This document shows positions 1 to 64,000 of a stretch of 64,000 nt of DNA, one piece after another; position 1 is the first letter of the stretch, and each line of letters opens with the position of its first letter. A program made the translations under genes and the position numbers. The notes below the pieces were generated by a model. The model was not told the origin of the DNA, ran no database searches, and saw only the letters and a program-made list of their open reading frames with translations. Source of the DNA: an uncultured Microcaldota archaeon (GTDB lineage Archaea > Micrarchaeota > Micrarchaeia > Burarchaeales > Fermentimicrarchaeaceae); NCBI GenBank assembly GCA_903884505.1, contig CAISET010000029.1:1-64000 (forward strand). Reading direction: 5' to 3'.

Positions 1-2
1 GA

Positions 3-97
3 ATTGACAGGAGGTTGGCCGTGCGGGTGGGTGGGACCGCGCCAACCGCAGGTTTAAGTAGCAAGCGGTGCGCGGACGCACGGCCAACACTGTCAAT
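3..97. repeat. Large imperfect hairpin beyond the 23S 3' end
   Basis: Two nested inverted repeats are visible: an 8-base outer arm at 3-10 pairs with 90-97, and an 11-base arm at 14-24 (TTGGCCGTGCG) pairs with 76-86. The loop is GC rich. It lies just downstream of 23S on the minus strand, so it would be near the end of the rRNA transcript. It could be a processing or termination structure; there is no U-run typical of a simple terminator. The window edge hides what follows. Confidence 0.5.
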
Positions 98-112
98 AGC
101 GTGAAAAGAATT

Positions 113-146
113 GCCGCATGGGTTTTGAAAGCGAGTGCATATTCCT
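113..146 (-). repeat. 23S processing stem, 3' arm
   Basis: This segment is nearly the reverse complement of 3320-3354, on the other side of the 23S gene (for example CGAGTGCATATTCC at 132-145 against its complement at 3322-3335). Such long stems enclosing 23S are the usual substrate of the archaeal splicing endonuclease, which circularises and releases pre-23S. Small mismatches in the middle of the stem fit a bulge-helix-bulge. Confidence 0.8.
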
Positions 147-149
147 ATT

Positions 150-3100
150 TGAGCAGACACGGTGAGAGGAGCTTTAGTAGCAGGCGGGCTCGCTGGTCGC
201 GTTGGCTTCCAGCTTACACCCCTGCCCTATCAAACGGATGTTCTATCCGCGCTCTCGGACCGCCTAGTTTCGAGGTGGGCTTCGTCCTTAGATGCTTTCA
301 GGTCTTATCCCTTGGCGCGTGGCTGCCCGGCGATGCTTTTCACAACCGGTAGACTAGAGGCGCCGAACCCTCGTTCCTCTCGTACTCAAGGGTTCTTTCT
401 CTCAGGCGATCATGCACTCCTAGGAGATACTACCGTACTGTCTCGCGACGTACTGAACCCAGCTCGTGTAAGTCTTTAATGGATGAACAACCCAACCATT
501 GGCGGCTCATGCACCGCCAGGATGACTTAAGCCGACAGCGATGTACCAAACCGCGGGGTCGATATATACCTCAGCGAATCCGCGAACGGACGCGCTAAAA
601 GGGTATTCGAGTCCTTCTAACTCATGGAATACAATGCTAGATCATCGCGCTGCCTATATCGACAGGAAGCGCTCAGCATATCAACCACTCTAGTGTTAGT
701 ACTGCGTACTATACACGAAGCCATGGGCTTCGCTAAATCTCTCTAGGGAATTTAATGAAGTACCATGGCTCCTCAAAGAGCGAGAAGGATCTCTCGCCCG
801 CGACGAGCCTGTTACCCCCGGGGTAGCTTGTCTGACAGCTTGGACTCCAACTAATGGAGTACCAAGGTTCGTTAAGCCCGACTTTCGTCTCTGAATCCCA
901 CGCGTTTAAGGATTCAGTCAGCCCTGCATTTGTCTTTAACCCTTGGCGACGGATTTCTGACCCGTCTAAGCAGAGCATTGGGCACCTTTGTTTCCTTATC
1001 GAAGGTGTACCGCCCCAGCCAAACTATCCACCTGCAGCTGTTCCTTTCGGTAAGACGTACAGCAATTGAAGAGTAGTGTTTCACTTTCGCATTCCCAACC
1101 CCCGCAAGGATTGGTTCGACGCTCCTACTTACACTGTGCAGCAACCACCGTGCATCAACAACAGGCTATAGTAAAGCTCCACGGGGTCTTCGTTTCCCCC
1201 TAGAAGTCCTCCGCATATTCACGGAGTAGTGAGTTCACCCGGTCCCTGGCAGGGACAGTAGGAGAGTCGTTATGCCCTTCATGCAAGCCGCCAATTAAGC
1301 GGCGAGGTATTACGCTACCTTAAGAGGGTCAGAGTTACCCCCGCTCTTTGCCGGCGCTTTGCTCCCTTGAACGGAAGTTTGACGTACCGGTAGTGAGCAG
1401 GCATCGCCCATAATACAAAACCTTTCGGTGTGGCTATGAGCTGTGTTTTTGATAAACAGTCGCTATCCCCTTGTTACTGAGACCTGCGCATGCACCTTGC
1501 GGCACAATTGCAGGCACCCCTTCTTCCTAAGTTACGGGGCTAACTTGCCGAGTTCCCTTACCAGAGTACTCCGGACACGCCTTGGCTTTTTCTGCCAGCA
1601 GCACCTGTGCGAGTTCTAGGTACGATCCGACTGGATCGCATCCACTGCCTTTTCATGGGCTCGTGGGCTCAGCGGAACCCCCTTGCGGGGGCCGTTCCTG
1701 CCTTTAAGCTGCTTCTCCTCATAATGAGTCTCTGCAGCCTTACGACAGTTAAACAGGGTCTCCCCTGCTCCACCTACCCGGAAGCGTCAGCGATGGAAGT
1801 TGTGTTGCCACGTCTACCAGTCGGGCACCGGAATCTTAACCGGTTTCCCTTTCGGCGCATGGTGATTGGCCTGCGCCTTAGGATCGGCTTACTCTTGGCT
1901 GACGAACGTTGCCAGGAAACCCGTGTGCTATTCGGCGTCCCGAATTCTCATCGGGATTTGCTGTTACTGACACCAGGATATGCATTGCTTGCGGGGTCCA
2001 TGCGACCTTTCGGCCGAACTTCGACCCCCGCAGCACGCCCTCCTACCAGATCGCCAGCTCAGCTGGCGCTCTTGGGTCTCGGGGACTGGCTTAGCCCCAA
2101 TCATCTTCGGAATCCGCACTCTCGACCGGTCCGCTATTACGCGTTGTTTAAAGGATGGCTGCTTCTAAGCCTACCTTCCGGCTGTTTTAGAATGGAGACT
2201 CCTTGTGTCTTCGCACTTAGCCAGTGCTTAGGGCCCTTAACCCAAGTCTCGGTTGTTCCCGTCCCGGCATACCAGCTTACCCGGTACACCCGACTCCCGC
2301 CTTCTACAAGGAATGTAAATTCGGAGTTTGACAAGAGGGTGATCCCTCTCGGAACCATTCCCCCAAATCAGTGCTCTACCTTACATTCACTCTCCAGCGA
2401 GGCTATCCTGAGGGATATTTCGGAGGGGACCCGCTATCGCCAAGTTCGATAGGACTATCACCCCTAAACGTAGGTCACCCAAGCAGATATACTAGCATTG
2501 GTTGCGGGCCTCCACCAACCGGAAGGTCGGCTTCGCCCTGCCCACGTATAGTTCACATTGGCTTCGGGTCTCTAGAAAGTGATTGGTCGCCGTTTCCGAC
2601 GACGCCCCTCGCCGCTTGCGCGGTTGCGGGCTTTCGCTTTCGCTCAGCATTTCTGCTCACCACTTCCAGGAACTCCCTGGCTCTTGAATCTAGAAGATCG
2701 GTACGACGCTGTTCCCCTCCTGTCGTTCCTGAGATTTCTCTAAGTCACTTCCAAGAGGATCAAAACTTTCACGCCGTGCCAACCTGTCACCACTCAGTTT
2801 CAGTCTCTTTTCATTCCCCTTCCGGGGTTCTTTTCAGCTTTCCCTCGCGGTACTAGTTCGCTATCGGTCTCAGGTTGTATTTAGAGTTGGGGGTTAGTCC
2901 CCCCATCTTCGCGCCGGATCACCGACCGGCGCTACTCGTCTCATGCCCTCACCCTCCCATTTACCCTACGAGGCTTTCACTCCCTATGACGCTGTTTTCC
3001 AACAGACTTCGGGTCCTGGGAAGCTGAATAGCACGAATCACATCCGCCCGCAGTTACCTGCGGGAGTTCAATTCGCAACTTCTCCGCTTTCGGTCGCCCT

Positions 3101-3315
3101 ACTAACGGAATCCCAATTGGTTTCTTTTCCTGCGGGTACTAAGATATTTCAATTCCCCGCATGCGCCATCGCCCTTGCGGGCGATGAATTCGGGAATCTC
3201 GGGTTCAATGGCTGCATGCGCCTACCCCGAGCTTATCGCAGCTGGCCGCGCCCTTCATCGCATCCTGAGCCTAGCCATCCACTGAGTGGCGTTAAACTCA
3301 CCGTATCCGTTTCTC
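150..3315 (-). rRNA. 23S ribosomal RNA
   Basis: The reverse complement carries conserved large-subunit rRNA throughout, from the domain I start near 3300 (GCGATAAGC region at 3230-3245) to the sarcin-ricin region near 380-420 and the terminal helix. The ends are set by helix 1: minus-strand GATACGGTGAG at 3297-3307 pairs with CTCACCGTGTC at 155-165. The ends are therefore good to about 10 bases. At about 3.16 kb it is slightly longer than many archaeal 23S genes; no clear intron was seen inside. It is the last gene of a 16S, tRNA-Ala, 23S operon and has no 5S behind it. Confidence 0.95.
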
Positions 3316-3319
3316 TACA

Positions 3320-3354
3320 CGGAATATGCACTCGTTTCTTCAAACCCATGCGGC
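3320..3354 (-). repeat. 23S processing stem, 5' arm
   Basis: This is the partner of 113-146. The two arms bring the ends of the pre-23S together, and the central mismatches match a bulge-helix-bulge cleavage site. The arm sits directly before the mature 23S start as set by helix 1. Confidence 0.8.
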
Positions 3355-3443
3355 GTTACTGTAATTTGGTGTCGCCACCAATCGCGGAAACCCCGCGACC
3401 AGCTTCATCGCTTGATGAACGTAAATGCGTCGTATCGGCGACG

Positions 3444-3572
3444 CTTTCCGTGAACGCTTTAGGATGTCGAGCGACGGCCGCGAAGCGGCCGGAGCGCCCG
3501 CGTCTTCGACGCGGACATTTCGCCCGAAGGCGAATTTGTCCGGCGGAAGCCGGCGACACCGAAAGGGTTCAA
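3444..3572 (-). repeat. tRNA-linked palindromic repeat, copy 1
   Basis: Read on the minus strand it begins with TTGAACCCTTTCGG immediately after the last base of tRNA-Ala and ends with CCTAAAGCGTTCACGGAAAG. Between the ends are nested hairpins, including AATTCGCC/GGCGAAAT and GGCCGC/GCGGCC. The same boundary sequences recur at 3712-3821, 10447-10540 and 10665-10786. It is part of the spacer between tRNA-Ala and 23S. No coding potential is evident. Confidence 0.8.
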
Positions 3573-3684
3573 TGGACTCGGCGGGAATGTCGCGCCGTGG
3601 GTTCACCGCCGGGCAAACCCTAGCGATTCGAACCCGCGACCTTTCGGTTGCAAACCGAACGCGCTACCACTGCGCCACGAGCCC
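3573..3684 (-). tRNA. tRNA-Ala (anticodon TGC), interrupted in the T-loop
   Basis: Exon 1 is 3627-3684 and exon 2 is 3573-3586. Removing 40 nt between them gives a 72-nt tRNA with discriminator A and a perfect cloverleaf. The acceptor GGGCTCG pairs with CGAGTCC (one G-U), the D stem is GCGC/GCGC, the anticodon arm is TTCGG-TTTGCAA-CCGAA, and the T arm is GCGGG-TTCGAAT-CCCGC. Without splicing neither the T stem nor the acceptor stem can form. A tRNA-Ala between 16S and 23S is the usual archaeal arrangement; a T-loop intron there is not. Confidence 0.93.
3587..3626 (-). other. 40-nt tRNA-Ala intron at position 59/60
   Basis: The intron ends fit a bulge-helix-bulge. The outer helix is the T stem GCGGG/CCCGC. 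The four-pair centre is TTCG/CGAC with one mismatch. The two 3-nt bulges are AAT and ATT, and the inner helix is CGCT/GGCG. Cutting each bulge after its second base restores the T-loop TTCGAAT. The central mismatch makes this a relaxed motif, so it probably needs a broad-specificity splicing endonuclease. Confidence 0.88.
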
Positions 3685-3711
3685 ATTGTATTTCGTGAAC
3701 GGAAAAGGTCG

Positions 3712-3821
3712 TTTTCCGTTAACGCTTTTACCATGTCGAACCCGGCTGGATTGGCAACGCGAGTTGCCAACATTTCGCCGTCAGGCGAATTCGGCCGGAT
3801 ATCGACTGGGAAAAGGGTTAC
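3712..3821 (-). repeat. tRNA-linked palindromic repeat, copy 2
   Basis: On the minus strand it starts with GTAACCCTTTTCCC and ends with GGTAAAAGCGTTAACGGAAAAC, the family boundaries. It contains the AATTCGCC/GGCGAAAT hairpin shared with copies 1 and 4 and a GTTGGCAAC-type hairpin shared with copy 4. It lies between 16S and tRNA-Ala, 27 bp before the tRNA 5' end, so copies 1 and 2 bracket tRNA-Ala inside the operon. Confidence 0.78.
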
Positions 3822-3864
3822 GAGGCTTCAAGAACTTTGAAAGGAACTAGCATCGAGCGACTCC

Positions 3865-3885
3865 CGCAACACCGAAGGTGTTGCG
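3865..3885. repeat. Short perfect hairpin in the 16S-tRNA spacer
   Basis: CGCAACACC and GGTGTTGCG form a 9-bp stem with a 3-base loop. It lies between the 16S processing stem and repeat copy 2 and may act in pre-rRNA folding. Confidence 0.6.
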
Positions 3886-3895
3886 CAGCCGCATA

Positions 3896-3910
3896 GTGTG
3901 CTCTTGCACT
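3896..3910 (-). repeat. 16S processing stem, 3' arm
   Basis: GTGTG and TGCACT blocks here pair with the interrupted complement at 6182-6193 upstream of 16S: helix GTGTG/CACAC, an internal bulge, then TGCACT/AGTGCA. This is the expected stem that encloses archaeal pre-16S. Confidence 0.65.
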
Positions 3911-4419
3911 TAGATCGAAAACAAATTCCGTCGTGAGACGAAATTTATAGGAGGTGATCTATCCGCAGGTTCCCCTACGGATACCTTGTTACGACTTAAC
4001 CCCCCTCACGGAGCTCTAGTTCGAATGCGCCAATGAGACGCAGCCTCACTAAAACCTCGCTTGGGTGATTTGACGGGCGGTGTGTGCAAGGAGCGGGGAC
4101 GTATTCACCGCGCGATGTTGACACGCGATTACTAGGGATTCCAGCTTCATGAGGGCGAGTTTCAGCCCTCAATCCGAACCTAGCGCAGGTTTGGGGATTG
4201 GCTCCCCCTTTCGGGGTGGCAACCCATTGTCCTGCGCTTTGTATGCCACGTGTAGCCCGGGAGATTCAGGGCTTGAGCTGCCCAGAGCGATCGTCTCGCG
4301 CTGGACATATACTGACCTACCGTCGCCCCCTCCTTCCTCCAATTTAACATTGGCAGTCGCGACAGAGTGCTCACCTATCGGAATAGATGATGGCAACTGT
4401 CACCGAGGGTCTCGCTCGT

Positions 4420-5052
4420 TTCCGGACCGCATAAGCGTCCACACGGAATTTCCGTGTGTCAGAAACGTCAAGCACTCCTCTTCAGGAGTGCCTCCAAACG
4501 TGATCTCAATTCTCCCCTTTTCATGCAGCTCAGCATTAGCTTGCCAAAAGTCGGGACGAGCCGCGCAGTTATGTAAAGCCTGCTGCCCACCCTCCTCGTT
4601 GTCAAGCCCAGACGCTCCATTACGAGCTGGTCAGCGTCCGTAACCCTGGCGAAGTAGACCGTTCCCTTTTCCATGTCCACTCCTCCGCAGCCGTCGAAAA
4701 GCCCGCAGACGAATTTGCGTGAGAACGCGTTACTCCATTTGAAAGTCTCGAGTTCGTCTTCCACAACGTTCTGCAGGTATTTGCGGTACGCGGAATGGTA
4801 GAAATAAACCTTGTCTTCCTTCACCTGGATTTTTTCAGGGGAAATCCCGAGGGTTTTTATCGCTTCGGAAACGAATATTTGCTGTGCCTCCGTATCACCG
4901 GAGATTCCAACCCCTTCGCATATTTTTCTGGTTTTCCAGAGTCCGGTAAAATATGCGATGTCAGGACTGAACTTGATTTTCATTTCTTTGCACCCCTCGT
5001 AAATCAACGTTTTGTTTCCGGAAAGATATAATAACAGCACGCCGATGCGGCT
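4420..5052 (-). other. 633-nt archaeal intron in 16S rRNA
   Basis: The boundaries are defined by a perfect bulge-helix-bulge. The central helix is CCGG (5055-5058) with CCGG (4422-4425). The 3-nt bulges are CAA and AAA, and the inner helix is GCCGCAT with ATGCGGT. Cutting after the second bulge base joins GTCCGGCA to ACGAGCG, exactly the conserved uninterrupted sequence. It contains one protein gene (4468-4983). The insertion site corresponds to about position 1092 in E. coli numbering, a site known to hold introns in some archaea. Confidence 0.93.
4468..4983 (-). CDS. Degenerate LAGLIDADG protein encoded in the 16S intron
   Basis: The 171-residue protein lies wholly inside the 16S intron. 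ATG at 4983 was chosen because it follows a GAGGGGTG ribosome-binding site and because longer reading would enter the exon. Two LAGLIDADG-type segments are visible: residues 9-20 (IAYFTGLWKTRK) and 91-101 (FVCGLFDGCGG). Family members normally carry an acidic residue at the eighth motif position to bind metal. Here that position is Arg in the first motif and Cys in the second. The protein may therefore have lost nuclease activity and persist as a splicing helper or a remnant. The intron itself is spliced by the host endonuclease. Confidence 0.85.
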   Translation of the reverse strand: MKIKFSPDIAYFTGLWKTRKICEGVGISGDTEAQQIFVSEAIKTLGISPEKIQVKEDKVYFYHSAYRKYLQNVVEDELETFKWSNAFSRKFVCGLFDGCGGVDMEKGTVYFARVTDADQLVMERLGLTTRRVGSRLYITARLVPTFGKLMLSCMKRGELRSRLEALLKRSA

Positions 5053-5200
5053 TGCCGGACTTAACCGGACAGTTCGCACCACGAGCTGACGATGGCCATG
5101 CACCACCTCTCGGCTTGTCAGGCAAGATCTTCGGTCTGGCCTTCATGCTGCCGTCGCTCCCGGTAATATTCCCGGCGTTGAATCCAATTGAACCGCAGCA

Positions 5201-5243
<43 letters not shown>

Positions 5244-6112
5244 ACCTTGCGGCCGTACTCCCCAGGCGGCTGACTTAACACCTACGCTACGGCACTGCAG
5301 CGGCTCGAAGCCGCTGCAACACCTCAGTCAGCATAATTTACTGCTAGGGCTACTCGGGTATCTAATCCGATTCGTTCTCCTAGCCTTCGTCCCTCACTGT
5401 CGGACGTGTTTTGGTTGAGCGCCTTCGCCACTGGTAGTCCTTGCGGGATTACAGAATTTTACCTCTACCCCACAAGTACTCTCAACCTCCCCCACTCCCA
5501 AGCCTGTCAGTACCCCCTGCACGCATTCCGGTTAGGCCGGAATATTTCACAGAGAACTTAACTGGCCAGCTACGGACTCTTAAGGCCCAATATTCGTGGA
5601 TACCACTTGATCTGTCGGTGTTACCGCGGCGGCTGGCACCGATCTTGCCCAGACCTTATTCCGCCAGGTGTTTGGTCTGGCGAAAAGATGAACGCGTGGT
5701 CCATCACTCGGAGTCCCCTCGTCACGCTTGCGCGCATTGCGAAGGATTCGTCCCTGCTGCATCCCGTAGGACTTGGGCCCTTGTCTCAGTGCCCATCTGG
5801 GGGCGCCAACTCCCATTGCCCCCACCGATTATCGGCTTGGTGGTCCGTTACACCACCAACTACCTGATCGGGCGCAGTCTCATCCTAAGGCGGTAATCGG
5901 TGCAATTTCCGCACCATATGACCTTCGGTGCATTCCAGCCTCCGAAGGCTACGGGGTATTAGCCTCAGTTTCCCGAGGTTATCCCCCTCCTTAGGGCAGA
6001 TTGACTACGTGCTACTCAGCCGTACGCCGCCGATACGAAGCCGTATCAGCGGACTTGCATGGCTTATTCGAACTCCGATAGCGGTACCCTCCAGCAGGAT
6101 CAACTGGAGTTG

Positions 6113-6539
6113 TGACAGCTTCACTCTCTCGTCCACTGTCGCACACAATCTTCTTTCGACCGCTAAAACTAATCTTAGCGGAGTGCATCACACATTTTAT
6201 TTCCCCAGCGCCGCTTCATAGAAAACTCGACGGCGCGCGTGGATGATGCTAGCTCCTTGTTCCGTTCTTGAAGCCTCAATCTGACCCGGAAACCCCAGGT
6301 CATCATCATTTTCCCCGATTTCCCACATGCATTATGGACTGTAATGGATGGGTGGACTCATTGCACGTAAAATACGCGCTCCCTACCGCCGGTATTTACA
6401 GCCCGATTTTGGTGGCAAAACCGGAGACAGGAGTTATATTCGAAGCGGTTTATAAAGGTTGCGGTTTTCCCCTAAAAGATTATAGCACTATAGCGCGCGG
6501 GCGAGCGCGCACGCGCGTTCGGGGCTGCGACGGCGCATT
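6113..6539 (-). promoter_or_regulatory. rRNA operon leader and probable promoter
   Basis: This 427-bp stretch has no convincing protein gene. A TATA-like TTTATAAA at 6449-6456 could start transcription near 6425, giving a leader of about 310 nt that holds the 16S processing arm. A second TATA-like block (GCTATAATC) lies near 6480-6490, and GCGCGC runs are at about 6492-6520. The promoter choice is inferred from sequence alone. Confidence 0.5.
6182..6193 (-). repeat. 16S processing stem, 5' arm
   Basis: This arm pairs with 3896-3910 to enclose pre-16S. The adjoining GGTCGAAA on the minus strand (near 6160) can also pair with TTTCGATC at 3913-3920, extending the stem. Confidence 0.6.
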
Positions 6540-6794
6540 TTATCCGAGCTTCAGGACCGAGTCGCCCTCATGCACCCGACCGGAGACCTTAAGGCCTATG
6601 GACTGCCCTTTCTTGGCCGACGGCACCTGCGCCTTCTCCATCTGCATCGAGGTGACCGCCTGCTCCACCCTGGTGCCTTCCTTCCCCACGATGGCGATGA
6701 TGTCGCCGACCTTAAGCTCGGCGCTCAACTCTATGACGGCAACGCTTATCTTGCTGAAGTAGTGCGCGACCTTCCCGACAAGCTTCTCCTCCAT
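6540..6794 (-). CDS. Elongation-factor-like beta-barrel protein
   Basis: The 84-residue protein resembles domain 2 of EF-Tu/EF-1A standing alone. It has an N-terminal GKVAHYFSKISVAVIEL strand pair, a VGDIIAIVGKEG turn, and a C-terminal SIGLKVSGRVHEGDSV segment typical of that barrel. Archaeal genomes carry such small proteins annotated as elongation-factor-like; their role is not settled. The ATG at 6794 follows GGGGTGGT. It is the last protein gene before the rRNA promoter on the same strand, 52 bp after the proline-rich gene. Confidence 0.7.
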   Translation of the reverse strand: MEEKLVGKVAHYFSKISVAVIELSAELKVGDIIAIVGKEGTRVEQAVTSMQMEKAQVPSAKKGQSIGLKVSGRVHEGDSVLKLG

Positions 6795-6846
6795 CGGACC
6801 ACCCCGGAATTAGGTTGGTTTCCGTGCTTTAAATCCCTTTCGCGCT

Positions 6847-7926
6847 TCAGCGCCATTCGTCTTCGGCGCTCTTCCAGGCCCCTTGTTCCTCTTTAGCTTT
6901 TTCCTTCAGATCTGCAAGAATCAAAGAAGCATCAATTTGGGCCTGCATCAGGACATGGGTTTTGATTGTGCGCGCCATGCCTTCATTAAAACGAGCTGTG
7001 TTTTCATCAAGATTGCCCTCAAACTTGTTCCCCTTCAGCACTGCGCTGCGGAGTGCTCCGTCCGGCCATTGCTCCTGGACCTCGACGTGGCTCCCCTTAA
7101 GAGCCACCTTGATGACCAGGCCGCCCGGCCTTTGGATTCTGACTTCCAGACTCCCGACCTCATTGAAATCCGCAGCCCAACTTTCGCTTGTGTTCAAGAC
7201 ATGGATATTCTTGAAGTCGCGGGTCGTGAATTTTAGGCCGCCCCGCTCCCACATAACTTCGTTCTGGGGCTGCTTGATTTTCCATGCTGGGGGGAGCAAT
7301 TTGGGCTCTGGCTTCTGCGGCTCATGGGCCGGCTTCGGCTTTTCGGCTGCGATCGGCTGGACCGGCTTGGGCGGCAGTGGTGCTGGCTTCGGCTTTTCAA
7401 GTACAATTGGCTGAACCGGCTTTGGAGGCTCGACAATGGGATGCCGCTCACGCGAAAGCTTCGGCGGTTCGGCTGGCTTCTCCGGCTCCTTCCACTCATC
7501 CTCCTCGATTTTCAGCAGGGGCTTGGGCAGTTCGACCGGCTTCGCAGGCTGCGTTGCAGGCCTTGCCAGTGACACCTGGCGCGGAGGCTGCAGCTTCGCC
7601 TTCTGCGATATCTTCCGTTCCTCGATGACTGGATCGACCACTTTTCTCAGCTTGCCCATCACGTGCGAGAAGACCGCCATCAGTGTCTCGGCATCGGCAG
7701 GTTCCTGTTCCTTTGAGAGCTTGTTTATCACTCCGATGAGCTGCGTGCAGCGTTTCGTTACGTCTTTCTTGACATCATCTTGGATAGACGGGCTGGTATT
7801 TATTATGCCCAAGATGCTCAGGGCGTATTCTTTTTTGGCCTCTGCGGTTGCCGGGTCGAAAACTCTTATTTTCTCGGGCTGTCCGGCCTTCTTCTCCGGC
7901 GCCTTCCGCAATGCCTCGCTGCTCAT
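6847..7926 (-). CDS. Proline-rich linker protein of unknown function
   Basis: This 359-residue protein is not recognised. Residues about 25-110 are helical and acidic/basic. Residues about 115-225 form a Pro/Lys/Glu-rich repeat tract (PKPVQPI, EKPKPA units). Residues 230-310 look like a compact beta-rich domain with an amphipathic helical end. No signal peptide is present, so it is probably cytoplasmic, with two folded parts joined by a stiff linker. Its ATG overlaps the stop of the upstream gene (ATGA at 7923-7926), so the two are translationally coupled. Confidence 0.7.
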   Translation of the reverse strand: MSSEALRKAPEKKAGQPEKIRVFDPATAEAKKEYALSILGIINTSPSIQDDVKKDVTKRCTQLIGVINKLSKEQEPADAETLMAVFSHVMGKLRKVVDPVIEERKISQKAKLQPPRQVSLARPATQPAKPVELPKPLLKIEEDEWKEPEKPAEPPKLSRERHPIVEPPKPVQPIVLEKPKPAPLPPKPVQPIAAEKPKPAHEPQKPEPKLLPPAWKIKQPQNEVMWERGGLKFTTRDFKNIHVLNTSESWAADFNEVGSLEVRIQRPGGLVIKVALKGSHVEVQEQWPDGALRSAVLKGNKFEGNLDENTARFNEGMARTIKTHVLMQAQIDASLILADLKEKAKEEQGAWKSAEDEWR

Positions 7927-8315
7927 GCCCTCGCCCTGTTCGGGACAGCCATCTGGCGGGCCACCGGCTTCTCGGCGGCGCCGGCGCGCTTCTGCCTTTC
8001 CATCTGGTCAAGTAGCCACAGGAGGCGGAGCGCAAGCTCGTCCGTTTCCCTCTTCGGCACGGAAGGGACGCGGAGCATGCCGACGAATTCTTCCACTTCG
8101 CGCTTCTTCCGCGGAGTCCTCATCCTGTGCGCCCAGACCTCCGGAAAGTCGTGGGAGTTCCTCTCAATTAGCTTTATGAAGCAGTCATAGGCGTTGTAGC
8201 GGACGCGGGCGTTATGGGACTTGGAGATGTATTCGCTTATCCTGCGGCCGATGGTGAGTCTCCTGAGGACCACATCCCTTCCGCATTCACTGGCCGCGCC
8301 TTCCAACCTTTCCAC
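7923..8315 (-). CDS. Small helical protein of unknown function
   Basis: The 130-residue protein is helical and rich in Arg; residues 15-60 resemble a HEAT-like helical pair, but no family is assigned. The start is GTG at 8315, which lies about 27 bp from a TATA-like block at 8338-8347, so the mRNA may be leaderless. It is the first gene of an operon with the proline-rich protein, sharing an ATGA overlap. Confidence 0.6.
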   Translation of the reverse strand: MERLEGAASECGRDVVLRRLTIGRRISEYISKSHNARVRYNAYDCFIKLIERNSHDFPEVWAHRMRTPRKKREVEEFVGMLRVPSVPKRETDELALRLLWLLDQMERQKRAGAAEKPVARQMAVPNRARA

Positions 8316-8393
8316 CGCTAATTTAGCGATATGGAAGAATATAAAGACGACGGGAGAATCGGGAGGCCGAAGTTCTGCTGTGGCATGCTGAAA

Positions 8394-9665
8394 TCAGGCA
8401 GGAGTTCCTTCTGCACCAATGCCATGGCCGCCATCGCTGGGATTGCCCCGTTCGGAATTATTGGCACCGTTGGTGAGGAAGGCTTCCATCTCTGTTATCA
8501 TCCCGCCGAGCCTTGCCGCCGCGTTCTGCGACATCGCAATGGCCGCCCTTGCCTTCTCCGCGCTGCGCTCGAGCTCGTCAAACTTCGACATCGCGTCGAG
8601 CAGCTTGCCCATCGCGTTCGCCTCTATCCCTTCCTTCTGCAGCGCATCTCTCTGCTCCCTCAGCGCCTGCACCGGCTTTTCGGCATTGTCCAGGTCTTCC
8701 TGCGTCACCGGTGTGGGCTGGAAGCCGTGGTTGTACTGCCTGCCTACTGACAGCGCGTGGTTTTTCGCCTCCAGGTGCTTCTCGTGCTTCTCCTTGTTCT
8801 CCTCGAGCTGATGGAGTTCGCCCATCTTAACCCCCAGTTCGCGCAACAGCGCGGTCAGGGCGTCCTGCTTCTTGACCTCTGCATTAAGTGCCTCGATTTT
8901 TTGTTCGGACTCTGCGCGCCTCGCCGGATAATCGCCCAACATCTTCTTCGAAGCTTCCGCCCTGGAGTAATTGGCGGAAAGCTCGTTGCACATCCTCAGG
9001 TACTGGTCGACGAAGACAAGCTTAAAGCTGCACCGAACGAGGGCTGAGACGCATTGCATCCCCTGCACCGCAAATTTCCGCACGCCTTTGCAGTGCTCGA
9101 TCAGCCAGCAGAGGTCCGTGTAGGTGTGTTGCAATTCCGCATCGGCCAGCGTGCGCTTGTCGACGTAGCCCATGTTCAGCGGCGACTCATATTCGGAGTG
9201 GCCTGCTTTTGAAGTGAGCGACAGTACTTCGATGAAGGCCGCCTCCCCCTTGCTTTCAGCGGAAGCCGGGAGAGTCTTGTACGTGAATGCCAGCTTGATG
9301 GGCTCGCCCTTGTCCACCCGCCCCTTGTCCTCATGCAGCTTCCTGAAGCTTTCCAGAAACGCGATGTAATTCTCGGTTATCTCGCGCAGGAAATACTCTA
9401 TGCGCGCTTCGGCGGACTTCGGCTGCTTGTCGCGAGGGCCGCTCATCCGCCATGAGCTCGTGAGGTACTTATCCGTATCCTGCAGCTGCTTCGTCAGGGC
9501 CTCGAATTCGCAGTCCAGGTTTTTGCGCGCTGCTTCAAGGCCGCCAATCCTGTCGTCCAAGGTCTTCCCGATGATGAGGGCCTTGAGCTCATTGCGCGAC
9601 CGCTCGTCGAGCTTTGAAAAATCAGCAACCTTCCTAGCGGGTTCAGTCTTATGTTTCTGTGACAT
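8394..9665 (-). CDS. Coiled-coil protein of unknown function
   Basis: The 423-residue protein is almost entirely helical. Heptad-like coiled coils occur at about residues 25-70 and 235-320, and again at 325-400, and the C-terminal tail is Gly/Asn-rich and probably disordered. No catalytic motif, signal peptide or membrane segment is seen. ATG at 9665 was preferred over an in-frame TTG at 9686 because a TATA-like ATTATTAAC lies about 25 bp upstream of the ATG. It sits between two minus-strand genes but probably has its own promoter. Confidence 0.65.
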   Translation of the reverse strand: MSQKHKTEPARKVADFSKLDERSRNELKALIIGKTLDDRIGGLEAARKNLDCEFEALTKQLQDTDKYLTSSWRMSGPRDKQPKSAEARIEYFLREITENYIAFLESFRKLHEDKGRVDKGEPIKLAFTYKTLPASAESKGEAAFIEVLSLTSKAGHSEYESPLNMGYVDKRTLADAELQHTYTDLCWLIEHCKGVRKFAVQGMQCVSALVRCSFKLVFVDQYLRMCNELSANYSRAEASKKMLGDYPARRAESEQKIEALNAEVKKQDALTALLRELGVKMGELHQLEENKEKHEKHLEAKNHALSVGRQYNHGFQPTPVTQEDLDNAEKPVQALREQRDALQKEGIEANAMGKLLDAMSKFDELERSAEKARAAIAMSQNAAARLGGMITEMEAFLTNGANNSERGNPSDGGHGIGAEGTPA

Positions 9666-9698
9666 GGCAAGTTTGCCGAGGTTCAAGTTAATAATTGC

Positions 9699-10439
9699 TT
9701 ACTTTTTCCTGGCTTCGAAATATGCGGTCGGGTTCACAACATACATGTAGACCGTGACTATCCCGCCCAAATATCTCCCGAAGATGAAGCCCGCGACTCC
9801 GAGCGCCTCCATGGTGCCCTCGAGGAAGAAGGAGAGCGCGAGGAAGATGAAGGATGCCATAGTGAGCCAGAAGACCAGGCTGAAGTTCTGCTTCGACATC
9901 CTGAAGCCTGCCTTGAGGGACTCGGCGATTCCGATTTTCTCGAGTATCAGCGCGGTCGGGACGAAGTAGAGCGCGATTCCGCCGATGAATATTATCGCGG
10001 CGATTCCGAGAATCCCCAGGAGCAGCGCCGGCAGGAACGCATAGACGTATCCGAAGGCGATGAGCATGGTGAATGGGGTGGAAACGGCAGTCATCGCAAT
10101 CAGCAGGATGAGGAACAGGCCGAAGAGCTTCAGGAACTTGCCGAGCACGTGGTCGAGGGCTGCGCGGAAGTCAAGGCGCTTCTTTTTTCTCTGCTGCTCG
10201 ACGAGGACCGGGTACATGCTGTCTATCAGGAGCCAGACCGGCGAGATGAGGAATATCAGCGCCGTAGCGGACAGGGTCCCCCAGGAAACCCTTGCTGCCG
10301 CAAGGTCGAACCTCGCCTGCTGCAGGAGGTAGAGGTAGGGGAGAATCCAGATTGTGACGGAAATCATCTTCGGGATGAAGAGGACAGGGTTGCGGAAGAG
10401 CTCGGTGAACGCGCCCTTGAGGATTGAGATGAAACCCAT
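9699..10439 (-). CDS. Polytopic membrane protein, unassigned
   Basis: The 246-residue protein has five or six hydrophobic segments (roughly residues 20-38, 50-70, 105-135, 140-165, 195-215, 220-240) and basic loops such as EQQRKKKR near residue 85. It resembles archaeal DUF4013-like membrane proteins in hydrophobic pattern, but that is a weak call. The start at 10439 (MGFIS) was chosen because longer reading would run through tRNA-Thr. Its ribosome-binding site, AAAGGTG, is formed at the very end of repeat copy 3. Confidence 0.7.
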   Translation of the reverse strand: MGFISILKGAFTELFRNPVLFIPKMISVTIWILPYLYLLQQARFDLAAARVSWGTLSATALIFLISPVWLLIDSMYPVLVEQQRKKKRLDFRAALDHVLGKFLKLFGLFLILLIAMTAVSTPFTMLIAFGYVYAFLPALLLGILGIAAIIFIGGIALYFVPTALILEKIGIAESLKAGFRMSKQNFSLVFWLTMASFIFLALSFFLEGTMEALGVAGFIFGRYLGGIVTVYMYVVNPTAYFEARKK

Positions 10440-10446
10440 TCTGACA

Positions 10447-10540
10447 CCTTTTCCGTTAACGCTTTTAGGATATGCGCCGGCGAGCGGAGCGAGAGCGAGC
10501 GGGTGAACCTCGCGAGCGACGGCGCAACCGAAAAGGGTTA
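10447..10540 (-). repeat. tRNA-linked palindromic repeat, copy 3
   Basis: It begins directly after tRNA-Thr (minus strand TTAACCCTTTTCGG) and ends with CCTAAAAGCGTTAACGGAAAAG. The interior is an inverted repeat TTGCGCC...GGCGCATAT with GCTCGC/GCGAGC hairpins; the AATTCGCC module of copies 1, 2 and 4 is missing. It fills the whole space between the tRNA and the start of the membrane-protein gene. Confidence 0.8.
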
Positions 10541-10612
10541 AGCCTCTGGAGGGGATTGAACCCTCGGCCTCGTGCTTACCATGCACGCGCTCTACCACTG
10601 AGCTACAGAGGC
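10541..10612 (-). tRNA. tRNA-Thr (anticodon GGT)
   Basis: This is a 72-nt cloverleaf without an intron. The acceptor is GCCTCTG/CAGAGGC, the D arm is GCTC-AGTGGTA-GAGC, the anticodon arm is CGTGC-ATGGTAA-GCACG, and the T arm is GAGGG-TTCAATC-CCCTC. The discriminator is T. Repeat copy 3 starts at its 3' end, and a 19-nt copy of its 5' end lies at 10787-10805. Confidence 0.96.
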
Positions 10613-10664
10613 GTCGGATGGATATTTCCGAACGCAGCTTTTTCTTTTCTTGCCTTGCCCATGG

Positions 10665-10786
10665 CTTTCCGTGAACGCTTTACGATATGGCAGCGAGCGA
10701 GCCCGACTGGATGCGAGCGAGCGTTGGCAACTGCGGTTGCCAACATTTCGCCGGAGGCGAATTTGTTGCCATCGGAAAGGGTTCAA
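10665..10786 (-). repeat. tRNA-linked palindromic repeat, copy 4
   Basis: On the minus strand it runs from TTGAACCCTTTCCG to CGTAAAGCGTTCACGGAAAG. Its interior is an inverted repeat ATGGC...GCCAT with the AATTCGCC/GGCGAAAT hairpin and a GTTGGCAAC hairpin. It follows the truncated tRNA-Thr directly and lies upstream of the intact tRNA-Thr. Confidence 0.8.
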
Positions 10787-10805
10787 ACCACTGAGCTACA
10801 GAGGC
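10787..10805 (-). pseudogene. Truncated tRNA-Thr, first 19 nt only
   Basis: GCCTCTGTAGCTCAGTGGT is identical to the first 19 bases of the intact tRNA-Thr at 10541-10612 and stops in the D-loop, where repeat copy 4 begins. No 3' part is found nearby. It lies 11 bp after the purA stop. It could be the left-over of a tandem duplication or of an insertion; a role as a split-tRNA half is possible but unsupported. Confidence 0.8.
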
Positions 10806-10816
10806 ATAAACCGGCG

Positions 10817-12124
10817 TTATTTCGCGAAAACGTCTTTTATTACTATGGTGTCTTCCCTTCCGGGGCCGACGCTGACGATGTAAATCGGGACCCCGAGGTA
10901 TTCGCTCACCCTCTTCATGTAGTTCTTCGGCTCGTCGGGGACGGCGAAGTAGCCCCTTACGCAGATTCTGCGCCACTCCGCTGGCTTGAGGTCCTTCCAG
11001 CCCGGCATCTCCTCGTAGATTGGCTTGCAGCGCGCAAGCTCTTCCGCGGAAACGGGCATGCGCGTCGTCTTTTTGCCGTCGAGCTCGTAGGCCACGCAGA
11101 ATTTTACCGGAGAGACTCCTGCGAATGTGTCTATGCGCGTGAACGCCAGGCCCGTGAATCCGTTCGTCTCGTGCGCGTATTTCAGCGCGACAACATCGAG
11201 CCAACCAATCCGCCTCGGCCTTCCGGTCGTAGTCCCGTATTCGCCGCCCTTGTCGCGGATTTTCTGCGCCGTCCCATCCATGAGTTCCGTCGGGAGCGGG
11301 CCGCTGCCAACGCGCGAGACGTAGGCCTTGACTATGCCTATTACCTCGTTGAGCTTGTTCGGCGCGAGGCCGGAGCCGGTTGATGCGCCGCCCGAAGTCG
11401 GGTTTGAGGATGTGCCGTATGGGTAGAGGCCCTGGTCGATTCCGAGAAGCGCCCCCTGCGCGCCCTCGAGCAGGACGTTCTTCTTCGCATTCACTGCATC
11501 ATTCACCGCCGCGCATCCGTCAGCGACGTATTTGGCAAGCTCGTCCGCGTAGCCGGAGTAGGCCTCGAAAACGTCATCTTCGCCCTGTGCGAACTTCTGG
11601 CCGTAAACCTGCTCGATTGTCTTTGTTTTTATTTCATGCATGGTGTGGATTTTTTCTTCCAGAATCTTCTTGTCGAGCATATCGGCAAACCTTATGCCGA
11701 ACCTTGCAGCCTTGTCGGAGTAGCAGGGGCCGATGCCTTTCTTCGTGGTTCCTGCTGCGCGGCTGCCCTTTTTCGACTCCTCCATGCCATCGAGTGCGAT
11801 GTGGTATGGAAGGACTACGTGCGCACGCGAATCGATTATGAGGTTTGGCGCATAGCCGTCATTCGAAATGATGCCTATTTCTTCGAGCAGGGTTTTCGGG
11901 TTTACGACGCAGCCGCAGCCTATTATCACTTTTTTCCCGGGGTAGAATGCGCCGCTCGGCATCTGGTGCAGCTTGTAGGTCTTGTCCTGGAACTTCACCG
12001 TGTGGCCCGCGTTATCTCCGCCGTTGAACCTCACGGTGACGTCCGCCTTCTCCGCAAGCAAATCGACTATCTTCCCCTTGCCCTCGTCGCCCCACTGCGC
12101 TCCGACGACTGCTGCTACGACCAT
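10817..12124 (-). CDS. purA: Adenylosuccinate synthetase
   Basis: The enzyme joins IMP and aspartate using GTP to make adenylosuccinate, the first committed step to AMP, in the cytoplasm. The 435-residue protein has the GTP-binding loop GDEGKGK at residues 12-18 after VVGAQW, the HTVKF and GCGCVVNP segments, and TTGRPRRIGWLD near residue 300. Several thermophilic archaea have a shorter form of about 340 residues; this is the full-length type common in bacteria and eukaryotes. The start ATG at 12124 follows a TATA-like CAATATTATT about 24 bp upstream. A divergent acetyltransferase gene begins 73 bp away. Confidence 0.95.
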   Translation of the reverse strand: MVVAAVVGAQWGDEGKGKIVDLLAEKADVTVRFNGGDNAGHTVKFQDKTYKLHQMPSGAFYPGKKVIIGCGCVVNPKTLLEEIGIISNDGYAPNLIIDSRAHVVLPYHIALDGMEESKKGSRAAGTTKKGIGPCYSDKAARFGIRFADMLDKKILEEKIHTMHEIKTKTIEQVYGQKFAQGEDDVFEAYSGYADELAKYVADGCAAVNDAVNAKKNVLLEGAQGALLGIDQGLYPYGTSSNPTSGGASTGSGLAPNKLNEVIGIVKAYVSRVGSGPLPTELMDGTAQKIRDKGGEYGTTTGRPRRIGWLDVVALKYAHETNGFTGLAFTRIDTFAGVSPVKFCVAYELDGKKTTRMPVSAEELARCKPIYEEMPGWKDLKPAEWRRICVRGYFAVPDEPKNYMKRVSEYLGVPIYIVSVGPGREDTIVIKDVFAK

Positions 12125-12197
12125 AAGACCACGTGCAATAATATTGTAATGGTTATGTTATAATCATAACGAGTATTATAGCTGTTCCGGTGGCTTT

Positions 12198-12656
12198 ATG
12201 GAAATGCGGAATGCGGGGAAGGGGGATTTTGATTTCATCCTCTTCGGGAGGACGGAGATTGCACGTGAGGAAGGGTTCAGGATTCCAAGCATTGCCAAGG
12301 AGAAGAAAAGGGTGAGAGGCGCGATTGCCGGGAAGCGGGTGCGCGTTGCGGTTGGGAATGGGAAGGCAGTCGGATTCATCTGGTTCGTTGAGGGCAAGGA
12401 AACGCCATTTGGGCTGGACTACGGAGACTTCGGCCTGAAGTACCTCTGGGTCGATTACGTCTTTGTGGAAAAAGGCTGGAGAGGAAAAGGGGTCGGGAAG
12501 GCGCTTTATGCGGACCTTGCGGCAATCGCGAGGAAGCGGGGCGCAAGCAGGCTGATGGGCGACGTGTTCACTGTCAACTGGAAGTCCATCGCGTTCCACG
12601 AAAAGCTCGGCTTTGAGCCGCTTCTCCGCATCTATTGGAAGAAAGTGCGCAAATAG
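12198..12656 (+). CDS. GNAT-family N-acetyltransferase
   Basis: The 152-residue protein shows the acetyl-CoA-binding motif A, GWRGKGVGKALY (residues about 95-106), preceded by the LWVDYVFV strand and followed by NWKSIAFHEKLGFE, the typical motif B. The substrate cannot be told from sequence. A TATA-like GTATTATAG lies about 24 bp before the ATG. The next gene starts at or before the stop, suggesting an operon of two. Confidence 0.85.
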   Translation: MEMRNAGKGDFDFILFGRTEIAREEGFRIPSIAKEKKRVRGAIAGKRVRVAVGNGKAVGFIWFVEGKETPFGLDYGDFGLKYLWVDYVFVEKGWRGKGVGKALYADLAAIARKRGASRLMGDVFTVNWKSIAFHEKLGFEPLLRIYWKKVRK

Positions 12657-12685
12657 TTTTAGAATGGTTGCACCAAATCCTACCT

Positions 12686-13252
12686 ATGATATATTTTCCG
12701 GAGAACTTGAGGAAACTGAAGCGCGGGCCGCAGGTGATGCTGCCCAAGGACATCGGGATGGTGCTGGCCTTCACGGGTGTGGGGAAGAAGAGCACCTGCA
12801 TTGACGCCGGGGCCGGAAGCGGGTGGCTTGCCGTCGCGCTGGGGAACGTGGCGAAGAAAGTCGTGAGCTACGAAAGGAGGGAGGATTTTGCCCTCCTCGC
12901 TGAAGAGAACGTGAAGAGGGCAGGGCTTGCGCGCTACGTGAAGATTAAGAGGAAAGATATTTTCGAGGGGATTGAGGAGGAGGAAGTTGATTTGGTCACG
13001 CTCGACATGGCGGATTCGGAGAAGGTTGTTCCGCACGCCCGCAAGGCGCTTAAGGAGGGCGGTTATGTCGTTGGCTACCTTCCGCACGCTGAGCAGGTGC
13101 AGAGGTTTGTCAAGGCGCTGAACGAGGAGAAGTTCCGCGACGTGTTCTGCATCGAGTGCATTGTCCGTGAGATGCTTGCCCGGGAGGCGGGGTTCAGGCC
13201 GGATAACATGGGCCTGATGCACACCGCGTACCTGGTGTTTGCGAAGAAGTGA
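12686..13252 (+). CDS. TrmI-like SAM-dependent methyltransferase
   Basis: The 188-residue protein has the RGPQV-LPKDIG signature seen before the catalytic domain of tRNA (adenine-58-N1)-methyltransferases, then the SAM-binding loop DAGAGSGWLAVAL and LDMADSEKVVPHA. It is shorter than classical TrmI (about 250 residues) because the N-terminal barrel is nearly absent. ATG at 12686 (MIYFPENL) is preferred; an in-frame TTG at 12635 would overlap the acetyltransferase. The RNA substrate is inferred. Confidence 0.8.
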   Translation: MIYFPENLRKLKRGPQVMLPKDIGMVLAFTGVGKKSTCIDAGAGSGWLAVALGNVAKKVVSYERREDFALLAEENVKRAGLARYVKIKRKDIFEGIEEEEVDLVTLDMADSEKVVPHARKALKEGGYVVGYLPHAEQVQRFVKALNEEKFRDVFCIECIVREMLAREAGFRPDNMGLMHTAYLVFAKK

Positions 13253-13270
13253 GTTGGGGAAAAATAGCGC

Positions 13271-13999
13271 TCATCGCCTGCTTTTCTTCCCGGGTTTGAG
13301 CGACTCGTCTCCGTCCGTGAATTCGATATCTAGATGCGTGCCGTTGCAGAACGGCTTGTTTCTGGACCTTCCGCAGCGGCAGAGGGTGACGCGGTTCCGA
13401 ATCTCGTAGGTTTTGCCGTCCGAAGAGACGATTGGGACTCCGCCCTTCACCCAGATGGGCCCGCTGGCTTTCTCTTCGGGGTCCTCAACCAGGCTTATTG
13501 AAGGCTTGAGCTTTTTCTCAATCGGCTTTTCCGTCTTCCTGTCCCACTCCACCAGCCGTCCTGAAGGGCAGTTGCACGCCTCTTCGATGGCCAGCTTCCT
13601 CGCCTTCGGGTCGCCGGAATCCACGGTAAGCTGCCAAACGCCGCTTGCCTTCTCGCAAAAGCGGGCGAGGGCGCACAGGTTGGGTACGTCGGTCAAAACA
13701 AGGGTGGGGCCGGCTATCTTCTTCGCCTGCTGCCAGTATTTCTTCCTGCTGGCGGTCTCCGTGCCGTCAAAGCCTGTCTTCGCGTGAGTTCCGTCGCAAT
13801 AAGGCGCGTTTCCCGATTTGCCGCAGCGGCAGAGGGAATAGTTTTCCCTAAGCGGGTAGCGCTTCCCCTTGTCCCATTTGACTGGGATGCTCTCGCTGTC
13901 GCATACTATAATCTCCGCTGCCAGCGGCAAGCTGCCGGAAACGAGATAGGGGCCGTTCTTTTCGATTACGATTTTGCAATTTCCCTTGTTCTTGGCCAT
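13271..13999 (-). CDS. CDGSH iron-sulfur protein with two cluster sites
   Basis: The 242-residue protein carries two CDGSH-type 2Fe-2S motifs: CRCGKSGNAPYCDGTH near residues 57-72 and CRCGRSRNKPFCNGTH near 207-222. A middle segment (about 95-150) with NLCALARFC and EACNCPSGRLV resembles a divergent 4Fe-4S domain often found with CDGSH repeats. The role is probably electron transfer or redox sensing in the cytoplasm. It starts 18 bp after the 3' end of tRNA-Leu on the same strand, and its 3' end converges with the methyltransferase gene. Confidence 0.9.
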   Translation of the reverse strand: MAKNKGNCKIVIEKNGPYLVSGSLPLAAEIIVCDSESIPVKWDKGKRYPLRENYSLCRCGKSGNAPYCDGTHAKTGFDGTETASRKKYWQQAKKIAGPTLVLTDVPNLCALARFCEKASGVWQLTVDSGDPKARKLAIEEACNCPSGRLVEWDRKTEKPIEKKLKPSISLVEDPEEKASGPIWVKGGVPIVSSDGKTYEIRNRVTLCRCGRSRNKPFCNGTHLDIEFTDGDESLKPGKKSRR

Positions 14000-14031
14000 G
14001 CGGACACCTCCGGGGTATGCGGGGGGCAGGA

Positions 14032-14073
14032 TTTTCGGCGGAGCCGGAAGCGATTTGCGCCAGCGGATTCGCG
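14032..14073 (-). other. 42-nt tRNA-Leu intron at position 59/60
   Basis: This has the same position and architecture as the tRNA-Ala intron. The outer helix is GCAGG/CCTGC, the centre TTCA/CGAA with one mismatch, the bulges AAC and AAT, and the inner helix GCG/CGC. Splicing after the second base of each bulge yields T-loop TTCAAAT. Confidence 0.85.
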
Positions 14074-14104
14074 TTTGAACCTGCGTAGTCCTAAGACACG
14101 GGAT

Positions 14105-14182
14105 TTCTCAGGGCCCTTTCTTTTCCGCTGGCACTTTTACGCTCTGCAAGGAGCGTAGCGACGCAGCATCGGAAAAGGGCCA
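14105..14182 (-). other. 78-nt tRNA-Leu intron at canonical position 37/38
   Basis: The bulge-helix-bulge has outer helix CGGGA/TCCCG, centre CTTA/TGAG (one G-U), bulges AGT and AAA, and inner helix GGCCCTTT/AAAGGGCC with one extra C. Position 37/38, just after the anticodon, is the commonest archaeal intron site. The interior resembles the tRNA-linked repeats. Confidence 0.9.
14120..14179 (-). repeat. Repeat-like core inside the tRNA-Leu intron
   Basis: On the minus strand it starts CCCTTTTCCGATGC and ends GCGTAAAAGTGCCAGCGGAAAAG. The ends match the tRNA-linked repeat boundaries (CCCTTTTCSG and TAAAAGCGTTAACGGAAAAG) with two or three changes. An ACGCTC...GAGCGT hairpin fills the centre. The shared origin is an inference from boundary similarity. 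Confidence 0.6.
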
Positions 14183-14246
14183 CTTAAGTCCCGCCCGTTT
14201 TCCAGGCTCCGGAACCCCCGCACATGCAGACTATGTGCGTCTCTAC

Positions 14247-14259
14247 ATTTAAATAATTC
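14247..14259. promoter_or_regulatory. Shared TATA box for tRNA-Leu and the membrane protein
   Basis: TACATTTAAATAA is nearly symmetrical. Its centre lies about 31 bp from the tRNA-Leu 5' end on one side and 29 bp from the ATG at 14281 on the other, so it could serve both directions; the coding side would be leaderless. Confidence 0.55.
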
Positions 14260-14280
14260 GAGCGTGCAATAATACCCTTC

Positions 14281-14982
14281 ATGGATCTGCTGCCCTGTTT
14301 CGGAATAGCAGCATTTGCTGCGCTAACTGTCATTTCTTGGGTCGTTTGCGCCGGTATGATTTGGTTAGTAGTGACCGTGGGGCGGTGGAATCAGGGACTG
14401 GTTGAGACTCCGCTGGAGAAGTTCGCCCACGAGAATGAACTCCACTTTTCTCCAGGATCGCCGCTCTGGCCTTATCTGGGATTGCCGTTCGTTGGCATGC
14501 CTTCCATTTCGGGCAATTACCGAGGGCGCAAGTTGGAGATGGGCTATCAGTGGTCGACTAAAGAAATACCGAGCTGGAAGAGTTTTGCCAAAGCGTTCTA
14601 TTGCCGCATGAGTGTCAGGTCTGATATCGCAATGGAGATAAGTTATCATGGACTGATAAAAAGGAAGGCGGCGCCGGAGATAAAACTTGGCGTTCCTGAG
14701 TTCGACCGGATATATGTCGTGAGGGCGAAAGATGAAAAGAGGGCGAGGCGCATCCTCTCGCCGCCAATTAGGCGCAAGATAGAGCCCCTCATGTCACTTT
14801 CACCTCTTCCGACCTTGCGCCTTGGGAATGGAGAGATATCCTATGACACGATGCCAACTTCGCAGATAGTGCCGGCCTCGCACGAATTGAAGATGAGATT
14901 ATTTTTGGAATTCGAGCCAGAGGAGCTGCAACTCATCGCTGAAACGCTTGATGCTGTTGCGAAGGAAATTGAAAAGAAGTAG
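14281..14982 (+). CDS. Membrane-anchored protein of unknown function
   Basis: The 233-residue protein has one or two N-terminal hydrophobic segments (residues 8-35) and then a soluble domain of mixed strands and helices facing the cytoplasm or outside. No family is recognised. The gene occupies almost all of a 772-bp segment bounded by 24-bp direct repeats of the tRNA-Leu 5' end (14200-14223 and 14996-15019), so it may be the cargo of an inserted cassette. Its orientation is opposite to the tRNA. Confidence 0.65.
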   Translation: MDLLPCFGIAAFAALTVISWVVCAGMIWLVVTVGRWNQGLVETPLEKFAHENELHFSPGSPLWPYLGLPFVGMPSISGNYRGRKLEMGYQWSTKEIPSWKSFAKAFYCRMSVRSDIAMEISYHGLIKRKAAPEIKLGVPEFDRIYVVRAKDEKRARRILSPPIRRKIEPLMSLSPLPTLRLGNGEISYDTMPTSQIVPASHELKMRLFLEFEPEELQLIAETLDAVAKEIEKK

Positions 14983-14995
14983 TTAGCGTTCTCTG

Positions 14996-15017
14996 TTCCA
15001 GGCTCCGGAACCCCCGC
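14996..15017 (-). pseudogene. Truncated tRNA-Leu, first 22 nt only
   Basis: This segment is identical to the first 22 bases of the intact tRNA-Leu (14200-14221), ending in the D-loop; two flanking bases also match. A TATA-like run AATAAAAAG (15042-15050) sits about 28 bp upstream on the minus strand, so the fragment still has what looks like a tRNA promoter. It may mark the original 5' end of the locus before insertion. Confidence 0.8.
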
Positions 15018-15070
15018 ACGGATTTGGTTGGGAAAGGGCGGAATAAAAAGTCTGCCTAAGTATTGTGTTT

Positions 15071-16177
15071 TCAGGAGGTAGGGGTTTTCTTGCCGCAATG
15101 GCATCCCTGGCAGCCCTGGCAATGGGCGGTCACTCCCAGTGACTTTGCCTCTTCGATGCACTTTTTTGCCTCATCACCCTTTCCCATCCGCGCGAGCACA
15201 TTCGCTTTTTCGACCCAGGCCATCCCGTCGTCGATGTCTGAGCCGATTGCCATGTTGAAGGAAGCGAGGGCTTCTTCGAGCTTGTTCATTCCGGCGAGCA
15301 TAGCCCCTTTGTTAAACCATGCCCAAGCGAAATCTTGCTTGAGTTCTGTTGCTTTGTTGAAGCAGGCGAGGGCTTCGTCCCTTTTGCCCATCTCCCTGCA
15401 CAGGTTTCCCTTGTTGTACCACGCTGTTGCGTTGTTCGGATCAAGTTCGATTGCCTTGTCTAGACATTGGGTGGCTTCGTTGTATCTGCCCAAATTGACA
15501 AGCAGGCCTCCCTTGCCAAGAAGAGTATCAACGGCATTCGGTTTAAGGTTGAGCATTTGCTCGTAGCAGGCAAGGGATTCATTATATCTGTGCAGTTCGT
15601 TGAGCACGCGCAGCTTCATTTCGAGTGCGTCAATGTAATCGGACTTCACCTCAAACGCTTTGCCAAAGAAGGCGATGGATTCGGCAAGCTTGCCTTCAGT
15701 GATGTAGGTGATGCCTTTGTTGTAATACGCTGTGGCACACTCCGGGTCCAGTTCGAGTGCCTTGTCGAAGCAGGAGAACGCTTCACCGTAATTTCGCATT
15801 GCTGCAAGCACGCCGCCTTTGGTGTTCCAGAGGTTTGCATCTTCCGGTTCAATTTTCAGCGCCTTGTTGAGTAGGGAGAGAGCGTCGAAGGCGTTATTGT
15901 TGGTTATCAGTACCACGGCCTCACTGCTCAATGCGTCAACGTAATCGGGCCTTATTTTTAGCGCATGCTCGTAAGCATCAATTGCTTCCGTGTTCCTTCC
16001 AAGATTGAAAAGTGCCTGCCCTTTCCAATAGAGGGCGGGAGCATTGAGCGGACTGTTCTCTGCAATCTTTGCGAATTCTGCGAGCGCATCGTCGTATTTG
16101 CCTGCCTTAAAAAGTTCATGCCCTTTCTTCAACTCAGTTGGTAAGGATTCGGCTACTGGTTTAGTTGTTACTGCCAT
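15071..16177 (-). CDS. Tetratricopeptide-repeat protein with Cys-rich tail
   Basis: The 368-residue protein consists of about ten consecutive 34-residue TPR units from residue 15 to 345 (A-WYNKG, -A-ALKIEP patterns), a scaffold for protein binding. The C terminus (HCQGCQGCHCGKK) has four closely spaced Cys plus His and may bind a metal. No signal peptide is seen. ATG at 16177 lies 26 bp from the TATA-like GATAAATACC, so the mRNA is probably leaderless. The partner is unknown. Confidence 0.85.
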   Translation of the reverse strand: MAVTTKPVAESLPTELKKGHELFKAGKYDDALAEFAKIAENSPLNAPALYWKGQALFNLGRNTEAIDAYEHALKIRPDYVDALSSEAVVLITNNNAFDALSLLNKALKIEPEDANLWNTKGGVLAAMRNYGEAFSCFDKALELDPECATAYYNKGITYITEGKLAESIAFFGKAFEVKSDYIDALEMKLRVLNELHRYNESLACYEQMLNLKPNAVDTLLGKGGLLVNLGRYNEATQCLDKAIELDPNNATAWYNKGNLCREMGKRDEALACFNKATELKQDFAWAWFNKGAMLAGMNKLEEALASFNMAIGSDIDDGMAWVEKANVLARMGKGDEAKKCIEEAKSLGVTAHCQGCQGCHCGKKTPTS

Positions 16178-16201
16178 GTGCGAATTGCGAAGAAGAGGTA
16201 T

Positions 16202-17290
16202 TTATCTCTCTCGCTTTCCCGCGATGAACTCCTCGACCATCTCGCGGCAGGTCTCATCAGGGAACTGCTGAATCGGGTGCTTCATGAAGTAGCTTGAGGG
16301 CGAGACGAGCGGCCCGGCAATCCCGCGGTCCAATGCGAGCTTCATGCACCTGATGGCATCCACGATTACGCCTGCAGAATTGGGCGAATCTTCCACGTCA
16401 AGCCGGCACTCCAAATTAATTGGGATGTCGCCGAACTTCCTGCCCTGTATTCGCAGGAAGCAGAGCTTCTTGTCCTTCAGCCACGGCACGTAATCCGAGG
16501 GCCCGATGTGGATGCTCTCGTCAACCATGCGCGATGGAAGGATGGACTGCACCGCCTCGGTCTTAGATATTTTCTTTGACTTGAGGCGCTGCCTTTCGAG
16601 CATGTTGAGGAAGTCGGTGTTGCCTCCGCAGTTGAGCTGGTAGGTCTGCTCCACCTTCACGCCGCGGTCGTTGAATAGCTTCATGAGAGTCCGGTGGAGG
16701 ATTGTAGCGCCGACCTGCGACTTCACGTCGTCGCCGAGGCAGGGGATGCCCGCATCCTCGAACTTCTTCGCCCATGCGGTGTCGGATGCGATGAAGACCG
16801 GCATGCAGTTGATGAGCGCCACGCCTGCGTCAAGCGCCTCCTGCGCGTAGAAGCGGACCGCCTGCTCCGAGCCGACCGGGAGGTAGTTGATGAGGATTTC
16901 TGCGCCGGATTCCTGGAGCGCCTTCTTTACGTCCACGGGCTTCTGGTTCGGGTCAACTAGGAACATTTCCTTGGTGGTTTCGGCGACGCCGTCAAGAACC
17001 GGACCCTTGAGCACGGTTGTGCCGAGCTTCGGGACGCTGGAGAATTTGATGGTGCAGTTCGGGGGCGAGAAGATTGCCTCGCCGACGTCTTTCCCGACCT
17101 TCCTCCTGTCTATGTCGAATGCCGCGACCACCTGGACGTCGGAAAGCTTGTAGCCGCCAATCACGTTGTGCATGAGCCCAGGCACGAGCGGGGAGTTGCC
17201 GTCGACGTGCTTGTAATACTCCAGGCCCTGAATCAGGGAGGAGGCGCAGTTCCCGAGCCCGCTTATCGCGACTTTTATTTTCTTCGCCAT
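16202..17290 (-). CDS. ino1: Inositol-1-phosphate synthase
   Basis: The enzyme converts glucose 6-phosphate to inositol 1-phosphate with NAD; in archaea this feeds phosphoinositol lipids. The 362-residue protein has the N-terminal NAD loop GLGNCASSL at residues 11-19, VVAAFDIDRRKVGKD, the INYLPVGSEQA and INCMPVFIAS segments, GDDVKSQVGATILHR, and NCGGNTDFLNM, all hallmarks of the archaeal/actinobacterial branch. GGTGGTC precedes the ATG at 17290. It is transcribed away from the PadR-type gene. Confidence 0.93.
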   Translation of the reverse strand: MAKKIKVAISGLGNCASSLIQGLEYYKHVDGNSPLVPGLMHNVIGGYKLSDVQVVAAFDIDRRKVGKDVGEAIFSPPNCTIKFSSVPKLGTTVLKGPVLDGVAETTKEMFLVDPNQKPVDVKKALQESGAEILINYLPVGSEQAVRFYAQEALDAGVALINCMPVFIASDTAWAKKFEDAGIPCLGDDVKSQVGATILHRTLMKLFNDRGVKVEQTYQLNCGGNTDFLNMLERQRLKSKKISKTEAVQSILPSRMVDESIHIGPSDYVPWLKDKKLCFLRIQGRKFGDIPINLECRLDVEDSPNSAGVIVDAIRCMKLALDRGIAGPLVSPSSYFMKHPIQQFPDETCREMVEEFIAGKRER

Positions 17291-17344
17291 ATGACCACCA
17301 TTCAGACGCTGGCTATTTTAGGGTTGTTAAAATATTTCAGTAGG

Positions 17345-17357
17345 TTTTATATATAAG
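17345..17357. promoter_or_regulatory. Bidirectional TATA box between ino1 and the PadR gene
   Basis: TTTTATATATAAG lies 25 bp before the PadR ATG (leaderless) and about 60 bp before ino1, whose leader carries a ribosome-binding site. The sequence is symmetrical enough for both directions. The adjacent regulator may control one or both genes. Confidence 0.55.
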
Positions 17358-17375
17358 GCTTGCGGAGTCCTTTGC

Positions 17376-17684
17376 ATGGAGCCGTCGCCGTTGAGGAGGC
17401 TGAAGCACACTTTAACGAAGGAGAACCTCTGGCTCTACATATTCTCCGTGCTGAGGAGGAAGGGGAAAGTCTATGCTTACGGCCTGGGCGACCAGCTCGA
17501 GAAGGAGTTTGGCTGGAGGCACGGGCTCATTACGAGCTATGTGGTGCTTTACAAATTGGAGAGCGAGGGGCTCATAACTTCCGAATACGAGGAGAGGAGG
17601 AAATACTACCGATTGACTGCGAAGGGGAGGAAGGCCCTTGCCGAGGCTAAGAGGTATATGAAAAAGCTGTCGGAAGGCCTCTAG
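17376..17684 (+). CDS. PadR-like winged-helix transcriptional regulator
   Basis: The 102-residue protein fits a PadR-type winged helix: N-terminal helices (KENLWLYIFSVLRRKG), a recognition-helix region with LITSYVVLYKLESEGLI, and the wing EYEERRKYYRLTAKG, ending in a short dimerisation helix. Such proteins bind DNA as dimers and usually repress nearby genes. The ATG at 17376 lies 25 bp from the shared TATA box. The stop abuts that of the convergent PH-like gene. Confidence 0.85.
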   Translation: MEPSPLRRLKHTLTKENLWLYIFSVLRRKGKVYAYGLGDQLEKEFGWRHGLITSYVVLYKLESEGLITSEYEERRKYYRLTAKGRKALAEAKRYMKKLSEGL

Positions 17685-18251
17685 CTATTTTCTCCCTTTC
17701 CTCTTCGGCTTCCTGGCGGGCTTGCGTTCCTCTGCAGGCTCTTCGTAGGCCTTTTCCTCGTGCTCGGCGCGGGCGGGGTGCTCTTCGGCCGGGAGCTCCT
17801 TGTGAATTATCTGCCTGAGCCTGGATTCGATTTTGCCCAGCTTGCCGGAATCTATGCGCTTCATGGTGATTTCGGTGGCTCCGGCGCCTGCTGGCGTGTC
17901 TATGAGCACGCTGCCTGTCATCATAATAAGGTCGCTGATGTCGCGCTTTATGGAGATGTTGTCTATCTTGTGCGTGGGCACCACGCGGGTCGTCTTTGTG
18001 ATTATCCCCTCACTCATGATGACCTCCGAGTCGGTTATGCGGTAGGAGATGGCGAGGTACTTGAAGAAATAAGCCAGGAGGCCGAGGACGGCGAGCGCGA
18101 TTATCCCGATTGAGAAGAGCAGGAAGTAGTCGCCGGTGACATCGCCGGTGAATTCCATGTAGGAGAGGAAGGCGAGCGCGACGATTGCGATGACTATTAT
18201 TGTCGCGTATAGGACCGTGAATTTCGGCTTCAAGATTATAGGTTCGGCCAT
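17685..18251 (-). CDS. Membrane protein with a bacterial-type PH domain
   Basis: The 188-residue protein has two transmembrane segments (about residues 12-32 and 42-62) followed by a bPH2/DUF304-like domain, residues 65-145, with the ISYRITDSEVIMSEGIITKTTRVVPTH... type start typical of that family. The C-terminal 40 residues are highly charged (Glu/Arg/Lys/Pro) and probably disordered. ATG at 18251 (MAEPI) follows GGGTGA; an upstream in-frame start at 18281 lacks this. Confidence 0.8.
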   Translation of the reverse strand: MAEPIILKPKFTVLYATIIVIAIVALAFLSYMEFTGDVTGDYFLLFSIGIIALAVLGLLAYFFKYLAISYRITDSEVIMSEGIITKTTRVVPTHKIDNISIKRDISDLIMMTGSVLIDTPAGAGATEITMKRIDSGKLGKIESRLRQIIHKELPAEEHPARAEHEEKAYEEPAEERKPARKPKRKGRK

Positions 18252-18355
18252 TTTTTCACCCGAGCCGTTATGCTTCCCCATATATTAATACCTATCCGGT
18301 GGGGGGGCGGAATAAGCTTTTAAAGCGGTGGAGGTAATCAATTCGCGGTGTTAAC

Positions 18356-19360
18356 TTGAGAACTACCGCATTGCTGCTTTTGCTTATCGCCGTTTCCGTG
18401 TTCGCAGGGGCCGCCATGCCGCTGCGCTTCGACGCGACGGTGAAGGGCAACTGCACCGGGAAGCCCATAGTGGTGAGCGTGAAGGACCTTTACACCGCGC
18501 AGCCGCTGAGGGCGCAGGTCACGCTGCAGGTGAGCGTGCGGGGAGTCTGGGAGGAGAGATACTTCAACTGGACCGACTCCTCGACCGGCACCCTGACGTT
18601 CACGATGGACAGGGCGGAGAACTACACCATTGTAATTGACAGGCCGGGCTATGTCCCGTACCAGACAACCATGCTGCTGCAGAACTGCCCAGAGTGCAGG
18701 TTTGACTATGACTGCAATGCGACGCAGTACTGCTTGGACAGCAAATGCCTGAATGTCACCGGCACGTGCGGGTATGCGCACAATCACAGGTGGGTCCCAT
18801 TCGAATGCTGCTCGAACGATGCGTGCGCGGGCAATGCAAGCTGCATGGGGCACATGTGCATCACGCTGACCGGCTTATGCGGAAGGGCCGTGAACCACAC
18901 TTGGTACGCATATGACTGCTGCGGTGATGCAGCATGCGGAACCGGGAAGCAGTGCGTCGACCACGCATGCATCGCAACGCACGAGTGCGAAGCCGACACG
19001 GACTGCGCGCTTGAGCAGGCGTGCGACGCCCCGACCCACAAGTGCATCGCGCTAACTGGGAACTGCGGATATGCCTCGAACCACACGTGGGTGAATTACG
19101 CGTGCTGCATGGACTCCTCCTGCACATCCAGCTACTGCTTCGACAACCATACCTGCTCGCCGCGGCCGAGGGGAGCTGGCACAACCCCCACCCCGGGCAC
19201 GGGCGGCGGGGATTTGTGCGCGGGGAGCACAGGCATGCTGGCGCTTGGTGCCATTGCTATTGTTTTGCTGGTAGCGGTTGGCGGCTTCGCCTTCCTTGTC
19301 GGAAGGAGGAGCCACGGCAAGCCCGATGAGAAGGCTGGAAAGAAGCAGCCTCCCGGATGA
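18356..19360 (+). CDS. Cysteine-rich secreted protein with C-terminal anchor
   Basis: The 334-residue protein starts at TTG (18356) after GCGGTG. It has a signal peptide (residues 1-20), a beta domain (25-105), then about five Cys-rich modules (110-270) with recurring patterns such as GTCGYAHNHRW, CCSNDACAG and CALEQACD. A Thr/Pro/Gly-rich linker and a C-terminal transmembrane helix (about 290-312) follow, with a basic tail. The modules hold more than 30 Cys, likely disulphide paired. At least eight Asn-X-Ser/Thr sequons make it a likely target of the AglB encoded downstream. Its function is unknown; a surface adhesin-like role is a guess. Confidence 0.8.
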   Translation: MRTTALLLLLIAVSVFAGAAMPLRFDATVKGNCTGKPIVVSVKDLYTAQPLRAQVTLQVSVRGVWEERYFNWTDSSTGTLTFTMDRAENYTIVIDRPGYVPYQTTMLLQNCPECRFDYDCNATQYCLDSKCLNVTGTCGYAHNHRWVPFECCSNDACAGNASCMGHMCITLTGLCGRAVNHTWYAYDCCGDAACGTGKQCVDHACIATHECEADTDCALEQACDAPTHKCIALTGNCGYASNHTWVNYACCMDSSCTSSYCFDNHTCSPRPRGAGTTPTPGTGGGDLCAGSTGMLALGAIAIVLLVAVGGFAFLVGRRSHGKPDEKAGKKQPPG

Positions 19361-19797
19361 TGCCCGTGTTCGGGACGTGGAAGTTCACCCTGACTGCGCA
19401 GAACGCGCTCATGTCCGCTGCCAAGTGGCTCGGGAAGGCGCCTACTACTCCGGACATGGCTTTCGACGACCTGCGAGAGGCGGTTAGGAAGGGCGACAGG
19501 AACGCGGCGCGCGCCATGGTGTGGCTCGGCTTCTGCGTCGGGAAGGACTCGAATTCCGAGATAGACTCCATGGTGGAGGCCAAGGCCAAGGCGTTCGTGA
19601 AGGATTTCCTTACGGGCAAGGGCTGCCCCAGGGACCTGCGCCTGGACATGGGCGAGATGCTGGAGAAGTATTACACCGGCTATGAGAAGTCGGAAAAGGT
19701 GGCGGAAGGCGTGCTGAATACCCTAGTCATAATGGAGAAGGAGCTCCGCGACGACATGCGGGAGGCCTTCCGCGAAGAGAAGAAGGTAAAGGACTGA
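19357..19797 (+). CDS. Helical protein of unknown function
   Basis: The 146-residue protein is helical with many charged residues and no membrane segment after residue 20. No family is recognised. Its ATG overlaps the stop of the cysteine-rich gene (ATGATG at 19357-19362), so it is translationally coupled to it. It begins the run of small accessory genes up to 22.8 kb. Confidence 0.65.
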   Translation: MMPVFGTWKFTLTAQNALMSAAKWLGKAPTTPDMAFDDLREAVRKGDRNAARAMVWLGFCVGKDSNSEIDSMVEAKAKAFVKDFLTGKGCPRDLRLDMGEMLEKYYTGYEKSEKVAEGVLNTLVIMEKELRDDMREAFREEKKVKD

Positions 19798-19851
19798 TTC
19801 TGGAAGGATTAAAAAGCGGAAGCTGCAGAATTGGGGGCTGGTGATTTGAGA

Positions 19852-20250
19852 ATGTCTAGTCCGGGAACTGCGCAGCAGGCAAGCAAAATCCAAATAATTT
19901 CGGCTGAGGCGGTGATGCAGCTGAAGGAAGTCGTGCAGTTGGTGATGAAGTCGAATGGGGTGAACGGCCTGGAACTCCACGGGGTGCGGCTGTTTGTCGA
20001 CGAGCTCAAGACCATCACAAATAAGATGGCGCTGAAGTGGTGGGAGAGCGGGGATGCGTTCGAACGGGCCAAGGGGTTCGCGATGCAAGGCCTGAAGGAA
20101 TCGGGAATAGAGAGGGAAGGCCCGTATTACAGGGGGGCGGAGAATGCGGCGGCCCTCCTAAAGAAGATGGCCGGGACCAGCGAGCTGACTGCCGTAGTGG
20201 AAGGGAAGGAGAAAGGGGAACGGCTGTTCAGGACGATGATGAAGGACTGA
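19852..20250 (+). CDS. Trp-Trp motif small protein, paralogue A
   Basis: The 132-residue protein is helical and cytoplasmic-looking. It shares with the gene at 22368 an alignable core: ISxEAV-LKE, (L/I)HG-(K/R)L-(V/I)DELK, then a WW pair (residues about 66-67), a D-A pair, and YY(R/K)GAE-A near residue 95. ATG at 19852 has a strong GGTGAT ribosome-binding site six bases upstream, matching the 16S 3' end. No known family is recognised. Confidence 0.7.
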   Translation: MSSPGTAQQASKIQIISAEAVMQLKEVVQLVMKSNGVNGLELHGVRLFVDELKTITNKMALKWWESGDAFERAKGFAMQGLKESGIEREGPYYRGAENAAALLKKMAGTSELTAVVEGKEKGERLFRTMMKD

Positions 20251-20310
20251 TTTTCTCCACTATAAGTGTTATATAGCGGAAGAGGCAAAATTAGTGGTTG
20301 GTGATGGGCA

Positions 20311-20982
20311 GTGGTCGTGCTTGTTGTGGATAAAGGGAAGATTGCAAAGCCTGTCGAACAGCAGGCTGAAAAGCCGGCGCTGAGCGACAGCAGCCCTGCA
20401 TGTCTCAGGGTTCTGAATAAAGCGAAGCTTTCCATTAGGGAAACGCAGTTCAATGATGATGCGGCCGTGGACAGGATGATGCAGCAGGGCGCGGAGATTG
20501 CGCTTGAGACGATGAAGGAGGTTGCGGACAAACACGAGATAAGATGGTGGAGGAATGGGGTGGCCTTCGACAAGGCGGTCTTCAGGTTGTGGGAAAGCCT
20601 GCGAGAGAGCGGGGATGTCGGGCCTGTTGAGATAACGCGCGACGGCAGTGTGCTTATTGGTGAAGATAACATATACCTCGTTGGCGCGGAAGAGGGAGTG
20701 AAAATCCTCCGCAGGGTGCTTGAGAAGAGATGGGCAAAACTGAAGGAGAAGGAGCAGCTCAAGAATCTGGCGCAGGATGTGAAGAATACGACTATTACGC
20801 CTCCGCCTGGCGGGCAGCCGTCTTATACTGCGAGCGCAGAGGCGGCCAAGAAAAATACAGCGCCACGCTCTTCCGGGCCCGTTGAGGTGCCGCATGGTGG
20901 ACCTCAATGGATTGCGGATGACAAGAAGAAGAGGAACGCGGAAGCTAAGAAGGATGAAGAGAAGGAAGAGCGGCCGGGGTGA
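20311..20982 (+). CDS. Trp-Trp motif protein, paralogue B, with disordered tail
   Basis: The 223-residue protein starts with GTG at 20311 after GGTGAT. Residues 45-145 match paralogues A and C: a helical lead, WW near residues 78-79, A-D-A, and IYLVGAEEGVKILRR in place of YYxGAE. An extra ITRDGSVLIGED insertion precedes that block. Residues 165-223 are Pro/Ala/Lys/Glu-rich and probably disordered. The HEAT-repeat gene starts a few bases after its stop. Confidence 0.68.
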   Translation: MVVLVVDKGKIAKPVEQQAEKPALSDSSPACLRVLNKAKLSIRETQFNDDAAVDRMMQQGAEIALETMKEVADKHEIRWWRNGVAFDKAVFRLWESLRESGDVGPVEITRDGSVLIGEDNIYLVGAEEGVKILRRVLEKRWAKLKEKEQLKNLAQDVKNTTITPPPGGQPSYTASAEAAKKNTAPRSSGPVEVPHGGPQWIADDKKKRNAEAKKDEEKEERPG

Positions 20983-20987
20983 TTGTG

Positions 20988-21446
20988 ATGGCGGAAAAGA
21001 TGAAAAAACACGGTGAAACGGCAGAAGTGAGTGCCCTCATCAAAAAACTGGGAGACCCGAACGCGAATGCCCGCATGATGGCGGCAGAAGCATTGGGGAA
21101 GATTGGGGACCCGCGGGCGATAGGGCCCCTGATAAAAGCGCTTCAAGAGCAGGCTCATCCCTCCTCTCCCCTGTCCGAAGAGCCTGGAGTGATACGTGCA
21201 ATGGCGGCAGACGCACTGATTAAGATAGCACCTACGATGGACAATAAGCAGAGGAAAGATGTGATAGACAATATGGCGGCCGGTGCACGGACGGATGAGG
21301 ACTTGAAAGCCGTGGAGAGATTTGCCGATGCCACGAAGGACCCGGAAATTGCCAAGTATGCCGTGGATAAGATGATGGAGGCCAAAAGGGAGAAGAAGAG
21401 AGGTGGCGAAAGGAAGATGTACTCTACGCCGGGCATGTCTGACTAG
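20988..21446 (+). CDS. HEAT-repeat protein
   Basis: The 152-residue protein has at least two HEAT (PBS-lyase-like) repeats: LIKKLGDPNANARMMAAEALGKIGD-type at residues 18-45 and PLIKALQEQ...VIRAMAADALIKIAP at 48-85, followed by helices and a basic tail. HEAT repeats bind proteins. ATG at 20988 follows GGGGTGAT at the end of paralogue B, so the two are likely co-translated. Confidence 0.75.
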   Translation: MAEKMKKHGETAEVSALIKKLGDPNANARMMAAEALGKIGDPRAIGPLIKALQEQAHPSSPLSEEPGVIRAMAADALIKIAPTMDNKQRKDVIDNMAAGARTDEDLKAVERFADATKDPEIAKYAVDKMMEAKREKKRGGERKMYSTPGMSD

Positions 21447-21491
21447 TCCTACAAACTTTAGAAAGAGTAGCGAATTAGCAGAGTGGTATTG

Positions 21492-22253
21492 ATGCAAGCA
21501 ACGAAAGATTCACCGGGGGCCGCCATAACCAGGTGCCTCGATGAGAATTATGTTTTTAGGAAGCTGAGCGGCGAGGAGCTCCTTGGCGCTAAGAAACTCT
21601 TCAGGGACCTGATCTGCGGGATGCAGAAGTCGCCGCAATCAGAGACGCTGAAGCAGAGCATCCTGCTTCCCATCGCGAGATGGATGAACGATGAGGGAAA
21701 GCCGGCCCAGAGGGCGCCCTGGGTGCATATGACAAACCCGCAGAAGTGGCAGCCGATGAAGAGCCAGGAGGAGCTGCACGGCGCGCTGAAATTCACGAAA
21801 GAGATATGGGGGCTACTGGATGCCGAGCTTATTGCGCGGGGTTGCTCATCGCCCTGGCTTGAGGGCGTGGCTGCTGAGGACAGGCTGGGGGTGCTGGAGG
21901 CGGCGGGTAATTTCGGCCTTAGCGCCCTGGAGGCCAAGGACAGGCTAAAGGGCACAGAAGCGGAACTGGAGGCTGAGCTTTACCTGCAGCGCCTTGGGCT
22001 GCTGAGGCACTGTGAGAAGGAGCTGCTTGCGCTCTCGCTGGAAGAGAGGCGTGGCGCGCTTAAGATGCTCGCAGAAATTTTGAAATTCACGGATGAGGAA
22101 ACTGCCCAGGGCAGGGCGCTTGCGGAAAGGATTCCCCCGCAGAAATTACAGGAGTTCTCAGCGGCGCTGAGATTATTTTCAGATGAGCTGCTGCGGCCGA
22201 TTGCAAGGTTTGCCGAAGGCGGCGAGGAGTTCAGAAAAAGGAAGCGAGATTAG
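21492..22253 (+). CDS. Helical protein of unknown function
   Basis: The 253-residue protein is all-helical, rich in Leu, Glu and Ala, without membrane segments. It may consist of two similar helical halves (LDENYVFRKLSGEELLGAKK-type start, residues 14-110; EEELLALSLEERRGALKML later), but no family is assigned. ATG at 21492 was chosen; an in-frame GTG lies at 21483. It sits between the HEAT protein and paralogue C in the same orientation. Confidence 0.62.
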   Translation: MQATKDSPGAAITRCLDENYVFRKLSGEELLGAKKLFRDLICGMQKSPQSETLKQSILLPIARWMNDEGKPAQRAPWVHMTNPQKWQPMKSQEELHGALKFTKEIWGLLDAELIARGCSSPWLEGVAAEDRLGVLEAAGNFGLSALEAKDRLKGTEAELEAELYLQRLGLLRHCEKELLALSLEERRGALKMLAEILKFTDEETAQGRALAERIPPQKLQEFSAALRLFSDELLRPIARFAEGGEEFRKRKRD

Positions 22254-22367
22254 CAGATTCTTCCTTCGCCATGGTGAAGACGCGGCAGCCGGAGAAGCTC
22301 AGGAGCTGATTCTGCAGTGGTTATATAACGGAATATGTGAAATTAAGATTTGCGGAGGACAATTTTT

Positions 22368-22832
22368 ATGAAGAATTTGGTGAAGACTGAATCGAAGGGG
22401 TCGGCCAGCATATCGGACGAGGCTGTGAAAGGGCTGAAGGAGGAGGTACTGCGCAGGATGACGGCCGGTGGGGCGCGCGGTGACGAGATTCACGGCATGA
22501 AACTTGTGATTGATGAGCTCAAGAAGACAGGCAGTGAGAGGCGGTTGATGTGGTGGAAGGAGAGGGATGCCTTGGACGTGGCTTTTGCCGCTTCATTGGA
22601 CAGCCTAGTCAGGGTAGGGGTCATCAAGGTTTGGGACTTGTATTACAAGGGGGCGGAGAAAGCCATGCACGTCCTTTACAGCATGCTGGAGAAAGGGGAA
22701 CTGGCTGCACTTGCAAGCAAGGCGGATGAGGGGAAGGCGAGGATATCCGATGCAACAATCGCGCCCGACGGGGGCTTGCAATGCGATTTGCCGGACCCGA
22801 AGGAGGAGCTCAAAAAACGTAAGCAAGAGTAG
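22368..22832 (+). CDS. Trp-Trp motif small protein, paralogue C
   Basis: The 154-residue protein aligns end to end with paralogue A: ISDEAVKGLKEEV, IHGMKLVIDELKK, WW at about residues 60-61, DLYYKGAEKAMHVLY. The C terminus is charged. A TATA box TTATATAA (22321-22328) and GGAGG (22354-22358) precede ATG 22368, so it has its own promoter. Its last 23 bp overlap the 3' end of convergent ksgA. Confidence 0.7.
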   Translation: MKNLVKTESKGSASISDEAVKGLKEEVLRRMTAGGARGDEIHGMKLVIDELKKTGSERRLMWWKERDALDVAFAASLDSLVRVGVIKVWDLYYKGAEKAMHVLYSMLEKGELAALASKADEGKARISDATIAPDGGLQCDLPDPKEELKKRKQE

Positions 22833-23607
22833 CGAATTCTTCTTTCGTTAGGGTGAAGACGCGGCGGTCGGAAAGGCCGCTCTTTTCTGCTGTTTTTCTT
22901 GCATTTTCCTTCGTAATGCCGAGCTGCTCTGCTGAATCCGAAAGGGCTGCCCTCAGGGTTTTTTTCCTATGCTGGAACAGGAGCTGGATTAGGAGTGCGG
23001 TGCGGGCGTCGAGCTTTTTCCCGGTGGGAATTAGCTCTATTATTGCGGAATCAACCTGTGGGATTGGGTGGAAGGCGGAGTGGGGGACTTTTTCAAGAAG
23101 GCGGATGGAGAAGGCCGCCTGCGAAGTCACCGAAAGCCTCGAGTAGTCCTTTGTTCCCGGTTTTGCCAGTAGGCGGGCAACGAATTCCTTCTGCAGGCAG
23201 AGGATTGCGCGGGAGAAGCGGAAATTTGTGAGATGGAAGAGGAGCGGGGAGGAGATGGAGTAGGGGACGTTGGAGATTACAACGTCGAAGAAGGAGCCTG
23301 ACTGCCATTTGAGGAAGTCGGAATTGATTAGGGTGATTTTGCGGCTTGCGAGCTCTTTTTCGAGAATCGGGATGAGCTGCGGGTCTTTTTCAATCAGCGT
23401 GATGGATTTCGGGCCGCAGTTGGCGAGCTCTTTCGTGAGGAAGCCGAAGCCCGGGCCGATTTCGAGCAGGGATTTGTTCGTTGCATTTGCGTATCCGGCT
23501 TCCCGCTTCAGGACTCTTTCATCAATCAGAAAATTCTGGCTGAGCTTTTTTGTTTGCCTGAATGCGTATTCGGAGGAGATGCGGCGCAATTCGCCAAGCA
23601 AGGACAT
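22810..23607 (-). CDS. ksgA: 16S rRNA dimethyladenosine transferase
   Basis: KsgA/Dim1 methylates two adjacent adenines near the 3' end of 16S rRNA using SAM during small-subunit assembly. The 265-residue protein has the QNFLIDERVL opening (residues 24-33), SAM loop GPGFGFLT (51-58), the catalytic NVPYSIS (113-119; NLPY in most relatives) and the C-terminal FQHRKKTLR segment. ATG at 23607 was chosen; longer reading enters the upstream gene. It starts two bases after the DUF655 stop in a conserved archaeal gene order. Confidence 0.95.
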   Translation of the reverse strand: MSLLGELRRISSEYAFRQTKKLSQNFLIDERVLKREAGYANATNKSLLEIGPGFGFLTKELANCGPKSITLIEKDPQLIPILEKELASRKITLINSDFLKWQSGSFFDVVISNVPYSISSPLLFHLTNFRFSRAILCLQKEFVARLLAKPGTKDYSRLSVTSQAAFSIRLLEKVPHSAFHPIPQVDSAIIELIPTGKKLDARTALLIQLLFQHRKKTLRAALSDSAEQLGITKENARKTAEKSGLSDRRVFTLTKEEFATLAYVF

Positions 23608-23609
23608 AA

Positions 23610-24182
23610 TCAGTAGGGCCTCGGCTGGTAGGGCGGCCGTGTCATTATGTAGTATTTGCTTTCGCCCTTGAGCTCCTCGAGAATCCGCTCCACTATGAGC
23701 TTGTGCGGGTCTGGAAGCAGGGTGACGCGCGTGGAGAGGTCCTTGAAGCTCTCGAAGGGCTTCTTCTCCCTCTGCGCGAGTATGTCGAGCATGTGCTTCT
23801 TCCCGACTCCAGGAAGCAGCTCGAGCTGGTGCAGGCGGATTGTGACCGGCCCGCACTTGTTGAAGAACGCGATGAATTCGGCTTCGCGCGAATCGATTAT
23901 TGTGCGGAGAGCACGCTCCAGCTCAGCTTTGGCGGCTGAGGTCAGCTCGAAATAGCTTACGCGGCCGCGTATGTGGTCAATCTTGTCGCGGTCGCCCTTG
24001 CCGATGAAGACCTTCTCGCCGACAGAGAGCTGGGCGCCTGGCTTCGGGACGACTTCAAGAAGCGTGAAATTGTCGATGCCTATGAGCTGGGCTAGCGGCT
24101 CCTTCCTCGCGTCTGCGGATTTCCCGTATGGCATGGAGTCCAGCACTATCCCGTGCTCTTCCATGCTCGGCCGTTGCAACAT
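23610..24182 (-). CDS. DUF655 family protein
   Basis: This 190-residue protein belongs to an archaeal family of unknown function found between the Rpb4 and ksgA genes. It shows the N-terminal IVLDSMPYG segment, an OB-like beta region (residues 35-75), and a helix-hairpin-helix LELLPGVGKKHMLDIL near residues 118-133 suggesting nucleic-acid binding. The start is ATG at 24182; ATG at 24164 (MEEHG) is equally possible and matches the usual family start. Confidence 0.9.
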   Translation of the reverse strand: MLQRPSMEEHGIVLDSMPYGKSADARKEPLAQLIGIDNFTLLEVVPKPGAQLSVGEKVFIGKGDRDKIDHIRGRVSYFELTSAAKAELERALRTIIDSREAEFIAFFNKCGPVTIRLHQLELLPGVGKKHMLDILAQREKKPFESFKDLSTRVTLLPDPHKLIVERILEELKGESKYYIMTRPPYQPRPY

Positions 24183-24202
24183 ATGGCATACCCTTCTCGA
24201 AC

Positions 24203-24679
24203 CTATTTTCTGAACTCATCAACAATTTTAAGCACTTCCTCCGCTTCCTTGTCCCCAGCGGCCATCCTTTCCTTCGTGAGTATGAGCTTCGCCTGCTCCT
24301 TGTTCTTCGGCATGATGTCTATCAGCTTCACGGCTGCCTCTGGCTTCATCTTATCGACCTTCATGAGCTTCTCGAATATCTCCTCCGCCTTCCTCTTGCC
24401 GACCTTCGCGAACTTCTTGGAGTATTCGAGGGCATACCTCTGCTCGAGGCCCAGTGGAGACTTCTCTTCGGGGGGAGCAGGCGCGGGCGCCGGCGCTCCT
24501 TCTGTGCCTGCCTCCGCCTCTTCTGGCGGCGGCTCGGGCGGCTTCTCAACGATCACAACCTTCTTCTCCTTCTTCATCTTCTTGAACTCGGCCTCGGCCT
24601 CCTCAAGCCTTTTCTCGAGGACTCCGGAGACCTCCGCGAGAGTCGCGGGCCTGCTGCCGATGACATTTTTTCCTATCAT
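24203..24679 (-). CDS. rpoF: RNA polymerase subunit Rpb4 (RpoF) with an inserted linker
   Basis: Rpb4 forms the stalk of archaeal RNA polymerase with Rpb7. The N-terminal MIGKNVIGSRPATLAEV segment and the C-terminal helices (LEQRYALEYSKKFAKV..., KLIDIMPKN) match the family, which is about 110 residues long. Here, at 158 residues, a Pro/Glu/Ala-rich insert of about 35 residues (residues 45-75) separates the two parts. ATG 24679 follows GGCGTGAT, which overlaps the L21e stop, so the two genes are coupled. Confidence 0.9.
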   Translation of the reverse strand: MIGKNVIGSRPATLAEVSGVLEKRLEEAEAEFKKMKKEKKVVIVEKPPEPPPEEAEAGTEGAPAPAPAPPEEKSPLGLEQRYALEYSKKFAKVGKRKAEEIFEKLMKVDKMKPEAAVKLIDIMPKNKEQAKLILTKERMAAGDKEAEEVLKIVDEFRK

Positions 24680-24684
24680 AAGAA

Positions 24685-24969
24685 TCACGCCCTCTCTAGG
24701 TGGACCACCGGTATAATCAGCTTCTTTGTCATGCGGTAGTCCTGTATCTCAACGATGAACGCCTCGCCCCGCTTCCCGACCACCGTGCCTATCCTTCCCC
24801 TGTATCGGGGATGGGGCATGCCGCCGAAGTACGCGCTCTTATGGTCTATGTGCACGCGGTCCCCTATCGCGAAGGACTTCACGAGCTTCGTAATCCCGAG
24901 CCGCCTGGCCCCTATCCTTTTCCTGAGGAGCCGGCTCCTCTTTGACATCTTGCCTAAAGACCGTTTCAT
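24685..24969 (-). CDS. rpl21e: Ribosomal protein L21e
   Basis: The 94-residue large-subunit protein is shared by archaea and eukaryotes. It has a basic N-terminal tail, FAIGDRVHIDHKSAYFGGMPHPRYRGRIGTV (SH3-like barrel) and a VEI strand near the end. It starts an L21e, Rpb4, DUF655, KsgA operon, a gene order conserved in many archaea. ATG at 24969 follows GAGAGTGG. The probable TATA box is at 25035-25043. Confidence 0.95.
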   Translation of the reverse strand: MKRSLGKMSKRSRLLRKRIGARRLGITKLVKSFAIGDRVHIDHKSAYFGGMPHPRYRGRIGTVVGKRGEAFIVEIQDYRMTKKLIIPVVHLERA

Positions 24970-25032
24970 TCGACCACTCTCTCAGCGTGAGCGCTAACCC
25001 AAACCGTCTGAAGGATGAGTTTTGCCACCGCA

Positions 25033-25098
25033 GATATTTAAAACGTTCCTTCGTGGATGTCACGTCGGTTTTCGGGGTATTTAAAAAGGGTTTATAAA
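25033..25098. promoter_or_regulatory. Divergent promoters of rpl21e and the TBP-like gene
   Basis: A minus-strand TATA-like TTTAAATAT (25035-25043) faces rpl21e with a leader of about 40 nt. A plus-strand TTTATAAA (25091-25098) faces the TBP-like gene with a leader of about 40 nt carrying GGAGGAGAT. Both are inferred from spacing. Confidence 0.55.
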
Positions 25099-25160
25099 CT
25101 TATCCTCGCATAAGCTAATCCTTCCTTAAAAACCTTTTGGTGGGTCTGGAGGAGATACTA

Positions 25161-25532
25161 ATGGCGAAAAAAGTGAAGAAAGCTAAACCGAAGCTAAAGG
25201 CGAAACTCAGGGCAAAACCTAGGCCGAAGAAGGAGGTCAGCCCGCTTGAGGGCGTGAAGCCGGTGTTCAAGATAGAGAACATAGTCGCGTCAGCCGCCCT
25301 CGGGGTGGAGCTGGACCTCTACGCGATTGCGCAGCAGGTAAGGGATGTGGAGTACGAACCCGAGCAGTTCCCCGGCGCAATATTGAAGCTCAAGGACCCG
25401 AGGGCGTCGCTGCTGCTCTTCAAGAACGGCAAGATAATCTGCACGGGCTGCAAGAGCGCGGAAGAGGTCGAGTTCTCCATCAACAGGGCGGTCAAGCTGC
25501 TCTCGGCGCACGCGAGGAAGCTTAGGACCTAG
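25161..25532 (+). CDS. Single-repeat TATA-binding-protein homologue
   Basis: TBP recognises the TATA box and normally has two pseudo-symmetrical repeats (about 180 residues). This 123-residue protein has one: residues 35-113, with IENIVASAALG, YEPEQFPGAILKLKDP and FKNGKIICTGCKSAEEV, all classical TBP blocks. The first 30 residues are a Lys/Arg/Pro/Ala-rich tail. A stop follows directly and no second repeat is found in any frame before the next gene. ATG at 25161 has a GGAGGAGAT site. It could act as a homodimer, or a complete TBP may be encoded elsewhere. Confidence 0.88.
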   Translation: MAKKVKKAKPKLKAKLRAKPRPKKEVSPLEGVKPVFKIENIVASAALGVELDLYAIAQQVRDVEYEPEQFPGAILKLKDPRASLLLFKNGKIICTGCKSAEEVEFSINRAVKLLSAHARKLRT

Positions 25533-25586
25533 AGCCCCTCTTTTGTTCTTTTATACTTCAGCTGCCTAAATTAGGCCAGGTGCGTT

Positions 25587-26360
25587 ATGGGCGGCTTGGT
25601 GGTCGAGAAAAGCCTGCAGGACAATCGCTCGAAGGCCGAGCTGATGCGTGAGCTTTACCTTGCTTACGGGAGGGAGCCGCAGCTCCACCTACCGGAAGAG
25701 ATGATAACTCCGAAGCATGAGACGCTCATCGCCCTGAGGGAGATTTTCGCGGAGAGCAGCCGGGAGCTCGCGAACTATGAGAGGGTGAAGGATTCCATCC
25801 TCGAGGGAATACCGATGATGGCTGCAACTTTTGGGGATGATATCAATGCCTACAAGAACACGCTCAGAAGGATAGCCGACGCCGCGAAGTGGTTCGACAC
25901 GCTGAGTGACGGGCAGCGGCTGGAGGCCTTCGGGCTTGCGGTGAGGAACGACAGGCATTTTGAGGGCTTCGTCTCGAAGGCGGCGAGCGGGGATATGGCT
26001 TCCGTGGTCCTAAAGGGGCTTTACGGCGCAGGACAGCCCGAATTCGAGAATCATGCCAAGGATGTTCGGCCCGGGGGCGACTTCTTCGCGCAGGCAGAGG
26101 CGCTTTCCAAGCTGAAGCCGGATGCGCTTGAATCCCTCGGCGGAATGCTCACGCATGCGCTTAATTCGCCGCACATCGGGGTCAAGGTGAGGGGCGTGGT
26201 CCTGGCGCAGCTTGTGGCGATGGCGGAGAAGTTCGGCGACAGGGTGGAACTCTATGGTAAGGTGCTGATGGAGATAGAGGTTGCTGCGCCGGAGCTTGAG
26301 AAGAAGCATGACTATGAGATAACGGCTGCCGTTGCCGGTATTGTGAAGAACACGGCATAA
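25587..26360 (+). CDS. Helical protein of unknown function
   Basis: The 257-residue protein is all-helical and soluble, perhaps built from ARM/HEAT-like helical pairs (residues 95-240), with no catalytic motif. No family is assigned. ATG at 25587 lies 54 bp after the TBP-like gene; the gap contains TTTTATACTT, which may be a TATA box for it. It ends 30 bp before the 5S rRNA gene. Confidence 0.62.
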   Translation: MGGLVVEKSLQDNRSKAELMRELYLAYGREPQLHLPEEMITPKHETLIALREIFAESSRELANYERVKDSILEGIPMMAATFGDDINAYKNTLRRIADAAKWFDTLSDGQRLEAFGLAVRNDRHFEGFVSKAASGDMASVVLKGLYGAGQPEFENHAKDVRPGGDFFAQAEALSKLKPDALESLGGMLTHALNSPHIGVKVRGVVLAQLVAMAEKFGDRVELYGKVLMEIEVAAPELEKKHDYEITAAVAGIVKNTA

Positions 26361-26390
26361 GTGTTTTAAACCCGAATCCGCATATCTCTC

Positions 26391-26508
26391 TGCTCAGCGG
26401 CCACAGGGGCGAGGCAACACCCGTTCCCGTATCGAACACGGAAGTTAAGCTCGCCCACGGCTTGGGCTGTACTGCCATTCCGGCGGGAAGCCCTGCTGTT
26501 GCTGAGCA
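26391..26508 (+). rRNA. 5S ribosomal RNA
   Basis: The 118-nt gene is closed by helix I (TGCTCAGC with GCTGAGCA) and contains the invariant GAACACGGAAGTTAAGC region near 26434-26451. It lies alone, 23 kb from the 23S gene and on the other strand. A TATA-like GTTTTAAAC (26363-26371) is about 24 bp upstream, and a short T-run follows. Confidence 0.95.
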
Positions 26509-26536
26509 TTTTTATAACGATTAGCCGAAGGCCTTT

Positions 26537-26743
26537 CTATTTCTTCGCTGCCTCCATCATCTTCAGTTTCCTCACCATGAAGCCGGCGGTCCTCGCGTCC
26601 GGGACTTCGGCGAGGATTTCCACCGACCACTGCCCTTCCCTTCGCATGGCCGAGGAGGCGCCGCAGCCCTTGCACTTCAGCTCCGAGGAGGAGGTGGTCG
26701 CCTGTATGGCACCGCACTTCGGGCATCTCACTATGTAATACAT
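26537..26743 (-). CDS. DUF1922 zinc-ribbon protein
   Basis: The 68-residue protein is of the archaeal DUF1922 type: MYYIVRCPKCGAIQ...LKCKGCGAS holds two CxxC knuckles (residues 7-10 and 24-27) for one zinc, followed by a helical C-terminal half. The function of the family is unknown. It is transcribed away from hmgA. Confidence 0.88.
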   Translation of the reverse strand: MYYIVRCPKCGAIQATTSSSELKCKGCGASSAMRREGQWSVEILAEVPDARTAGFMVRKLKMMEAAKK

Positions 26744-26797
26744 CGGCTAATTGTCGAACTGCACTGTTTTTATTGGCTTTCGGTGAAAGTGGTGCCT

Positions 26798-27985
26798 ATG
26801 ACGGACCTTCTAGAGCGAGTGCTGAAGGGAGAGGTGAAGCTCCACGAGATTCAGGAGCACTGCCCCGTGCCGAAGGCGATTGCCATCAGAAGGAGGGCGA
26901 TTGAGGAGAGGCAGGGGGCGAAGCTGAAGCATGTTTCCAGCTATTCGATTGATTTGCCGGCTGTGACTGGGAGGAATATCGATTCGCCCATCGGTGCCGT
27001 GCAGGTGCCCGTAGGAGTCGCCGGGCCGCTGAAGGTGAAAGGGGAGCACGCGAATGGCGAGTACCCCGTCTTCCTTGCGACGACCGAGGGCGCGCTCGTG
27101 GCGAGCGTGAACAGGGGATGCACCGCGATTAATGCGGCAGGCGGCGCGGATGCGAAAGTTTTGAAGGACGAGATGACGAGGGCGCCGGTTTTCAAGGCGA
27201 AGAATGTGTCCGAGGCAGTGAAGTTTGTGGATTGGGTGGGCGGGAATTTCGCGAAGATTAGGGCGGAGGCGGAAGGGGAGTCGAAGTTCACAAAGCTGAA
27301 GTCTATTACGCCATTTTATATTGGAAGGAATGTCTGGCTGAGGTTCGCGTATGAGACCGGGGATGCGGCCGGCCTGAACATGGTGACGATTGCGACGCAG
27401 AGGGCATGCGACTGGATTGCCGCGAACCAGAAGGGCGCGAAGCTCGTGGCTTTGAGCGGAAATGTTTGCGTTGACAAGAAGGTGAGCGGCCTCAACTTCG
27501 TGCTCGGAAGGGGAAAGAGTGTAATCGCCGAGGCCGTGCTCACGAGGAAGGCGCTGAAAGGGGTGCTGAAGTGCAGCGCGGAGGAATTCGTTGATGTCAA
27601 TTACAGGAAGAACCTCCTCGGGTCCGTGATGGGCGTCTCAAGGGGATTCAACGCGCATGCCGCGAACGTCATTGCAGCAACGTTCATTGCGCTCGGGCAG
27701 GACCCCGCGCATGTTGTTGATGGCAGCATGGCCGTCACGACCGCGGAGCTTGAGGGGAACGGCGATGTTTACGTTTCTGTGACGATTCCCGCGCTTTGCG
27801 TTGGGACATTGGGCGGCGGGACGCGGGTGGAGACGCAGAGGGAGCTGCTGGATGCGATGAAAGTGAAAAGCTCGAAGGAGCTTGCTGAAGTAATTGCCGC
27901 CGCAGTTCTTGCCGGGGAGATTTCGCTCATAGGCGCGCTTGCGGAAGGTACGCTTGCGGGCGCGCATGCGAGGCTTGGAAGGTAG
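26798..27985 (+). CDS. hmgA: HMG-CoA reductase, class I
   Basis: The enzyme reduces HMG-CoA to mevalonate with NADPH, the key step of archaeal isoprenoid lipid synthesis. The 395-residue soluble protein has VPVGVAGPL, the TTEGALVASVNRG block with the catalytic Glu, the GDAAGLNM and GVSRGFNAHAAN segments, GQDPAHVVDGS, and the C-terminal AHARLGR with the catalytic His. The usual GHL three residues before is GTL here. ATG at 26798 was chosen; a GTG lies at 26783. The next gene begins three bases after its stop. Confidence 0.95.
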   Translation: MTDLLERVLKGEVKLHEIQEHCPVPKAIAIRRRAIEERQGAKLKHVSSYSIDLPAVTGRNIDSPIGAVQVPVGVAGPLKVKGEHANGEYPVFLATTEGALVASVNRGCTAINAAGGADAKVLKDEMTRAPVFKAKNVSEAVKFVDWVGGNFAKIRAEAEGESKFTKLKSITPFYIGRNVWLRFAYETGDAAGLNMVTIATQRACDWIAANQKGAKLVALSGNVCVDKKVSGLNFVLGRGKSVIAEAVLTRKALKGVLKCSAEEFVDVNYRKNLLGSVMGVSRGFNAHAANVIAATFIALGQDPAHVVDGSMAVTTAELEGNGDVYVSVTIPALCVGTLGGGTRVETQRELLDAMKVKSSKELAEVIAAAVLAGEISLIGALAEGTLAGAHARLGR

Positions 27986-27988
27986 ATT

Positions 27989-29791
27989 ATGGACAAGGCA
28001 GAAGTTTTTGCAGTCGCATTGGTTGGGCTGATTGCCCTTTCCGTCCCGCTCCTGAGCTCGGGATTGGCGCATTTCATAACCGGCGATTCCTATTCCCAAG
28101 CGCTGAAGGTTGAGAAGATTGCGAGAGGGGAGACGGTTGCCGATGCAACGCTTTTCCACACTGTTGCGGCGTTCGCTTATTCGAGGGCTGCGGCCTTCTC
28201 CGGGGGAGAGGGGTTCAACGTTGAGACGCTTGTGGCCGTGCTCAAGGTTCTTCCTGGGCTGCTCGGCCTCGTTGCGGGGCTTTCGGCCTATTTCATGCTC
28301 AGGGGAATTTTCAGCAAGGAAGTGAGCGCTGCGGGCGCCTTGCTGTCAGTCACCTCGGTAGCTTTTGTTTCCAGGTTCATGTCGAATGTCGTTGCGCCCG
28401 AGACACTGGGGCTTGCGCTCTTCCTCTGCGGAGCGGCGTTCAGCCTGCAGGCGCTCGGGAGGAAGGACTGGAGATACGCCCCGGGCGCCGTGCTGATGGG
28501 CGCCGCGTTCCTTGCGTGGAATGGGGCGGTGCTCGCATATGCTGCGCTTGCAATCGGGTTTGCTGCGCAGGTTGCGTACATGGAAGTTAAGCGGACGCGC
28601 GACAACCCAGTGCTCGTCGCCGCGGCGATTTCAATCGCCCTGCCTTTGCTGTTCCTCCCGCTTGCAAGCCTCTCGGGGCTGCCGGGGAATTTCGGCGCTG
28701 CGGAGGCGCTCGGCGGGCATTTCCTGCTGATTCCGCTGCTGCTGCTCGCATTACTGCTTGCGGCCGTGAAGGCATGGGGACGGCTCGAGGTCGGGGAATG
28801 GGACGCGCTGGCTTTCGGGGCGCTCGCCGGCTCCCTTATTATCACGGGCTATTCGCCGATTGCGGCGCTGCCCGGGTTCGTACTCGCGGCATGCGTTGCC
28901 CTGCGGGAGCTGCCAGGGATCTCGAATGGCAGGGTAGGGATTATCGTATTCGGGGCTGCTTCGGCGTTCGCTGCACTCATACTGCTGCTGGGGCTCATGA
29001 GCCAGCTGCCTGCCCTTCTCTTCGCGATGTTTGTCGGCGCTGCGGGCGGCTTCCTCGCTTCTATGTACGCGGGGAAAAGGCTTGCGGAGTATGCGCAGCT
29101 CTCGGTCGCCGTGATGCTCATTCTGGTTTCGCTCTCGTCCGCCGCCATTATGGCGCACTATGAGACTGACACGATGAGCCCCGAGATGGGTGCGGCACTT
29201 GCATGGATGAGCGAGAATACCACGCAGGGCGCGAAGCTCGCCGCGCCAGGGAATGCGGATGTGTTCGCCTTCATCGCGCAGAGGGAGGCCGAGAACGACA
29301 GTGCATTCGTTGCGGGGTGGCTGTTGAGCAATGAGAGCACTTCGCAGCTCAGGGCCAGGGGAATCGGCTACCTGGTGCTCGATGCTGGTGCGTTCGACGG
29401 AATCGAGGGGCTGAAGAACCTGTCCGGGAATGCGGATGTGCGGATTGAGTCCTACCTGTTCGCCAAGTTCCTGAAGGACGAGCAGGGCACGGTCTATGCG
29501 GCGTTCTACTCGAGCAACGGGAAGACAGCTTATATCCCCGCGGATGAAACAACCGGGAGCTTCCTGCCCGATGCGGATGCCCTGATGTTTGACGCGGCGG
29601 GGAACCTGATGAAGGTGCCGGTCGCAAGGTTCGTGCTGCTCCGGGATTCGGATGGGAAGGTTGTACGCGCCATCTACCCGTTTGAGAATTACGATGTGAA
29701 CCTTTTCAACGCGTATTTCGGGAGCGTGGAAGGGCTTTCCAAGGCCTACCCGCAGGGGAATGGGGAGGCGCGCGTGTTCAGGGTGGGATGA
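27989..29791 (+). CDS. STT3-like GT-C membrane glycosyltransferase
   Basis: The 600-residue protein has 10-12 transmembrane segments in the first 400 residues and a soluble C-terminal domain. The first loop holds FITGDSYSQALKVEKIARG, resembling the Asp-containing loop of STT3/AglB. The WWDYG motif needed for sequon binding is absent; the corresponding stretch reads ALAWMSENT. It is therefore likely a polyprenyl-phosphate-sugar-dependent transferase with another acceptor, or an inactive AglB paralogue. It lies between hmgA and the GlcNAc-1-phosphate transferase. Confidence 0.75.
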   Translation: MDKAEVFAVALVGLIALSVPLLSSGLAHFITGDSYSQALKVEKIARGETVADATLFHTVAAFAYSRAAAFSGGEGFNVETLVAVLKVLPGLLGLVAGLSAYFMLRGIFSKEVSAAGALLSVTSVAFVSRFMSNVVAPETLGLALFLCGAAFSLQALGRKDWRYAPGAVLMGAAFLAWNGAVLAYAALAIGFAAQVAYMEVKRTRDNPVLVAAAISIALPLLFLPLASLSGLPGNFGAAEALGGHFLLIPLLLLALLLAAVKAWGRLEVGEWDALAFGALAGSLIITGYSPIAALPGFVLAACVALRELPGISNGRVGIIVFGAASAFAALILLLGLMSQLPALLFAMFVGAAGGFLASMYAGKRLAEYAQLSVAVMLILVSLSSAAIMAHYETDTMSPEMGAALAWMSENTTQGAKLAAPGNADVFAFIAQREAENDSAFVAGWLLSNESTSQLRARGIGYLVLDAGAFDGIEGLKNLSGNADVRIESYLFAKFLKDEQGTVYAAFYSSNGKTAYIPADETTGSFLPDADALMFDAAGNLMKVPVARFVLLRDSDGKVVRAIYPFENYDVNLFNAYFGSVEGLSKAYPQGNGEARVFRVG

Positions 29792-30816
29792 TGAACATCG
29801 GTTTCTTCTTCGCGTGCGGGCTTGTCGTGCTCATCTCCTTTCTGACGGTCGTGCTCACTGCGCCCAGCCTTATCAGGCGGCTTGCGTTCAAGGGGTTCGT
29901 TTCGGAGGACGCCAACAAGCCGAGCAGGCCGAAGGTGCCGAAGTTCGGCGGGATAGCGGTTGTGCTCGGGTTCGCCCTCGCGGTCCTCATTTCCCTGCAG
30001 CTGCGCTCCGCGTCGCTCAACCTCGAGTTCATGCTCGCCGCGATAGCATCCACGGTCCTCATCGCGTTCCTCGGGCTGCTGGATGATGTGCTCGACATAC
30101 CGGACAGGTACCGCGTGCTGCTTCCGGTGTTCGCCGCGCTGCCGCTCATCGTCGTGAAGGCGGGGACTAGCGTGATGAACTTCTACCTTTTCACAATCGA
30201 CTTCAACCTTGGAATCTACACGCTGCCGGTTCTCGGGCCGGTGACTTTGAACCTCTACGGGCTGCTGCTTATCCCCCTCGCGGTGGTCGCGTGCTCGAAC
30301 CTCATCAACCTGCTCGCGGGCTTCAACGGCCTGGAGGCGGGGATTGGGGCGGTCACCTCGATATTCCTCGCGCTCTGCGCGCTGCTCCTCTATGCGCAGG
30401 GGTGGCCCGGGAGCGTGGAGGCGAGCTTCCTAATGTTCGCGCTCTTCGGGGCGTGCATGGGCTTTTTGCTTTTCAACTGGTTCCCTGCGAAGATGTTCCC
30501 CGGGAACGTCACCACTTACCTGATAGGCGCCGCGATAGTGAGCGCGGTCGTGATAGGCAATATGGAGAAGGCGGGCGTCATCTTGCTGATGCCGCAGATA
30601 ATCGAGTTCTTCCTGAAGGCGCGCTCCGGGTTCAGGGCCGAGAACTTCGGGAGGCCCGGGGTCGGCGGAAAGCTGTATTACAGCGGGAAGACCTATTCGC
30701 TCACGCATCTCTTCATGAAGATGTTCAGGCCCACCGAGAAGCAGCTCGTGGGCATGCTGCTCCTCGTGCAGTCGTTCTTCGGCCTGCTGGCGTTGGCGAG
30801 CATCGTCCTGGGCTGA
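29788..30816 (+). CDS. Polyprenyl-phosphate GlcNAc-1-phosphate transferase
   Basis: The membrane enzyme moves a sugar 1-phosphate from its UDP form to polyprenyl phosphate, the first step of lipid-linked glycan assembly (AglH/DPAGT1/MraY superfamily). The 342-residue protein has about ten transmembrane segments, the LGLLDDVLD aspartate pair near residue 95, and NLLAGFNGLEAG near residues 173-184. A polar loop at 280-300 (GRPGVGGKLYYSG) resembles the eukaryotic/archaeal branch. Its ATG overlaps the upstream stop. Confidence 0.9.
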   Translation: MMNIGFFFACGLVVLISFLTVVLTAPSLIRRLAFKGFVSEDANKPSRPKVPKFGGIAVVLGFALAVLISLQLRSASLNLEFMLAAIASTVLIAFLGLLDDVLDIPDRYRVLLPVFAALPLIVVKAGTSVMNFYLFTIDFNLGIYTLPVLGPVTLNLYGLLLIPLAVVACSNLINLLAGFNGLEAGIGAVTSIFLALCALLLYAQGWPGSVEASFLMFALFGACMGFLLFNWFPAKMFPGNVTTYLIGAAIVSAVVIGNMEKAGVILLMPQIIEFFLKARSGFRAENFGRPGVGGKLYYSGKTYSLTHLFMKMFRPTEKQLVGMLLLVQSFFGLLALASIVLG

Positions 30817-30819
30817 GCC

Positions 30820-31536
30820 TTATTTTCTTAGAACGAGGTCCATCGTGCTGATGGTCTGGTTCAGCGCCTCGTAGTCCGAGGTGCGCCCGATGTCCAGCCA
30901 GTAGTCATCGAAGACGTAGCCGTCGATTATCTCCTTCTTCTCGAGCAGGCGCGGGAAAACGTTCTTCGCGAAGTCGTCGTATTCCCTGATGTAGTTGAAA
31001 ATCTTCGGCTCGAATGCGTAGATACCCGCGTTGATAAGGTTCTCCACGATGGGCTTCTCGTCGAATCTTATTATCCGGTTGCTTTTGTCCAGGTGCGCGA
31101 TGCCGTACTCCAGCGGGACGCCGGTGCGCTTCAGGGCGATTGTGGCTATGCCGGGTGTCTTCTTGTGGTATTCGTAGAACTTGCGCATGTCCAGGGTGGT
31201 GAGGTGGTCGCCCATGACGACTATGAACGTGCCCTCCTGCAGCTCCTTTTTCGCGGGAAGGATTGAGCCTGCGGTGTTCAGCGGCTTGTTCACGTCCTCG
31301 ATTAGGTATTTTATCTTCACGCCGAACTCCGAGCCGTCCCCGAAGTATCTCATTATCTCCTCCTTCCTGTAGCCGACGGTGAACAGGAGGTCCTTGAAGC
31401 CGTGGTGCTTCAGGTTGTTGATGACGAACTCGAGTATGGGCCTCTTTCCCAGCGGGAGCATTGGCTTTGGGAGCGAATAGGTGTATGGCCTGAGCCTCGT
31501 CCCCATTCCCCCGCATAGGATTACTGCTTTCGTCAT
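30820..31536 (-). CDS. Sugar-phosphate nucleotidyltransferase
   Basis: The 238-residue protein has the signature GGMGTRLRPYTYSLPKPMLP near the N terminus, the VVMGDHLTTLD metal site and an ALKRTGVPLEYGIAHLD block. It makes an NDP-sugar from a sugar 1-phosphate; the base and sugar are not clear (UDP- or dTDP-glucose, or GDP-mannose). There is no C-terminal left-handed helix domain, so it is the short form. ATG at 31536 follows GGGTGTGA and overlaps the mutase stop. Confidence 0.88.
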   Translation of the reverse strand: MTKAVILCGGMGTRLRPYTYSLPKPMLPLGKRPILEFVINNLKHHGFKDLLFTVGYRKEEIMRYFGDGSEFGVKIKYLIEDVNKPLNTAGSILPAKKELQEGTFIVVMGDHLTTLDMRKFYEYHKKTPGIATIALKRTGVPLEYGIAHLDKSNRIIRFDEKPIVENLINAGIYAFEPKIFNYIREYDDFAKNVFPRLLEKKEIIDGYVFDDYWLDIGRTSDYEALNQTISTMDLVLRK

Positions 31537-31538
31537 AG

Positions 31539-32900
31539 TCACACCCTCGCAATTATTTGCTCCACTTTCTTTTTAAATTTGGCTAGGAGTTCGTCCGCCC
31601 TTTTCTGCGATTTCGCCTCTGCGAAGACGCGGAAGTAATTCTCGGTTCCGCTCGCCCTCGCAATCACCCAGCCGTCCTTGAAGTTGAGGCGCACGCCGTC
31701 GATTGTTATCGCTTTTGCACCTTTTTCCTTCGCAAATTCCTTCCGTATCCCTTCGAGTATCCTGCCCTTGTCCTTGTTTCCGCACTCGGCTTTCGACTTG
31801 GCGTTGAAGTAGGATGGGAGCGATGAGATGAGGGAGGAGAGCGGCTTGTGCGAGGCGCACATCTCCTCGACTATTTTCGCTGCGGTCATGAGGCCGTCCT
31901 TCCCCCAGGAGATTTCGGGCCAGACGACTCCCCCGACTTCCTCGCCGCCGAGTACCGCGTTCAGCGCCAGCATCTTCTCCGAGATGTACGGCGCGCCGAC
32001 CTTCACGTATTCCATCTTCCCGCCGCCCTTTTCCGCGGTTTCCTTTGTGACGTCGCTCGTCGCCACTGTGGTCACGACCAGGCCTTTCTTTTCACGCAGC
32101 TTCATCCGTATGCAGAGCGCGAAGGACTTGTCGCCCCAGATGTAGCCGCCCCTTTCATCAACGAATATTACGCGGTCGGCGTCGCCGTCCCACGCGATTC
32201 CCATGTCCGCATGCAGGGCTTTCACGCAGGCGATGAGGTCGGCGATGTTCGCTTCCGTTGGTTCCGAATTTCTGCCTGGGAAGAAGCCGTCCGGCTGCGC
32301 GTTCAATGTGATTACCCTGCAGCCGAGCTCCCTGAAGAGGCGCGGCGCGAAGAGGCCCGCGGTCCCGTTGCCGCAGTCGAGGATTAGGAAGGGCTTGCGC
32401 CCGGAGATTGCGGAGGACTTTATGTGCTTCTTTATCTCGGCAAGGTGCTCGCTTATCGCGGAGTTGCACCTGGCGGAATCCCTTATCTCGTTCCAGGCGA
32501 GGGGCCTGTGGCGCTTTGCCGCGAACAGCTTTTCTATCGTCTCCCCTTTCTCCTTGGAGATTCCAATCCCGTCCCTTCCGACGAACTTTAGCGCGTTCCA
32601 GTCAGGGGGGTTGTGGGAGGCGGTGACTATGATGCCGCCTGCGGCGCCCATCCGTTTCACCTCGAACTCGAGCGTCGGGGAGGGGACTACGCCCAAATCA
32701 ATGACCTCGCAGCCCGAGGAAAGGAGGCCCGCGATTGCCGCATTCTTCACCATCTTGCGCGAGGTGCGGGTGTCCGTGCCTACGAGGACCGTGCCCCCGC
32801 CGAGGTGCGTGCCGAACGCGGCCGACATCTCGGAAATGAACTCGGGTGTGAGGAGGTCCAGCTTCCCTCTTATGCCATAAGTGCCGAAGTAGGAGGCCAT
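31539..32900 (-). CDS. Phosphohexomutase (phosphomannomutase/phosphoglucosamine mutase)
   Basis: The 453-residue alpha-D-phosphohexomutase has FGTYGIRG at the N terminus, the phosphoserine loop TASHNPP near residues 93-99, the metal loop DGDADR near 245-250, the sugar loop GEEVGG, and the phosphate-binding RASGTENYFRV near 417-427. It interconverts hexose 6- and 1-phosphates and is coupled with the nucleotidyltransferase behind it. Confidence 0.93.
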   Translation of the reverse strand: MASYFGTYGIRGKLDLLTPEFISEMSAAFGTHLGGGTVLVGTDTRTSRKMVKNAAIAGLLSSGCEVIDLGVVPSPTLEFEVKRMGAAGGIIVTASHNPPDWNALKFVGRDGIGISKEKGETIEKLFAAKRHRPLAWNEIRDSARCNSAISEHLAEIKKHIKSSAISGRKPFLILDCGNGTAGLFAPRLFRELGCRVITLNAQPDGFFPGRNSEPTEANIADLIACVKALHADMGIAWDGDADRVIFVDERGGYIWGDKSFALCIRMKLREKKGLVVTTVATSDVTKETAEKGGGKMEYVKVGAPYISEKMLALNAVLGGEEVGGVVWPEISWGKDGLMTAAKIVEEMCASHKPLSSLISSLPSYFNAKSKAECGNKDKGRILEGIRKEFAKEKGAKAITIDGVRLNFKDGWVIARASGTENYFRVFAEAKSQKRADELLAKFKKKVEQIIARV

Positions 32901-32923
32901 GAAGAAGTTTCGGCGGCGGCTTA

Positions 32924-34543
32924 TTAATCCCTTTGCCGCTCGAAAACGGTGTATGTGCCGAACTGCGACTCGTTCCTGTAATTCGCCGAAATATACCTGT
33001 AGAGCTCGGGGGCGTATTCCTGCATCGTGAAGCCGTCTATCTCCACGCTGTCATAGGCGACGAAGCGAACCTGCCGCGTCTGCAGGCCGCCGATTATCTC
33101 ACGCTGCTGCTCGCCGGTCACGTCGCGCAGGACGTAGTCGTAGCGCGTGGGATTCTTTTTGCCGAGCATCACGTAGAGCATGCTGTCGAACGGAAGCGCA
33201 ACGAGCTCGTCCTGCGGCCCCATCGAGGAGCGCAGGTATGCCGTGAGCCCGTTCGTGTCCCGGGCGAGAGGCTCCGGCACGCGCACGGTTTCCCCGCTTA
33301 TTTCCAGCGCGCCCCTGCTGCTGATGAGGGAGTAGCCCTTGTATGCGATTGAGTGGGCGATGAAGAACGCGGGAAATGCGAGCAGGAGGGCGAGGAGGAT
33401 GGCGGATGCGGCGCGTGCCGCGCCCCTCTGCTTCCCCGCCCATCCGGCGGACAGCTCGATTGCGGCTGCGCCCGGGATTGCGAAGGCCGGAATGGTGGCT
33501 GCGAGGTGGCTGAAATCGGCGCGCGTTGCGACGGACTTGAGGGAGAGGATGCCGAAGGCCACGAACAGCGCGATTGATGCCTCGCGCGGAGTCCACTTCC
33601 TCTTCAGGAACGCGCTGCGGAGGATGGCTGCGAGCAGGACTGCGAAGACGAGCAGAGGGTAGTAGAATGCGAACGAAACCGCGAAGTTGTAGAACGGGCG
33701 CAGCGCCTCCTTCGCTGCGGGAGAGCCGGAGAGAAGCCCGGGAACAAGGCCTGCTGCGGCCGATAGGGAATCCGCACCCGGAATCAGGGCGAGCGGATTG
33801 GGGTAGGGAAGGGACATCTTGCTCTGGAATTGTACCACCGGGAAGGTGAACAGGTCGTAAATGAGGCCGGGGAGCGCGGAACTCAGGAGGAAGAGGGCCG
33901 CAACCAGGAGGATTGGCAGGATTGCGGGGATGCCGATGAAGAGGAATTCGCGGACCGCCTTCCTCGCGTCCCGGGAGAGGACTGCCTGGGCTGCGATTGC
34001 GATGAGCATGGCGCCGATTGCATATGCGCCAACCTCCTGCGAGAAGACGATTGCGAGCCCTGCGAGGAAGCCGGCTGCCGCGAGAAGGCGCAGGTCCTTT
34101 TTCTCGAAATAAAGGGTGGAAACGTAAAGGGCGAGGAGCGCGAAAAGCACGCGCGTGCCTTCGCTGCCTGCGAATGCGAGCATCAGGGAGGGAACGGCTG
34201 CGATGAGCCTGCTGCCGGTGATGCGCCGCGAGAGGTAATAGGAGACGAAGCATGCGAGCCCGAGCTGCAGTACGGCGGCTGAGCGCGAGGCATAGGCACT
34301 GCTGTTGAAGGGAAGCTGGACAAGTGCGAGGTAGTAGAGGTTGCCTGGTGCGTACATCGAGAAGAAGTCGCGGTAGGGGATTTCACCTGAGATAATTCTT
34401 AGGGCACTGTTTATGTTTAGGCCCTCGTCGCCCATCGTGCTCGAGTTGTAGCTTATGAAGATGGACTGGAAGACGACGCCTATCAGCAGGAGGGCTGCCG
34501 CGAATTTAAGGTCCGAGTCATTCCGGAGCTTCACGCTTACCAC
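32924..34543 (-). CDS. GT-C (PMT/ArnT-like) membrane glycosyltransferase
   Basis: The 539-residue protein has about 12 transmembrane segments up to residue 410 and a soluble C-terminal part. An early extracellular loop contains TMGDEGLNINSALRIISGEIPYRDFF, where the acidic GDEG fits the catalytic position of polyprenyl-phosphate-sugar-using transferases. The acceptor is unknown. The start is GTG at 34543, overlapping the upstream GT2 gene; GTG at 34534 is an alternative. Confidence 0.8.
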   Translation of the reverse strand: MVSVKLRNDSDLKFAAALLLIGVVFQSIFISYNSSTMGDEGLNINSALRIISGEIPYRDFFSMYAPGNLYYLALVQLPFNSSAYASRSAAVLQLGLACFVSYYLSRRITGSRLIAAVPSLMLAFAGSEGTRVLFALLALYVSTLYFEKKDLRLLAAAGFLAGLAIVFSQEVGAYAIGAMLIAIAAQAVLSRDARKAVREFLFIGIPAILPILLVAALFLLSSALPGLIYDLFTFPVVQFQSKMSLPYPNPLALIPGADSLSAAAGLVPGLLSGSPAAKEALRPFYNFAVSFAFYYPLLVFAVLLAAILRSAFLKRKWTPREASIALFVAFGILSLKSVATRADFSHLAATIPAFAIPGAAAIELSAGWAGKQRGAARAASAILLALLLAFPAFFIAHSIAYKGYSLISSRGALEISGETVRVPEPLARDTNGLTAYLRSSMGPQDELVALPFDSMLYVMLGKKNPTRYDYVLRDVTGEQQREIIGGLQTRQVRFVAYDSVEIDGFTMQEYAPELYRYISANYRNESQFGTYTVFERQRD

Positions 34544-35274
34544 CAGGACCTGCCGGTGTATTCGAGGGCGAGCAGGTCAAGCAGCCTGAGACCGTATGGT
34601 ATGCCTACCTTGAATGCGTTCATCTTCGCGATGCCTGCGCGCCTGCCGAACCAGCGGACCGGAACTTCCGCGCTGCTGAAGCCGAGGAGGTGCGCGCGGA
34701 CTGGAAGCTCTATCGTAAGGTCGAAGCCCGTGGACTTCAGGGAGCTGATGCCTATCGCATCGAGCACCTCGCGCCTGTAAGCCTTGAATGCGTTGGTGAT
34801 ATCCTTCTCGGGCATGCGCAGGAGGAGGCGGGCGACGCTGTTGAATATGCGGTTGAAGAGCATCTTTTCCTGCGGGTAGCCGATTATGAGGCCCGGCCTT
34901 ATGAAGCGGGAGCCGTAAGCCACGCCGGTGCCGCTGAGCGCCTTCTTCGCGACCGTGAGGATGTCCTCAGGCTGGTCCGAGCGGTCGCCCATCGCGATTA
35001 CCACCACCTTGCCGCGAGATGCCCTGAGCCCGTCCTTTATCGCGCGGCCAAAGCCCGGGGGCGGGATGCGGTGGACGCAGCGGACGGGTTTTGAGCTCCT
35101 TGTGGCGGAGTCGCAAATCTCCGGGGTGGAGTCCGTGCTGTTGTCATCAACGAGTATAAGCTCATATGAGAATCTAGTTTTTGAGAATACTCCGGTTATT
35201 TCCTTCACCAGCTCGGGGATGTTCTTTTCCTCATTGCGGGCTGGCACCACTATGCTTATGTCCGGCCCTGCCAT
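34537..35274 (-). CDS. Dolichol-phosphate-mannose-synthase-like GT2
   Basis: The 245-residue soluble GT-A fold protein has ISIVVPARNEEKNI, ELILVDDNSTDSTPEI, the metal-site region AMGDRSDQPEDI, and FRIF-like NAFKAYRREVL. This pattern fits enzymes that load a sugar from an NDP donor onto polyprenyl phosphate, giving the donor used by the GT-C enzyme next to it. No C-terminal transmembrane anchors are present. It shares TGATG overlaps with both neighbours. Confidence 0.88.
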   Translation of the reverse strand: MAGPDISIVVPARNEEKNIPELVKEITGVFSKTRFSYELILVDDNSTDSTPEICDSATRSSKPVRCVHRIPPPGFGRAIKDGLRASRGKVVVIAMGDRSDQPEDILTVAKKALSGTGVAYGSRFIRPGLIIGYPQEKMLFNRIFNSVARLLLRMPEKDITNAFKAYRREVLDAIGISSLKSTGFDLTIELPVRAHLLGFSSAEVPVRWFGRRAGIAKMNAFKVGIPYGLRLLDLLALEYTGRSWW

Positions 35275-36395
35275 CAGACGAGCCCCCTGGCGGAAAGCTC
35301 CTTCTGCGCGCTCTCGAACTTGTCAACTGCCTCGGCCTTGCGCGACCATTCGATAAGCTCGCACATGCCCGCTTCGAAAGAGACCGATGGGGTGAAGCCG
35401 AGCTTCTTTTTTATCTTCGAGGTGTCCGCATAGCAGTGGCGAACGTCGCCCTTGCGGAAGGTGTTGGTTATCTCTGGCGCTATCTTGGAGCCGAAGGTGC
35501 GCGCAATCATCTCCGCGATGGATTTTATCGGGTGGGGTATTCCGCTCCCCACATTGAAGACTTCGTAATCAGCGGCGCTCTTCTCCATTGCGAGAACGTT
35601 CGCGCGCGCGATGTCGTGCACGCTTATGAAATCCCTTGTCTGCAGCCCATCCTCGTAAACGATTGGCCGGTTGCCGTTCTTTATGCGGCTCATGAAGATT
35701 GCCGCGACGCCGGTGTACGGGTTGCTCAGGCTCTGCCTCGGGCCGTAGACGTTGAAATAGCGGAGCGCGACCGCGGGAATCCCGTAGGTCTTGCCTATCA
35801 TCAGGAGCATTTCCTCCTGGTCCTTTTTTGTGAGCGCATAAATCGAGTTGCAGTGCTGTGGCTTCGTCTCCGGGGTTGGAATGGGCTTCGCCGCCTTTCC
35901 GCAGTTCGGGCAGTGCAGCTCCCAGTCCCGTTTCTCCATCTGCTCCGCGGTGCGCAGGGGTGGATAGACCGTTCCGCAGCCCTGGCAGGAGTAGGCGCCC
36001 TCTCCGTAGCTGCTCATGGAGGCCGCGACAAGCATCTTCTTCACGCCGTGCTTGCCGTCCGCAAGGAGCTCGAGAAGGTTTGAGGTGCCGACGTTGTTGT
36101 TCGAAACGTAGTATGAGATTTGGTACATGCTCTGCCCCACGCCAACGGCAGCTGCCTCGTGGAAGACGACCTCTATGTCCTCCAAAGCCTTTGCGAGCGC
36201 ACCCTTGTCGGTCACGTCACCTTTGACGAATTCGGCCTTGGGGTTCAGGTAGCCCGGCTTCTTCGCCCCTTTCCCGTGGACCTGGGGGTCGAGCGAGTCG
36301 AAGACGCGGACGTCGTGGCCCCCTTTTACTAGCTCATCTACGATGTGGGAGCCTATGAACCCTGCCCCGCCAGTCACCAACGCTTTGTAGCTCAT
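35274..36395 (-). CDS. NAD-dependent sugar epimerase with a zinc-ribbon insert
   Basis: The 373-residue extended SDR has the NAD loop GGAGFIG (residues 9-15) and the catalytic pair in YALTK near residue 190. Between strands it carries an insert of about 45 residues (135-178) with CQGC...CPNC, two CxxC knuckles likely binding zinc. The same insert occurs in dTDP-L-rhamnose 4-epimerase-type enzymes, so a rhamnose-related epimerisation is likely. It is part of the run of overlapping glycan genes. Confidence 0.85.
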   Translation of the reverse strand: MSYKALVTGGAGFIGSHIVDELVKGGHDVRVFDSLDPQVHGKGAKKPGYLNPKAEFVKGDVTDKGALAKALEDIEVVFHEAAAVGVGQSMYQISYYVSNNNVGTSNLLELLADGKHGVKKMLVAASMSSYGEGAYSCQGCGTVYPPLRTAEQMEKRDWELHCPNCGKAAKPIPTPETKPQHCNSIYALTKKDQEEMLLMIGKTYGIPAVALRYFNVYGPRQSLSNPYTGVAAIFMSRIKNGNRPIVYEDGLQTRDFISVHDIARANVLAMEKSAADYEVFNVGSGIPHPIKSIAEMIARTFGSKIAPEITNTFRKGDVRHCYADTSKIKKKLGFTPSVSFEAGMCELIEWSRKAEAVDKFESAQKELSARGLV

Positions 36396-36404
36396 TTTCC
36401 CGCC

Positions 36405-37451
36405 TCAGGCGAATATGCCCTTGTTCTCGTTCACCCATGCGCACAGCTGCTTCACGCCTTCCCTCGGCGAAGTCCTTGGCTTCCAGCCGAGCTTCTCCTC
36501 CGCCTTGCGTATGTCCGAGATGTAGACCTTCTGGTCGCTCGGCCTCCAGCCCGAGAAGGACGTCTTGCTCCTCTTGCCCGTGAATTCCTCGAGCATATCC
36601 TGCAGCTCTAGGAGGCTCATCGTGTTCTTTATCCCGCCTCCTGTGTTGAAGACGCCGTGGCGAATCCCCTTGTTGCTGAGGAACGAATCATAAGCTTCCA
36701 CGAGGTCGGTGACGAAAAGAACGTCGCGCACCTGCTTGCCGTCGCCGTAGATTGTGAGGGGCTTCCCGAGGATGGTCGAGATGACGAAGTGCGCCACCCA
36801 GCCCTGGTCCTCCACGCCCAGCTGCCTCGTGCCATAGATGCAGGACATGCGGAAGACGCCGGTCTTGAGGCCGTAAAGGCGGGCGTAATCCTGCATATAG
36901 AGGTCCGCGGTGAGCTTCGAGCAGCCGTAGGGCGTGTGCTCGCAGTGGTCTATCGAGAAGGACTCGGGAATTCCGGCCGCGTATTTCGGGTCGCTGAAGA
37001 CGTACCGCTTTCCCTCCGCCCTCACTGGGATGGAGTTCGGGTTGTCGCCATAGACCTTGTTGGTGGAGCAGTAGACGATGGCTTTGCAGGTTGGCGACTT
37101 CCTTGCCGCCTCGAGCACGCTGAACGTGCCGGCCGCGTTCGACTGGAAGTCAGGCTGCGGATCCGTGACCGAGGTCGTGACCGCGGTCTGGGCTGCGGTA
37201 TGCACCATCGCGTCCGCATCCCGCGCAAGCTCCTGCATCTTCGCCTGCTCGTTGATGTCCGCCTTGACCAGCCGCACGTTCTTGTATTTCCCCAGGTAGC
37301 GCCAGTTGTAGTCGAAATTCTTTATCTCCCTCTTCAGGAGGGCCGGGCGCGAGAGGTTGTCTATTACCGTGACCTCGTCACCCCTCTTCGCGTAGAATTC
37401 CGCGACGTGCGAGCCTATGAAGCCTGCCCCTCCCGTGACTAGAATTTTCAT
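36405..37451 (-). CDS. CDP-paratose 2-epimerase-like SDR
   Basis: The 348-residue extended SDR has GGAGFIG (residues 7-13), the STNKVYGDNPN active-site Thr/Asn region near 130-140, and YGCSK (about 175-179) as the YxxxK pair. The NKVYGDNPN block and the long insert before YGCSK match CDP-paratose/CDP-tyvelose 2-epimerases; the nucleotide actually used here may differ. It diverges from the flippase gene, with a 64-bp space holding both promoters. Confidence 0.85.
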   Translation of the reverse strand: MKILVTGGAGFIGSHVAEFYAKRGDEVTVIDNLSRPALLKREIKNFDYNWRYLGKYKNVRLVKADINEQAKMQELARDADAMVHTAAQTAVTTSVTDPQPDFQSNAAGTFSVLEAARKSPTCKAIVYCSTNKVYGDNPNSIPVRAEGKRYVFSDPKYAAGIPESFSIDHCEHTPYGCSKLTADLYMQDYARLYGLKTGVFRMSCIYGTRQLGVEDQGWVAHFVISTILGKPLTIYGDGKQVRDVLFVTDLVEAYDSFLSNKGIRHGVFNTGGGIKNTMSLLELQDMLEEFTGKRSKTSFSGWRPSDQKVYISDIRKAEEKLGWKPRTSPREGVKQLCAWVNENKGIFA

Positions 37452-37515
37452 ATCATCATCGCTAGGCGATTAGACCCAACTCTTTTAATTCGCACCAATT
37501 AAAAAGACTGGTGTT

Positions 37516-38970
37516 ATGGCGAAAAAGTGGTACACCTATATCTTCAGGGAGAACATTTACGGGCTCGGGATACAGGCGCTCACGTTCATCGCAGGGGTGG
37601 TACTGACAGTCGTCTTCCCCAACCTGCTGGGCAAAGAGGGGTTCGGATACTTTTCGATTGTGATGGGCATCGTAACCATCATGATAGCGCTCACCGACTT
37701 CGGGCTCTCCATCTCCGCGCTCCGCTTCCTGCCGGAAGGCTCGAAGAGGGGCGTCGTCTGGAAGTATTTCAAGGTGCTTATCGAGTGGAAGGCGGCGACA
37801 TCGCTTGCGGCGTCAATACTGCTCTTCCTCGGGGCGGACCTGCTCGCGGCGTATTACCGCGCCCCGATGCTCGCTGACGGGGTGAGGGCGGGCGCAGCCC
37901 TGCTTTTCTTCTATTCCATGTTCCCTTTCATGGACAATACGTTCGTAGCCATAAAGAAAGCGCGCAATTCGTTCATCCTGAACATCGTGTATCACGCGGG
38001 CCGCATAGCCGTGCCGCTGGCATTGGTCGTGGTGTACGGATTGGGGTATACCGGCGCGCTTGCCGGCACGGCGGTTTCATGCTGTGCCGCTACCGCCCTC
38101 GCGCTGGCCATCGCGGCGCGCGACCCGCAGTTGAGGAAAGGGATGAATGCTGCATTGGACTTCGCGCCGCTCAAGAGGTATATGTTCTGGGGATATGCCG
38201 GGGGGATAGTGCTCGTGGCGATACAGTGGTCCGACCTCCTGATACTGGGCTTGTTTCGCCCGGTTTCGGAAATTTCGATTTACCGCGTGGCGTGGCTGTG
38301 GGTGACCGCAACCGCATTTTTGTTTCCGTTTTCAAACCGCATATTCATGTCCGTGCATGCCTACGAGGATGAAGAAAGAAGCAGGAATCTCTTCAATCGC
38401 ACGCTTAAATACGGTTTTGTGTTCGCCTTCCTCATGATTGCCGGGATAATCCTGACCGCGGGGCAATTCATCCGTTTCACTTACGGGGCTGGCTTTGCGG
38501 ATGCGTATCCAGTGATGGCCATTCTCTCGGTGCTCACAATCGAAATCGCGCTGAATGCGCTCACCAACAGCCTGTTCACCGGGAAGGGTGACCTAAGGAC
38601 GCCCACGCTGGTGATGATTGCGACTTCGGCTTTGCAGGTCGCGCTGGTTTTCACGCTCGCACCCGCGTACGGGCTTGTGGGGGTTGCCGCTGCGGTTGCG
38701 CTCGTAAGGCTGGCAGGCGCGATTGTGCAGGCGGTGCTTGCGCTGAGGTTCATATCGCTCAAAATCCCGCCCAGTTATGTTTACAGGCCCGCGTTGTGCG
38801 CGCTCGCCCCCATAATCGTGCTGCAGCCATTGATGCAGTATAGCTACTCGCTGCCGGGTGCGTTGGCTTATGGTGTGGGTGTCGTCTTCATTTATTCCGC
38901 GCTCGCCGTAGTGCTCAAGGCGGTGGACACGAAGGAGCTGGTTGGAATCGTGAAGGCGGCCATGGCTTGA
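37516..38970 (+). CDS. Wzx-type oligosaccharide flippase
   Basis: The 484-residue protein has 12-14 transmembrane segments of the MOP superfamily (polysaccharide synthase type), with an amphipathic N terminus (WYTYIFRENIYGLGIQALTF) and paired-helix repeats. It would flip lipid-linked glycans across the membrane before AglB or polymer assembly. It is the only plus-strand gene between 31 and 45 kb and ends five bases before a convergent GT2 gene. Confidence 0.88.
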   Translation: MAKKWYTYIFRENIYGLGIQALTFIAGVVLTVVFPNLLGKEGFGYFSIVMGIVTIMIALTDFGLSISALRFLPEGSKRGVVWKYFKVLIEWKAATSLAASILLFLGADLLAAYYRAPMLADGVRAGAALLFFYSMFPFMDNTFVAIKKARNSFILNIVYHAGRIAVPLALVVVYGLGYTGALAGTAVSCCAATALALAIAARDPQLRKGMNAALDFAPLKRYMFWGYAGGIVLVAIQWSDLLILGLFRPVSEISIYRVAWLWVTATAFLFPFSNRIFMSVHAYEDEERSRNLFNRTLKYGFVFAFLMIAGIILTAGQFIRFTYGAGFADAYPVMAILSVLTIEIALNALTNSLFTGKGDLRTPTLVMIATSALQVALVFTLAPAYGLVGVAAAVALVRLAGAIVQAVLALRFISLKIPPSYVYRPALCALAPIIVLQPLMQYSYSLPGALAYGVGVVFIYSALAVVLKAVDTKELVGIVKAAMA

Positions 38971-38975
38971 AGTCA

Positions 38976-39932
38976 CTAAGCCAGGAAATGCTTCTTGAAT
39001 TTCCTGCCGAAAACGCGGATAGTCCCGCTGAGCCATAGCACCCTTTTCATCGCCTCGCTGCCCCTCGGGGGGCTGCGCGCCGGGAGATGCTTGAAGGCGT
39101 CGATTATGCCCCTGAACGCGCTGAGCGAGTTCTGGAATTTGAGGAACGGGATGAAGAGCAGGGCGATTGAGAGGGAGGAGATGAAGGAGAGGGGGAGCAG
39201 CCATAGCAGGTCGCGCGCCCTCGCGTTCTTCCAGATGGTCCAGAACTTGTTGCGGAGGATGTAGTAATATTTGTAGGGCTTCTGGATTGGCGAGTATTTG
39301 TGGTAGGCTATCGAGTCCGGGATGAAGACGACGCGGAAGCCGGCGTTCCAGATGCGCCATCCCAGGTCGACGTCTTCGTCGTACATGAAATAGGATTCGT
39401 CGAATCCCCCTATTTCGGCGTAGAGCTTCCTGCGGACCGCGAATGAGGCGCCGGTCGGCGCGAATAGCTCGAACGGGTGCATGAACGAGGTCCTTGGGAC
39501 GGCGTCTCCGAGCGAGCCGCTCACGCCGATGAAAGAGAAGAACGTGCCCGCGCTGTTGATGAGGTCCCGCTTGCCGTAAAAGATAACCTTCGAGCTGGTG
39601 CAGCCTATTGTCGGGTCCTGCTCCATCGGAGCGAGGAGCGCGCCCAGCCAGCCCTTCTCGACTGCCGTGTCATAGTTCAGCAGGACGAGATAATCGCCCC
39701 CGGCTGCCTTCGCCCCCAGGTTGTTCGCACGCGCGAAGCCCGCATTTTCGCTGTTCTGGATTATGCGCACGCGGGGGTAGTTCTCCTTCACGAGTTCTGC
39801 GCTGCCGTCCGTGCTGGCATTATCGACAAGGATGACCTCGAAGTCTTCGAAGGACTGGGCGAATACCGAGTCCAGGCACTCCCCGAGAAGATGCTTCCCG
39901 TTCCAGTTCACGATTATTATCGACGCTCGCAT
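38976..39932 (-). CDS. GT2 glycosyltransferase (rhamnosyltransferase-like)
   Basis: The 318-residue protein has the GT2 opening IIIVNWNGKHLLGECLD, a VDNASTDGS block, LLNYDTAVE as the DxD-equivalent site and EDVDLGWRIW near residue 190. A C-terminal hydrophobic pair (about 250-280) may tether it to the membrane. ATG at 39932 follows GTGAGGTT. The adjacent gene is a paralogue, and a third broken copy lies at 42361-42474. Confidence 0.9.
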   Translation of the reverse strand: MRASIIIVNWNGKHLLGECLDSVFAQSFEDFEVILVDNASTDGSAELVKENYPRVRIIQNSENAGFARANNLGAKAAGGDYLVLLNYDTAVEKGWLGALLAPMEQDPTIGCTSSKVIFYGKRDLINSAGTFFSFIGVSGSLGDAVPRTSFMHPFELFAPTGASFAVRRKLYAEIGGFDESYFMYDEDVDLGWRIWNAGFRVVFIPDSIAYHKYSPIQKPYKYYYILRNKFWTIWKNARARDLLWLLPLSFISSLSIALLFIPFLKFQNSLSAFRGIIDAFKHLPARSPPRGSEAMKRVLWLSGTIRVFGRKFKKHFLA

Positions 39933-39967
39933 AACCTCACGCACGTGCCATTATTTGGCGCACGATT

Positions 39968-40981
39968 TTAATCCGCTTTGCTGATGAAGCGGTCCGAGAT
40001 GATTTTTCCGATGGGAGTGGGATGGAAGAATGCCCCGAATTCCCCGTCGGAGACCGTCTTCCGCGACTGGACCAGCCCGCGCTTCCTGAGAAGCGAAGGC
40101 AGCTCGGAGATGACCTTTAGCCTCGCCTTTGCGGGCGCAAGGGAGAGCTGGATGAAAGTGCAGTAGGTGAACTCGAGGAACTGCCGCAGCAGAATCCATG
40201 GGAGAAAGCGGAGCAGGAGCCCGGCGGGCATGTCCTTGATTATGACCTTCAGCCTGTTCGCGTGCCCGTAATAAGTGTTGAAGTACGGAATTTTCCTGCT
40301 CGTTCCCCTGCCGTGGTGGAGGGCCAGCGCCTTCGGGCAGTAGAGCGTCTTCCAGCCGCGGAGCCTCAGCCTGTACGCGAGGTCCACGTCCTCGAAATAG
40401 GCGAAGAAAGACGAGTCCATGTATTCGCCTCCGAGCGCGACGTCCTCCAGGGCCTTGCGGCTGTAAAGGGCTGCGCCCGCGCACGCCCCGAAGACCTCTT
40501 CCGTGCGCCCCCATTCCCCGGAGTCCGGCTCGTTGACGCCCCTGTCCCTGCCCGAGCCGTCCTTCAGCGCGTACATGCCGGCAGCGTTCACCTTCTTCGG
40601 GTTGGAGTAGTAAACCATCTTTGATGCGACGCAGCCCACTTTGCCCTTTGCGGATTCGATGCAACCGGCGAGCTCGTGCAGGAAGTTTTTGTCCGCCTTG
40701 GTGTCGTTGTTGAGCATGACGATGTATTCGCCTTTAGCAGCCCGTATCCCGGCGTTGTTGCCCTCCGCGAAGCCGAGGTTTCCCTTGTTCACGATGAGCC
40801 TTGCGTCGGGGTAGTTCTTTTCGATGAACTCGACGCTGCCGTCCGTTGAGCCGTTGTCCACGAAGATGATTTCAAAGTCCTTGAATGACTGGGCGTTTAG
40901 GGCGTCGAGGCATTCCTTCAGGAAGCGCCTCCCGTTCCAGTTTACGATTATTATGGAAATGCGCGGGCGCCCGTTTCCCAT
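39968..40981 (-). CDS. GT2 glycosyltransferase, paralogue of the previous gene
   Basis: The 337-residue protein has IIIVNWNGRRFLKECLD, VDNGSTDGS, MLNNDTKAD and a YFEDVDLAYRLRLRGW block, the WbbL-like GT2 layout. Two hydrophobic segments near residue 255-285 suggest membrane association. It ends with an amphipathic tail. The GT4 gene upstream ends one base before its start codon. Confidence 0.9.
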   Translation of the reverse strand: MGNGRPRISIIIVNWNGRRFLKECLDALNAQSFKDFEIIFVDNGSTDGSVEFIEKNYPDARLIVNKGNLGFAEGNNAGIRAAKGEYIVMLNNDTKADKNFLHELAGCIESAKGKVGCVASKMVYYSNPKKVNAAGMYALKDGSGRDRGVNEPDSGEWGRTEEVFGACAGAALYSRKALEDVALGGEYMDSSFFAYFEDVDLAYRLRLRGWKTLYCPKALALHHGRGTSRKIPYFNTYYGHANRLKVIIKDMPAGLLLRFLPWILLRQFLEFTYCTFIQLSLAPAKARLKVISELPSLLRKRGLVQSRKTVSDGEFGAFFHPTPIGKIISDRFISKAD

Positions 40982-42319
40982 TTATTTTGCCACCTTCTTC
41001 GCGCCTTCCACGACTTTTCTTATCCCTCCGCGCCTGAAGACGGAAACGGATTTCCAGAAATAGGATTTGAGCGCATGCATCCTGCTGAAGCGGTAGACCG
41101 AGAACAGCGTCTTTCTCGCAAGCGCGCTCTCCTTGTCTTCGGCGAGCTTCGGGTTCCTGCAGAACTCGTCGACCGGGCCTATGACCGCATCCCAGTTGTA
41201 TTTCTCGCTGGCAAGCCTTCTGGCGTTCCTTCTCATGCCGGCGAGCCTTTTCCTGTCGCCGAGAAGCTGGCACATCTTTTCGGCAAGCTCCTTCGGGTCC
41301 TCCCCGACAAGCACGCCTGCGCCCGCGGCAGCGATGTCCTCGCTGAGCTCGTCCCCGCCGCTGCAGACCACCGGAAGCCCGCCCCACAGACAGTCCATGA
41401 GCCGCGTCCGCGCGGAGAACTTGGTTTCGAGATGGTTCCTGTAGGTGGCTACCGCGAAATCCGATTCGAAGTACATGCCGGCCCTTTTCGCGTATGGAAG
41501 CCAGCCCGTGAAGAACACGCTGGTCCCGAGAAGCCCGTGCTTTTCCGCGAGCCTTTTTGCGTTCCTGAACCCTTCCTGCGAAAACGATGGGGCGCCCGGG
41601 TTGTCCGCGCCCACGAAGACGAGCGCTGCGTCGCGGGACTCGCGCCTGACCCTTGCCATCGCTTCTATCACCATCCCGGCGTCGAACCAGGGGTAGATGC
41701 CTCCCGGCCAGAGGATGATGCGCCTCCCTGCGGGCACGGCCTTGCCTTTGAGCACGGTTCCTGCGGGCTTCTTCGGCTTCTCGCTCGGAGCCGCATTCGG
41801 AACCAGCCCCATCAGGCCCTCGCCCTTGTTCAACGGGTTTATCCTGCCGAGGATGCTCAGCATCCCGGTGTAGTAGTCAAGCTGCCGCCCGTTCCCGCAG
41901 ACGAAGTAGTCGCCCCCCAGAAGGAATGCGGCGGTCCTTTTCATTGCCGAGGAGAACTCGTAAAGCCCGGGCAGGTCGGGCTCCATGGACTTTATGGATT
42001 CCATGAGAATCGGGTCGTAAAGGTCGATGAGGATCGGGACGTTTTTCACTGCCTTGAAATACTTCACCATCATCCTGCACTGCGGTGCGATTACCGCGTC
42101 CTTTCCCTTCGCGAGGCTGGCATAGTTGGACCAGTCGCAGCCCAGGACACGCACGCCGTCCTTCTCGTAGTCCCGCCCATGCCCGTCCTCGGCAATTGTG
42201 ACCGCGTGCCCTTTCCGCTTCAAGGCGCGCGCCATCTCCCACACGCGGAGCCCCACGCCGGAAGCCATGCCTTCGCTCGAGAAAACCTGGCTTGGCGAGA
42301 ACAGCAATACGTCAGACAT
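40982..42319 (-). CDS. GT4-family glycosyltransferase
   Basis: The 445-residue GT-B protein has an N-terminal domain with SGVGLRVWEMARALKRKGHAVTI and a C-terminal domain with WPGGIYPWFDAG, ALVFVGADNPG, VFFTGWLPYAKR and the nucleotide-sugar-binding LMDCLWGGLPVVCSGGDELSE. An extra C-terminal basic tail follows. It probably adds a sugar to the lipid-linked glycan in the cytoplasm. Confidence 0.88.
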   Translation of the reverse strand: MSDVLLFSPSQVFSSEGMASGVGLRVWEMARALKRKGHAVTIAEDGHGRDYEKDGVRVLGCDWSNYASLAKGKDAVIAPQCRMMVKYFKAVKNVPILIDLYDPILMESIKSMEPDLPGLYEFSSAMKRTAAFLLGGDYFVCGNGRQLDYYTGMLSILGRINPLNKGEGLMGLVPNAAPSEKPKKPAGTVLKGKAVPAGRRIILWPGGIYPWFDAGMVIEAMARVRRESRDAALVFVGADNPGAPSFSQEGFRNAKRLAEKHGLLGTSVFFTGWLPYAKRAGMYFESDFAVATYRNHLETKFSARTRLMDCLWGGLPVVCSGGDELSEDIAAAGAGVLVGEDPKELAEKMCQLLGDRKRLAGMRRNARRLASEKYNWDAVIGPVDEFCRNPKLAEDKESALARKTLFSVYRFSRMHALKSYFWKSVSVFRRGGIRKVVEGAKKVAK

Positions 42320-42360
42320 TCAACCACTTCTGCCTTGAATTTCTGCGGAGGTATAATAAA

Positions 42361-42474
42361 TCACTGAGTCAGAAACTGGGGCGTAGTGAAGGCGTCGGCC
42401 ATAGGGGGCAGGTCAAGGCAGCATTTAAGCAGATGCTTGCCGTTCCAGTCAATTATTATGGCCGATGCGGGCAT
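42361..42474 (-). pseudogene. Broken GT2 glycosyltransferase start
   Basis: A 37-codon reading begins MPASAIIIDWNGKHLLKCCLD, closely matching the first residues of the GT2 gene at 38976 (RASIIIVNWNGKHLLGECLD), then runs into unrelated sequence and stops. It follows the methyltransferase stop by 16 bp. It appears to be the remains of a third GT2 paralogue. Confidence 0.75.
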
Positions 42475-42490
42475 GGGGAAAACCCGGCCA

Positions 42491-43036
42491 TTAGTCGCCT
42501 TCCGCCTTCTCCGCCTCAAAAACAAGCTCGGCTGCGCCCCCGAACCAGTAGCACCAAAAGGCGTCAAAAAAGTGCGGGCTTGCGTTTGCTGCTGCATCCA
42601 GCAGCCTCCAAAACAGGGAGAGCGTGCCGTGCGGGTTTTCGCCCCGCATCCTGACCTTTGCCGACACCACCCTCCACCGCTTGGTTGAGTAGGGGACCGG
42701 CATCCACTTTGAGTTTGGGTTGAAGTACTCAAAAAAGTGCACGCTGAAGCCGGATTTATGCGTTGGATCGGTGAACCCCCTTGAAAAATGCGGGGACTTC
42801 ATCACCAGGATGCCTCCGGGCTTGAGCACGCGGTGAATCTCCTCCAGCGCCCTGATCGGCCGGTCGAGGTGCTCTATTACGTGCGAAGCGTACACCCCGT
42901 CAAACTGGCCTGCCTTGAGCGGGTAGGGGTATTTGTTGAGGTCGAAATAGACGTCCGCCTTCACGTGCGGCAGGTAGTCATGGTTAACCCAGCCTTCGCG
43001 GTAGTCGTTTCCGCATCCGAGGTTCAGGCGTTTCAC
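42491..43036 (-). CDS. SAM-dependent methyltransferase (type 11)
   Basis: The 181-residue class I methyltransferase has LNLGCGNDYREGWVNHD as the SAM loop, FDGVYASHVIEHLDRPIRALEEI, and RVLKPGGILVMKSPH. Placement among sugar genes suggests methylation of a glycan, but the acceptor cannot be read from sequence. It lies directly after rfbB. Confidence 0.85.
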   Translation of the reverse strand: MKRLNLGCGNDYREGWVNHDYLPHVKADVYFDLNKYPYPLKAGQFDGVYASHVIEHLDRPIRALEEIHRVLKPGGILVMKSPHFSRGFTDPTHKSGFSVHFFEYFNPNSKWMPVPYSTKRWRVVSAKVRMRGENPHGTLSLFWRLLDAAANASPHFFDAFWCYWFGGAAELVFEAEKAEGD

Positions 43037-43045
43037 TTTTTCACC

Positions 43046-44011
43046 TTATCCGTTGCTTAAGAGCGGCTTCCACCACCAAACATTCTTGAGGTACCAGTCG
43101 ACGGTGAGCTTCAGCCCCTTCTCCAAATTGACTTTCGGCTTCCAGCCGAGCTGCTTCCTTATTTTCGCGCAATCCAGTGAATACCTGAAATCGTGGCCCT
43201 TCCTGTCCTCGACGAACTGTATGCTGTCCTCGCCCTTCTTCATGTGCTTGAGGAGCATCTCCGTGAGCTCGAGGTTCGTCCGCTCCTCCCCGCCCCCGAT
43301 GTTGTAGATTTCGCCCTGCTTCCCTTTCAGCAGGACGGCCTCTATGCCCTCGCAGTTGTCCCCGACGTAGAGCCAGTCGCGCACGTTGAGGCCTGTGCCG
43401 TAAACTGGAACTTTGAGCCCCCTGTAAAGGTTGGTGACGAAGAGCGGAATGAGCTTCTCCGGAAACTGGTGCGGGCCGTAGTTGTTCGAGGAGCGCGTGA
43501 TTACGACTGGGAGGCCGTAGGTCTTGTTGAAGGCGCGCGCGAACATCTCCGCAGCAGCCTTGCTTGCGGAGTAGGGGGAGTTTGGCTCCATGCGGTCCGT
43601 TTCTTTGAAGGAGCCGCTGCGGATGCTCCCGTAAACTTCGTCCGTGGAGATGTGGATGAACTTTTCAACCTCTGCATCAGTGGCTGCCTGCAGGAGCACG
43701 CAGGTGCCTTTGACGTTCGAATCAAGGAATGGCGTGGGGTCAGTGATTGAGCGGTCAACGTGGGACTCTGCTGCGAAATGCACGACCGCGTCGCTATCCT
43801 CCAACAGCTTCTCCACAAGCGGCCTGTTGCAGATGTCGCCCTTCACAAACCTGTAGTTTTTGTTCTTGGCGAAGTCCTTGGTGTTTTCCAGCCTGCCGGC
43901 GTAGGTGAGCTTGTCGAGGTTGGTTATGTGGAAGTCCGGGTGCTTTTCCAGCATCATGCGGATGAAGTTGCAGCCGATAAAACCGGAGCCGCCGGTGACT
44001 AACAGGTTCAT
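43046..44011 (-). CDS. rfbB: dTDP-glucose 4,6-dehydratase
   Basis: RmlB dehydrates dTDP-glucose to the 4-keto-6-deoxy sugar, the second step to dTDP-rhamnose. The 321-residue extended SDR has GGSGFIG (7-13), HFAAESHVDRSI, the catalytic STDEVYGS, YSASKAAAE and RSSNNYGPHQFPEKLIP, all diagnostic. Its ATG overlaps the stop of the ACT-domain gene (ATGA at 44008-44011). Confidence 0.94.
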   Translation of the reverse strand: MNLLVTGGSGFIGCNFIRMMLEKHPDFHITNLDKLTYAGRLENTKDFAKNKNYRFVKGDICNRPLVEKLLEDSDAVVHFAAESHVDRSITDPTPFLDSNVKGTCVLLQAATDAEVEKFIHISTDEVYGSIRSGSFKETDRMEPNSPYSASKAAAEMFARAFNKTYGLPVVITRSSNNYGPHQFPEKLIPLFVTNLYRGLKVPVYGTGLNVRDWLYVGDNCEGIEAVLLKGKQGEIYNIGGGEERTNLELTEMLLKHMKKGEDSIQFVEDRKGHDFRYSLDCAKIRKQLGWKPKVNLEKGLKLTVDWYLKNVWWWKPLLSNG

Positions 44012-44439
44012 TTCTGCTCACCCTTTTTGCATTCCTCGACCAGCTTCTCGAGCGCCTTCACCGCGCGCTCCTTGTCCTCTTTCCTGATTAGGATGTGCTC
44101 GTAGGAGTGCGCGGAAATCGTGCGGAGGTTTATGCGCTCCGATGCCAGGATGCGGGAAACCTCCGCGATGTAGCCAGGGACGGACCAGTCGGAAGGCACG
44201 CTGAAGGTTATCACGTGGAACGGGAACTCGGGGATTGCGCCCCTTACGGCCGGCGCCATCTCCTTCCATTTTTCTAGGGGGAGGACGAGCGTGGTGATGC
44301 CGCGCTCCTTGATGACCGCGGAGAAGCCTTCGCCACCGAGCTGCACGTCCGCGACCGCGGGGAGGCCGACCACCGCGAATTCCTCCCTCGAGACGAGCAG
44401 TTTCGTCTTGGCAAATTGCTGCCTGAGTTTTTCTTCCAT
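44008..44439 (-). CDS. ACT-domain protein
   Basis: The 143-residue protein shows two ACT-like units, the second clear: VPGYIAEVSRILASERINLRTISAHSYEHILIRKED. ACT domains bind small ligands such as amino acids. The position between two sugar-nucleotide SDR genes may be fortuitous. ATG at 44439 follows GGTGA, which overlaps the upstream stop. Confidence 0.78.
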   Translation of the reverse strand: MEEKLRQQFAKTKLLVSREEFAVVGLPAVADVQLGGEGFSAVIKERGITTLVLPLEKWKEMAPAVRGAIPEFPFHVITFSVPSDWSVPGYIAEVSRILASERINLRTISAHSYEHILIRKEDKERAVKALEKLVEECKKGEQK

Positions 44440-44443
44440 TTTT

Positions 44444-45439
44444 TCACCAGTATTCCTTTTTCCTCTCGCGGTAGAAGGCAATAGTCTTGCGGAGGCCCTC
44501 GTCGAGGGAGGTTTTGGGCTCCCAGCCCAGCTCATCTCTTATTTTCTCGTATGTGACGAAGAAGTTGCCTATTTCTATGGCCTTGCGGTCCGCGGGCCAG
44601 GGGACCAGCTTGTAGGAGCCGCTGCCTGCCGCCTTAATCACGGACTTCACCATGTCCATGAACTTAATCTCGTTCCCCGAGCCGAGGAGGTAGTACTTGC
44701 CGTTCGACTTTTCCGACTGCGCCGCGAGAATCATGGCGTCGACCACGTCAGTGATATAGTTGTAGTCGCGCGTCTGGGAGCCGTCCCCGAAGACCTGTAT
44801 CTCCTTCCCCTCGAGCGCGAGCCTGATGAACCAGTTCATAATCCCGTACTTGGCGTGCCTCATCTGGTTCCTCTCCCCATATGTGTTGTTTATGCGCAGG
44901 GAAGTGGCGCGGATTCCGTAGGCGGAATTGTAGACCAGGTGGTATTTCTCCGCCGCCCATTTGTTTGCGCCGTAAATGTCAGTTGGGTTGTCGGGATGCT
45001 CCTCATCAGCCGGGGAGTAATGGAGCGAGCCCATCTGCCCCCGGGTTCCCGCGTAGACGATTTTCGCCTTGTCCGCGTGCCTGCGGCAGGCTTCTAGCAG
45101 GACGAGATTGCCGCGGCAGTTTATGTCGACGTCGAGGAACGGGTCTGTCATTGAATCGATGTGCGAGACCTGCGCCGCGCAATTGAAGATGAAATCCTGG
45201 CCCTTGACTGCGGCTGCCATCGCCTTCTCGTCGCGGATGTCCGCCTTGGTGAAGGAGACGCGGTCTTTTATTTCGCGGATGTTCGCGAAGTTCCAGCCGT
45301 AGGGGTCGATGCAGGCATCGGCTATGGAAACTTCTGCGCCAATGGCAACTAGGCTGTGCGCGAGGTTGGAGCCTATGAAGCCGAGGCCGCCCGTGATGAG
45401 GCAGCGTTTTCCATCAAGGCGTGGGAGCGAATAAGCCAT
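44444..45439 (-). CDS. NAD-dependent nucleotide-sugar epimerase/dehydratase
   Basis: The 331-residue extended SDR has GGLGFIGSNL (residues 17-26), FNCAAQVSHIDSM, the GTRGQMGSLHY active-site strand and YGANKWAAEKYH (YxxxK near residue 155). NNTYGERNQMRHAKYGIMNWFI is the substrate-binding region. The specificity, perhaps UDP-glucose/GlcNAc 4-epimerase or GDP-mannose 4,6-dehydratase-like, is not resolved. It is divergent from rmlD with a TATA-like TTTAAATA near 45468-45475. Confidence 0.82.
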   Translation of the reverse strand: MAYSLPRLDGKRCLITGGLGFIGSNLAHSLVAIGAEVSIADACIDPYGWNFANIREIKDRVSFTKADIRDEKAMAAAVKGQDFIFNCAAQVSHIDSMTDPFLDVDINCRGNLVLLEACRRHADKAKIVYAGTRGQMGSLHYSPADEEHPDNPTDIYGANKWAAEKYHLVYNSAYGIRATSLRINNTYGERNQMRHAKYGIMNWFIRLALEGKEIQVFGDGSQTRDYNYITDVVDAMILAAQSEKSNGKYYLLGSGNEIKFMDMVKSVIKAAGSGSYKLVPWPADRKAIEIGNFFVTYEKIRDELGWEPKTSLDEGLRKTIAFYRERKKEYW

Positions 45440-45563
45440 TCTGACCGAAGGTGTTTGGCCGAACTACGTTTAAATACCTATTCGGCGAGAGATAATCGGT
45501 CGAAATGGGAACGCTTGTCGCGGGAGAGGCACGGTTGCGGGTGCTGAGGGAGGGGCTGGCTGG

Positions 45564-46478
45564 ATGAGAATGCTCGTTACGGGAGAGGCGGGGATGCTGG
45601 GCAGCAGGGCCGCCAGGGCCGCGAGGGACAGGCACAAGGTGACAGGCACCTACCTCGGGAAGGCGCCCGGGATGGATGGAGTGGAAGAGGTGCGGATGGA
45701 TATCACCGACAGGGAGGATGTCTTCGAGGTGGTGAGGAAGGCCGAGCCCGATTACATACTCCACACTGCGGCGATGACGGACGTTGATGCGTGCGAGAGG
45801 GAGCAGGATAAGGCGATGCTCGTGAATGGGATGGGGACCGAGAACCTCGCGATGGCCGCGAGGGAGATGGGCGCGGGGATAATCTATGTTTCGACAGATT
45901 ATGTTTTCGATGGGGAGAGGAAAGAGGGAGCTTACGCGGAGTATGAGGCAGTGAACCCGCTGAGCGCATACGGGAGGTCGAAGCTCAGGGGCGAGGTTGG
46001 GGTGCGCGTGTGCAAGAACTGGGCAGTAGCGCGGGTGAGCGTGCTTTACGGGTGGAACTCCCCTTCGCAGCACGCGAACTTCGTGACCTGGGCGATAGGT
46101 AAATTAATGAAAGGGGAGAAGATTAGCCTGCTCACGGACCAGTTCACATCGCCGACGCTGCTTGAGAACTGCGCGGACGCGCTCGTGAGGATGGCCGAGG
46201 CGAGGGCCGACGGAGTCTACAACGCGTGCGGAAGGAGCTGCGTGAGCAGGCATGCGTTCGGGATGCAGATTGCGGAAACATTTGGATTGGATGGGAAGCT
46301 CATATCCGAAAGCACGAGCGATGGGATGAAGTGGCTCGCGAAAAGGCCCGCAAGGGCGTGCCTCTCCGTGAGGAAGATAGAGGAGGAGATTGGGGCGAAG
46401 ATGATGACAACCGAGGAGGGGCTCAGGTTCATGAAAGGGCAGCTCGATATGGGAAATGCGGAAGGGTGGAGTCTGTGA
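45564..46478 (+). CDS. rmlD: dTDP-4-dehydrorhamnose reductase
   Basis: RmlD performs the last reduction to dTDP-L-rhamnose with NAD(P)H. The 304-residue protein has the altered nucleotide loop GEAGMLGSR (GxxGxxG), HTAAMTDVDACE, IYVSTDYVFDG, SAYGRSKLRGE (YxxxK) and FTSPTLLENCADAL, matching RmlD. ATG at 45564 follows GGGAGGGG-type sequence. RmlA lies next to it; RmlC is not found in the window. Confidence 0.9.
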   Translation: MRMLVTGEAGMLGSRAARAARDRHKVTGTYLGKAPGMDGVEEVRMDITDREDVFEVVRKAEPDYILHTAAMTDVDACEREQDKAMLVNGMGTENLAMAAREMGAGIIYVSTDYVFDGERKEGAYAEYEAVNPLSAYGRSKLRGEVGVRVCKNWAVARVSVLYGWNSPSQHANFVTWAIGKLMKGEKISLLTDQFTSPTLLENCADALVRMAEARADGVYNACGRSCVSRHAFGMQIAETFGLDGKLISESTSDGMKWLAKRPARACLSVRKIEEEIGAKMMTTEEGLRFMKGQLDMGNAEGWSL

Positions 46479-46523
46479 AGGGATTTGCGCGGCTGGGGGC
46501 GCATTGGGCGGAGGTTTGAGATT

Positions 46524-47594
46524 ATGAAAGGGCTCATATTATCCGGAGGCTCTGGCACGCGGCTCAGGCCGCTCACGCACACTAGCGCAAAGCAGCTTAT
46601 TCCGATAGCGAACAAGCCGAACCTCTTCTACGCGATAGAGGATGTTGTGAACGCGGGAGTGAAGGAGATAGGCATCGTTGTCGGGCATACGAAGAAGGAG
46701 GTTATGGAGGCGGTGGGCGACGGCTCGAAATGGGGCGTGAAGGTCACCTACATCGAGCAGGATGCGCCGCGCGGGATTGCGCATGCCGTCCTTATCTCGG
46801 AGAAGTTCCTGGGAAGCGAGCCGTTCGTGCTCTATCTCGGCGACAACGTGCTCAAGGGCGGAATCAATGAATTCGTGGAGGAGTTCGAGAAGTCCGATGC
46901 GTCCGCCTCGGTGATGCTCACGAAGGTGAAGGACCCGCAGAGGTTCGGGGTTGCGGAGATAGACTCGAAGGGGAGGATAATCTCGCTCGAGGAGAAGCCC
47001 AAGCAGCCGAAAAGCGATTTGGCGCTTGTCGGAATTTACCTCTTCAGGAAGCCCATTTTCGAGGCCGTGAAGAGAATCAAGCCGTCCTGGAGGAATGAGC
47101 TGGAGATTACCGAGGCCATTGCTTACCTCGTGAGCCACAAGCACAAGGTGACTACGCAAATCGTGAAGGGCTGGTGGAAGGATACCGGGAAGCCGGAAGA
47201 TATTCTGGAGGCTAACCGGCTCATACTCGAGGGCATCGCGCCCAAGATGGAGGGGACTGTTGAGGAAGGCGTGGAGATTGTGGGCAGGGTGGCGATTGGC
47301 GCGGGAACGGTTGTGAGGCGCGGCTCCTCGATACACGGGCCTGCTATTATCGGAAAGAACTGCGAGATAGGGCCCAACGCCTATGTGGGGCCGTTCACAT
47401 CCGTCGGCGACAACTCGAAGCTCGTGAACGTGGAGATTGAGAACTCGGTGCTCATAGGCGATTCGGTGATTGAGTGCAGCAAGAGGATAAGGGACTCGTT
47501 GATCGGAAGGCACGTGCATGTTGCGAGCGCGGATAATTCCGTGCCGAAATGCCACAAATTGATACTTGGGGAACACTCGGTAATTAGCATCTGA
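46524..47594 (+). CDS. rmlA: Glucose-1-phosphate thymidylyltransferase, long archaeal form
   Basis: The enzyme makes dTDP-glucose from glucose 1-phosphate. The 356-residue protein has GGSGTRLRPLTHTSAKQLIP, YLGDNVLKGGI and EEKPKQPKSDLALVGIYLF in the N-terminal catalytic domain, and from residue about 245 a left-handed beta-helix with hexapeptide repeats (GAGTVVRRGSSIHGPAIIGKNC-type). This two-domain form is typical of archaea. ATG at 46524 follows GGAGG; an earlier in-frame start lacks one. Confidence 0.92.
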   Translation: MKGLILSGGSGTRLRPLTHTSAKQLIPIANKPNLFYAIEDVVNAGVKEIGIVVGHTKKEVMEAVGDGSKWGVKVTYIEQDAPRGIAHAVLISEKFLGSEPFVLYLGDNVLKGGINEFVEEFEKSDASASVMLTKVKDPQRFGVAEIDSKGRIISLEEKPKQPKSDLALVGIYLFRKPIFEAVKRIKPSWRNELEITEAIAYLVSHKHKVTTQIVKGWWKDTGKPEDILEANRLILEGIAPKMEGTVEEGVEIVGRVAIGAGTVVRRGSSIHGPAIIGKNCEIGPNAYVGPFTSVGDNSKLVNVEIENSVLIGDSVIECSKRIRDSLIGRHVHVASADNSVPKCHKLILGEHSVISI

Positions 47595-50270
47595 TTATGG
47601 ATAATCTCTTAGCTTGTAGATTACCATGTAGCGCGCGCCGTTCGTGGCATTCCACTCGTAGGCCTTGTCGAAGCCGTCGAGCTCGCCGAGGACGAAGCCC
47701 TTGTAGAAGTTGGAGTCGTATATCTTCCCCTTGCGGTCATCCCAGCCGCTCACGTTGTCCTGCCAGATGGCGGGGTCCTTGAAGTACAGGACGGAGTAGA
47801 GCGCGTAGTCCTTCCCGTTGTAAGTGGTTTGCTGCGGGCTGGTGAGGACTCCCTTGTTCTGCCTGGTCAGGTTCTCCTCGTAGAACATCACGCCGTCGTT
47901 GCGCACGCAGTAGGTGTAGCCGAACGTCGACTGCGCGCGGAGGAGCCTGACCGACGGGTCGGAGGTCTGGCAGTAGTCGGAGAGCGCTGGCTGGAGCGGG
48001 ATGAAGACGTGCTCGAACTGGTGCTCGCGCTCGCAGGCGGAGGTGCCCATGCCGTTCTTCTCCGCATAGGTCTGGTTGGTCTGGTTGTTGTAGACGCAGG
48101 CGAGGAAGTCCAGCGCGCCCCACTTGCTCACGAGGTCGACGTCCATCATTACGTAGTGCGTCTTGTATTCGCGCATGAAGTTCGCGAGGTCCGCCTCTCC
48201 GGAATCGGGCGAGTCGCGGGGGCCGAAGACGTACTTGTCGGCCACCATGAGGTCCTTCGTCGAGTTTGCGTGCTCGTTGCGCGTGAGCGTGTCCCTCTCC
48301 CCGAAGAAGTTCGTCCAATGGCCGTAGTCCCACCAGGAAAGGATGCGGGTGTCGGGCTCCGTCTGGGTCCTTATCCACGTCATGGTGTCGAGCCAGTAGT
48401 CAGGTATCTTGTCGCAGTAGAGGTAGTAGGCGGTGTAGTGGCCGTCATTACCCATCTTCGTGCAGTTGGCCGCGCCCCCCGACCAGTACTGCTGGTTCAG
48501 GTTCACGGTTGCCAGCTCGATGACTGCGCCGTCGAGCGAGATGCCGCTGCTGGAGAGGGTCGGGGCGATGAATACGAGAAGGGAGAAGAAGAATGCCAGG
48601 GCCATTATGGCCCGGTGCGCGTTCCTCTTTTCCTCCTCGCTTTTGAACAGCTTCGGGATGAACTTCATGGCCTCGCCAAAGACTATCGCCACCGCGAGCA
48701 CGAGCATGAAGCCGAGCTGCAGCAGGTACTTGCTTATGCTCATCCCCACGTAGGAGACGGGGAATATCAGGAGGATGAGGAAGATTGCGAGCCTGGAGTC
48801 GCGGTAGACCCCGTAGGCAAGGCAGATGGCTGCGAGGAAGAGCGCAAGCTGTATGAGGCTGACTCCGAAGAGGGACATGCCGAGAACGTCGAACGCGCTC
48901 GATAGCTGGCCCTCGGTAGGCGCTTCCTCCGCCACGGTCATGTAGAGCGCCTCGGGATGGCCCGCGAAGCCGGCCGCGGAGTTTATGTAGCCGACCACCT
49001 TCGGGCCGAGGGGCGTGACGAGCAGCAGCATGAAGCCCACCACGATAATGCCGAGGAGCGCATACCACTTGTTTTCCGCGCTATCAACGTCCACGTTCAC
49101 GTTTATGTACCGGAGGACTGCTGCGGAAACCTTCACAATCAATTCTATTTGCCAGAGGGCTAGTGCGAAGAGGTACGGGCCCACGACCACGAGCAGGCGC
49201 TCGAGAATGGGGTAATTGGGCGCGTAAAACAGCATCGCCAGCGCAGTGAATATGATGAATACAACTATTATGCCGTTGAGTTCGATGAACTCGCGCAACT
49301 CCCTGCCGCGCAGGAAATCGAGGAGGGACTGCAAGCCGAGGTAGCCGCCGTAAACCAGGGAGAGGATGATGAAGTACTGCGAGCCGGAGATTATGGAGAT
49401 TGCGGCTATGCCCGCGAGGACCGCAAGCATCCTGTCGCGCCTGTGCACCACGAGAGCGTAGGCGGCTGCGAAGAAGAAGATGGCGTACAGCCCCCAGGGC
49501 TGAATCTCAGCCTCTCCCGCCGCGAACTTCTGGATGAAGTTGGGGAGGATTGCGCAGAACAGCGCCGCCATCAGGCCCATCGCGGTCCCGTATTCCTCCT
49601 TCATGAGGATGTAGGCGAGGAAGGCGAGGAGCGCGCCCACGAGCGGCGGGTAGACGTTCGCGACAACCGAGAGGAGGGAGGAGTCGTATGCGCCGCCCTG
49701 CGTGTAGATGGAATACCAGAAGGCCTCAAGGTAGTTGGTGATGGGCGCGAGGCGGTGCGTGCTGCCCTCCGGATACCATGCGGTCGTGTCATGCAGGGGG
49801 ATGTTGCCCTGCTGGAGCAGGTACTGCGTGCTGTAGATGTAGTAGTAGGGGTCGAACTCATAGAAGACTGGCGAGAGGCTCTGCATCCGCGCCCAGAATG
49901 CCCAGAGTATCATGAGCGAGACGAGAAGCAGGATTGCGAAGCGAATCTGCCCTTCGTGGCCCTCAAGGTCTATGCGGATGTTCCCGAACTCGGAGAAGAC
50001 GTTCTCCTTTATGGACCATGCGAGCCCCCCAAGGGAGACGAGGGCGATGACCGCGAGGGCGAGCGCGAAGGAATAGCCTATTCCGGCGAACGAAACGAGG
50101 AACATCAGGAAGGGCGGAATGACGGTGCCTATCACAAGGCCGAAGAGGATTTTCTCGAAGAGCCCCAGCTTCGAGCGCTTGAGCAGGGGCAGCGCGAGCA
50201 GCGTGCCCGGGACGAGCATGGAGAGCAGTATTGGTATTCCTGCAAGGATGAAAGTTAGTTCGCCTGCCAT
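47595..50270 (-). CDS. aglB: Oligosaccharyltransferase AglB
   Basis: AglB moves the lipid-linked glycan onto Asn of Asn-X-Ser/Thr in proteins outside the cell. The 891-residue protein has about 13 transmembrane segments up to residue 570 and a large outside domain. The first loop contains YEFDPYYYIY (metal-binding Asp), and the sequon-binding WWDYGHW lies at about residues 645-651, followed by ERDTLTRNEHAN. Its 3' end faces rmlA. Its presence agrees with the sugar-nucleotide and lipid-carrier genes around it. Confidence 0.96.
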   Translation of the reverse strand: MAGELTFILAGIPILLSMLVPGTLLALPLLKRSKLGLFEKILFGLVIGTVIPPFLMFLVSFAGIGYSFALALAVIALVSLGGLAWSIKENVFSEFGNIRIDLEGHEGQIRFAILLLVSLMILWAFWARMQSLSPVFYEFDPYYYIYSTQYLLQQGNIPLHDTTAWYPEGSTHRLAPITNYLEAFWYSIYTQGGAYDSSLLSVVANVYPPLVGALLAFLAYILMKEEYGTAMGLMAALFCAILPNFIQKFAAGEAEIQPWGLYAIFFFAAAYALVVHRRDRMLAVLAGIAAISIISGSQYFIILSLVYGGYLGLQSLLDFLRGRELREFIELNGIIVVFIIFTALAMLFYAPNYPILERLLVVVGPYLFALALWQIELIVKVSAAVLRYINVNVDVDSAENKWYALLGIIVVGFMLLLVTPLGPKVVGYINSAAGFAGHPEALYMTVAEEAPTEGQLSSAFDVLGMSLFGVSLIQLALFLAAICLAYGVYRDSRLAIFLILLIFPVSYVGMSISKYLLQLGFMLVLAVAIVFGEAMKFIPKLFKSEEEKRNAHRAIMALAFFFSLLVFIAPTLSSSGISLDGAVIELATVNLNQQYWSGGAANCTKMGNDGHYTAYYLYCDKIPDYWLDTMTWIRTQTEPDTRILSWWDYGHWTNFFGERDTLTRNEHANSTKDLMVADKYVFGPRDSPDSGEADLANFMREYKTHYVMMDVDLVSKWGALDFLACVYNNQTNQTYAEKNGMGTSACEREHQFEHVFIPLQPALSDYCQTSDPSVRLLRAQSTFGYTYCVRNDGVMFYEENLTRQNKGVLTSPQQTTYNGKDYALYSVLYFKDPAIWQDNVSGWDDRKGKIYDSNFYKGFVLGELDGFDKAYEWNATNGARYMVIYKLRDYP

Positions 50271-50340
50271 TTTTGCACCGAAGCCGAAGGAAACTATTTA
50301 TCGGTATGGATTTATATATGTTGAGAGGTTCGAGCGGATT

Positions 50341-51492
50341 ATGTTCGATGTCCATGTTGTTGGCGCAGGGCCCGCAGGCTCGGTGTGCGCGAGGGAGTGC
50401 GCAAAAAAGGGGCTGAAGGTGCTGCTTTCTGAAGAGCACAGGAGAATCGGGGAGCCCGTGCAGTGCTCGGGCCTGATTTCTAAGAACGGGCTCGATTCGC
50501 TGGGAGTTGACTATTCGAAGGCGGTAATGTGGGGCGTGCGCGGGGCGAGGCTCTTCTCGCCCGCGATGGAGGAGATGCGCGTAGGCAACGGGGGAATCAG
50601 GGCGCAGGTTGTGGACAGGGCGCGGCTTGATTCGCTGCTTGCGGAAAGCGCGGAGGAGGAAGGCGTGAAGGTTGAGCTGGGGAGGAGAGTTGGCAGGAAG
50701 GAGCTGAATGGCAGGTTCATTGTGGGCGCAGATGGGGCGGGCTCGTGCGTTGCGGATTGGTTCGGCTTCCCTGCAATTGGCGAGTACGTGATTGGGATGC
50801 AGGCTGATTTTGACGGCGCGGCGCTTGAGGAGCCCGATTGCATCGAGGCATATTTCTCGAACGAAAGATTTCCTGGGTTCTTCGGCTGGTGCATACCGCT
50901 CGGGAAGGATTCGGCGCGCGTGGGGCTTGGCGTTTATTGGAGAAGGGGCGAAAGGAGGGCTCCGGTGAGTGCGCTGTTCTCCAGGTTCCTCCGCAGCAGG
51001 AGGATTGCAGGAATCCTGGGTGGGGCTAAGAAGAGGTCGCAGCTCGCGGGCTGCATACCCATAAGGGCGAGGGAGAAGGCAGCCAAGGGAAATGTGCTGC
51101 TGGTCGGAGACGCGGCAGGCCAGGTCAAGGCCACGACCGGCGGAGGTGTGGTCTTCGGGACCGCGGCTGCGAAAGTCGCGGCGGGATGCATTGCAGGCGG
51201 AAAGGCAGCCGAATATGAGCGGATGTGGAGGGCGGAGCTGGGGGCGGACCTCGAGATGCACACGAGGCTGAGGGCGGCGCTCAACATGATGCCGGACTGG
51301 CAGATGTCGGGCGCGTTCTCGGCCGCGAAGCTCATGAGGATTGAGGAGTTCCTCAACAGGCACGGGGACATGGACAGCCCGAAGAAGATGCTTGGCGCGA
51401 TGAGCGGGGGCTTCGGGCCGCTGAAGGCGTTGGGCATGTCGCTGATTGGTGATACTAATATAATGGCGGCAAAGGGCAATAGTGGGCGTTGA
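50341..51492 (+). CDS. Geranylgeranyl-reductase-family flavoprotein
   Basis: The 383-residue FAD protein has the dinucleotide loop GAGPAGSVCAREC (residues 8-20), the GEPVQCSGLISK block, and GDAAGQVKATTGGGV near residue 250, the hallmarks of digeranylgeranylglycerophospholipid reductases. These saturate isoprenoid chains of membrane lipids or dolichol. The next gene makes the polyprenyl chain, so the polyprenol carrier may be its substrate. ATG at 50341 was chosen; longer reading overlaps aglB. A TATA-like TTTATATATG lies near 50310. Confidence 0.9.
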   Translation: MFDVHVVGAGPAGSVCARECAKKGLKVLLSEEHRRIGEPVQCSGLISKNGLDSLGVDYSKAVMWGVRGARLFSPAMEEMRVGNGGIRAQVVDRARLDSLLAESAEEEGVKVELGRRVGRKELNGRFIVGADGAGSCVADWFGFPAIGEYVIGMQADFDGAALEEPDCIEAYFSNERFPGFFGWCIPLGKDSARVGLGVYWRRGERRAPVSALFSRFLRSRRIAGILGGAKKRSQLAGCIPIRAREKAAKGNVLLVGDAAGQVKATTGGGVVFGTAAAKVAAGCIAGGKAAEYERMWRAELGADLEMHTRLRAALNMMPDWQMSGAFSAAKLMRIEEFLNRHGDMDSPKKMLGAMSGGFGPLKALGMSLIGDTNIMAAKGNSGR

Positions 51493-51493
51493 T

Positions 51494-52195
51494 ATGGCAG
51501 AGGCCGTTCCGAAGCACATAGTGATAATCCCCGACGGAAATCGCAGGTGGGCGAAGGCGCACCGTGTGCCCGAGCTCGAGGGCCATCGGGTAGGGATAGA
51601 CCTTCTCAGGAGCGTTGCCGACTGGTGCCGAGAGTTCGGGGTGAAGACGATAACCTTCTGGGGGTTCTCGCTTGAGAACTTCAGGCGCGGGGAGAAGGAG
51701 GTCAACCCCCTGATGCGGCTCTTCGAGCAGAAGTTCGAGGAGTTCAAGGACAAGAGCGAGGTGCACAAGAACAAAATCAGGGTGCGGTTCTTCGGCAGGA
51801 TTGACCTTCTTCCGCCAAAGCTGCAGAAGCAGCTGCGCGGGATTGAGAAGGAGACCGAAGGCTACACGGATTATAATGTGAACATACTGCTCGCTTATGG
51901 GGGGCGGCAGGAGCTCGTCGATGCCGCGAATGCCGCGATTGCCGATGCGAAGAATGGGAAGGTGGGGAAGCTGGACGAGGAGGCGCTTTCGCGCTATATG
52001 TACATGGCTGAGGTGCCCAACCCTGACCTTATAATCCGCACCTCGGGCGAGCAGAGGCTTTCCGGAATCCTCCCGTGGCACAGCGGGTACAGCGAGCTCT
52101 ACTTCTGCCCGAAGCTCTGGCCCGACTTCACGAAGGAGGATTTCAAGGCCGCGCTTGACGAGTTCGCGAGCAGGAAGAGAAGGTTCGGGAAGTGA
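51494..52195 (+). CDS. uppS: Polyprenyl diphosphate synthase (cis-prenyltransferase)
   Basis: The enzyme extends a prenyl diphosphate with isopentenyl diphosphate in cis to make the long carrier lipid for glycans. The 233-residue protein has IIPDGNRRWA (residues 11-20, catalytic Asp14), TFWGFSLENF, and the C-terminal IRTSGEQRLSG...YSELYF. ATG at 51494 overlaps the reductase stop region. A structured repeat begins just after its stop codon. Confidence 0.95.
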   Translation: MAEAVPKHIVIIPDGNRRWAKAHRVPELEGHRVGIDLLRSVADWCREFGVKTITFWGFSLENFRRGEKEVNPLMRLFEQKFEEFKDKSEVHKNKIRVRFFGRIDLLPPKLQKQLRGIEKETEGYTDYNVNILLAYGGRQELVDAANAAIADAKNGKVGKLDEEALSRYMYMAEVPNPDLIIRTSGEQRLSGILPWHSGYSELYFCPKLWPDFTKEDFKAALDEFASRKRRFGK

Positions 52196-52581
52196 TTGAC
52201 GTGGGGAGGGTCAGGAGGAGCCTGAAACTGGGGAGGGGCGGAGCCCCTCCGCGGTTCGGGAAGCTTGGGGATTTTGAGGCTGCGGATTCGGTCTTCGCGA
52301 GGGCGAGGGGGCTCATGTTCCGCAGGAGCGTCAAGAGGCCCCTGCTCTTCACCTTCCAGAGGGAGTCGCAGGCCGAGTGCGCGATACATGCCTTCTTCGT
52401 GTTCTTCCCGTTCGATGCCGTTTACCTTGACGGCAAAAAGAGGGTGGTGGATGTCTACCATGCGATAAGGCCCTTCACACCGCTTATCGTCCCGAAGAAG
52501 AGGGCGAAATACCTGGTCGAGGCGCCAGCCGGCTGGGCGAAAAAGAGGCGGATAAGGGCTGGCGATAGGTTGTACTTTTAA
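52192..52581 (+). CDS. DUF192 family protein
   Basis: The C-terminal 100 residues match the DUF192 (UPF0127) family, with ARGLMFRRSV, ECAIHAFFVFFPFDAVYLDGKKRVVDVY and YLVEAPAGWA. The family function is unknown. The total length is 129 residues, but the first 25 are encoded by the hairpin repeat, so a later start within 52260-52290 is possible. It overlaps the uppS stop by four bases. Confidence 0.82.
   Translation: MIDVGRVRRSLKLGRGGAPPRFGKLGDFEAADSVFARARGLMFRRSVKRPLLFTFQRESQAECAIHAFFVFFPFDAVYLDGKKRVVDVYHAIRPFTPLIVPKKRAKYLVEAPAGWAKKRRIRAGDRLYF
52211..52263 (+). repeat. Stop-codon-adjacent hairpin repeat, copy 1
   Basis: TCAGGAGGAGCCTGAAACTG followed by GGGGCGGAGCCCC and TCCGCGGTTCGGGAAG forms two hairpins (CAGG/CCTG and GGGGC/GCCCC). 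A close copy lies at 57462-57514. Here GGTTCGGGAAG occurs both at the uppS end (52182-52192) and at the repeat end (52253-52263), 71 bp apart. The repeat falls inside the reading frame of the DUF192 gene. Confidence 0.7.
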
Positions 52582-52639
52582 ATACCCTTGTGTAGTAAAG
52601 TAAAAGCACTGGTTCTTCGAGTTCTCTGGGGTGGTTTAG

Positions 52640-54421
52640 TTGCGCCTGCATCTTGACAGGTCAGTCTGCTCTGCGTGCGACTTGTGCATCGGCAATTGCC
52701 CGAAGGCGCCTAGCTCGCGCGAGCTCATGCGCTGTAGGCACTGCCCGCCCGCCACCGCGAAGTGCAGGAGGGCGTGCCCGAAGGGCGCGATACATGAGGT
52801 CGCGAAGGGGCTGCTCTCGATTAATGAGAAGTGCGACGGCTGCGGGGCGTGCGCGAAGGCCTGCCCGCACGGCGCAATCCTCATGGAAGGGAAACGGGCC
52901 GAGAAGTGCGACCTCTGCCTCGGGCACCCGATGTGCGTCTCCGCCTGCCCGGATGGCGCGCTGCACCTTTCGGCAGACCGGGAGAACATGCTCGGCTGGC
53001 GGGTCCTGAAGTGCGCGAAATGCGTCGAGGACGAGTATGCCGTTGACAGGCTGCCCGAGCTGAGCGACGAGGAGGAGGGCCTCGTCGTGGAGGTGTGCGA
53101 GGATTACAAGGAGGCCTCGAAGAGCGAGGATGTCGGGGAGGAGTTGGAGGAGGCGAAGGCAAAGATAGGGGAGCTGATTGCCGGGAAGTGCGCAAGGGAC
53201 GGGATAAGGCTGGATGCCGAGCAGGCGCGCTACCTCGCCGACGCGGCCTGCATGAGCATAAGGGGGTTCGGCGTCCTCGACCTCCTCATCGGGGAGAAGG
53301 AGTTCGAGGAGATTGCGGTCATCGGCGTGGGGAAGCCCATCTATGCGTACCGCAGGGGGAAGGGATGGCTGAGAACCAACTGCCTTTTCACCAGGGAGGA
53401 GACGGTAATCGATGTGATAAACAAGATGGCGAGACCGCTCGGGAGGAGGGTGACGCTGCAGCAGCCGAGGCTGAACGCGGTGCTGCCCGATGGCAGCAGG
53501 CTGCACGCATCCATTCCCCCAATCTCGGGCGTTGAGATGACGATAAGGAAGTTCAGGGAAAGCCCGATAGCGGTTTCGGATTTGGTGAACAACCGCACCT
53601 ACTCCGCGGAATCGCTCGCGTTTTTGTGGCTGGCCGTGCAGTGCGACGTCTCGGTCCTCGTTGCCGGGAATACGGCGAGCGGGAAGACCTCTACGATGAA
53701 CGCGCTGTTCTCCTTCGTGCCGCTCGGCGAGCGCGTGCTCGTGACCGAGGAGACCCCGGAAATCAACATACCGCACGAGCACGTCTGCAAGCTGCTCGCG
53801 AACCAGGAGCTTGGGATAAGGATGAGCGAGCTGGTCGCGGATTCGCTGAGGATGAGGCCGGACCGCGTAATCGTCGGAGAAGTGAGAACGCAGGAGGAGG
53901 TGCACGCTTTGTTCGAGACAATCCTGAGCGGGCAGGCAAGGGGGAGCTTCGCCACATTCCACGCGCAGAGCGCGAGGGAGGCGCTCGCGCGGCTGTGCTC
54001 GCACGGGATATTGCCGGTCGATTTGCAGTCCCTCGACCTGATAATCGTGCAGAGGAGGATGGCGCGCTTCCACGGCGGGACCGGGAGGGAGGTGCGCAGG
54101 TGCATGGAGATTTGCGAGCTGGAGGCAGTTGGCGGCGGGGTGCCCATGCCGGTTCGCTCATCGCAGGTCCTTTCCGAGCGAGACGGCATGCCGGAGCTTG
54201 TGCCGATTTTCTCCTATGATTACGGGAAGGATGCGCTTGTTGGAAAGGGAACCGGGAAGCGGCTGTCTGAAAAGATAAGGAGAAGCTTCGGCTTCTCGCA
54301 GGAGGAGCTGGAAAAGGAGCTCGCGGAGAGGAGCGCATTCATCTCGAAAATTTCCGAGAGGAAGACCGGGTTCTTTGAGAGCGTGAATGCGCTGAGCGGG
54401 TATTCCGGCAAAAGAAGATGA
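52640..54421 (+). CDS. Four-cluster ferredoxin fused to a type II/IV secretion ATPase
   Basis: The 593-residue protein starts at TTG 52640 after GGTGG. Residues 10-103 hold four CxxC...CxxxCP groups (Cys 10/13/16/20, 32/35/42/46, 65/68/71/75, 90/93/99/103), as in HycB-type 4Fe-4S ferredoxins, plus CxxC at 125-128. Residues about 165-520 are a PilT/TadA/FlaI-type ATPase: Walker A GNTASGKT (343-350), acidic TEETPE (369-374), Walker B PDRVIVGEVR (407-416), His box FATFHAQS (437-444). The next gene is the membrane partner, so it likely powers a pilus or secretion system, possibly redox-controlled. Codon use and frame are continuous; no frameshift is evident. Confidence 0.9.
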   Translation: MRLHLDRSVCSACDLCIGNCPKAPSSRELMRCRHCPPATAKCRRACPKGAIHEVAKGLLSINEKCDGCGACAKACPHGAILMEGKRAEKCDLCLGHPMCVSACPDGALHLSADRENMLGWRVLKCAKCVEDEYAVDRLPELSDEEEGLVVEVCEDYKEASKSEDVGEELEEAKAKIGELIAGKCARDGIRLDAEQARYLADAACMSIRGFGVLDLLIGEKEFEEIAVIGVGKPIYAYRRGKGWLRTNCLFTREETVIDVINKMARPLGRRVTLQQPRLNAVLPDGSRLHASIPPISGVEMTIRKFRESPIAVSDLVNNRTYSAESLAFLWLAVQCDVSVLVAGNTASGKTSTMNALFSFVPLGERVLVTEETPEINIPHEHVCKLLANQELGIRMSELVADSLRMRPDRVIVGEVRTQEEVHALFETILSGQARGSFATFHAQSAREALARLCSHGILPVDLQSLDLIIVQRRMARFHGGTGREVRRCMEICELEAVGGGVPMPVRSSQVLSERDGMPELVPIFSYDYGKDALVGKGTGKRLSEKIRRSFGFSQEELEKELAERSAFISKISERKTGFFESVNALSGYSGKRR

Positions 54422-54425
54422 GAAA

Positions 54426-55976
54426 ATGTGGGAGTTTGTGGCGATTGCCGTTGCGGCTGCCGTTGCGGCCTACGCCGCCCTTTCCTACTACCCGAAATTC
54501 ATGAAGGGAAAGAGAGCCGGCGAGATAGAGGCCGAGCTGCCTACAATGCTGCGCAGCATCGGGGTCGAGCTGAACATGAATACGCCTTTCGAGCATGCGC
54601 TGAGGCACGCGGCGAAGGCGGGCGGCGGGCCGCTTTCCTCCGAGTTTGAGGCGCTCGTGCGGGAGGTGGAGGCCGGCAGCAGCATACAGGATGCGCTGAA
54701 GTCGCTTGCGGGAAGAGTGGATTCGATTATGGTGAAGAGGGCGTGCGCGCAGCTCGTGGCCTGCTATGAGCATGGGGAGAAGGGGGACGGGCTGAAGAGG
54801 CTTGCGGGCGAGATGATGCAGGTGCAGAAGGCGAAGGCGAGGGAGTTCGCCGCGCGCATGCAGATGCTCGGGCTGGTCTTCATCGCGGTCTCCTGCATCC
54901 TTCCGTCGCTTTTCCTTGCGCTCGTAGTGGTGGGCTCCGCGTTCATGGGCCCGCTCTTCTCGCCCTTCCAGGTCTGGCTTGCGTTCCTCGCGGTTTTTCC
55001 GCTGGTTGATGCGGCCCTCATCGCGGTCATGGTTGCGCTTCTGCCCGCCCACCTGAAGACGGGGAATGGCGCGGGAATGTTCTCGGAAAGGGAGCTGAGG
55101 CACATAAATGCGCTGCTCAGGGCGAAGGGGATGAATTTTGAGGTGAAGGCTGCCGCAGTGCCCGCGTTCCTTGTTTCGTCCGCGGTTTCTGCAACCGCAT
55201 ATTTCACGCTCGATTATTATGGCATCACCGGCGCCCCCGCTTATGCAACCACATTTTTCCTATTCGCCTCCCCGCTGCTCGCCTATTTCTACCTTTCGCA
55301 CCTCGTGCGGCAGAGGAGCGCGAAGATTGAGAGGTTCCTCCCAGATGCGCTCTTCCAGGCGGCGTCCCTGCAGAGGGGCACGGGCTTCGAGAGGCTCATC
55401 GCTTCGGTCGCGCGCTCCGGGTACGGGCCGCTCAGCGAGGAATTTGCAATCGTCCAGAGGCAGGTGCGCGCAGGCGTTGGAGTTGTCCCCGCGATGAAGG
55501 CGGTTGCGCAGCGCGCCGACTCCGTGCTCCTTGAGCGGGCCGTTTCGCTTCTGGTGCAGGCGTACCATACCGGCGCGGAGATGAGCGGCGCGATGAGGGA
55601 GACCGCGGAGGATATTTTTGAGGTGTTCTCGGCGCTGCTGGAGAGGAGGTCCGCGCTCGCGATGCAGAAATACACGCTGCTTTTCGGCGCATTGCTCGTT
55701 CCGGTAATCCTGGGGCTCATCGTGAATGTCGTTTCGGGCCTTGACCTTTCCGCACTCGAGGAGATTTCGAAGGTTAGCAACGAGGAGCGGGTTGCGCTGC
55801 TTTCCGCCGGAATCGGGGCGGGCCAGGCTTACCTCGTGGCATTCGCGCTGCTCTCCTCCGTCCTCATTGCGCAGCAGGACGGGGACGGGAGGAAGGCGGT
55901 CCTTTACTTCACGGCCCTTGCTCCCCTTTCGCTCGCGCTGTTCGCCGCCGCAAGGGCATTGGGGCTCTTCTCGTAG
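54426..55976 (+). CDS. TadC/FlaJ-type membrane assembly protein with two T2SSF units
   Basis: The 516-residue polytopic protein is the inner-membrane platform of type IV pilus-like machines. It has two T2SSF-like halves: LPTMLRSIGVELNMNTPFEHAL...(residues 37-135) and FLPDALFQAASLQRGTGFERLI (about 300-400). Each is followed by a hydrophobic pair (about 145-205 and 415-450; further helices at 455-515). It starts five bases after the ATPase stop, so both form one operon. No pilin or prepilin peptidase is in the window. Confidence 0.88.
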   Translation: MWEFVAIAVAAAVAAYAALSYYPKFMKGKRAGEIEAELPTMLRSIGVELNMNTPFEHALRHAAKAGGGPLSSEFEALVREVEAGSSIQDALKSLAGRVDSIMVKRACAQLVACYEHGEKGDGLKRLAGEMMQVQKAKAREFAARMQMLGLVFIAVSCILPSLFLALVVVGSAFMGPLFSPFQVWLAFLAVFPLVDAALIAVMVALLPAHLKTGNGAGMFSERELRHINALLRAKGMNFEVKAAAVPAFLVSSAVSATAYFTLDYYGITGAPAYATTFFLFASPLLAYFYLSHLVRQRSAKIERFLPDALFQAASLQRGTGFERLIASVARSGYGPLSEEFAIVQRQVRAGVGVVPAMKAVAQRADSVLLERAVSLLVQAYHTGAEMSGAMRETAEDIFEVFSALLERRSALAMQKYTLLFGALLVPVILGLIVNVVSGLDLSALEEISKVSNEERVALLSAGIGAGQAYLVAFALLSSVLIAQQDGDGRKAVLYFTALAPLSLALFAAARALGLFS

Positions 55977-56037
55977 GATTGCATGGCGGATAGATAGGTA
56001 TAAAAGCGGTGCGAGCAAATCAGAGGCTCGTGATTTT

Positions 56038-56772
56038 ATGACCGTCACGATAGTGGAGACATCGAAGTTCGACCTTGAAAAGCCGATTCTGGTTGAGGGA
56101 TTCCCGGGGCTGGGGCTGGTTGGCACGATTGCGGCGACCTACCTTGTGGACAAGCTGAAGATGGAGCCGCTCGGCTACATCACGTCGGACAAGTTCCCGC
56201 CGATTGCCGCAATACATGATAACATACCGATGCACCCGGCGCGCATCTACAAGTCCAAGAAGCACAATATCGTCGTCCTCTTCTCCGAGTTCATAATCCC
56301 GCTCAATTCCATCTACCCCCTTTCCGATACAATCCTCGAGTGGGCGAAGGGCAAGGGCGTCTCCGAGATAATATCGCTCGGGGGAATCGTGATTAAGGGC
56401 GAGCAGGATGACGTTTTCGGCATTGCGAGCACCCCGGAGCTCGTGAAGAAGCTCAACGCGAGCGGGATAAGGACTATAAAAGAGGGGGCGACGACGGGCG
56501 TGAACGGCGTCCTGCTTGCGGAGTGCGCGAGCAAGGGATTCCCGGCGGTTTCACTTCTTGCGGAAGCGAAGCAGAACTACATGGACCCGAAGGGCGCGGC
56601 GCTCGTGATTGAGGCGCTCAAGAAGCTCATCAGCCTCGATATAGACACTACCGAGCTGGAGAAGGAGAGCCTCGAGCTTGAGAAGAAGATGACCGACGTC
56701 ATCACGAAGGCCAAGGACGCGAGCGAGCACTACAAGGCCACCGGCGAGGAGCTCGGGCCCATGTACGGCTGA
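56038..56772 (+). CDS. PAC2-family proteasome-assembly-like protein
   Basis: The 244-residue protein is of the PAC2 (DUF75, archaeal PbaB-like) family: VEGFPGLGLVGTIAATYLVDKL, PPIAAIHDNIPMHPARIY, VVLFSEFIIPLN and IISLGGIV. Relatives chaperone proteasome assembly. The C-terminal 45 residues form a coiled coil. ATG at 56038 was chosen (RBS weak); GGTATAAAAG at 55997-56006 is a TATA box about 36 bp upstream. Confidence 0.92.
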   Translation: MTVTIVETSKFDLEKPILVEGFPGLGLVGTIAATYLVDKLKMEPLGYITSDKFPPIAAIHDNIPMHPARIYKSKKHNIVVLFSEFIIPLNSIYPLSDTILEWAKGKGVSEIISLGGIVIKGEQDDVFGIASTPELVKKLNASGIRTIKEGATTGVNGVLLAECASKGFPAVSLLAEAKQNYMDPKGAALVIEALKKLISLDIDTTELEKESLELEKKMTDVITKAKDASEHYKATGEELGPMYG

Positions 56773-56836
56773 ACGAGCCTTTTATATATCTTCAGGCGCC
56801 AATATAGCTGAGGCTTATTACTGTAGGTGACGCGGT

Positions 56837-57457
56837 TTGGAGAATTCGGAAGCAAAGGAAGGCGTGGCAGCCAGCCCAATTGAGGCTATCGAGAAGAGGA
56901 AGGAAGACCTCTTCGCAAGGCTCAAGGGGACCAGCGGGCGCCTGAGGTACAAGATTTACGAGGCCAAGGCAGTGCGCGCTGCCCTCGAGGACAAGATGAG
57001 GGAGACGGGCTATAATGCGCGCGACCTCCGCAGGCAGAAGGAAAGGCTCGAGTTCAGGATAGCCACGGAGGCCACGTCGCTCGCGAAGGAGCGCGTGATG
57101 ATGAAGGAGATGAATGAGATAGACAAGGAGCTGGAGAAGGCCTCCGAGGTCGAGAAGCTCGACAGGAAGCTCAGGCTCGTGGAGGGCGACATCCGCGCGG
57201 CCGATGCGGAAATCGAGCAGATTAAGAAGGGGATTGATGATTCGAAGGCGGAGATTAAGGCGTTCTACGAGGCGGATAAAGAGAAGAGGAGCGAGGAGCG
57301 CGACAAGGAGTGGGAGGAGAGGAAGAGGGCGCAGCTGATGGCGCGGAAGGAGCAGCGCGATAAGGAGATGAAGAAGGAGCTCGAGCCTTTCATGGGCGGA
57401 ATCGGCGAAGGGGTTGAGCTCGGGTCTATTGCTGTAATCAAGAAGAAGGGACAGTAG
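56837..57457 (+). CDS. Coiled-coil protein of unknown function
   Basis: The 206-residue protein starts at TTG 56837 after TAGGTGAC. Almost the whole length (residues 15-180) is charged coiled coil (Lys/Arg/Glu rich). The C-terminal GGIGEGVELGSIAVIKKKGQ is the only non-helical part. No enzyme motif is seen. A structured repeat and a second copy of its last 18 bp follow its stop. Confidence 0.72.
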   Translation: MENSEAKEGVAASPIEAIEKRKEDLFARLKGTSGRLRYKIYEAKAVRAALEDKMRETGYNARDLRRQKERLEFRIATEATSLAKERVMMKEMNEIDKELEKASEVEKLDRKLRLVEGDIRAADAEIEQIKKGIDDSKAEIKAFYEADKEKRSEERDKEWEERKRAQLMARKEQRDKEMKKELEPFMGGIGEGVELGSIAVIKKKGQ

Positions 57458-57532
57458 GGGGAATCAGGAGGAACCTGAAACTGAAGGGGGCGCCAGAGCC
57501 CCCTGCGGTTCGGAAAGAAGAAAGGACAGTAG
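57440..57532 (+). repeat. Hairpin repeat copy 2 inside an 18-bp direct duplication
   Basis: The core 57462-57514 (TCAGGAGGAACCTGAAACTG, GGGGGC...GCCCCC hairpin, TGCGGTTCGG) matches copy 1 at 52211. It is bounded by AAGAAGAAGGGACAGTAG (57440-57457, the gene's last codons) and AAGAAGAAAGGACAGTAG (57515-57532), 17 of 18 identical. This looks like target-site duplication upon insertion, or a tandem duplication. Confidence 0.75.
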
Positions 57533-57578
57533 CTAGTTAGTAAGTCCGTTCCAGCTTTTTCTACGGCATCATCTTGTC

Positions 57579-60500
57579 CTACGGTGGCCCAGATGTTGGC
57601 ATGCGCGCCAGCACCACCGTGCCTCCATTGCCCTGCAGCGTGAGCGTGTCGCCGGAGATGCTGTAGTAGTATCTCGTGGTTGTGCCGCCCGCCGAATTGA
57701 ACGTGAGCGCGTTGCCCTCTGCCGCATAGGTGCCGAAGTCGTAGTTGTAGCCGTAGAGCAGCGAGTACTGGCCCGTTGCATCGAGCAGGAGCGTGATTGA
57801 CGAAGGCGTGTTGTACCACATTCCTACCAATCCCGACGGCGGAGTGGGCTGCGCCACTGGCGAAGGCACCGGCTGCGGGGTGAAGCCGCCCGGCTGCACC
57901 GCAGGCTGCGGGTCGTTCGGCGCGGAAGGCAGGGGCTGGCCCGGCCTGTTGAAGACGAGCTCCGAATTTGACTGGTCGTAGAGCACGAGCTTGTGCGCGC
58001 TGCACAGGTAGTAGAATTCCGTGGAATATTCGGGGGACGGGTGCACCGAGGTTATACCGAGTATCCTGCCGTCCGCGGAATAGTTGCCTGAAATCTCGTT
58101 CGCGCCGATTTGCCAGAAGAACTCGTTCGATATTACTGGTTCCTCCTCCCCTTCACTGAATGACGAGAAGCTGAAGCTCATGTTGCTCTTCGCGCTTTCC
58201 CATTCTCCCAGCAGGCATTGCGGGTCCAGGCTCTGCGGCTCGATGTCGCTGCCCGGGTCGCCGACAGATGAATAGAGGTCGCGGTAGGGCTGCAATGTCG
58301 GGGTTTCGCTACCGCTCACGAAGCAGTAAATCGGGTCCTCGCCGGAGGTTGCGCTGAAGAGCCACATCGCGGAATTGTTTATCCGCGAGGCGAGGAACTT
58401 GTATGTCTCGAAGCGCCCGGGAAGGCTGATGAGGAGCTGCGGGATGCTGCCTGATTCCGAGTATGAGAGGGTGCAGGTCGCGTTCCCGGTGACGTCCTCG
58501 AACCTGCAGTTTCCCCCGGACAAATCGAGAATCATCACGCGGTGCACGCGCATCCCCTGCTCTATCTGCGCGCAGTCCCACGTCCTGCCGAGGTCGGTCT
58601 GCTGCAGCGGCCTCAGGGTTGGCTGCGTGCTTATGTGCACGCTCGAGGCGGCATAGCCGGTCTGGTTCGCGAGGTCCATCAGTATGTCCGCGACCATGTA
58701 GTCGCCGCTCTGGAGCGGCCGCCAGCTGGCGGTGAAGCCGTGCTGGGAATCGAAGGTGAGGGGCTGGTTGGACGAGTGAGGCGTTAGGCCTGCCGTTGAG
58801 AGCGTATAGACGTAGGGCGTAAACTGGTCCCCATTGCTGATGCTAGGGAGGTAGGAGATTGATGGCTGGCCGTTGGAATCGGTCTGGATGACCTGTATGC
58901 GCGCAAGCGTGCCGTTCGCATCGTAGAAGTAAAGCCTGGCATCGGCCTGCTCGCCGCTCGATAGCCTCAGCAGGCCGTCAACAGCGTAGAAATTCTCCAT
59001 AGGCCAGAGCTGCTCGACACTTGCGCGGACGGAGTGCGTGCCGTCGCTTATGAGCATCTCTACTGCGGAGCTGGAGCCAACGCCCTCGCCGGTGCCGCCC
59101 GGGAAGCCGTAGACCACCTTGCCGTTCGGCAGCGTTGTTGCGGTGCGCTGGTTGACCATGCGCGCGAGCTTCCATTCCCCGTTCTCCTGGTAGAACTGCG
59201 CCCACCTGTTCGCGACTATGTTCTGCCCGCCCATCGTGTAGGAGAATTTCACGGGCCGTGCGAGCGAGGCCGAGCGCGAGGTCGCGAAGCCGCTTATGCG
59301 CGGCTGCTCTACCGTTTGCGGCGCCTGGGAGTAGTAGGCCTGAAGGAAGCCCTTCCACGCCGGGTCGTTGTATACGTCCGTGCGCTCGTACTGGCTCGTG
59401 AGTATCTGGTCGTAAATCGTCTTCGACGGCTGGAAGTAGTATGAGATGCCGTGCGAGCGGGGGTGCTTCGCGTGGTTGTAGTTCGCCATCACGGTCTGGT
59501 TGACCGCGGATTCCAGCGCGACCGCCGTCTGGTACATCGATGCCGAATCATTGGCCGAGTATGCCTCCGCGTTGGACGCGAAATCATAGAGGTCGCCGAA
59601 CGAGAATGCGCGCGCCTCTTCCGGGCCCATGCCGGCCGGGTAGTTCTCGGTGTACATGTGCATCTCCGCGATGTCCTTCCACTTCCCGGAATTGACATGA
59701 GTTGTGAGCGATGATGCGAAGCCGTCGTATGCGGCCTTCAGCGCGGGAACTTTCGACATGTCGAGCGCTGCCATCGTGGTCGCATCGTCCTTGTCCTGGT
59801 AGAATTCCCTGAACTTGTCCACTTCCATCAGCGCAAGCTCGCGGGGGGCCATCGTTGGGCGGTTCGTGAGGTCGGTGAGCACCATGCTGTAGTCGAAGCT
59901 CCAGCCGGGCACGGTCTCCTCGGATGCGACCAGGTAGTCCGCGGACGGCTCGACTTCGACCGCGACGTCATATTGCGCCATGAGGCACATGTCGAGGACC
60001 ACGACGTCGAGCTTCTTCCCGAGCTTGTCCTTCGTCCTGCCGAGCGCCTGCTTCATCTCGGGCAGGAACATGCCGTTGCCCGAGCCTTCGTCGTGCAGCA
60101 GCCCGGTCCAGCCGCCGCCGTGGTTCCAGAGCACGAGCGCGTATTTCTTCGCAGGGTAATGGTCGATTGCCCAGGAGGTGAACGAGTAGAGCGAATCCGC
60201 GCTGGACATGTCGGTTTCGCCGAGGTCCTGCACAGCCTGCGATGTGATGCTGTTGCCATCGCCCCTCTGCACCAGGAAGCGGCGCGCGCCGCTCCAGTCG
60301 CCCTCGCCGGCATAATAGCCGCTTGAGCGGTCCATCTGCACGACGATGTTCACGTTGGGGGTGGAGCCTACCCGCTCCATCTCCAGGAAATCGGCGATTG
60401 CGGCCTCCTCGAGGTTGTTGTCGCCGTCCATGTAGACCATGTAGGTCCATTCCGGATTCTCGCCGGGCGCGGGAGTCGGGGCCGGGGTGAAGCCGCCTCC

Positions 60501-60635
60501 GGGAGTCGGGGTGAAGCCCACGTATGGGGTGGGACTGGTCTCGTTCAGGGGCGGCAGCGCGCAACAGCAGCAGCCGGAGATGAATAATGCGGCCACGGAC
60601 AGCAGCGCAACGAAGGAGAGGGTTTTCGCGTCCAT
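57579..60635 (-). CDS. C11 (clostripain-like) cysteine protease lipoprotein
   Basis: The 1018-residue exported protein has a lipoprotein-like signal (FISGC at 18-22, followed by three more Cys) and a Thr/Pro/Gly linker (30-60). The clostripain-type caspase-fold domain has His172 in NHGGGW and Cys217 in VVLDMCLMAQYD. The rest (about 430-1018) is beta-rich with two or three domains, the last a lipocalin-like strand set (LVGMWYNTP..., YYYSISGDTLTLQG). It likely cleaves after basic residues on the cell surface, as relatives do. ATG at 60635 fits the signal; longer reading overlaps the opposite gene. Confidence 0.9.
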   Translation of the reverse strand: MDAKTLSFVALLSVAALFISGCCCCALPPLNETSPTPYVGFTPTPGGGFTPAPTPAPGENPEWTYMVYMDGDNNLEEAAIADFLEMERVGSTPNVNIVVQMDRSSGYYAGEGDWSGARRFLVQRGDGNSITSQAVQDLGETDMSSADSLYSFTSWAIDHYPAKKYALVLWNHGGGWTGLLHDEGSGNGMFLPEMKQALGRTKDKLGKKLDVVVLDMCLMAQYDVAVEVEPSADYLVASEETVPGWSFDYSMVLTDLTNRPTMAPRELALMEVDKFREFYQDKDDATTMAALDMSKVPALKAAYDGFASSLTTHVNSGKWKDIAEMHMYTENYPAGMGPEEARAFSFGDLYDFASNAEAYSANDSASMYQTAVALESAVNQTVMANYNHAKHPRSHGISYYFQPSKTIYDQILTSQYERTDVYNDPAWKGFLQAYYSQAPQTVEQPRISGFATSRSASLARPVKFSYTMGGQNIVANRWAQFYQENGEWKLARMVNQRTATTLPNGKVVYGFPGGTGEGVGSSSAVEMLISDGTHSVRASVEQLWPMENFYAVDGLLRLSSGEQADARLYFYDANGTLARIQVIQTDSNGQPSISYLPSISNGDQFTPYVYTLSTAGLTPHSSNQPLTFDSQHGFTASWRPLQSGDYMVADILMDLANQTGYAASSVHISTQPTLRPLQQTDLGRTWDCAQIEQGMRVHRVMILDLSGGNCRFEDVTGNATCTLSYSESGSIPQLLISLPGRFETYKFLASRINNSAMWLFSATSGEDPIYCFVSGSETPTLQPYRDLYSSVGDPGSDIEPQSLDPQCLLGEWESAKSNMSFSFSSFSEGEEEPVISNEFFWQIGANEISGNYSADGRILGITSVHPSPEYSTEFYYLCSAHKLVLYDQSNSELVFNRPGQPLPSAPNDPQPAVQPGGFTPQPVPSPVAQPTPPSGLVGMWYNTPSSITLLLDATGQYSLLYGYNYDFGTYAAEGNALTFNSAGGTTTRYYYSISGDTLTLQGNGGTVVLARMPTSGPP

Positions 60636-60734
60636 GCCCAAATGTGAGGAGACGGGCCAATATAAATGCACGCGTCGCGCCGAACAAAAAGGCAAATGGA
60701 TTAAATAGGAACTTCCAAATCCGCATCGGGTGGT

Positions 60735-61907
60735 ATGATGGAAAGAACCGCTGCTGTCGTCGGCCTGGCATTGTGCGTCCTGTTCCTGGGGATGTTCGGC
60801 TCCATGTTTTTCATCGGGGTGATGAATCCCCGCAACGTCTCCTCGGTGTACGGAGGGGAAGGATGCCCGCCGGGTGCCGCCTGCCAGGTAACGGGCTCCA
60901 TGGGATACCACACCTACAACCCGTTCGCCGCCACGGCCCTGGTGTGGGGCATAGTGGTCGGCATCGTCATCATGCTTTGGTCGCTCTTTGAGATGCTCTC
61001 GAAGAAGAATGTCCTCCTGGTTGTCGCGATAGGCACCATGGGGGTGGTCCTGCTGTTCGCAAGCAACTACATATTCATCTCCGGAGTGCACGACCTCCTG
61101 ACCGCAGGGGGCTCGGCGACAACCTACACGAAGCCCACGCTCGGCCAGCAGTACGGCTGGCTCATAGAGACCATAATCTTCCTCCCGCTCTCGCTGGCAA
61201 TAATGGGGCTGGCCGACTGGCTGAGGAGGAGGGAGGGCAGCAGGTTCTCGGTGCTGGCAATAGGATTCTACGCGATGGGCACCTTCTGCGCATTGGTCTG
61301 CGCGGTCCTGTTCGCGATGGGGGTATTCATGCTACTGAACGGGAACCAGTCGAACTACCAGGAGAACCTCGCGTTCATCCCGGAGCTGTTCATCTTCGGC
61401 GTGATGTGCGTGGCTTACCTTAAGGGAACGGAGATTTTCAAGAGAGGAGAGCCCGGGGCGAAGTCGCCCTACGTGTTCCCGGCATACGTGATAGGCGGCG
61501 TCCTGCTGGTGGCCGCGCTGGCTGCGCTAATCTTCGGCTCATTGGACTTCGTCTACAATGACTGGGGGTCAAAGAGCTTCAACTGGCTCGTTGAGACGGC
61601 CATCTACGGGGCCGTTGGGTTCGGGCTTGCCATCCTCAGCGACGTCTTCGCGGGCAGGGCCGGTGAGAAGGGGATTGCGCTCAACACCTCGCTCTACGCG
61701 TGCGGCGGAATCCTCCTCTTCGCCTCGCTGCTGCAGTTCATCTTCGGCCTGAACGACTTCCTTTACAGCAGCAGCCCGAACTTCAAATGGCTCGCGGAGC
61801 TGTTCGTGCTGCTGGTGCCAGGAGCCATAGCAACGGTGCTAGCGGTAGGCGTCGAACTGCTCGCGAGGATGATGGGCGGGAAGGAGAAGAGGGCGAAGAG
61901 GAAATAA
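60735..61907 (+). CDS. Polytopic membrane protein of unknown function
   Basis: The 390-residue protein has about ten transmembrane segments arranged as three similar units of three to four helices; segments such as LLFASNYIFISGVHDLL, LAALIFGSLDFVYND and LLQFIFGLNDFLYSS recur with short loops. The C terminus is basic (KEKRAKRK). No family is recognised. It is divergent from the protease gene; TTAAATAGG near 60700 may be the TATA box. Confidence 0.75.
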   Translation: MMERTAAVVGLALCVLFLGMFGSMFFIGVMNPRNVSSVYGGEGCPPGAACQVTGSMGYHTYNPFAATALVWGIVVGIVIMLWSLFEMLSKKNVLLVVAIGTMGVVLLFASNYIFISGVHDLLTAGGSATTYTKPTLGQQYGWLIETIIFLPLSLAIMGLADWLRRREGSRFSVLAIGFYAMGTFCALVCAVLFAMGVFMLLNGNQSNYQENLAFIPELFIFGVMCVAYLKGTEIFKRGEPGAKSPYVFPAYVIGGVLLVAALAALIFGSLDFVYNDWGSKSFNWLVETAIYGAVGFGLAILSDVFAGRAGEKGIALNTSLYACGGILLFASLLQFIFGLNDFLYSSSPNFKWLAELFVLLVPGAIATVLAVGVELLARMMGGKEKRAKRK

Positions 61908-61922
61908 GCCCTTCCTTCAACT

Positions 61923-63575
61923 TTATTTCTTTTCCAGGATTGCCTTAAGGAACGCGAGGAAGAGCGGGGCGGGCTTTTCCAGCCTTGACTTGAATTCGGG
62001 GTGGGCCTGCGTGCCAATCCCGAAAGAGCCCTTCCATTCGGTAAACTCGACTATATTTCCGTCCGGGGAGGTTCCGCTTATCACGAGGCCCCCCTTCTCC
62101 AGCCTCTCGCGGTACTTGTTGTTGAGCTCCCACCTGTGCCTGTGCCTCTCGGTGATATTCTCCTTTCCGTAAGCAGCATAAGTCCTTGTCCCCTTCGCGA
62201 GCTTCGCGGGGTAGGTGCCGAGCCTTTGCGTCCCGCCAAGGGCGCCGGTCTGGTCGGGCAGGATGTCGATTACGGGGTGCGGGGTCTCCGGATTTATTTC
62301 GGTGGAATTTGCATCCTTCAATCCGCAGGCATTCCTTGCGAATTCCACGACCGCGAGCTGCATGCCGAAGCAGAGGCCGAGGAAGGGCAGCTTGTTTTCG
62401 CGCGCCCATTTTATGCATGCAATCTTCCCTTCGGTCCCTCGCGCCCCGTAGCCGCCAGGAACTATTATTCCGTCGCAATCCTCAAGCTGCTTCAGCTTGG
62501 ATTTGTCCGTTTCAATTTCGCTGGTCTCAATCCATTTGAGCTTCACTTTCGCGCCCAGCGCCGCGCCCGCATGCACGAGCGCCTCCTTTATTGAGACGTA
62601 GGAGTCCTTCAGCGCCGTGTATTTGCCGGTTATGCCGACGGTTATTTCCGACTTCGGCTTCCTTATTCCGCCCACCATCCCGTTCCATTTCGCAAGGCCC
62701 TCGCCATCGGTCTTCAGGCTCAGCTTCTTGATTATTATCTCCGCGAGCCCCTGCTTCTCGAATATCTCGGGCAGCTCATAAATTGTATCGCAGTCCGGGT
62801 CGTCAATCACGTGCTCGAGCAGGACGTTGCAGAACAGCGAAATCTTCTTTTTCGCGTCGGGCGTGAGCTTCTCGAGCTCGCGGCATATTACGACGTCGGG
62901 CTGTATGCCCATCCCCTGCAGCAGCCTTGTCGCGTGCTGCGTCGGCTTGGTCTTCTGCTCGCCAACGGTCGAAAGTGTTGGGACGTAGGTGAGCTGCATG
63001 AACATGACCTGCCCCGGATGCTCTATCGCGAACTGCCTTATCGCCTCGATGAAATAGGAATTCTCCAAATCGCCGACCGTTCCTCCGATCTCCACCAGGA
63101 CGACGTCCGCGCCGAAGTCCTTGCCGACCTTCTTCACCCACTTCTTGATTTCGTTCGTGAGGTGCGGGACTATCTGCACGTCGACCCCGAGGTATCCGCC
63201 GCGCCTCTCCTTCTCGATGACATACCTGAGAATCTTCCCGCCGGTTATGTTGTTGTAGCCGTTCAAATCGAGGTTGAGGTAGCGCTCGTAGGTCCCGAGG
63301 TCCATGTCGCACTCGGTGCCGTCCTCGAGGACGAAGACCTCGCCGTGCCTGAACGGGTTCATGGTGCCGCAGTCTACGTTCAGGTAGCCGTCGAACTTGA
63401 TGGGGACGACCTTCAGCCCCTTTGACTGGAGGATTTTTCCGACAGAAGAAGACACTATGCCCTTCCCGAGGCCGCTCATGAGCGAGCCGACAATCACTAT
63501 GTATTTCCGGTTGTCCTTCTCCCCTTCCGGGAATTCTATGTCGATTGGCGTTTTTGGCACACCACCTTCTAACAT
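61923..63575 (-). CDS. pyrG: CTP synthase
   Basis: The enzyme aminates UTP to CTP using glutamine. The 550-residue protein has the synthetase domain with GSLMSGLGKGIVSSSVG and the glutaminase domain with GLCFGMQLAVVEF (catalytic Cys) and a final THAHPEF-like GTQAHPEF His. ATG at 63575 is the longest start, but the only TATA box (63581-63588) is too close to it. GTG at 63560, 25 bp from that box, may be the true leaderless start, five codons in. Confidence 0.95.
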   Translation of the reverse strand: MLEGGVPKTPIDIEFPEGEKDNRKYIVIVGSLMSGLGKGIVSSSVGKILQSKGLKVVPIKFDGYLNVDCGTMNPFRHGEVFVLEDGTECDMDLGTYERYLNLDLNGYNNITGGKILRYVIEKERRGGYLGVDVQIVPHLTNEIKKWVKKVGKDFGADVVLVEIGGTVGDLENSYFIEAIRQFAIEHPGQVMFMQLTYVPTLSTVGEQKTKPTQHATRLLQGMGIQPDVVICRELEKLTPDAKKKISLFCNVLLEHVIDDPDCDTIYELPEIFEKQGLAEIIIKKLSLKTDGEGLAKWNGMVGGIRKPKSEITVGITGKYTALKDSYVSIKEALVHAGAALGAKVKLKWIETSEIETDKSKLKQLEDCDGIIVPGGYGARGTEGKIACIKWARENKLPFLGLCFGMQLAVVEFARNACGLKDANSTEINPETPHPVIDILPDQTGALGGTQRLGTYPAKLAKGTRTYAAYGKENITERHRHRWELNNKYRERLEKGGLVISGTSPDGNIVEFTEWKGSFGIGTQAHPEFKSRLEKPAPLFLAFLKAILEKK

Positions 63576-63580
63576 TTTAG

Positions 63581-63588
63581 ATTTAAAT
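63581..63588. promoter_or_regulatory. Palindromic TATA box serving both pyrG and its neighbour
   Basis: ATTTAAAT is self-complementary. Its centre is 27 bp from ATG 63612 on the plus strand and 25 bp from GTG 63560 on the minus strand, so each side could be a leaderless transcript. Confidence 0.55.
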
Positions 63589-63611
63589 AGTTTGGGATTC
63601 CAAAGCCTGCC

Positions 63612-63839
63612 ATGGCACTTATCAACCTGCCGGAACTGACGCCTCAGCAGTACACCTATATCGGGGCGGTGTTCGCGGTGATGGGGTTCCTGCTCACCCT
63701 TCTCGCGATTGCGATGATACTTTTCGTGTTTGACATCCTGGGCATAGGGTTCGTAATCGTCACGGTGCTCGCGATGGGCGCGCTGCTCGTCGCTACGCTA
63801 TCGTTCCACAAGCTCGGGAAAAGGAGGATTGCGGTATGA
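63612..63839 (+). CDS. Small two-helix membrane protein
   Basis: The 75-residue protein has two hydrophobic segments (about 16-40 and 43-65), a short N terminus and a basic C-terminal end (HKLGKRRIAV). No family is recognised. The ATG lies 27 bp from the palindromic TATA box, so it is probably leaderless. Its stop overlaps the start of the following lipoprotein gene (ATGATG), suggesting coupled expression. Confidence 0.65.
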   Translation: MALINLPELTPQQYTYIGAVFAVMGFLLTLLAIAMILFVFDILGIGFVIVTVLAMGALLVATLSFHKLGKRRIAV

Positions 63840-64000
63840 TGAGAAACTGGCTTCCGGCGATTGCAGCGGTTCTTTTCGCGCTTTTCCTCTACGGGTGCAT
63901 CTCGGGCGGCAATTTCAGCTACAGCCCCACGCCGACTGTGACGCCAACCTCTGTCCCGCTCAGCCCAACACCGTTCATCAGTCCGGCAGGGGAGTGCGGG
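63836..64000 (+). CDS. Lipoprotein, cut by the window end
   Basis: Fifty-five codons are visible: MMRNWLPAIAAVLFALFLYGC is a signal with a lipobox-like LYGC (Cys21), then a Thr/Pro/Ser-rich linker (PTPTVTPTSVP) and CG at the edge. The rest lies outside the window. The layout, signal-Cys-linker, is the same as in the C11 protease. Confidence 0.65.
   Translation, partial: MMRNWLPAIAAVLFALFLYGCISGGNFSYSPTPTVTPTSVPLSPTPFISPAGECG

Follow-up and report, generated by a model that had tools for sequence, protein, structure and literature searches.

A ferredoxin domain with four cluster motifs joined to a type IV filament ATPase in Micrarchaeota

A fused gene and its neighbours

The window analysed here, a 64,000-nucleotide stretch from an uncultured Micrarchaeota genome, carries a single open frame in which a ferredoxin domain precedes a secretion-type ATPase. 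The first-pass annotation had placed this fusion at 52640-54421 and had described four 4Fe-4S motifs followed by a complete ATPase with intact Walker and His boxes. These points hold: Pfam recognises both domains within the one frame, 16 cysteines fall into four motifs at residues 10-20, 32-46, 65-75 and 90-103, and the Walker A, Asp-box, Walker B and His-box regions are all found. The TTG start directly abuts an in-frame TAG and opens 593 codons, and it is supported by the proteins of relatives, which start at the corresponding residue. The locus is laid out as follows.

50119-51492: geranylgeranyl-reductase (GGR)-family flavoprotein, conserved neighbour (synteny)
51482..52195, + strand: polyprenyl diphosphate synthase (UppS family), conserved neighbour (Pfam and synteny)
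52192..52581, + strand: DUF192 protein, conserved upstream neighbour (Pfam and synteny)
52640..54421, + strand: ferredoxin-ATPase fusion gene, 593 aa, TTG start (open frame and Pfam; fusion kept in relatives)
52640..52975, + strand: N-terminal polyferredoxin domain, about residues 1-112 (Pfam Fer4/Fer4_7; 16 Cys in four motifs; DmsB/HycB-like, with similarity to TIGR02951 below its cut-off)
52976..53140, + strand: junction and linker, about residues 113-167 (orthologues without the ferredoxin align from about residue 113)
53141..54140, + strand: FlaI/GspE2/CpaF-type N-terminal domain (NTD) and RecA-like T2SSE ATPase core, about residues 168-500 (PF00437; AlphaFold model with Foldseek matches 2oap/4ii7/8rjf)
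53666-53692, + strand: Walker A, within the T2SSE core
54141..54418, + strand: C-terminal tail of strands and helices (predicted model)
54426..55976, + strand: T2SSF/FlaJ-like membrane platform protein with two T2SSF domains (PF00482, E=2.7e-24), starting 4 bases past the ATPase stop

The ferredoxin domain is matched in its first 110 residues by Fer4 (PF00037; E=6.5e-8, 32.5 bits against a cut-off of 21.1) and Fer4_7 (PF12838; 29.5 bits against 27). Its motifs read C10-x2-C13-x2-C16-x3-C20 (I), C32-x2-C35-x6-C42-x3-C46 (II), C65-x2-C68-x2-C71-x3-C75 (III) and C90-x2-C93-x5-C99-x3-C103 (IV). All 16 cysteines are invariant in an alignment of ten full-length ferredoxin domains from two ATPase clades, which excludes a chance origin of the motifs, and the domain is likely to hold four 4Fe-4S clusters. 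AlphaFold models the ferredoxin part with low confidence (pLDDT about 28 in the full model, and 45 for the domain folded in isolation from 4 sequences). Two of the related fusions described below (L063 of genome G011 and L064 of G008) have a shorter motif III, C-x2-C-x2-C-x1-C, in which the four cysteines are retained.

A profile built from the ten domains gave 13 strong matches (135-155 bits) across 301 Micrarchaeota genomes, all 13 of them ATPase fusions, and the next best match scored 48 bits; since all ten source domains are among the 13, the high scores are expected, and the telling point is the gap to the rest of the phylum. The nearest matches outside it, in 398 genomes of the phylum Nitrososphaerota/Thermoproteota, were mostly short DmsB/HycB-type subunits of up to 85 bits among the matches listed, and no ATPase fusion was recognised among the inspected frames of those matches. 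Ferredoxin-bearing Thermoproteota frames of 730-770 aa were considered as candidate fusions; those inspected read as alpha subunits of the indolepyruvate:ferredoxin oxidoreductase type, not ATPases. Another candidate, a Thermoproteota frame of 418 aa, is a ferredoxin-plus-membrane protein without an ATPase.

In the ATPase half, T2SSE (PF00437) covers residues 250-472 at E=3.1e-32 (112 bits against a cut-off of 24.9), the boxes are GNTASGKTS (Walker A), EETPEI (Asp-box region), VIVGEVR (Walker B) and ATFHAQ (His box), and K349, E414, T439 and H441 are invariant in nine fusions of both clades. By sequence the closest structures include archaeal GspE (2oap), CpaF and FlaI, all strong matches, and they are echoed by the AlphaFold model made from the relatives' alignment (pLDDT mostly 80-95), for which Foldseek returns archaeal GspE 2oap (E=2e-33), FlaI 4ii7/4ihq and TadA/CpaF 8rjf. 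Neither the FlaI equivalog NF058587 of NCBIfam (195 bits against a cut-off of 550) nor TadA TIGR03819 (156 against 373) is reached. Around the gene there is no archaellum operon, its neighbours being UppS, DUF192, T2SSF and PAC2. Type IV pilus ATPases are cytosolic motors, and the best explanation of the window protein is that it drives assembly in an archaeal type IV filament system as a cytoplasmic ATPase of the FlaI/GspE2/CpaF class, partnered with the adjacent T2SSF platform.

The T2SSF gene stays beside the ATPase in most relatives inspected. In G011 (L063:6002-7864) the fused ATPase is followed by a tryptophan-synthase-like gene, not T2SSF, so that motor and platform are separated there. 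Further upstream in the window, at 47595-51492, an AglB/STT3-like oligosaccharyltransferase and the GGR-family flavoprotein adjoin the ATPase locus, an arrangement seen in several families. No pilin gene lies beside the window ATPase; class-III-type pilins adjoin two paralogues elsewhere in the genome instead.

Recurrence, loss and history of the fusion

The same domain order occurs in several other Micrarchaeota genomes. In the clade of the window gene (clade A), full fusions are present in G003 (67% identity), G013 (52%), G011 (49-50%) and G008 (47-49%), all from the same family or order as the window genome. The window genome itself carries two more fusions, on contigs C36 (L071:6439-8715, 759 aa) and C33 (L072:6170-8347, 726 aa), which belong to a second, distinct ATPase clade (B). 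Could the fused frame be a frameshift error joining two genes, as the first-pass annotation had allowed? Such an artefact of assembly has practically no chance of being right, being refuted by the recurrence of fused frames without internal stops in several independent genomes, by three separate fusions in one genome, and by GC3 values that stay level over the ferredoxin/ATPase junction (0.85, 0.90, 0.85).

The clade B fusions both lie in pilus-type loci. Each ATPase is followed by a T2SSF gene and by another membrane protein, TadC-like, with class-III-type pilin signals downstream: QSSIEF at C36 (L071), and QSAIEV and QVSLEY at C33 (L072), of which the QSAIEV gene matches Pfam Class_IIIsignal at E=9e-4, under its cut-off. 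Clade B fusions are also found in G001, G004, G005 and G006 (two copies), with a partial one at a contig end in G003, while the orthologues of G012, G014 and G015 are without the ferredoxin domain. At least one fusion, full or reduced, is present in seven of the eight genomes of the window's family; none was found in the eighth, G007.

Several neighbours of the clade B loci are worth recording in their own right. Beside the C33 locus, on the opposite strand, lie a VirB4/TraC-like protein, PrgI-like at its N-terminus, and neighbouring envelope genes (L072:431-3100 and L072:3112-4053), which suggest a conjugation-type element next to the pilus locus. Between the membrane and pilin genes of C33 is a 535 aa protein (L072:10445-12049) whose resemblance to the DNA primase large subunit (PF04104) is marginal, at 21.7 bits where the cut-off is 22.4. 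In genus g2, the ferredoxin-ATPase/T2SSF pair is followed by AMMECR1 and by a protein with a PAS_10 domain, possibly a sensory neighbour (L135:9176-10167 in G006, L136:9009-9943 in G005).

The domain is also missing or shortened in many relatives. Ferredoxin-less orthologues in G009 (L068), G015 (L069), G026 (L070) and G014 (L138) begin at the junction, and the gene order AglB/STT3, GGR-family, UppS, DUF192, ATPase, T2SSF, PAC2 is wholly or partly retained around them, L138 being too short to judge. Relatives with two separate genes, the outcome that would have spoken against a fusion, did not turn up: no ferredoxin gene with a CxxCxxCxxxC motif stands beside the ferredoxin-less ATPase in the six loci checked (L068, L069, L070, L132, L133, L138), and the single pattern match, in L069, is far downstream in a stop-broken frame. 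The many syntenic orthologues without the domain indicate that the basic motor can do without it. Shortened versions have two or three motifs, and the reduced ferredoxin parts of the fusions in G002, G055 and G285 retain motifs I and IV. In DmsB-type folds these two motifs form one two-cluster pair, which suggests that a cluster-binding unit is still retained; the reduced forms could thus still be two-cluster ferredoxins.

Purifying selection acts on both halves of the fusion. Between the window gene and that of G003, pN is 0.229 and pS 0.54 in the ferredoxin part, and 0.168 and 0.508 in the ATPase. Clade B pairs give pN 0.07 against pS 0.67-0.77 in the ferredoxin part, and the G004/G005 pair 0.027 against 0.118.

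A tree of 78 ATPase domains keeps clades A and B apart, and at least 4-5 changes of the label "full ferredoxin" have to be placed on it. The domain was thus acquired repeatedly, moved between paralogues, or was lost many times. A tree of the ferredoxin domains addresses whether those of clades A and B have a common origin (p-AU 0.485), from sequences too short to decide. The C-x2-C-x6-C spacing of motif II, common to both clades, favours a single origin of the module.

Possible redox control and its alternatives

Why attach a four-cluster ferredoxin to a filament motor? Our leading reading, which we judge about evenly balanced between right and wrong, is that the module places the motor under redox- or Fe-S-responsive control, with gating of filament assembly as the presumed outcome. 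The clusters would pass electrons to and from the cytosolic pool of ferredoxins and oxidoreductases, or suffer oxidant damage; their state would change how the N-terminal domain packs, or how it docks with the platform or with a partner; and filament assembly would then proceed only under the right redox condition. From the N-terminal side, a four-cluster module would be in a good position to signal redox state to the ATPase ring. The window genome has a pyruvate:ferredoxin oxidoreductase (POR) gene with an adjoining delta-type ferredoxin (C30), and hence a ferredoxin pool. It has few other ferredoxins and no match to the molybdopterin-family oxidoreductases (PF00384), so the fused domain stands without the usual DmsB partner; the ferredoxin pool is a sensible electron source. 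It counts against redox control that no redox-partner gene is fixed beside all fusion copies, and that so many syntenic orthologues are without the domain.

Alternatively, the Fe-S domain might be structural or serve in docking, tying the motor to the membrane or a redox partner or rigidifying the N-terminal ring, with its redox state irrelevant; we regard this as possible but doubtful. Structural Fe-S clusters occur in some helicases and primases, and the two- and three-motif versions would be in keeping with such a role. So would the position of the domain, at the N-terminus, which in FlaI-like ATPases is a variable region and the site of NTD-NTD interactions (PMC6011876). On the other hand, the invariance of the 16 ligands of four clusters in ten domains is more than a simple scaffold usually requires, and the domain resembles electron-transfer subunits.

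Could the domain instead be a remnant in decay, an ancestral ferredoxin under loss with little present function? The patchy distribution, with its repeated label changes on the ATPase tree, and the reduced forms in three genomes would fit, and yet we think it improbable: pN lies well under pS across the ferredoxin domain in four pairs, even in G004/G005, three intact copies coexist in one genome, and full or reduced fusions persist across nearly the whole family.

Very improbable, too, is an electron relay, whether to the membrane or filament, as in extracellular electron transfer, or to an enzyme encoded nearby, for instance the GGR-family flavoprotein. The similarity to DmsB/HycB-type subunits and the conservation of the GGR-family gene as a neighbour speak for it, as do papers on archaeal GGRs, which discuss ferredoxin in the parts of their text available to us. 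However, ferredoxin-less orthologues have the same neighbours, and no recognised GGR gene stands beside the clade B fusions in the stretches examined. Nor was any protein with at least two CxxCH heme motifs found in the window or in five clade B loci. The first-pass suggestion that the fusion might feed electrons to a surface appendage accordingly finds no support, given the want of a multi-heme protein, the want of a pilin beside the clade A ATPase and the cytosolic place of the motor.

Redox control of the motor, if correct, may have a wider bearing. Known control of type IV filament motors runs through second messengers or accessory proteins, whereas a built-in polyferredoxin would link metabolism directly to filament assembly. 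More speculatively, and with distinctly less confidence than in the redox reading of the fused protein, we propose that several type IV filament motors of one Micrarchaeota lineage are under direct redox control through a four-cluster module carried by two ATPase clades. Electron supply would then switch filament extension; cells might, for example, attach to a host or detach from it depending on the available reducing power. The archaea concerned are symbiotic, and their host contacts are poorly understood. Natural orthologues with and without the ferredoxin domain at the same genomic place offer a clean comparison for the role of the clusters.

Relation to known motors and ferredoxins

Each half of the protein has close counterparts. 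The archaellum ATPase FlaI/ArlI and archaeal GspE (4ii7, 4ihq, 2oap) share with it the NTD and RecA-like core, the Walker and His boxes and a T2SSF/FlaJ gene directly downstream, but their solved structures are without an Fe-S domain. The TadA/CpaF pilus ATPases (8rjf, 8rkd, 9e24) likewise have the superfamily and fold in common with the window ATPase and lack a ferredoxin domain. The four-cluster subunits of the DmsB/HycB/NrfC/HydN type have four Cys motifs in the same order, including a fourth motif of the form KCDxC...CxxxCP that is also present in the window domain. By contrast, motif II is C-x2-C-x4-C-x3-C in the DmsB/HycB-type relatives aligned and C-x2-C-x6-C-x3-C in the fused domains, the gap between motifs I and II is shorter in the fused domains, and the DmsB equivalog TIGR02951 is not reached by the window domain (39 bits against a cut-off of 214). 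Whereas DmsB/HycB-type subunits are fused to or lie beside a redox enzyme, the fused domains sit on a motor ATPase.

The zinc site of bacterial GspE/EpsE is a single tetracysteine at another position, not four Fe-S clusters. GspE/EpsE is nevertheless a secretion ATPase with an added zinc-binding, that is metal-binding, domain (available portion of PMC5061722). The census of archaeal type IV pili (Makarova et al. 2016, PMC4858521) covers archaeal secretion ATPases and T2SSF loci, and the terms "Fe-S", "iron-sulfur", "redox" and "ferredoxin" are absent from its main text. No such fusion is described in the open-access literature searched. We rate the window protein as a member of a known motor family that carries a previously unreported sensory or docking module.
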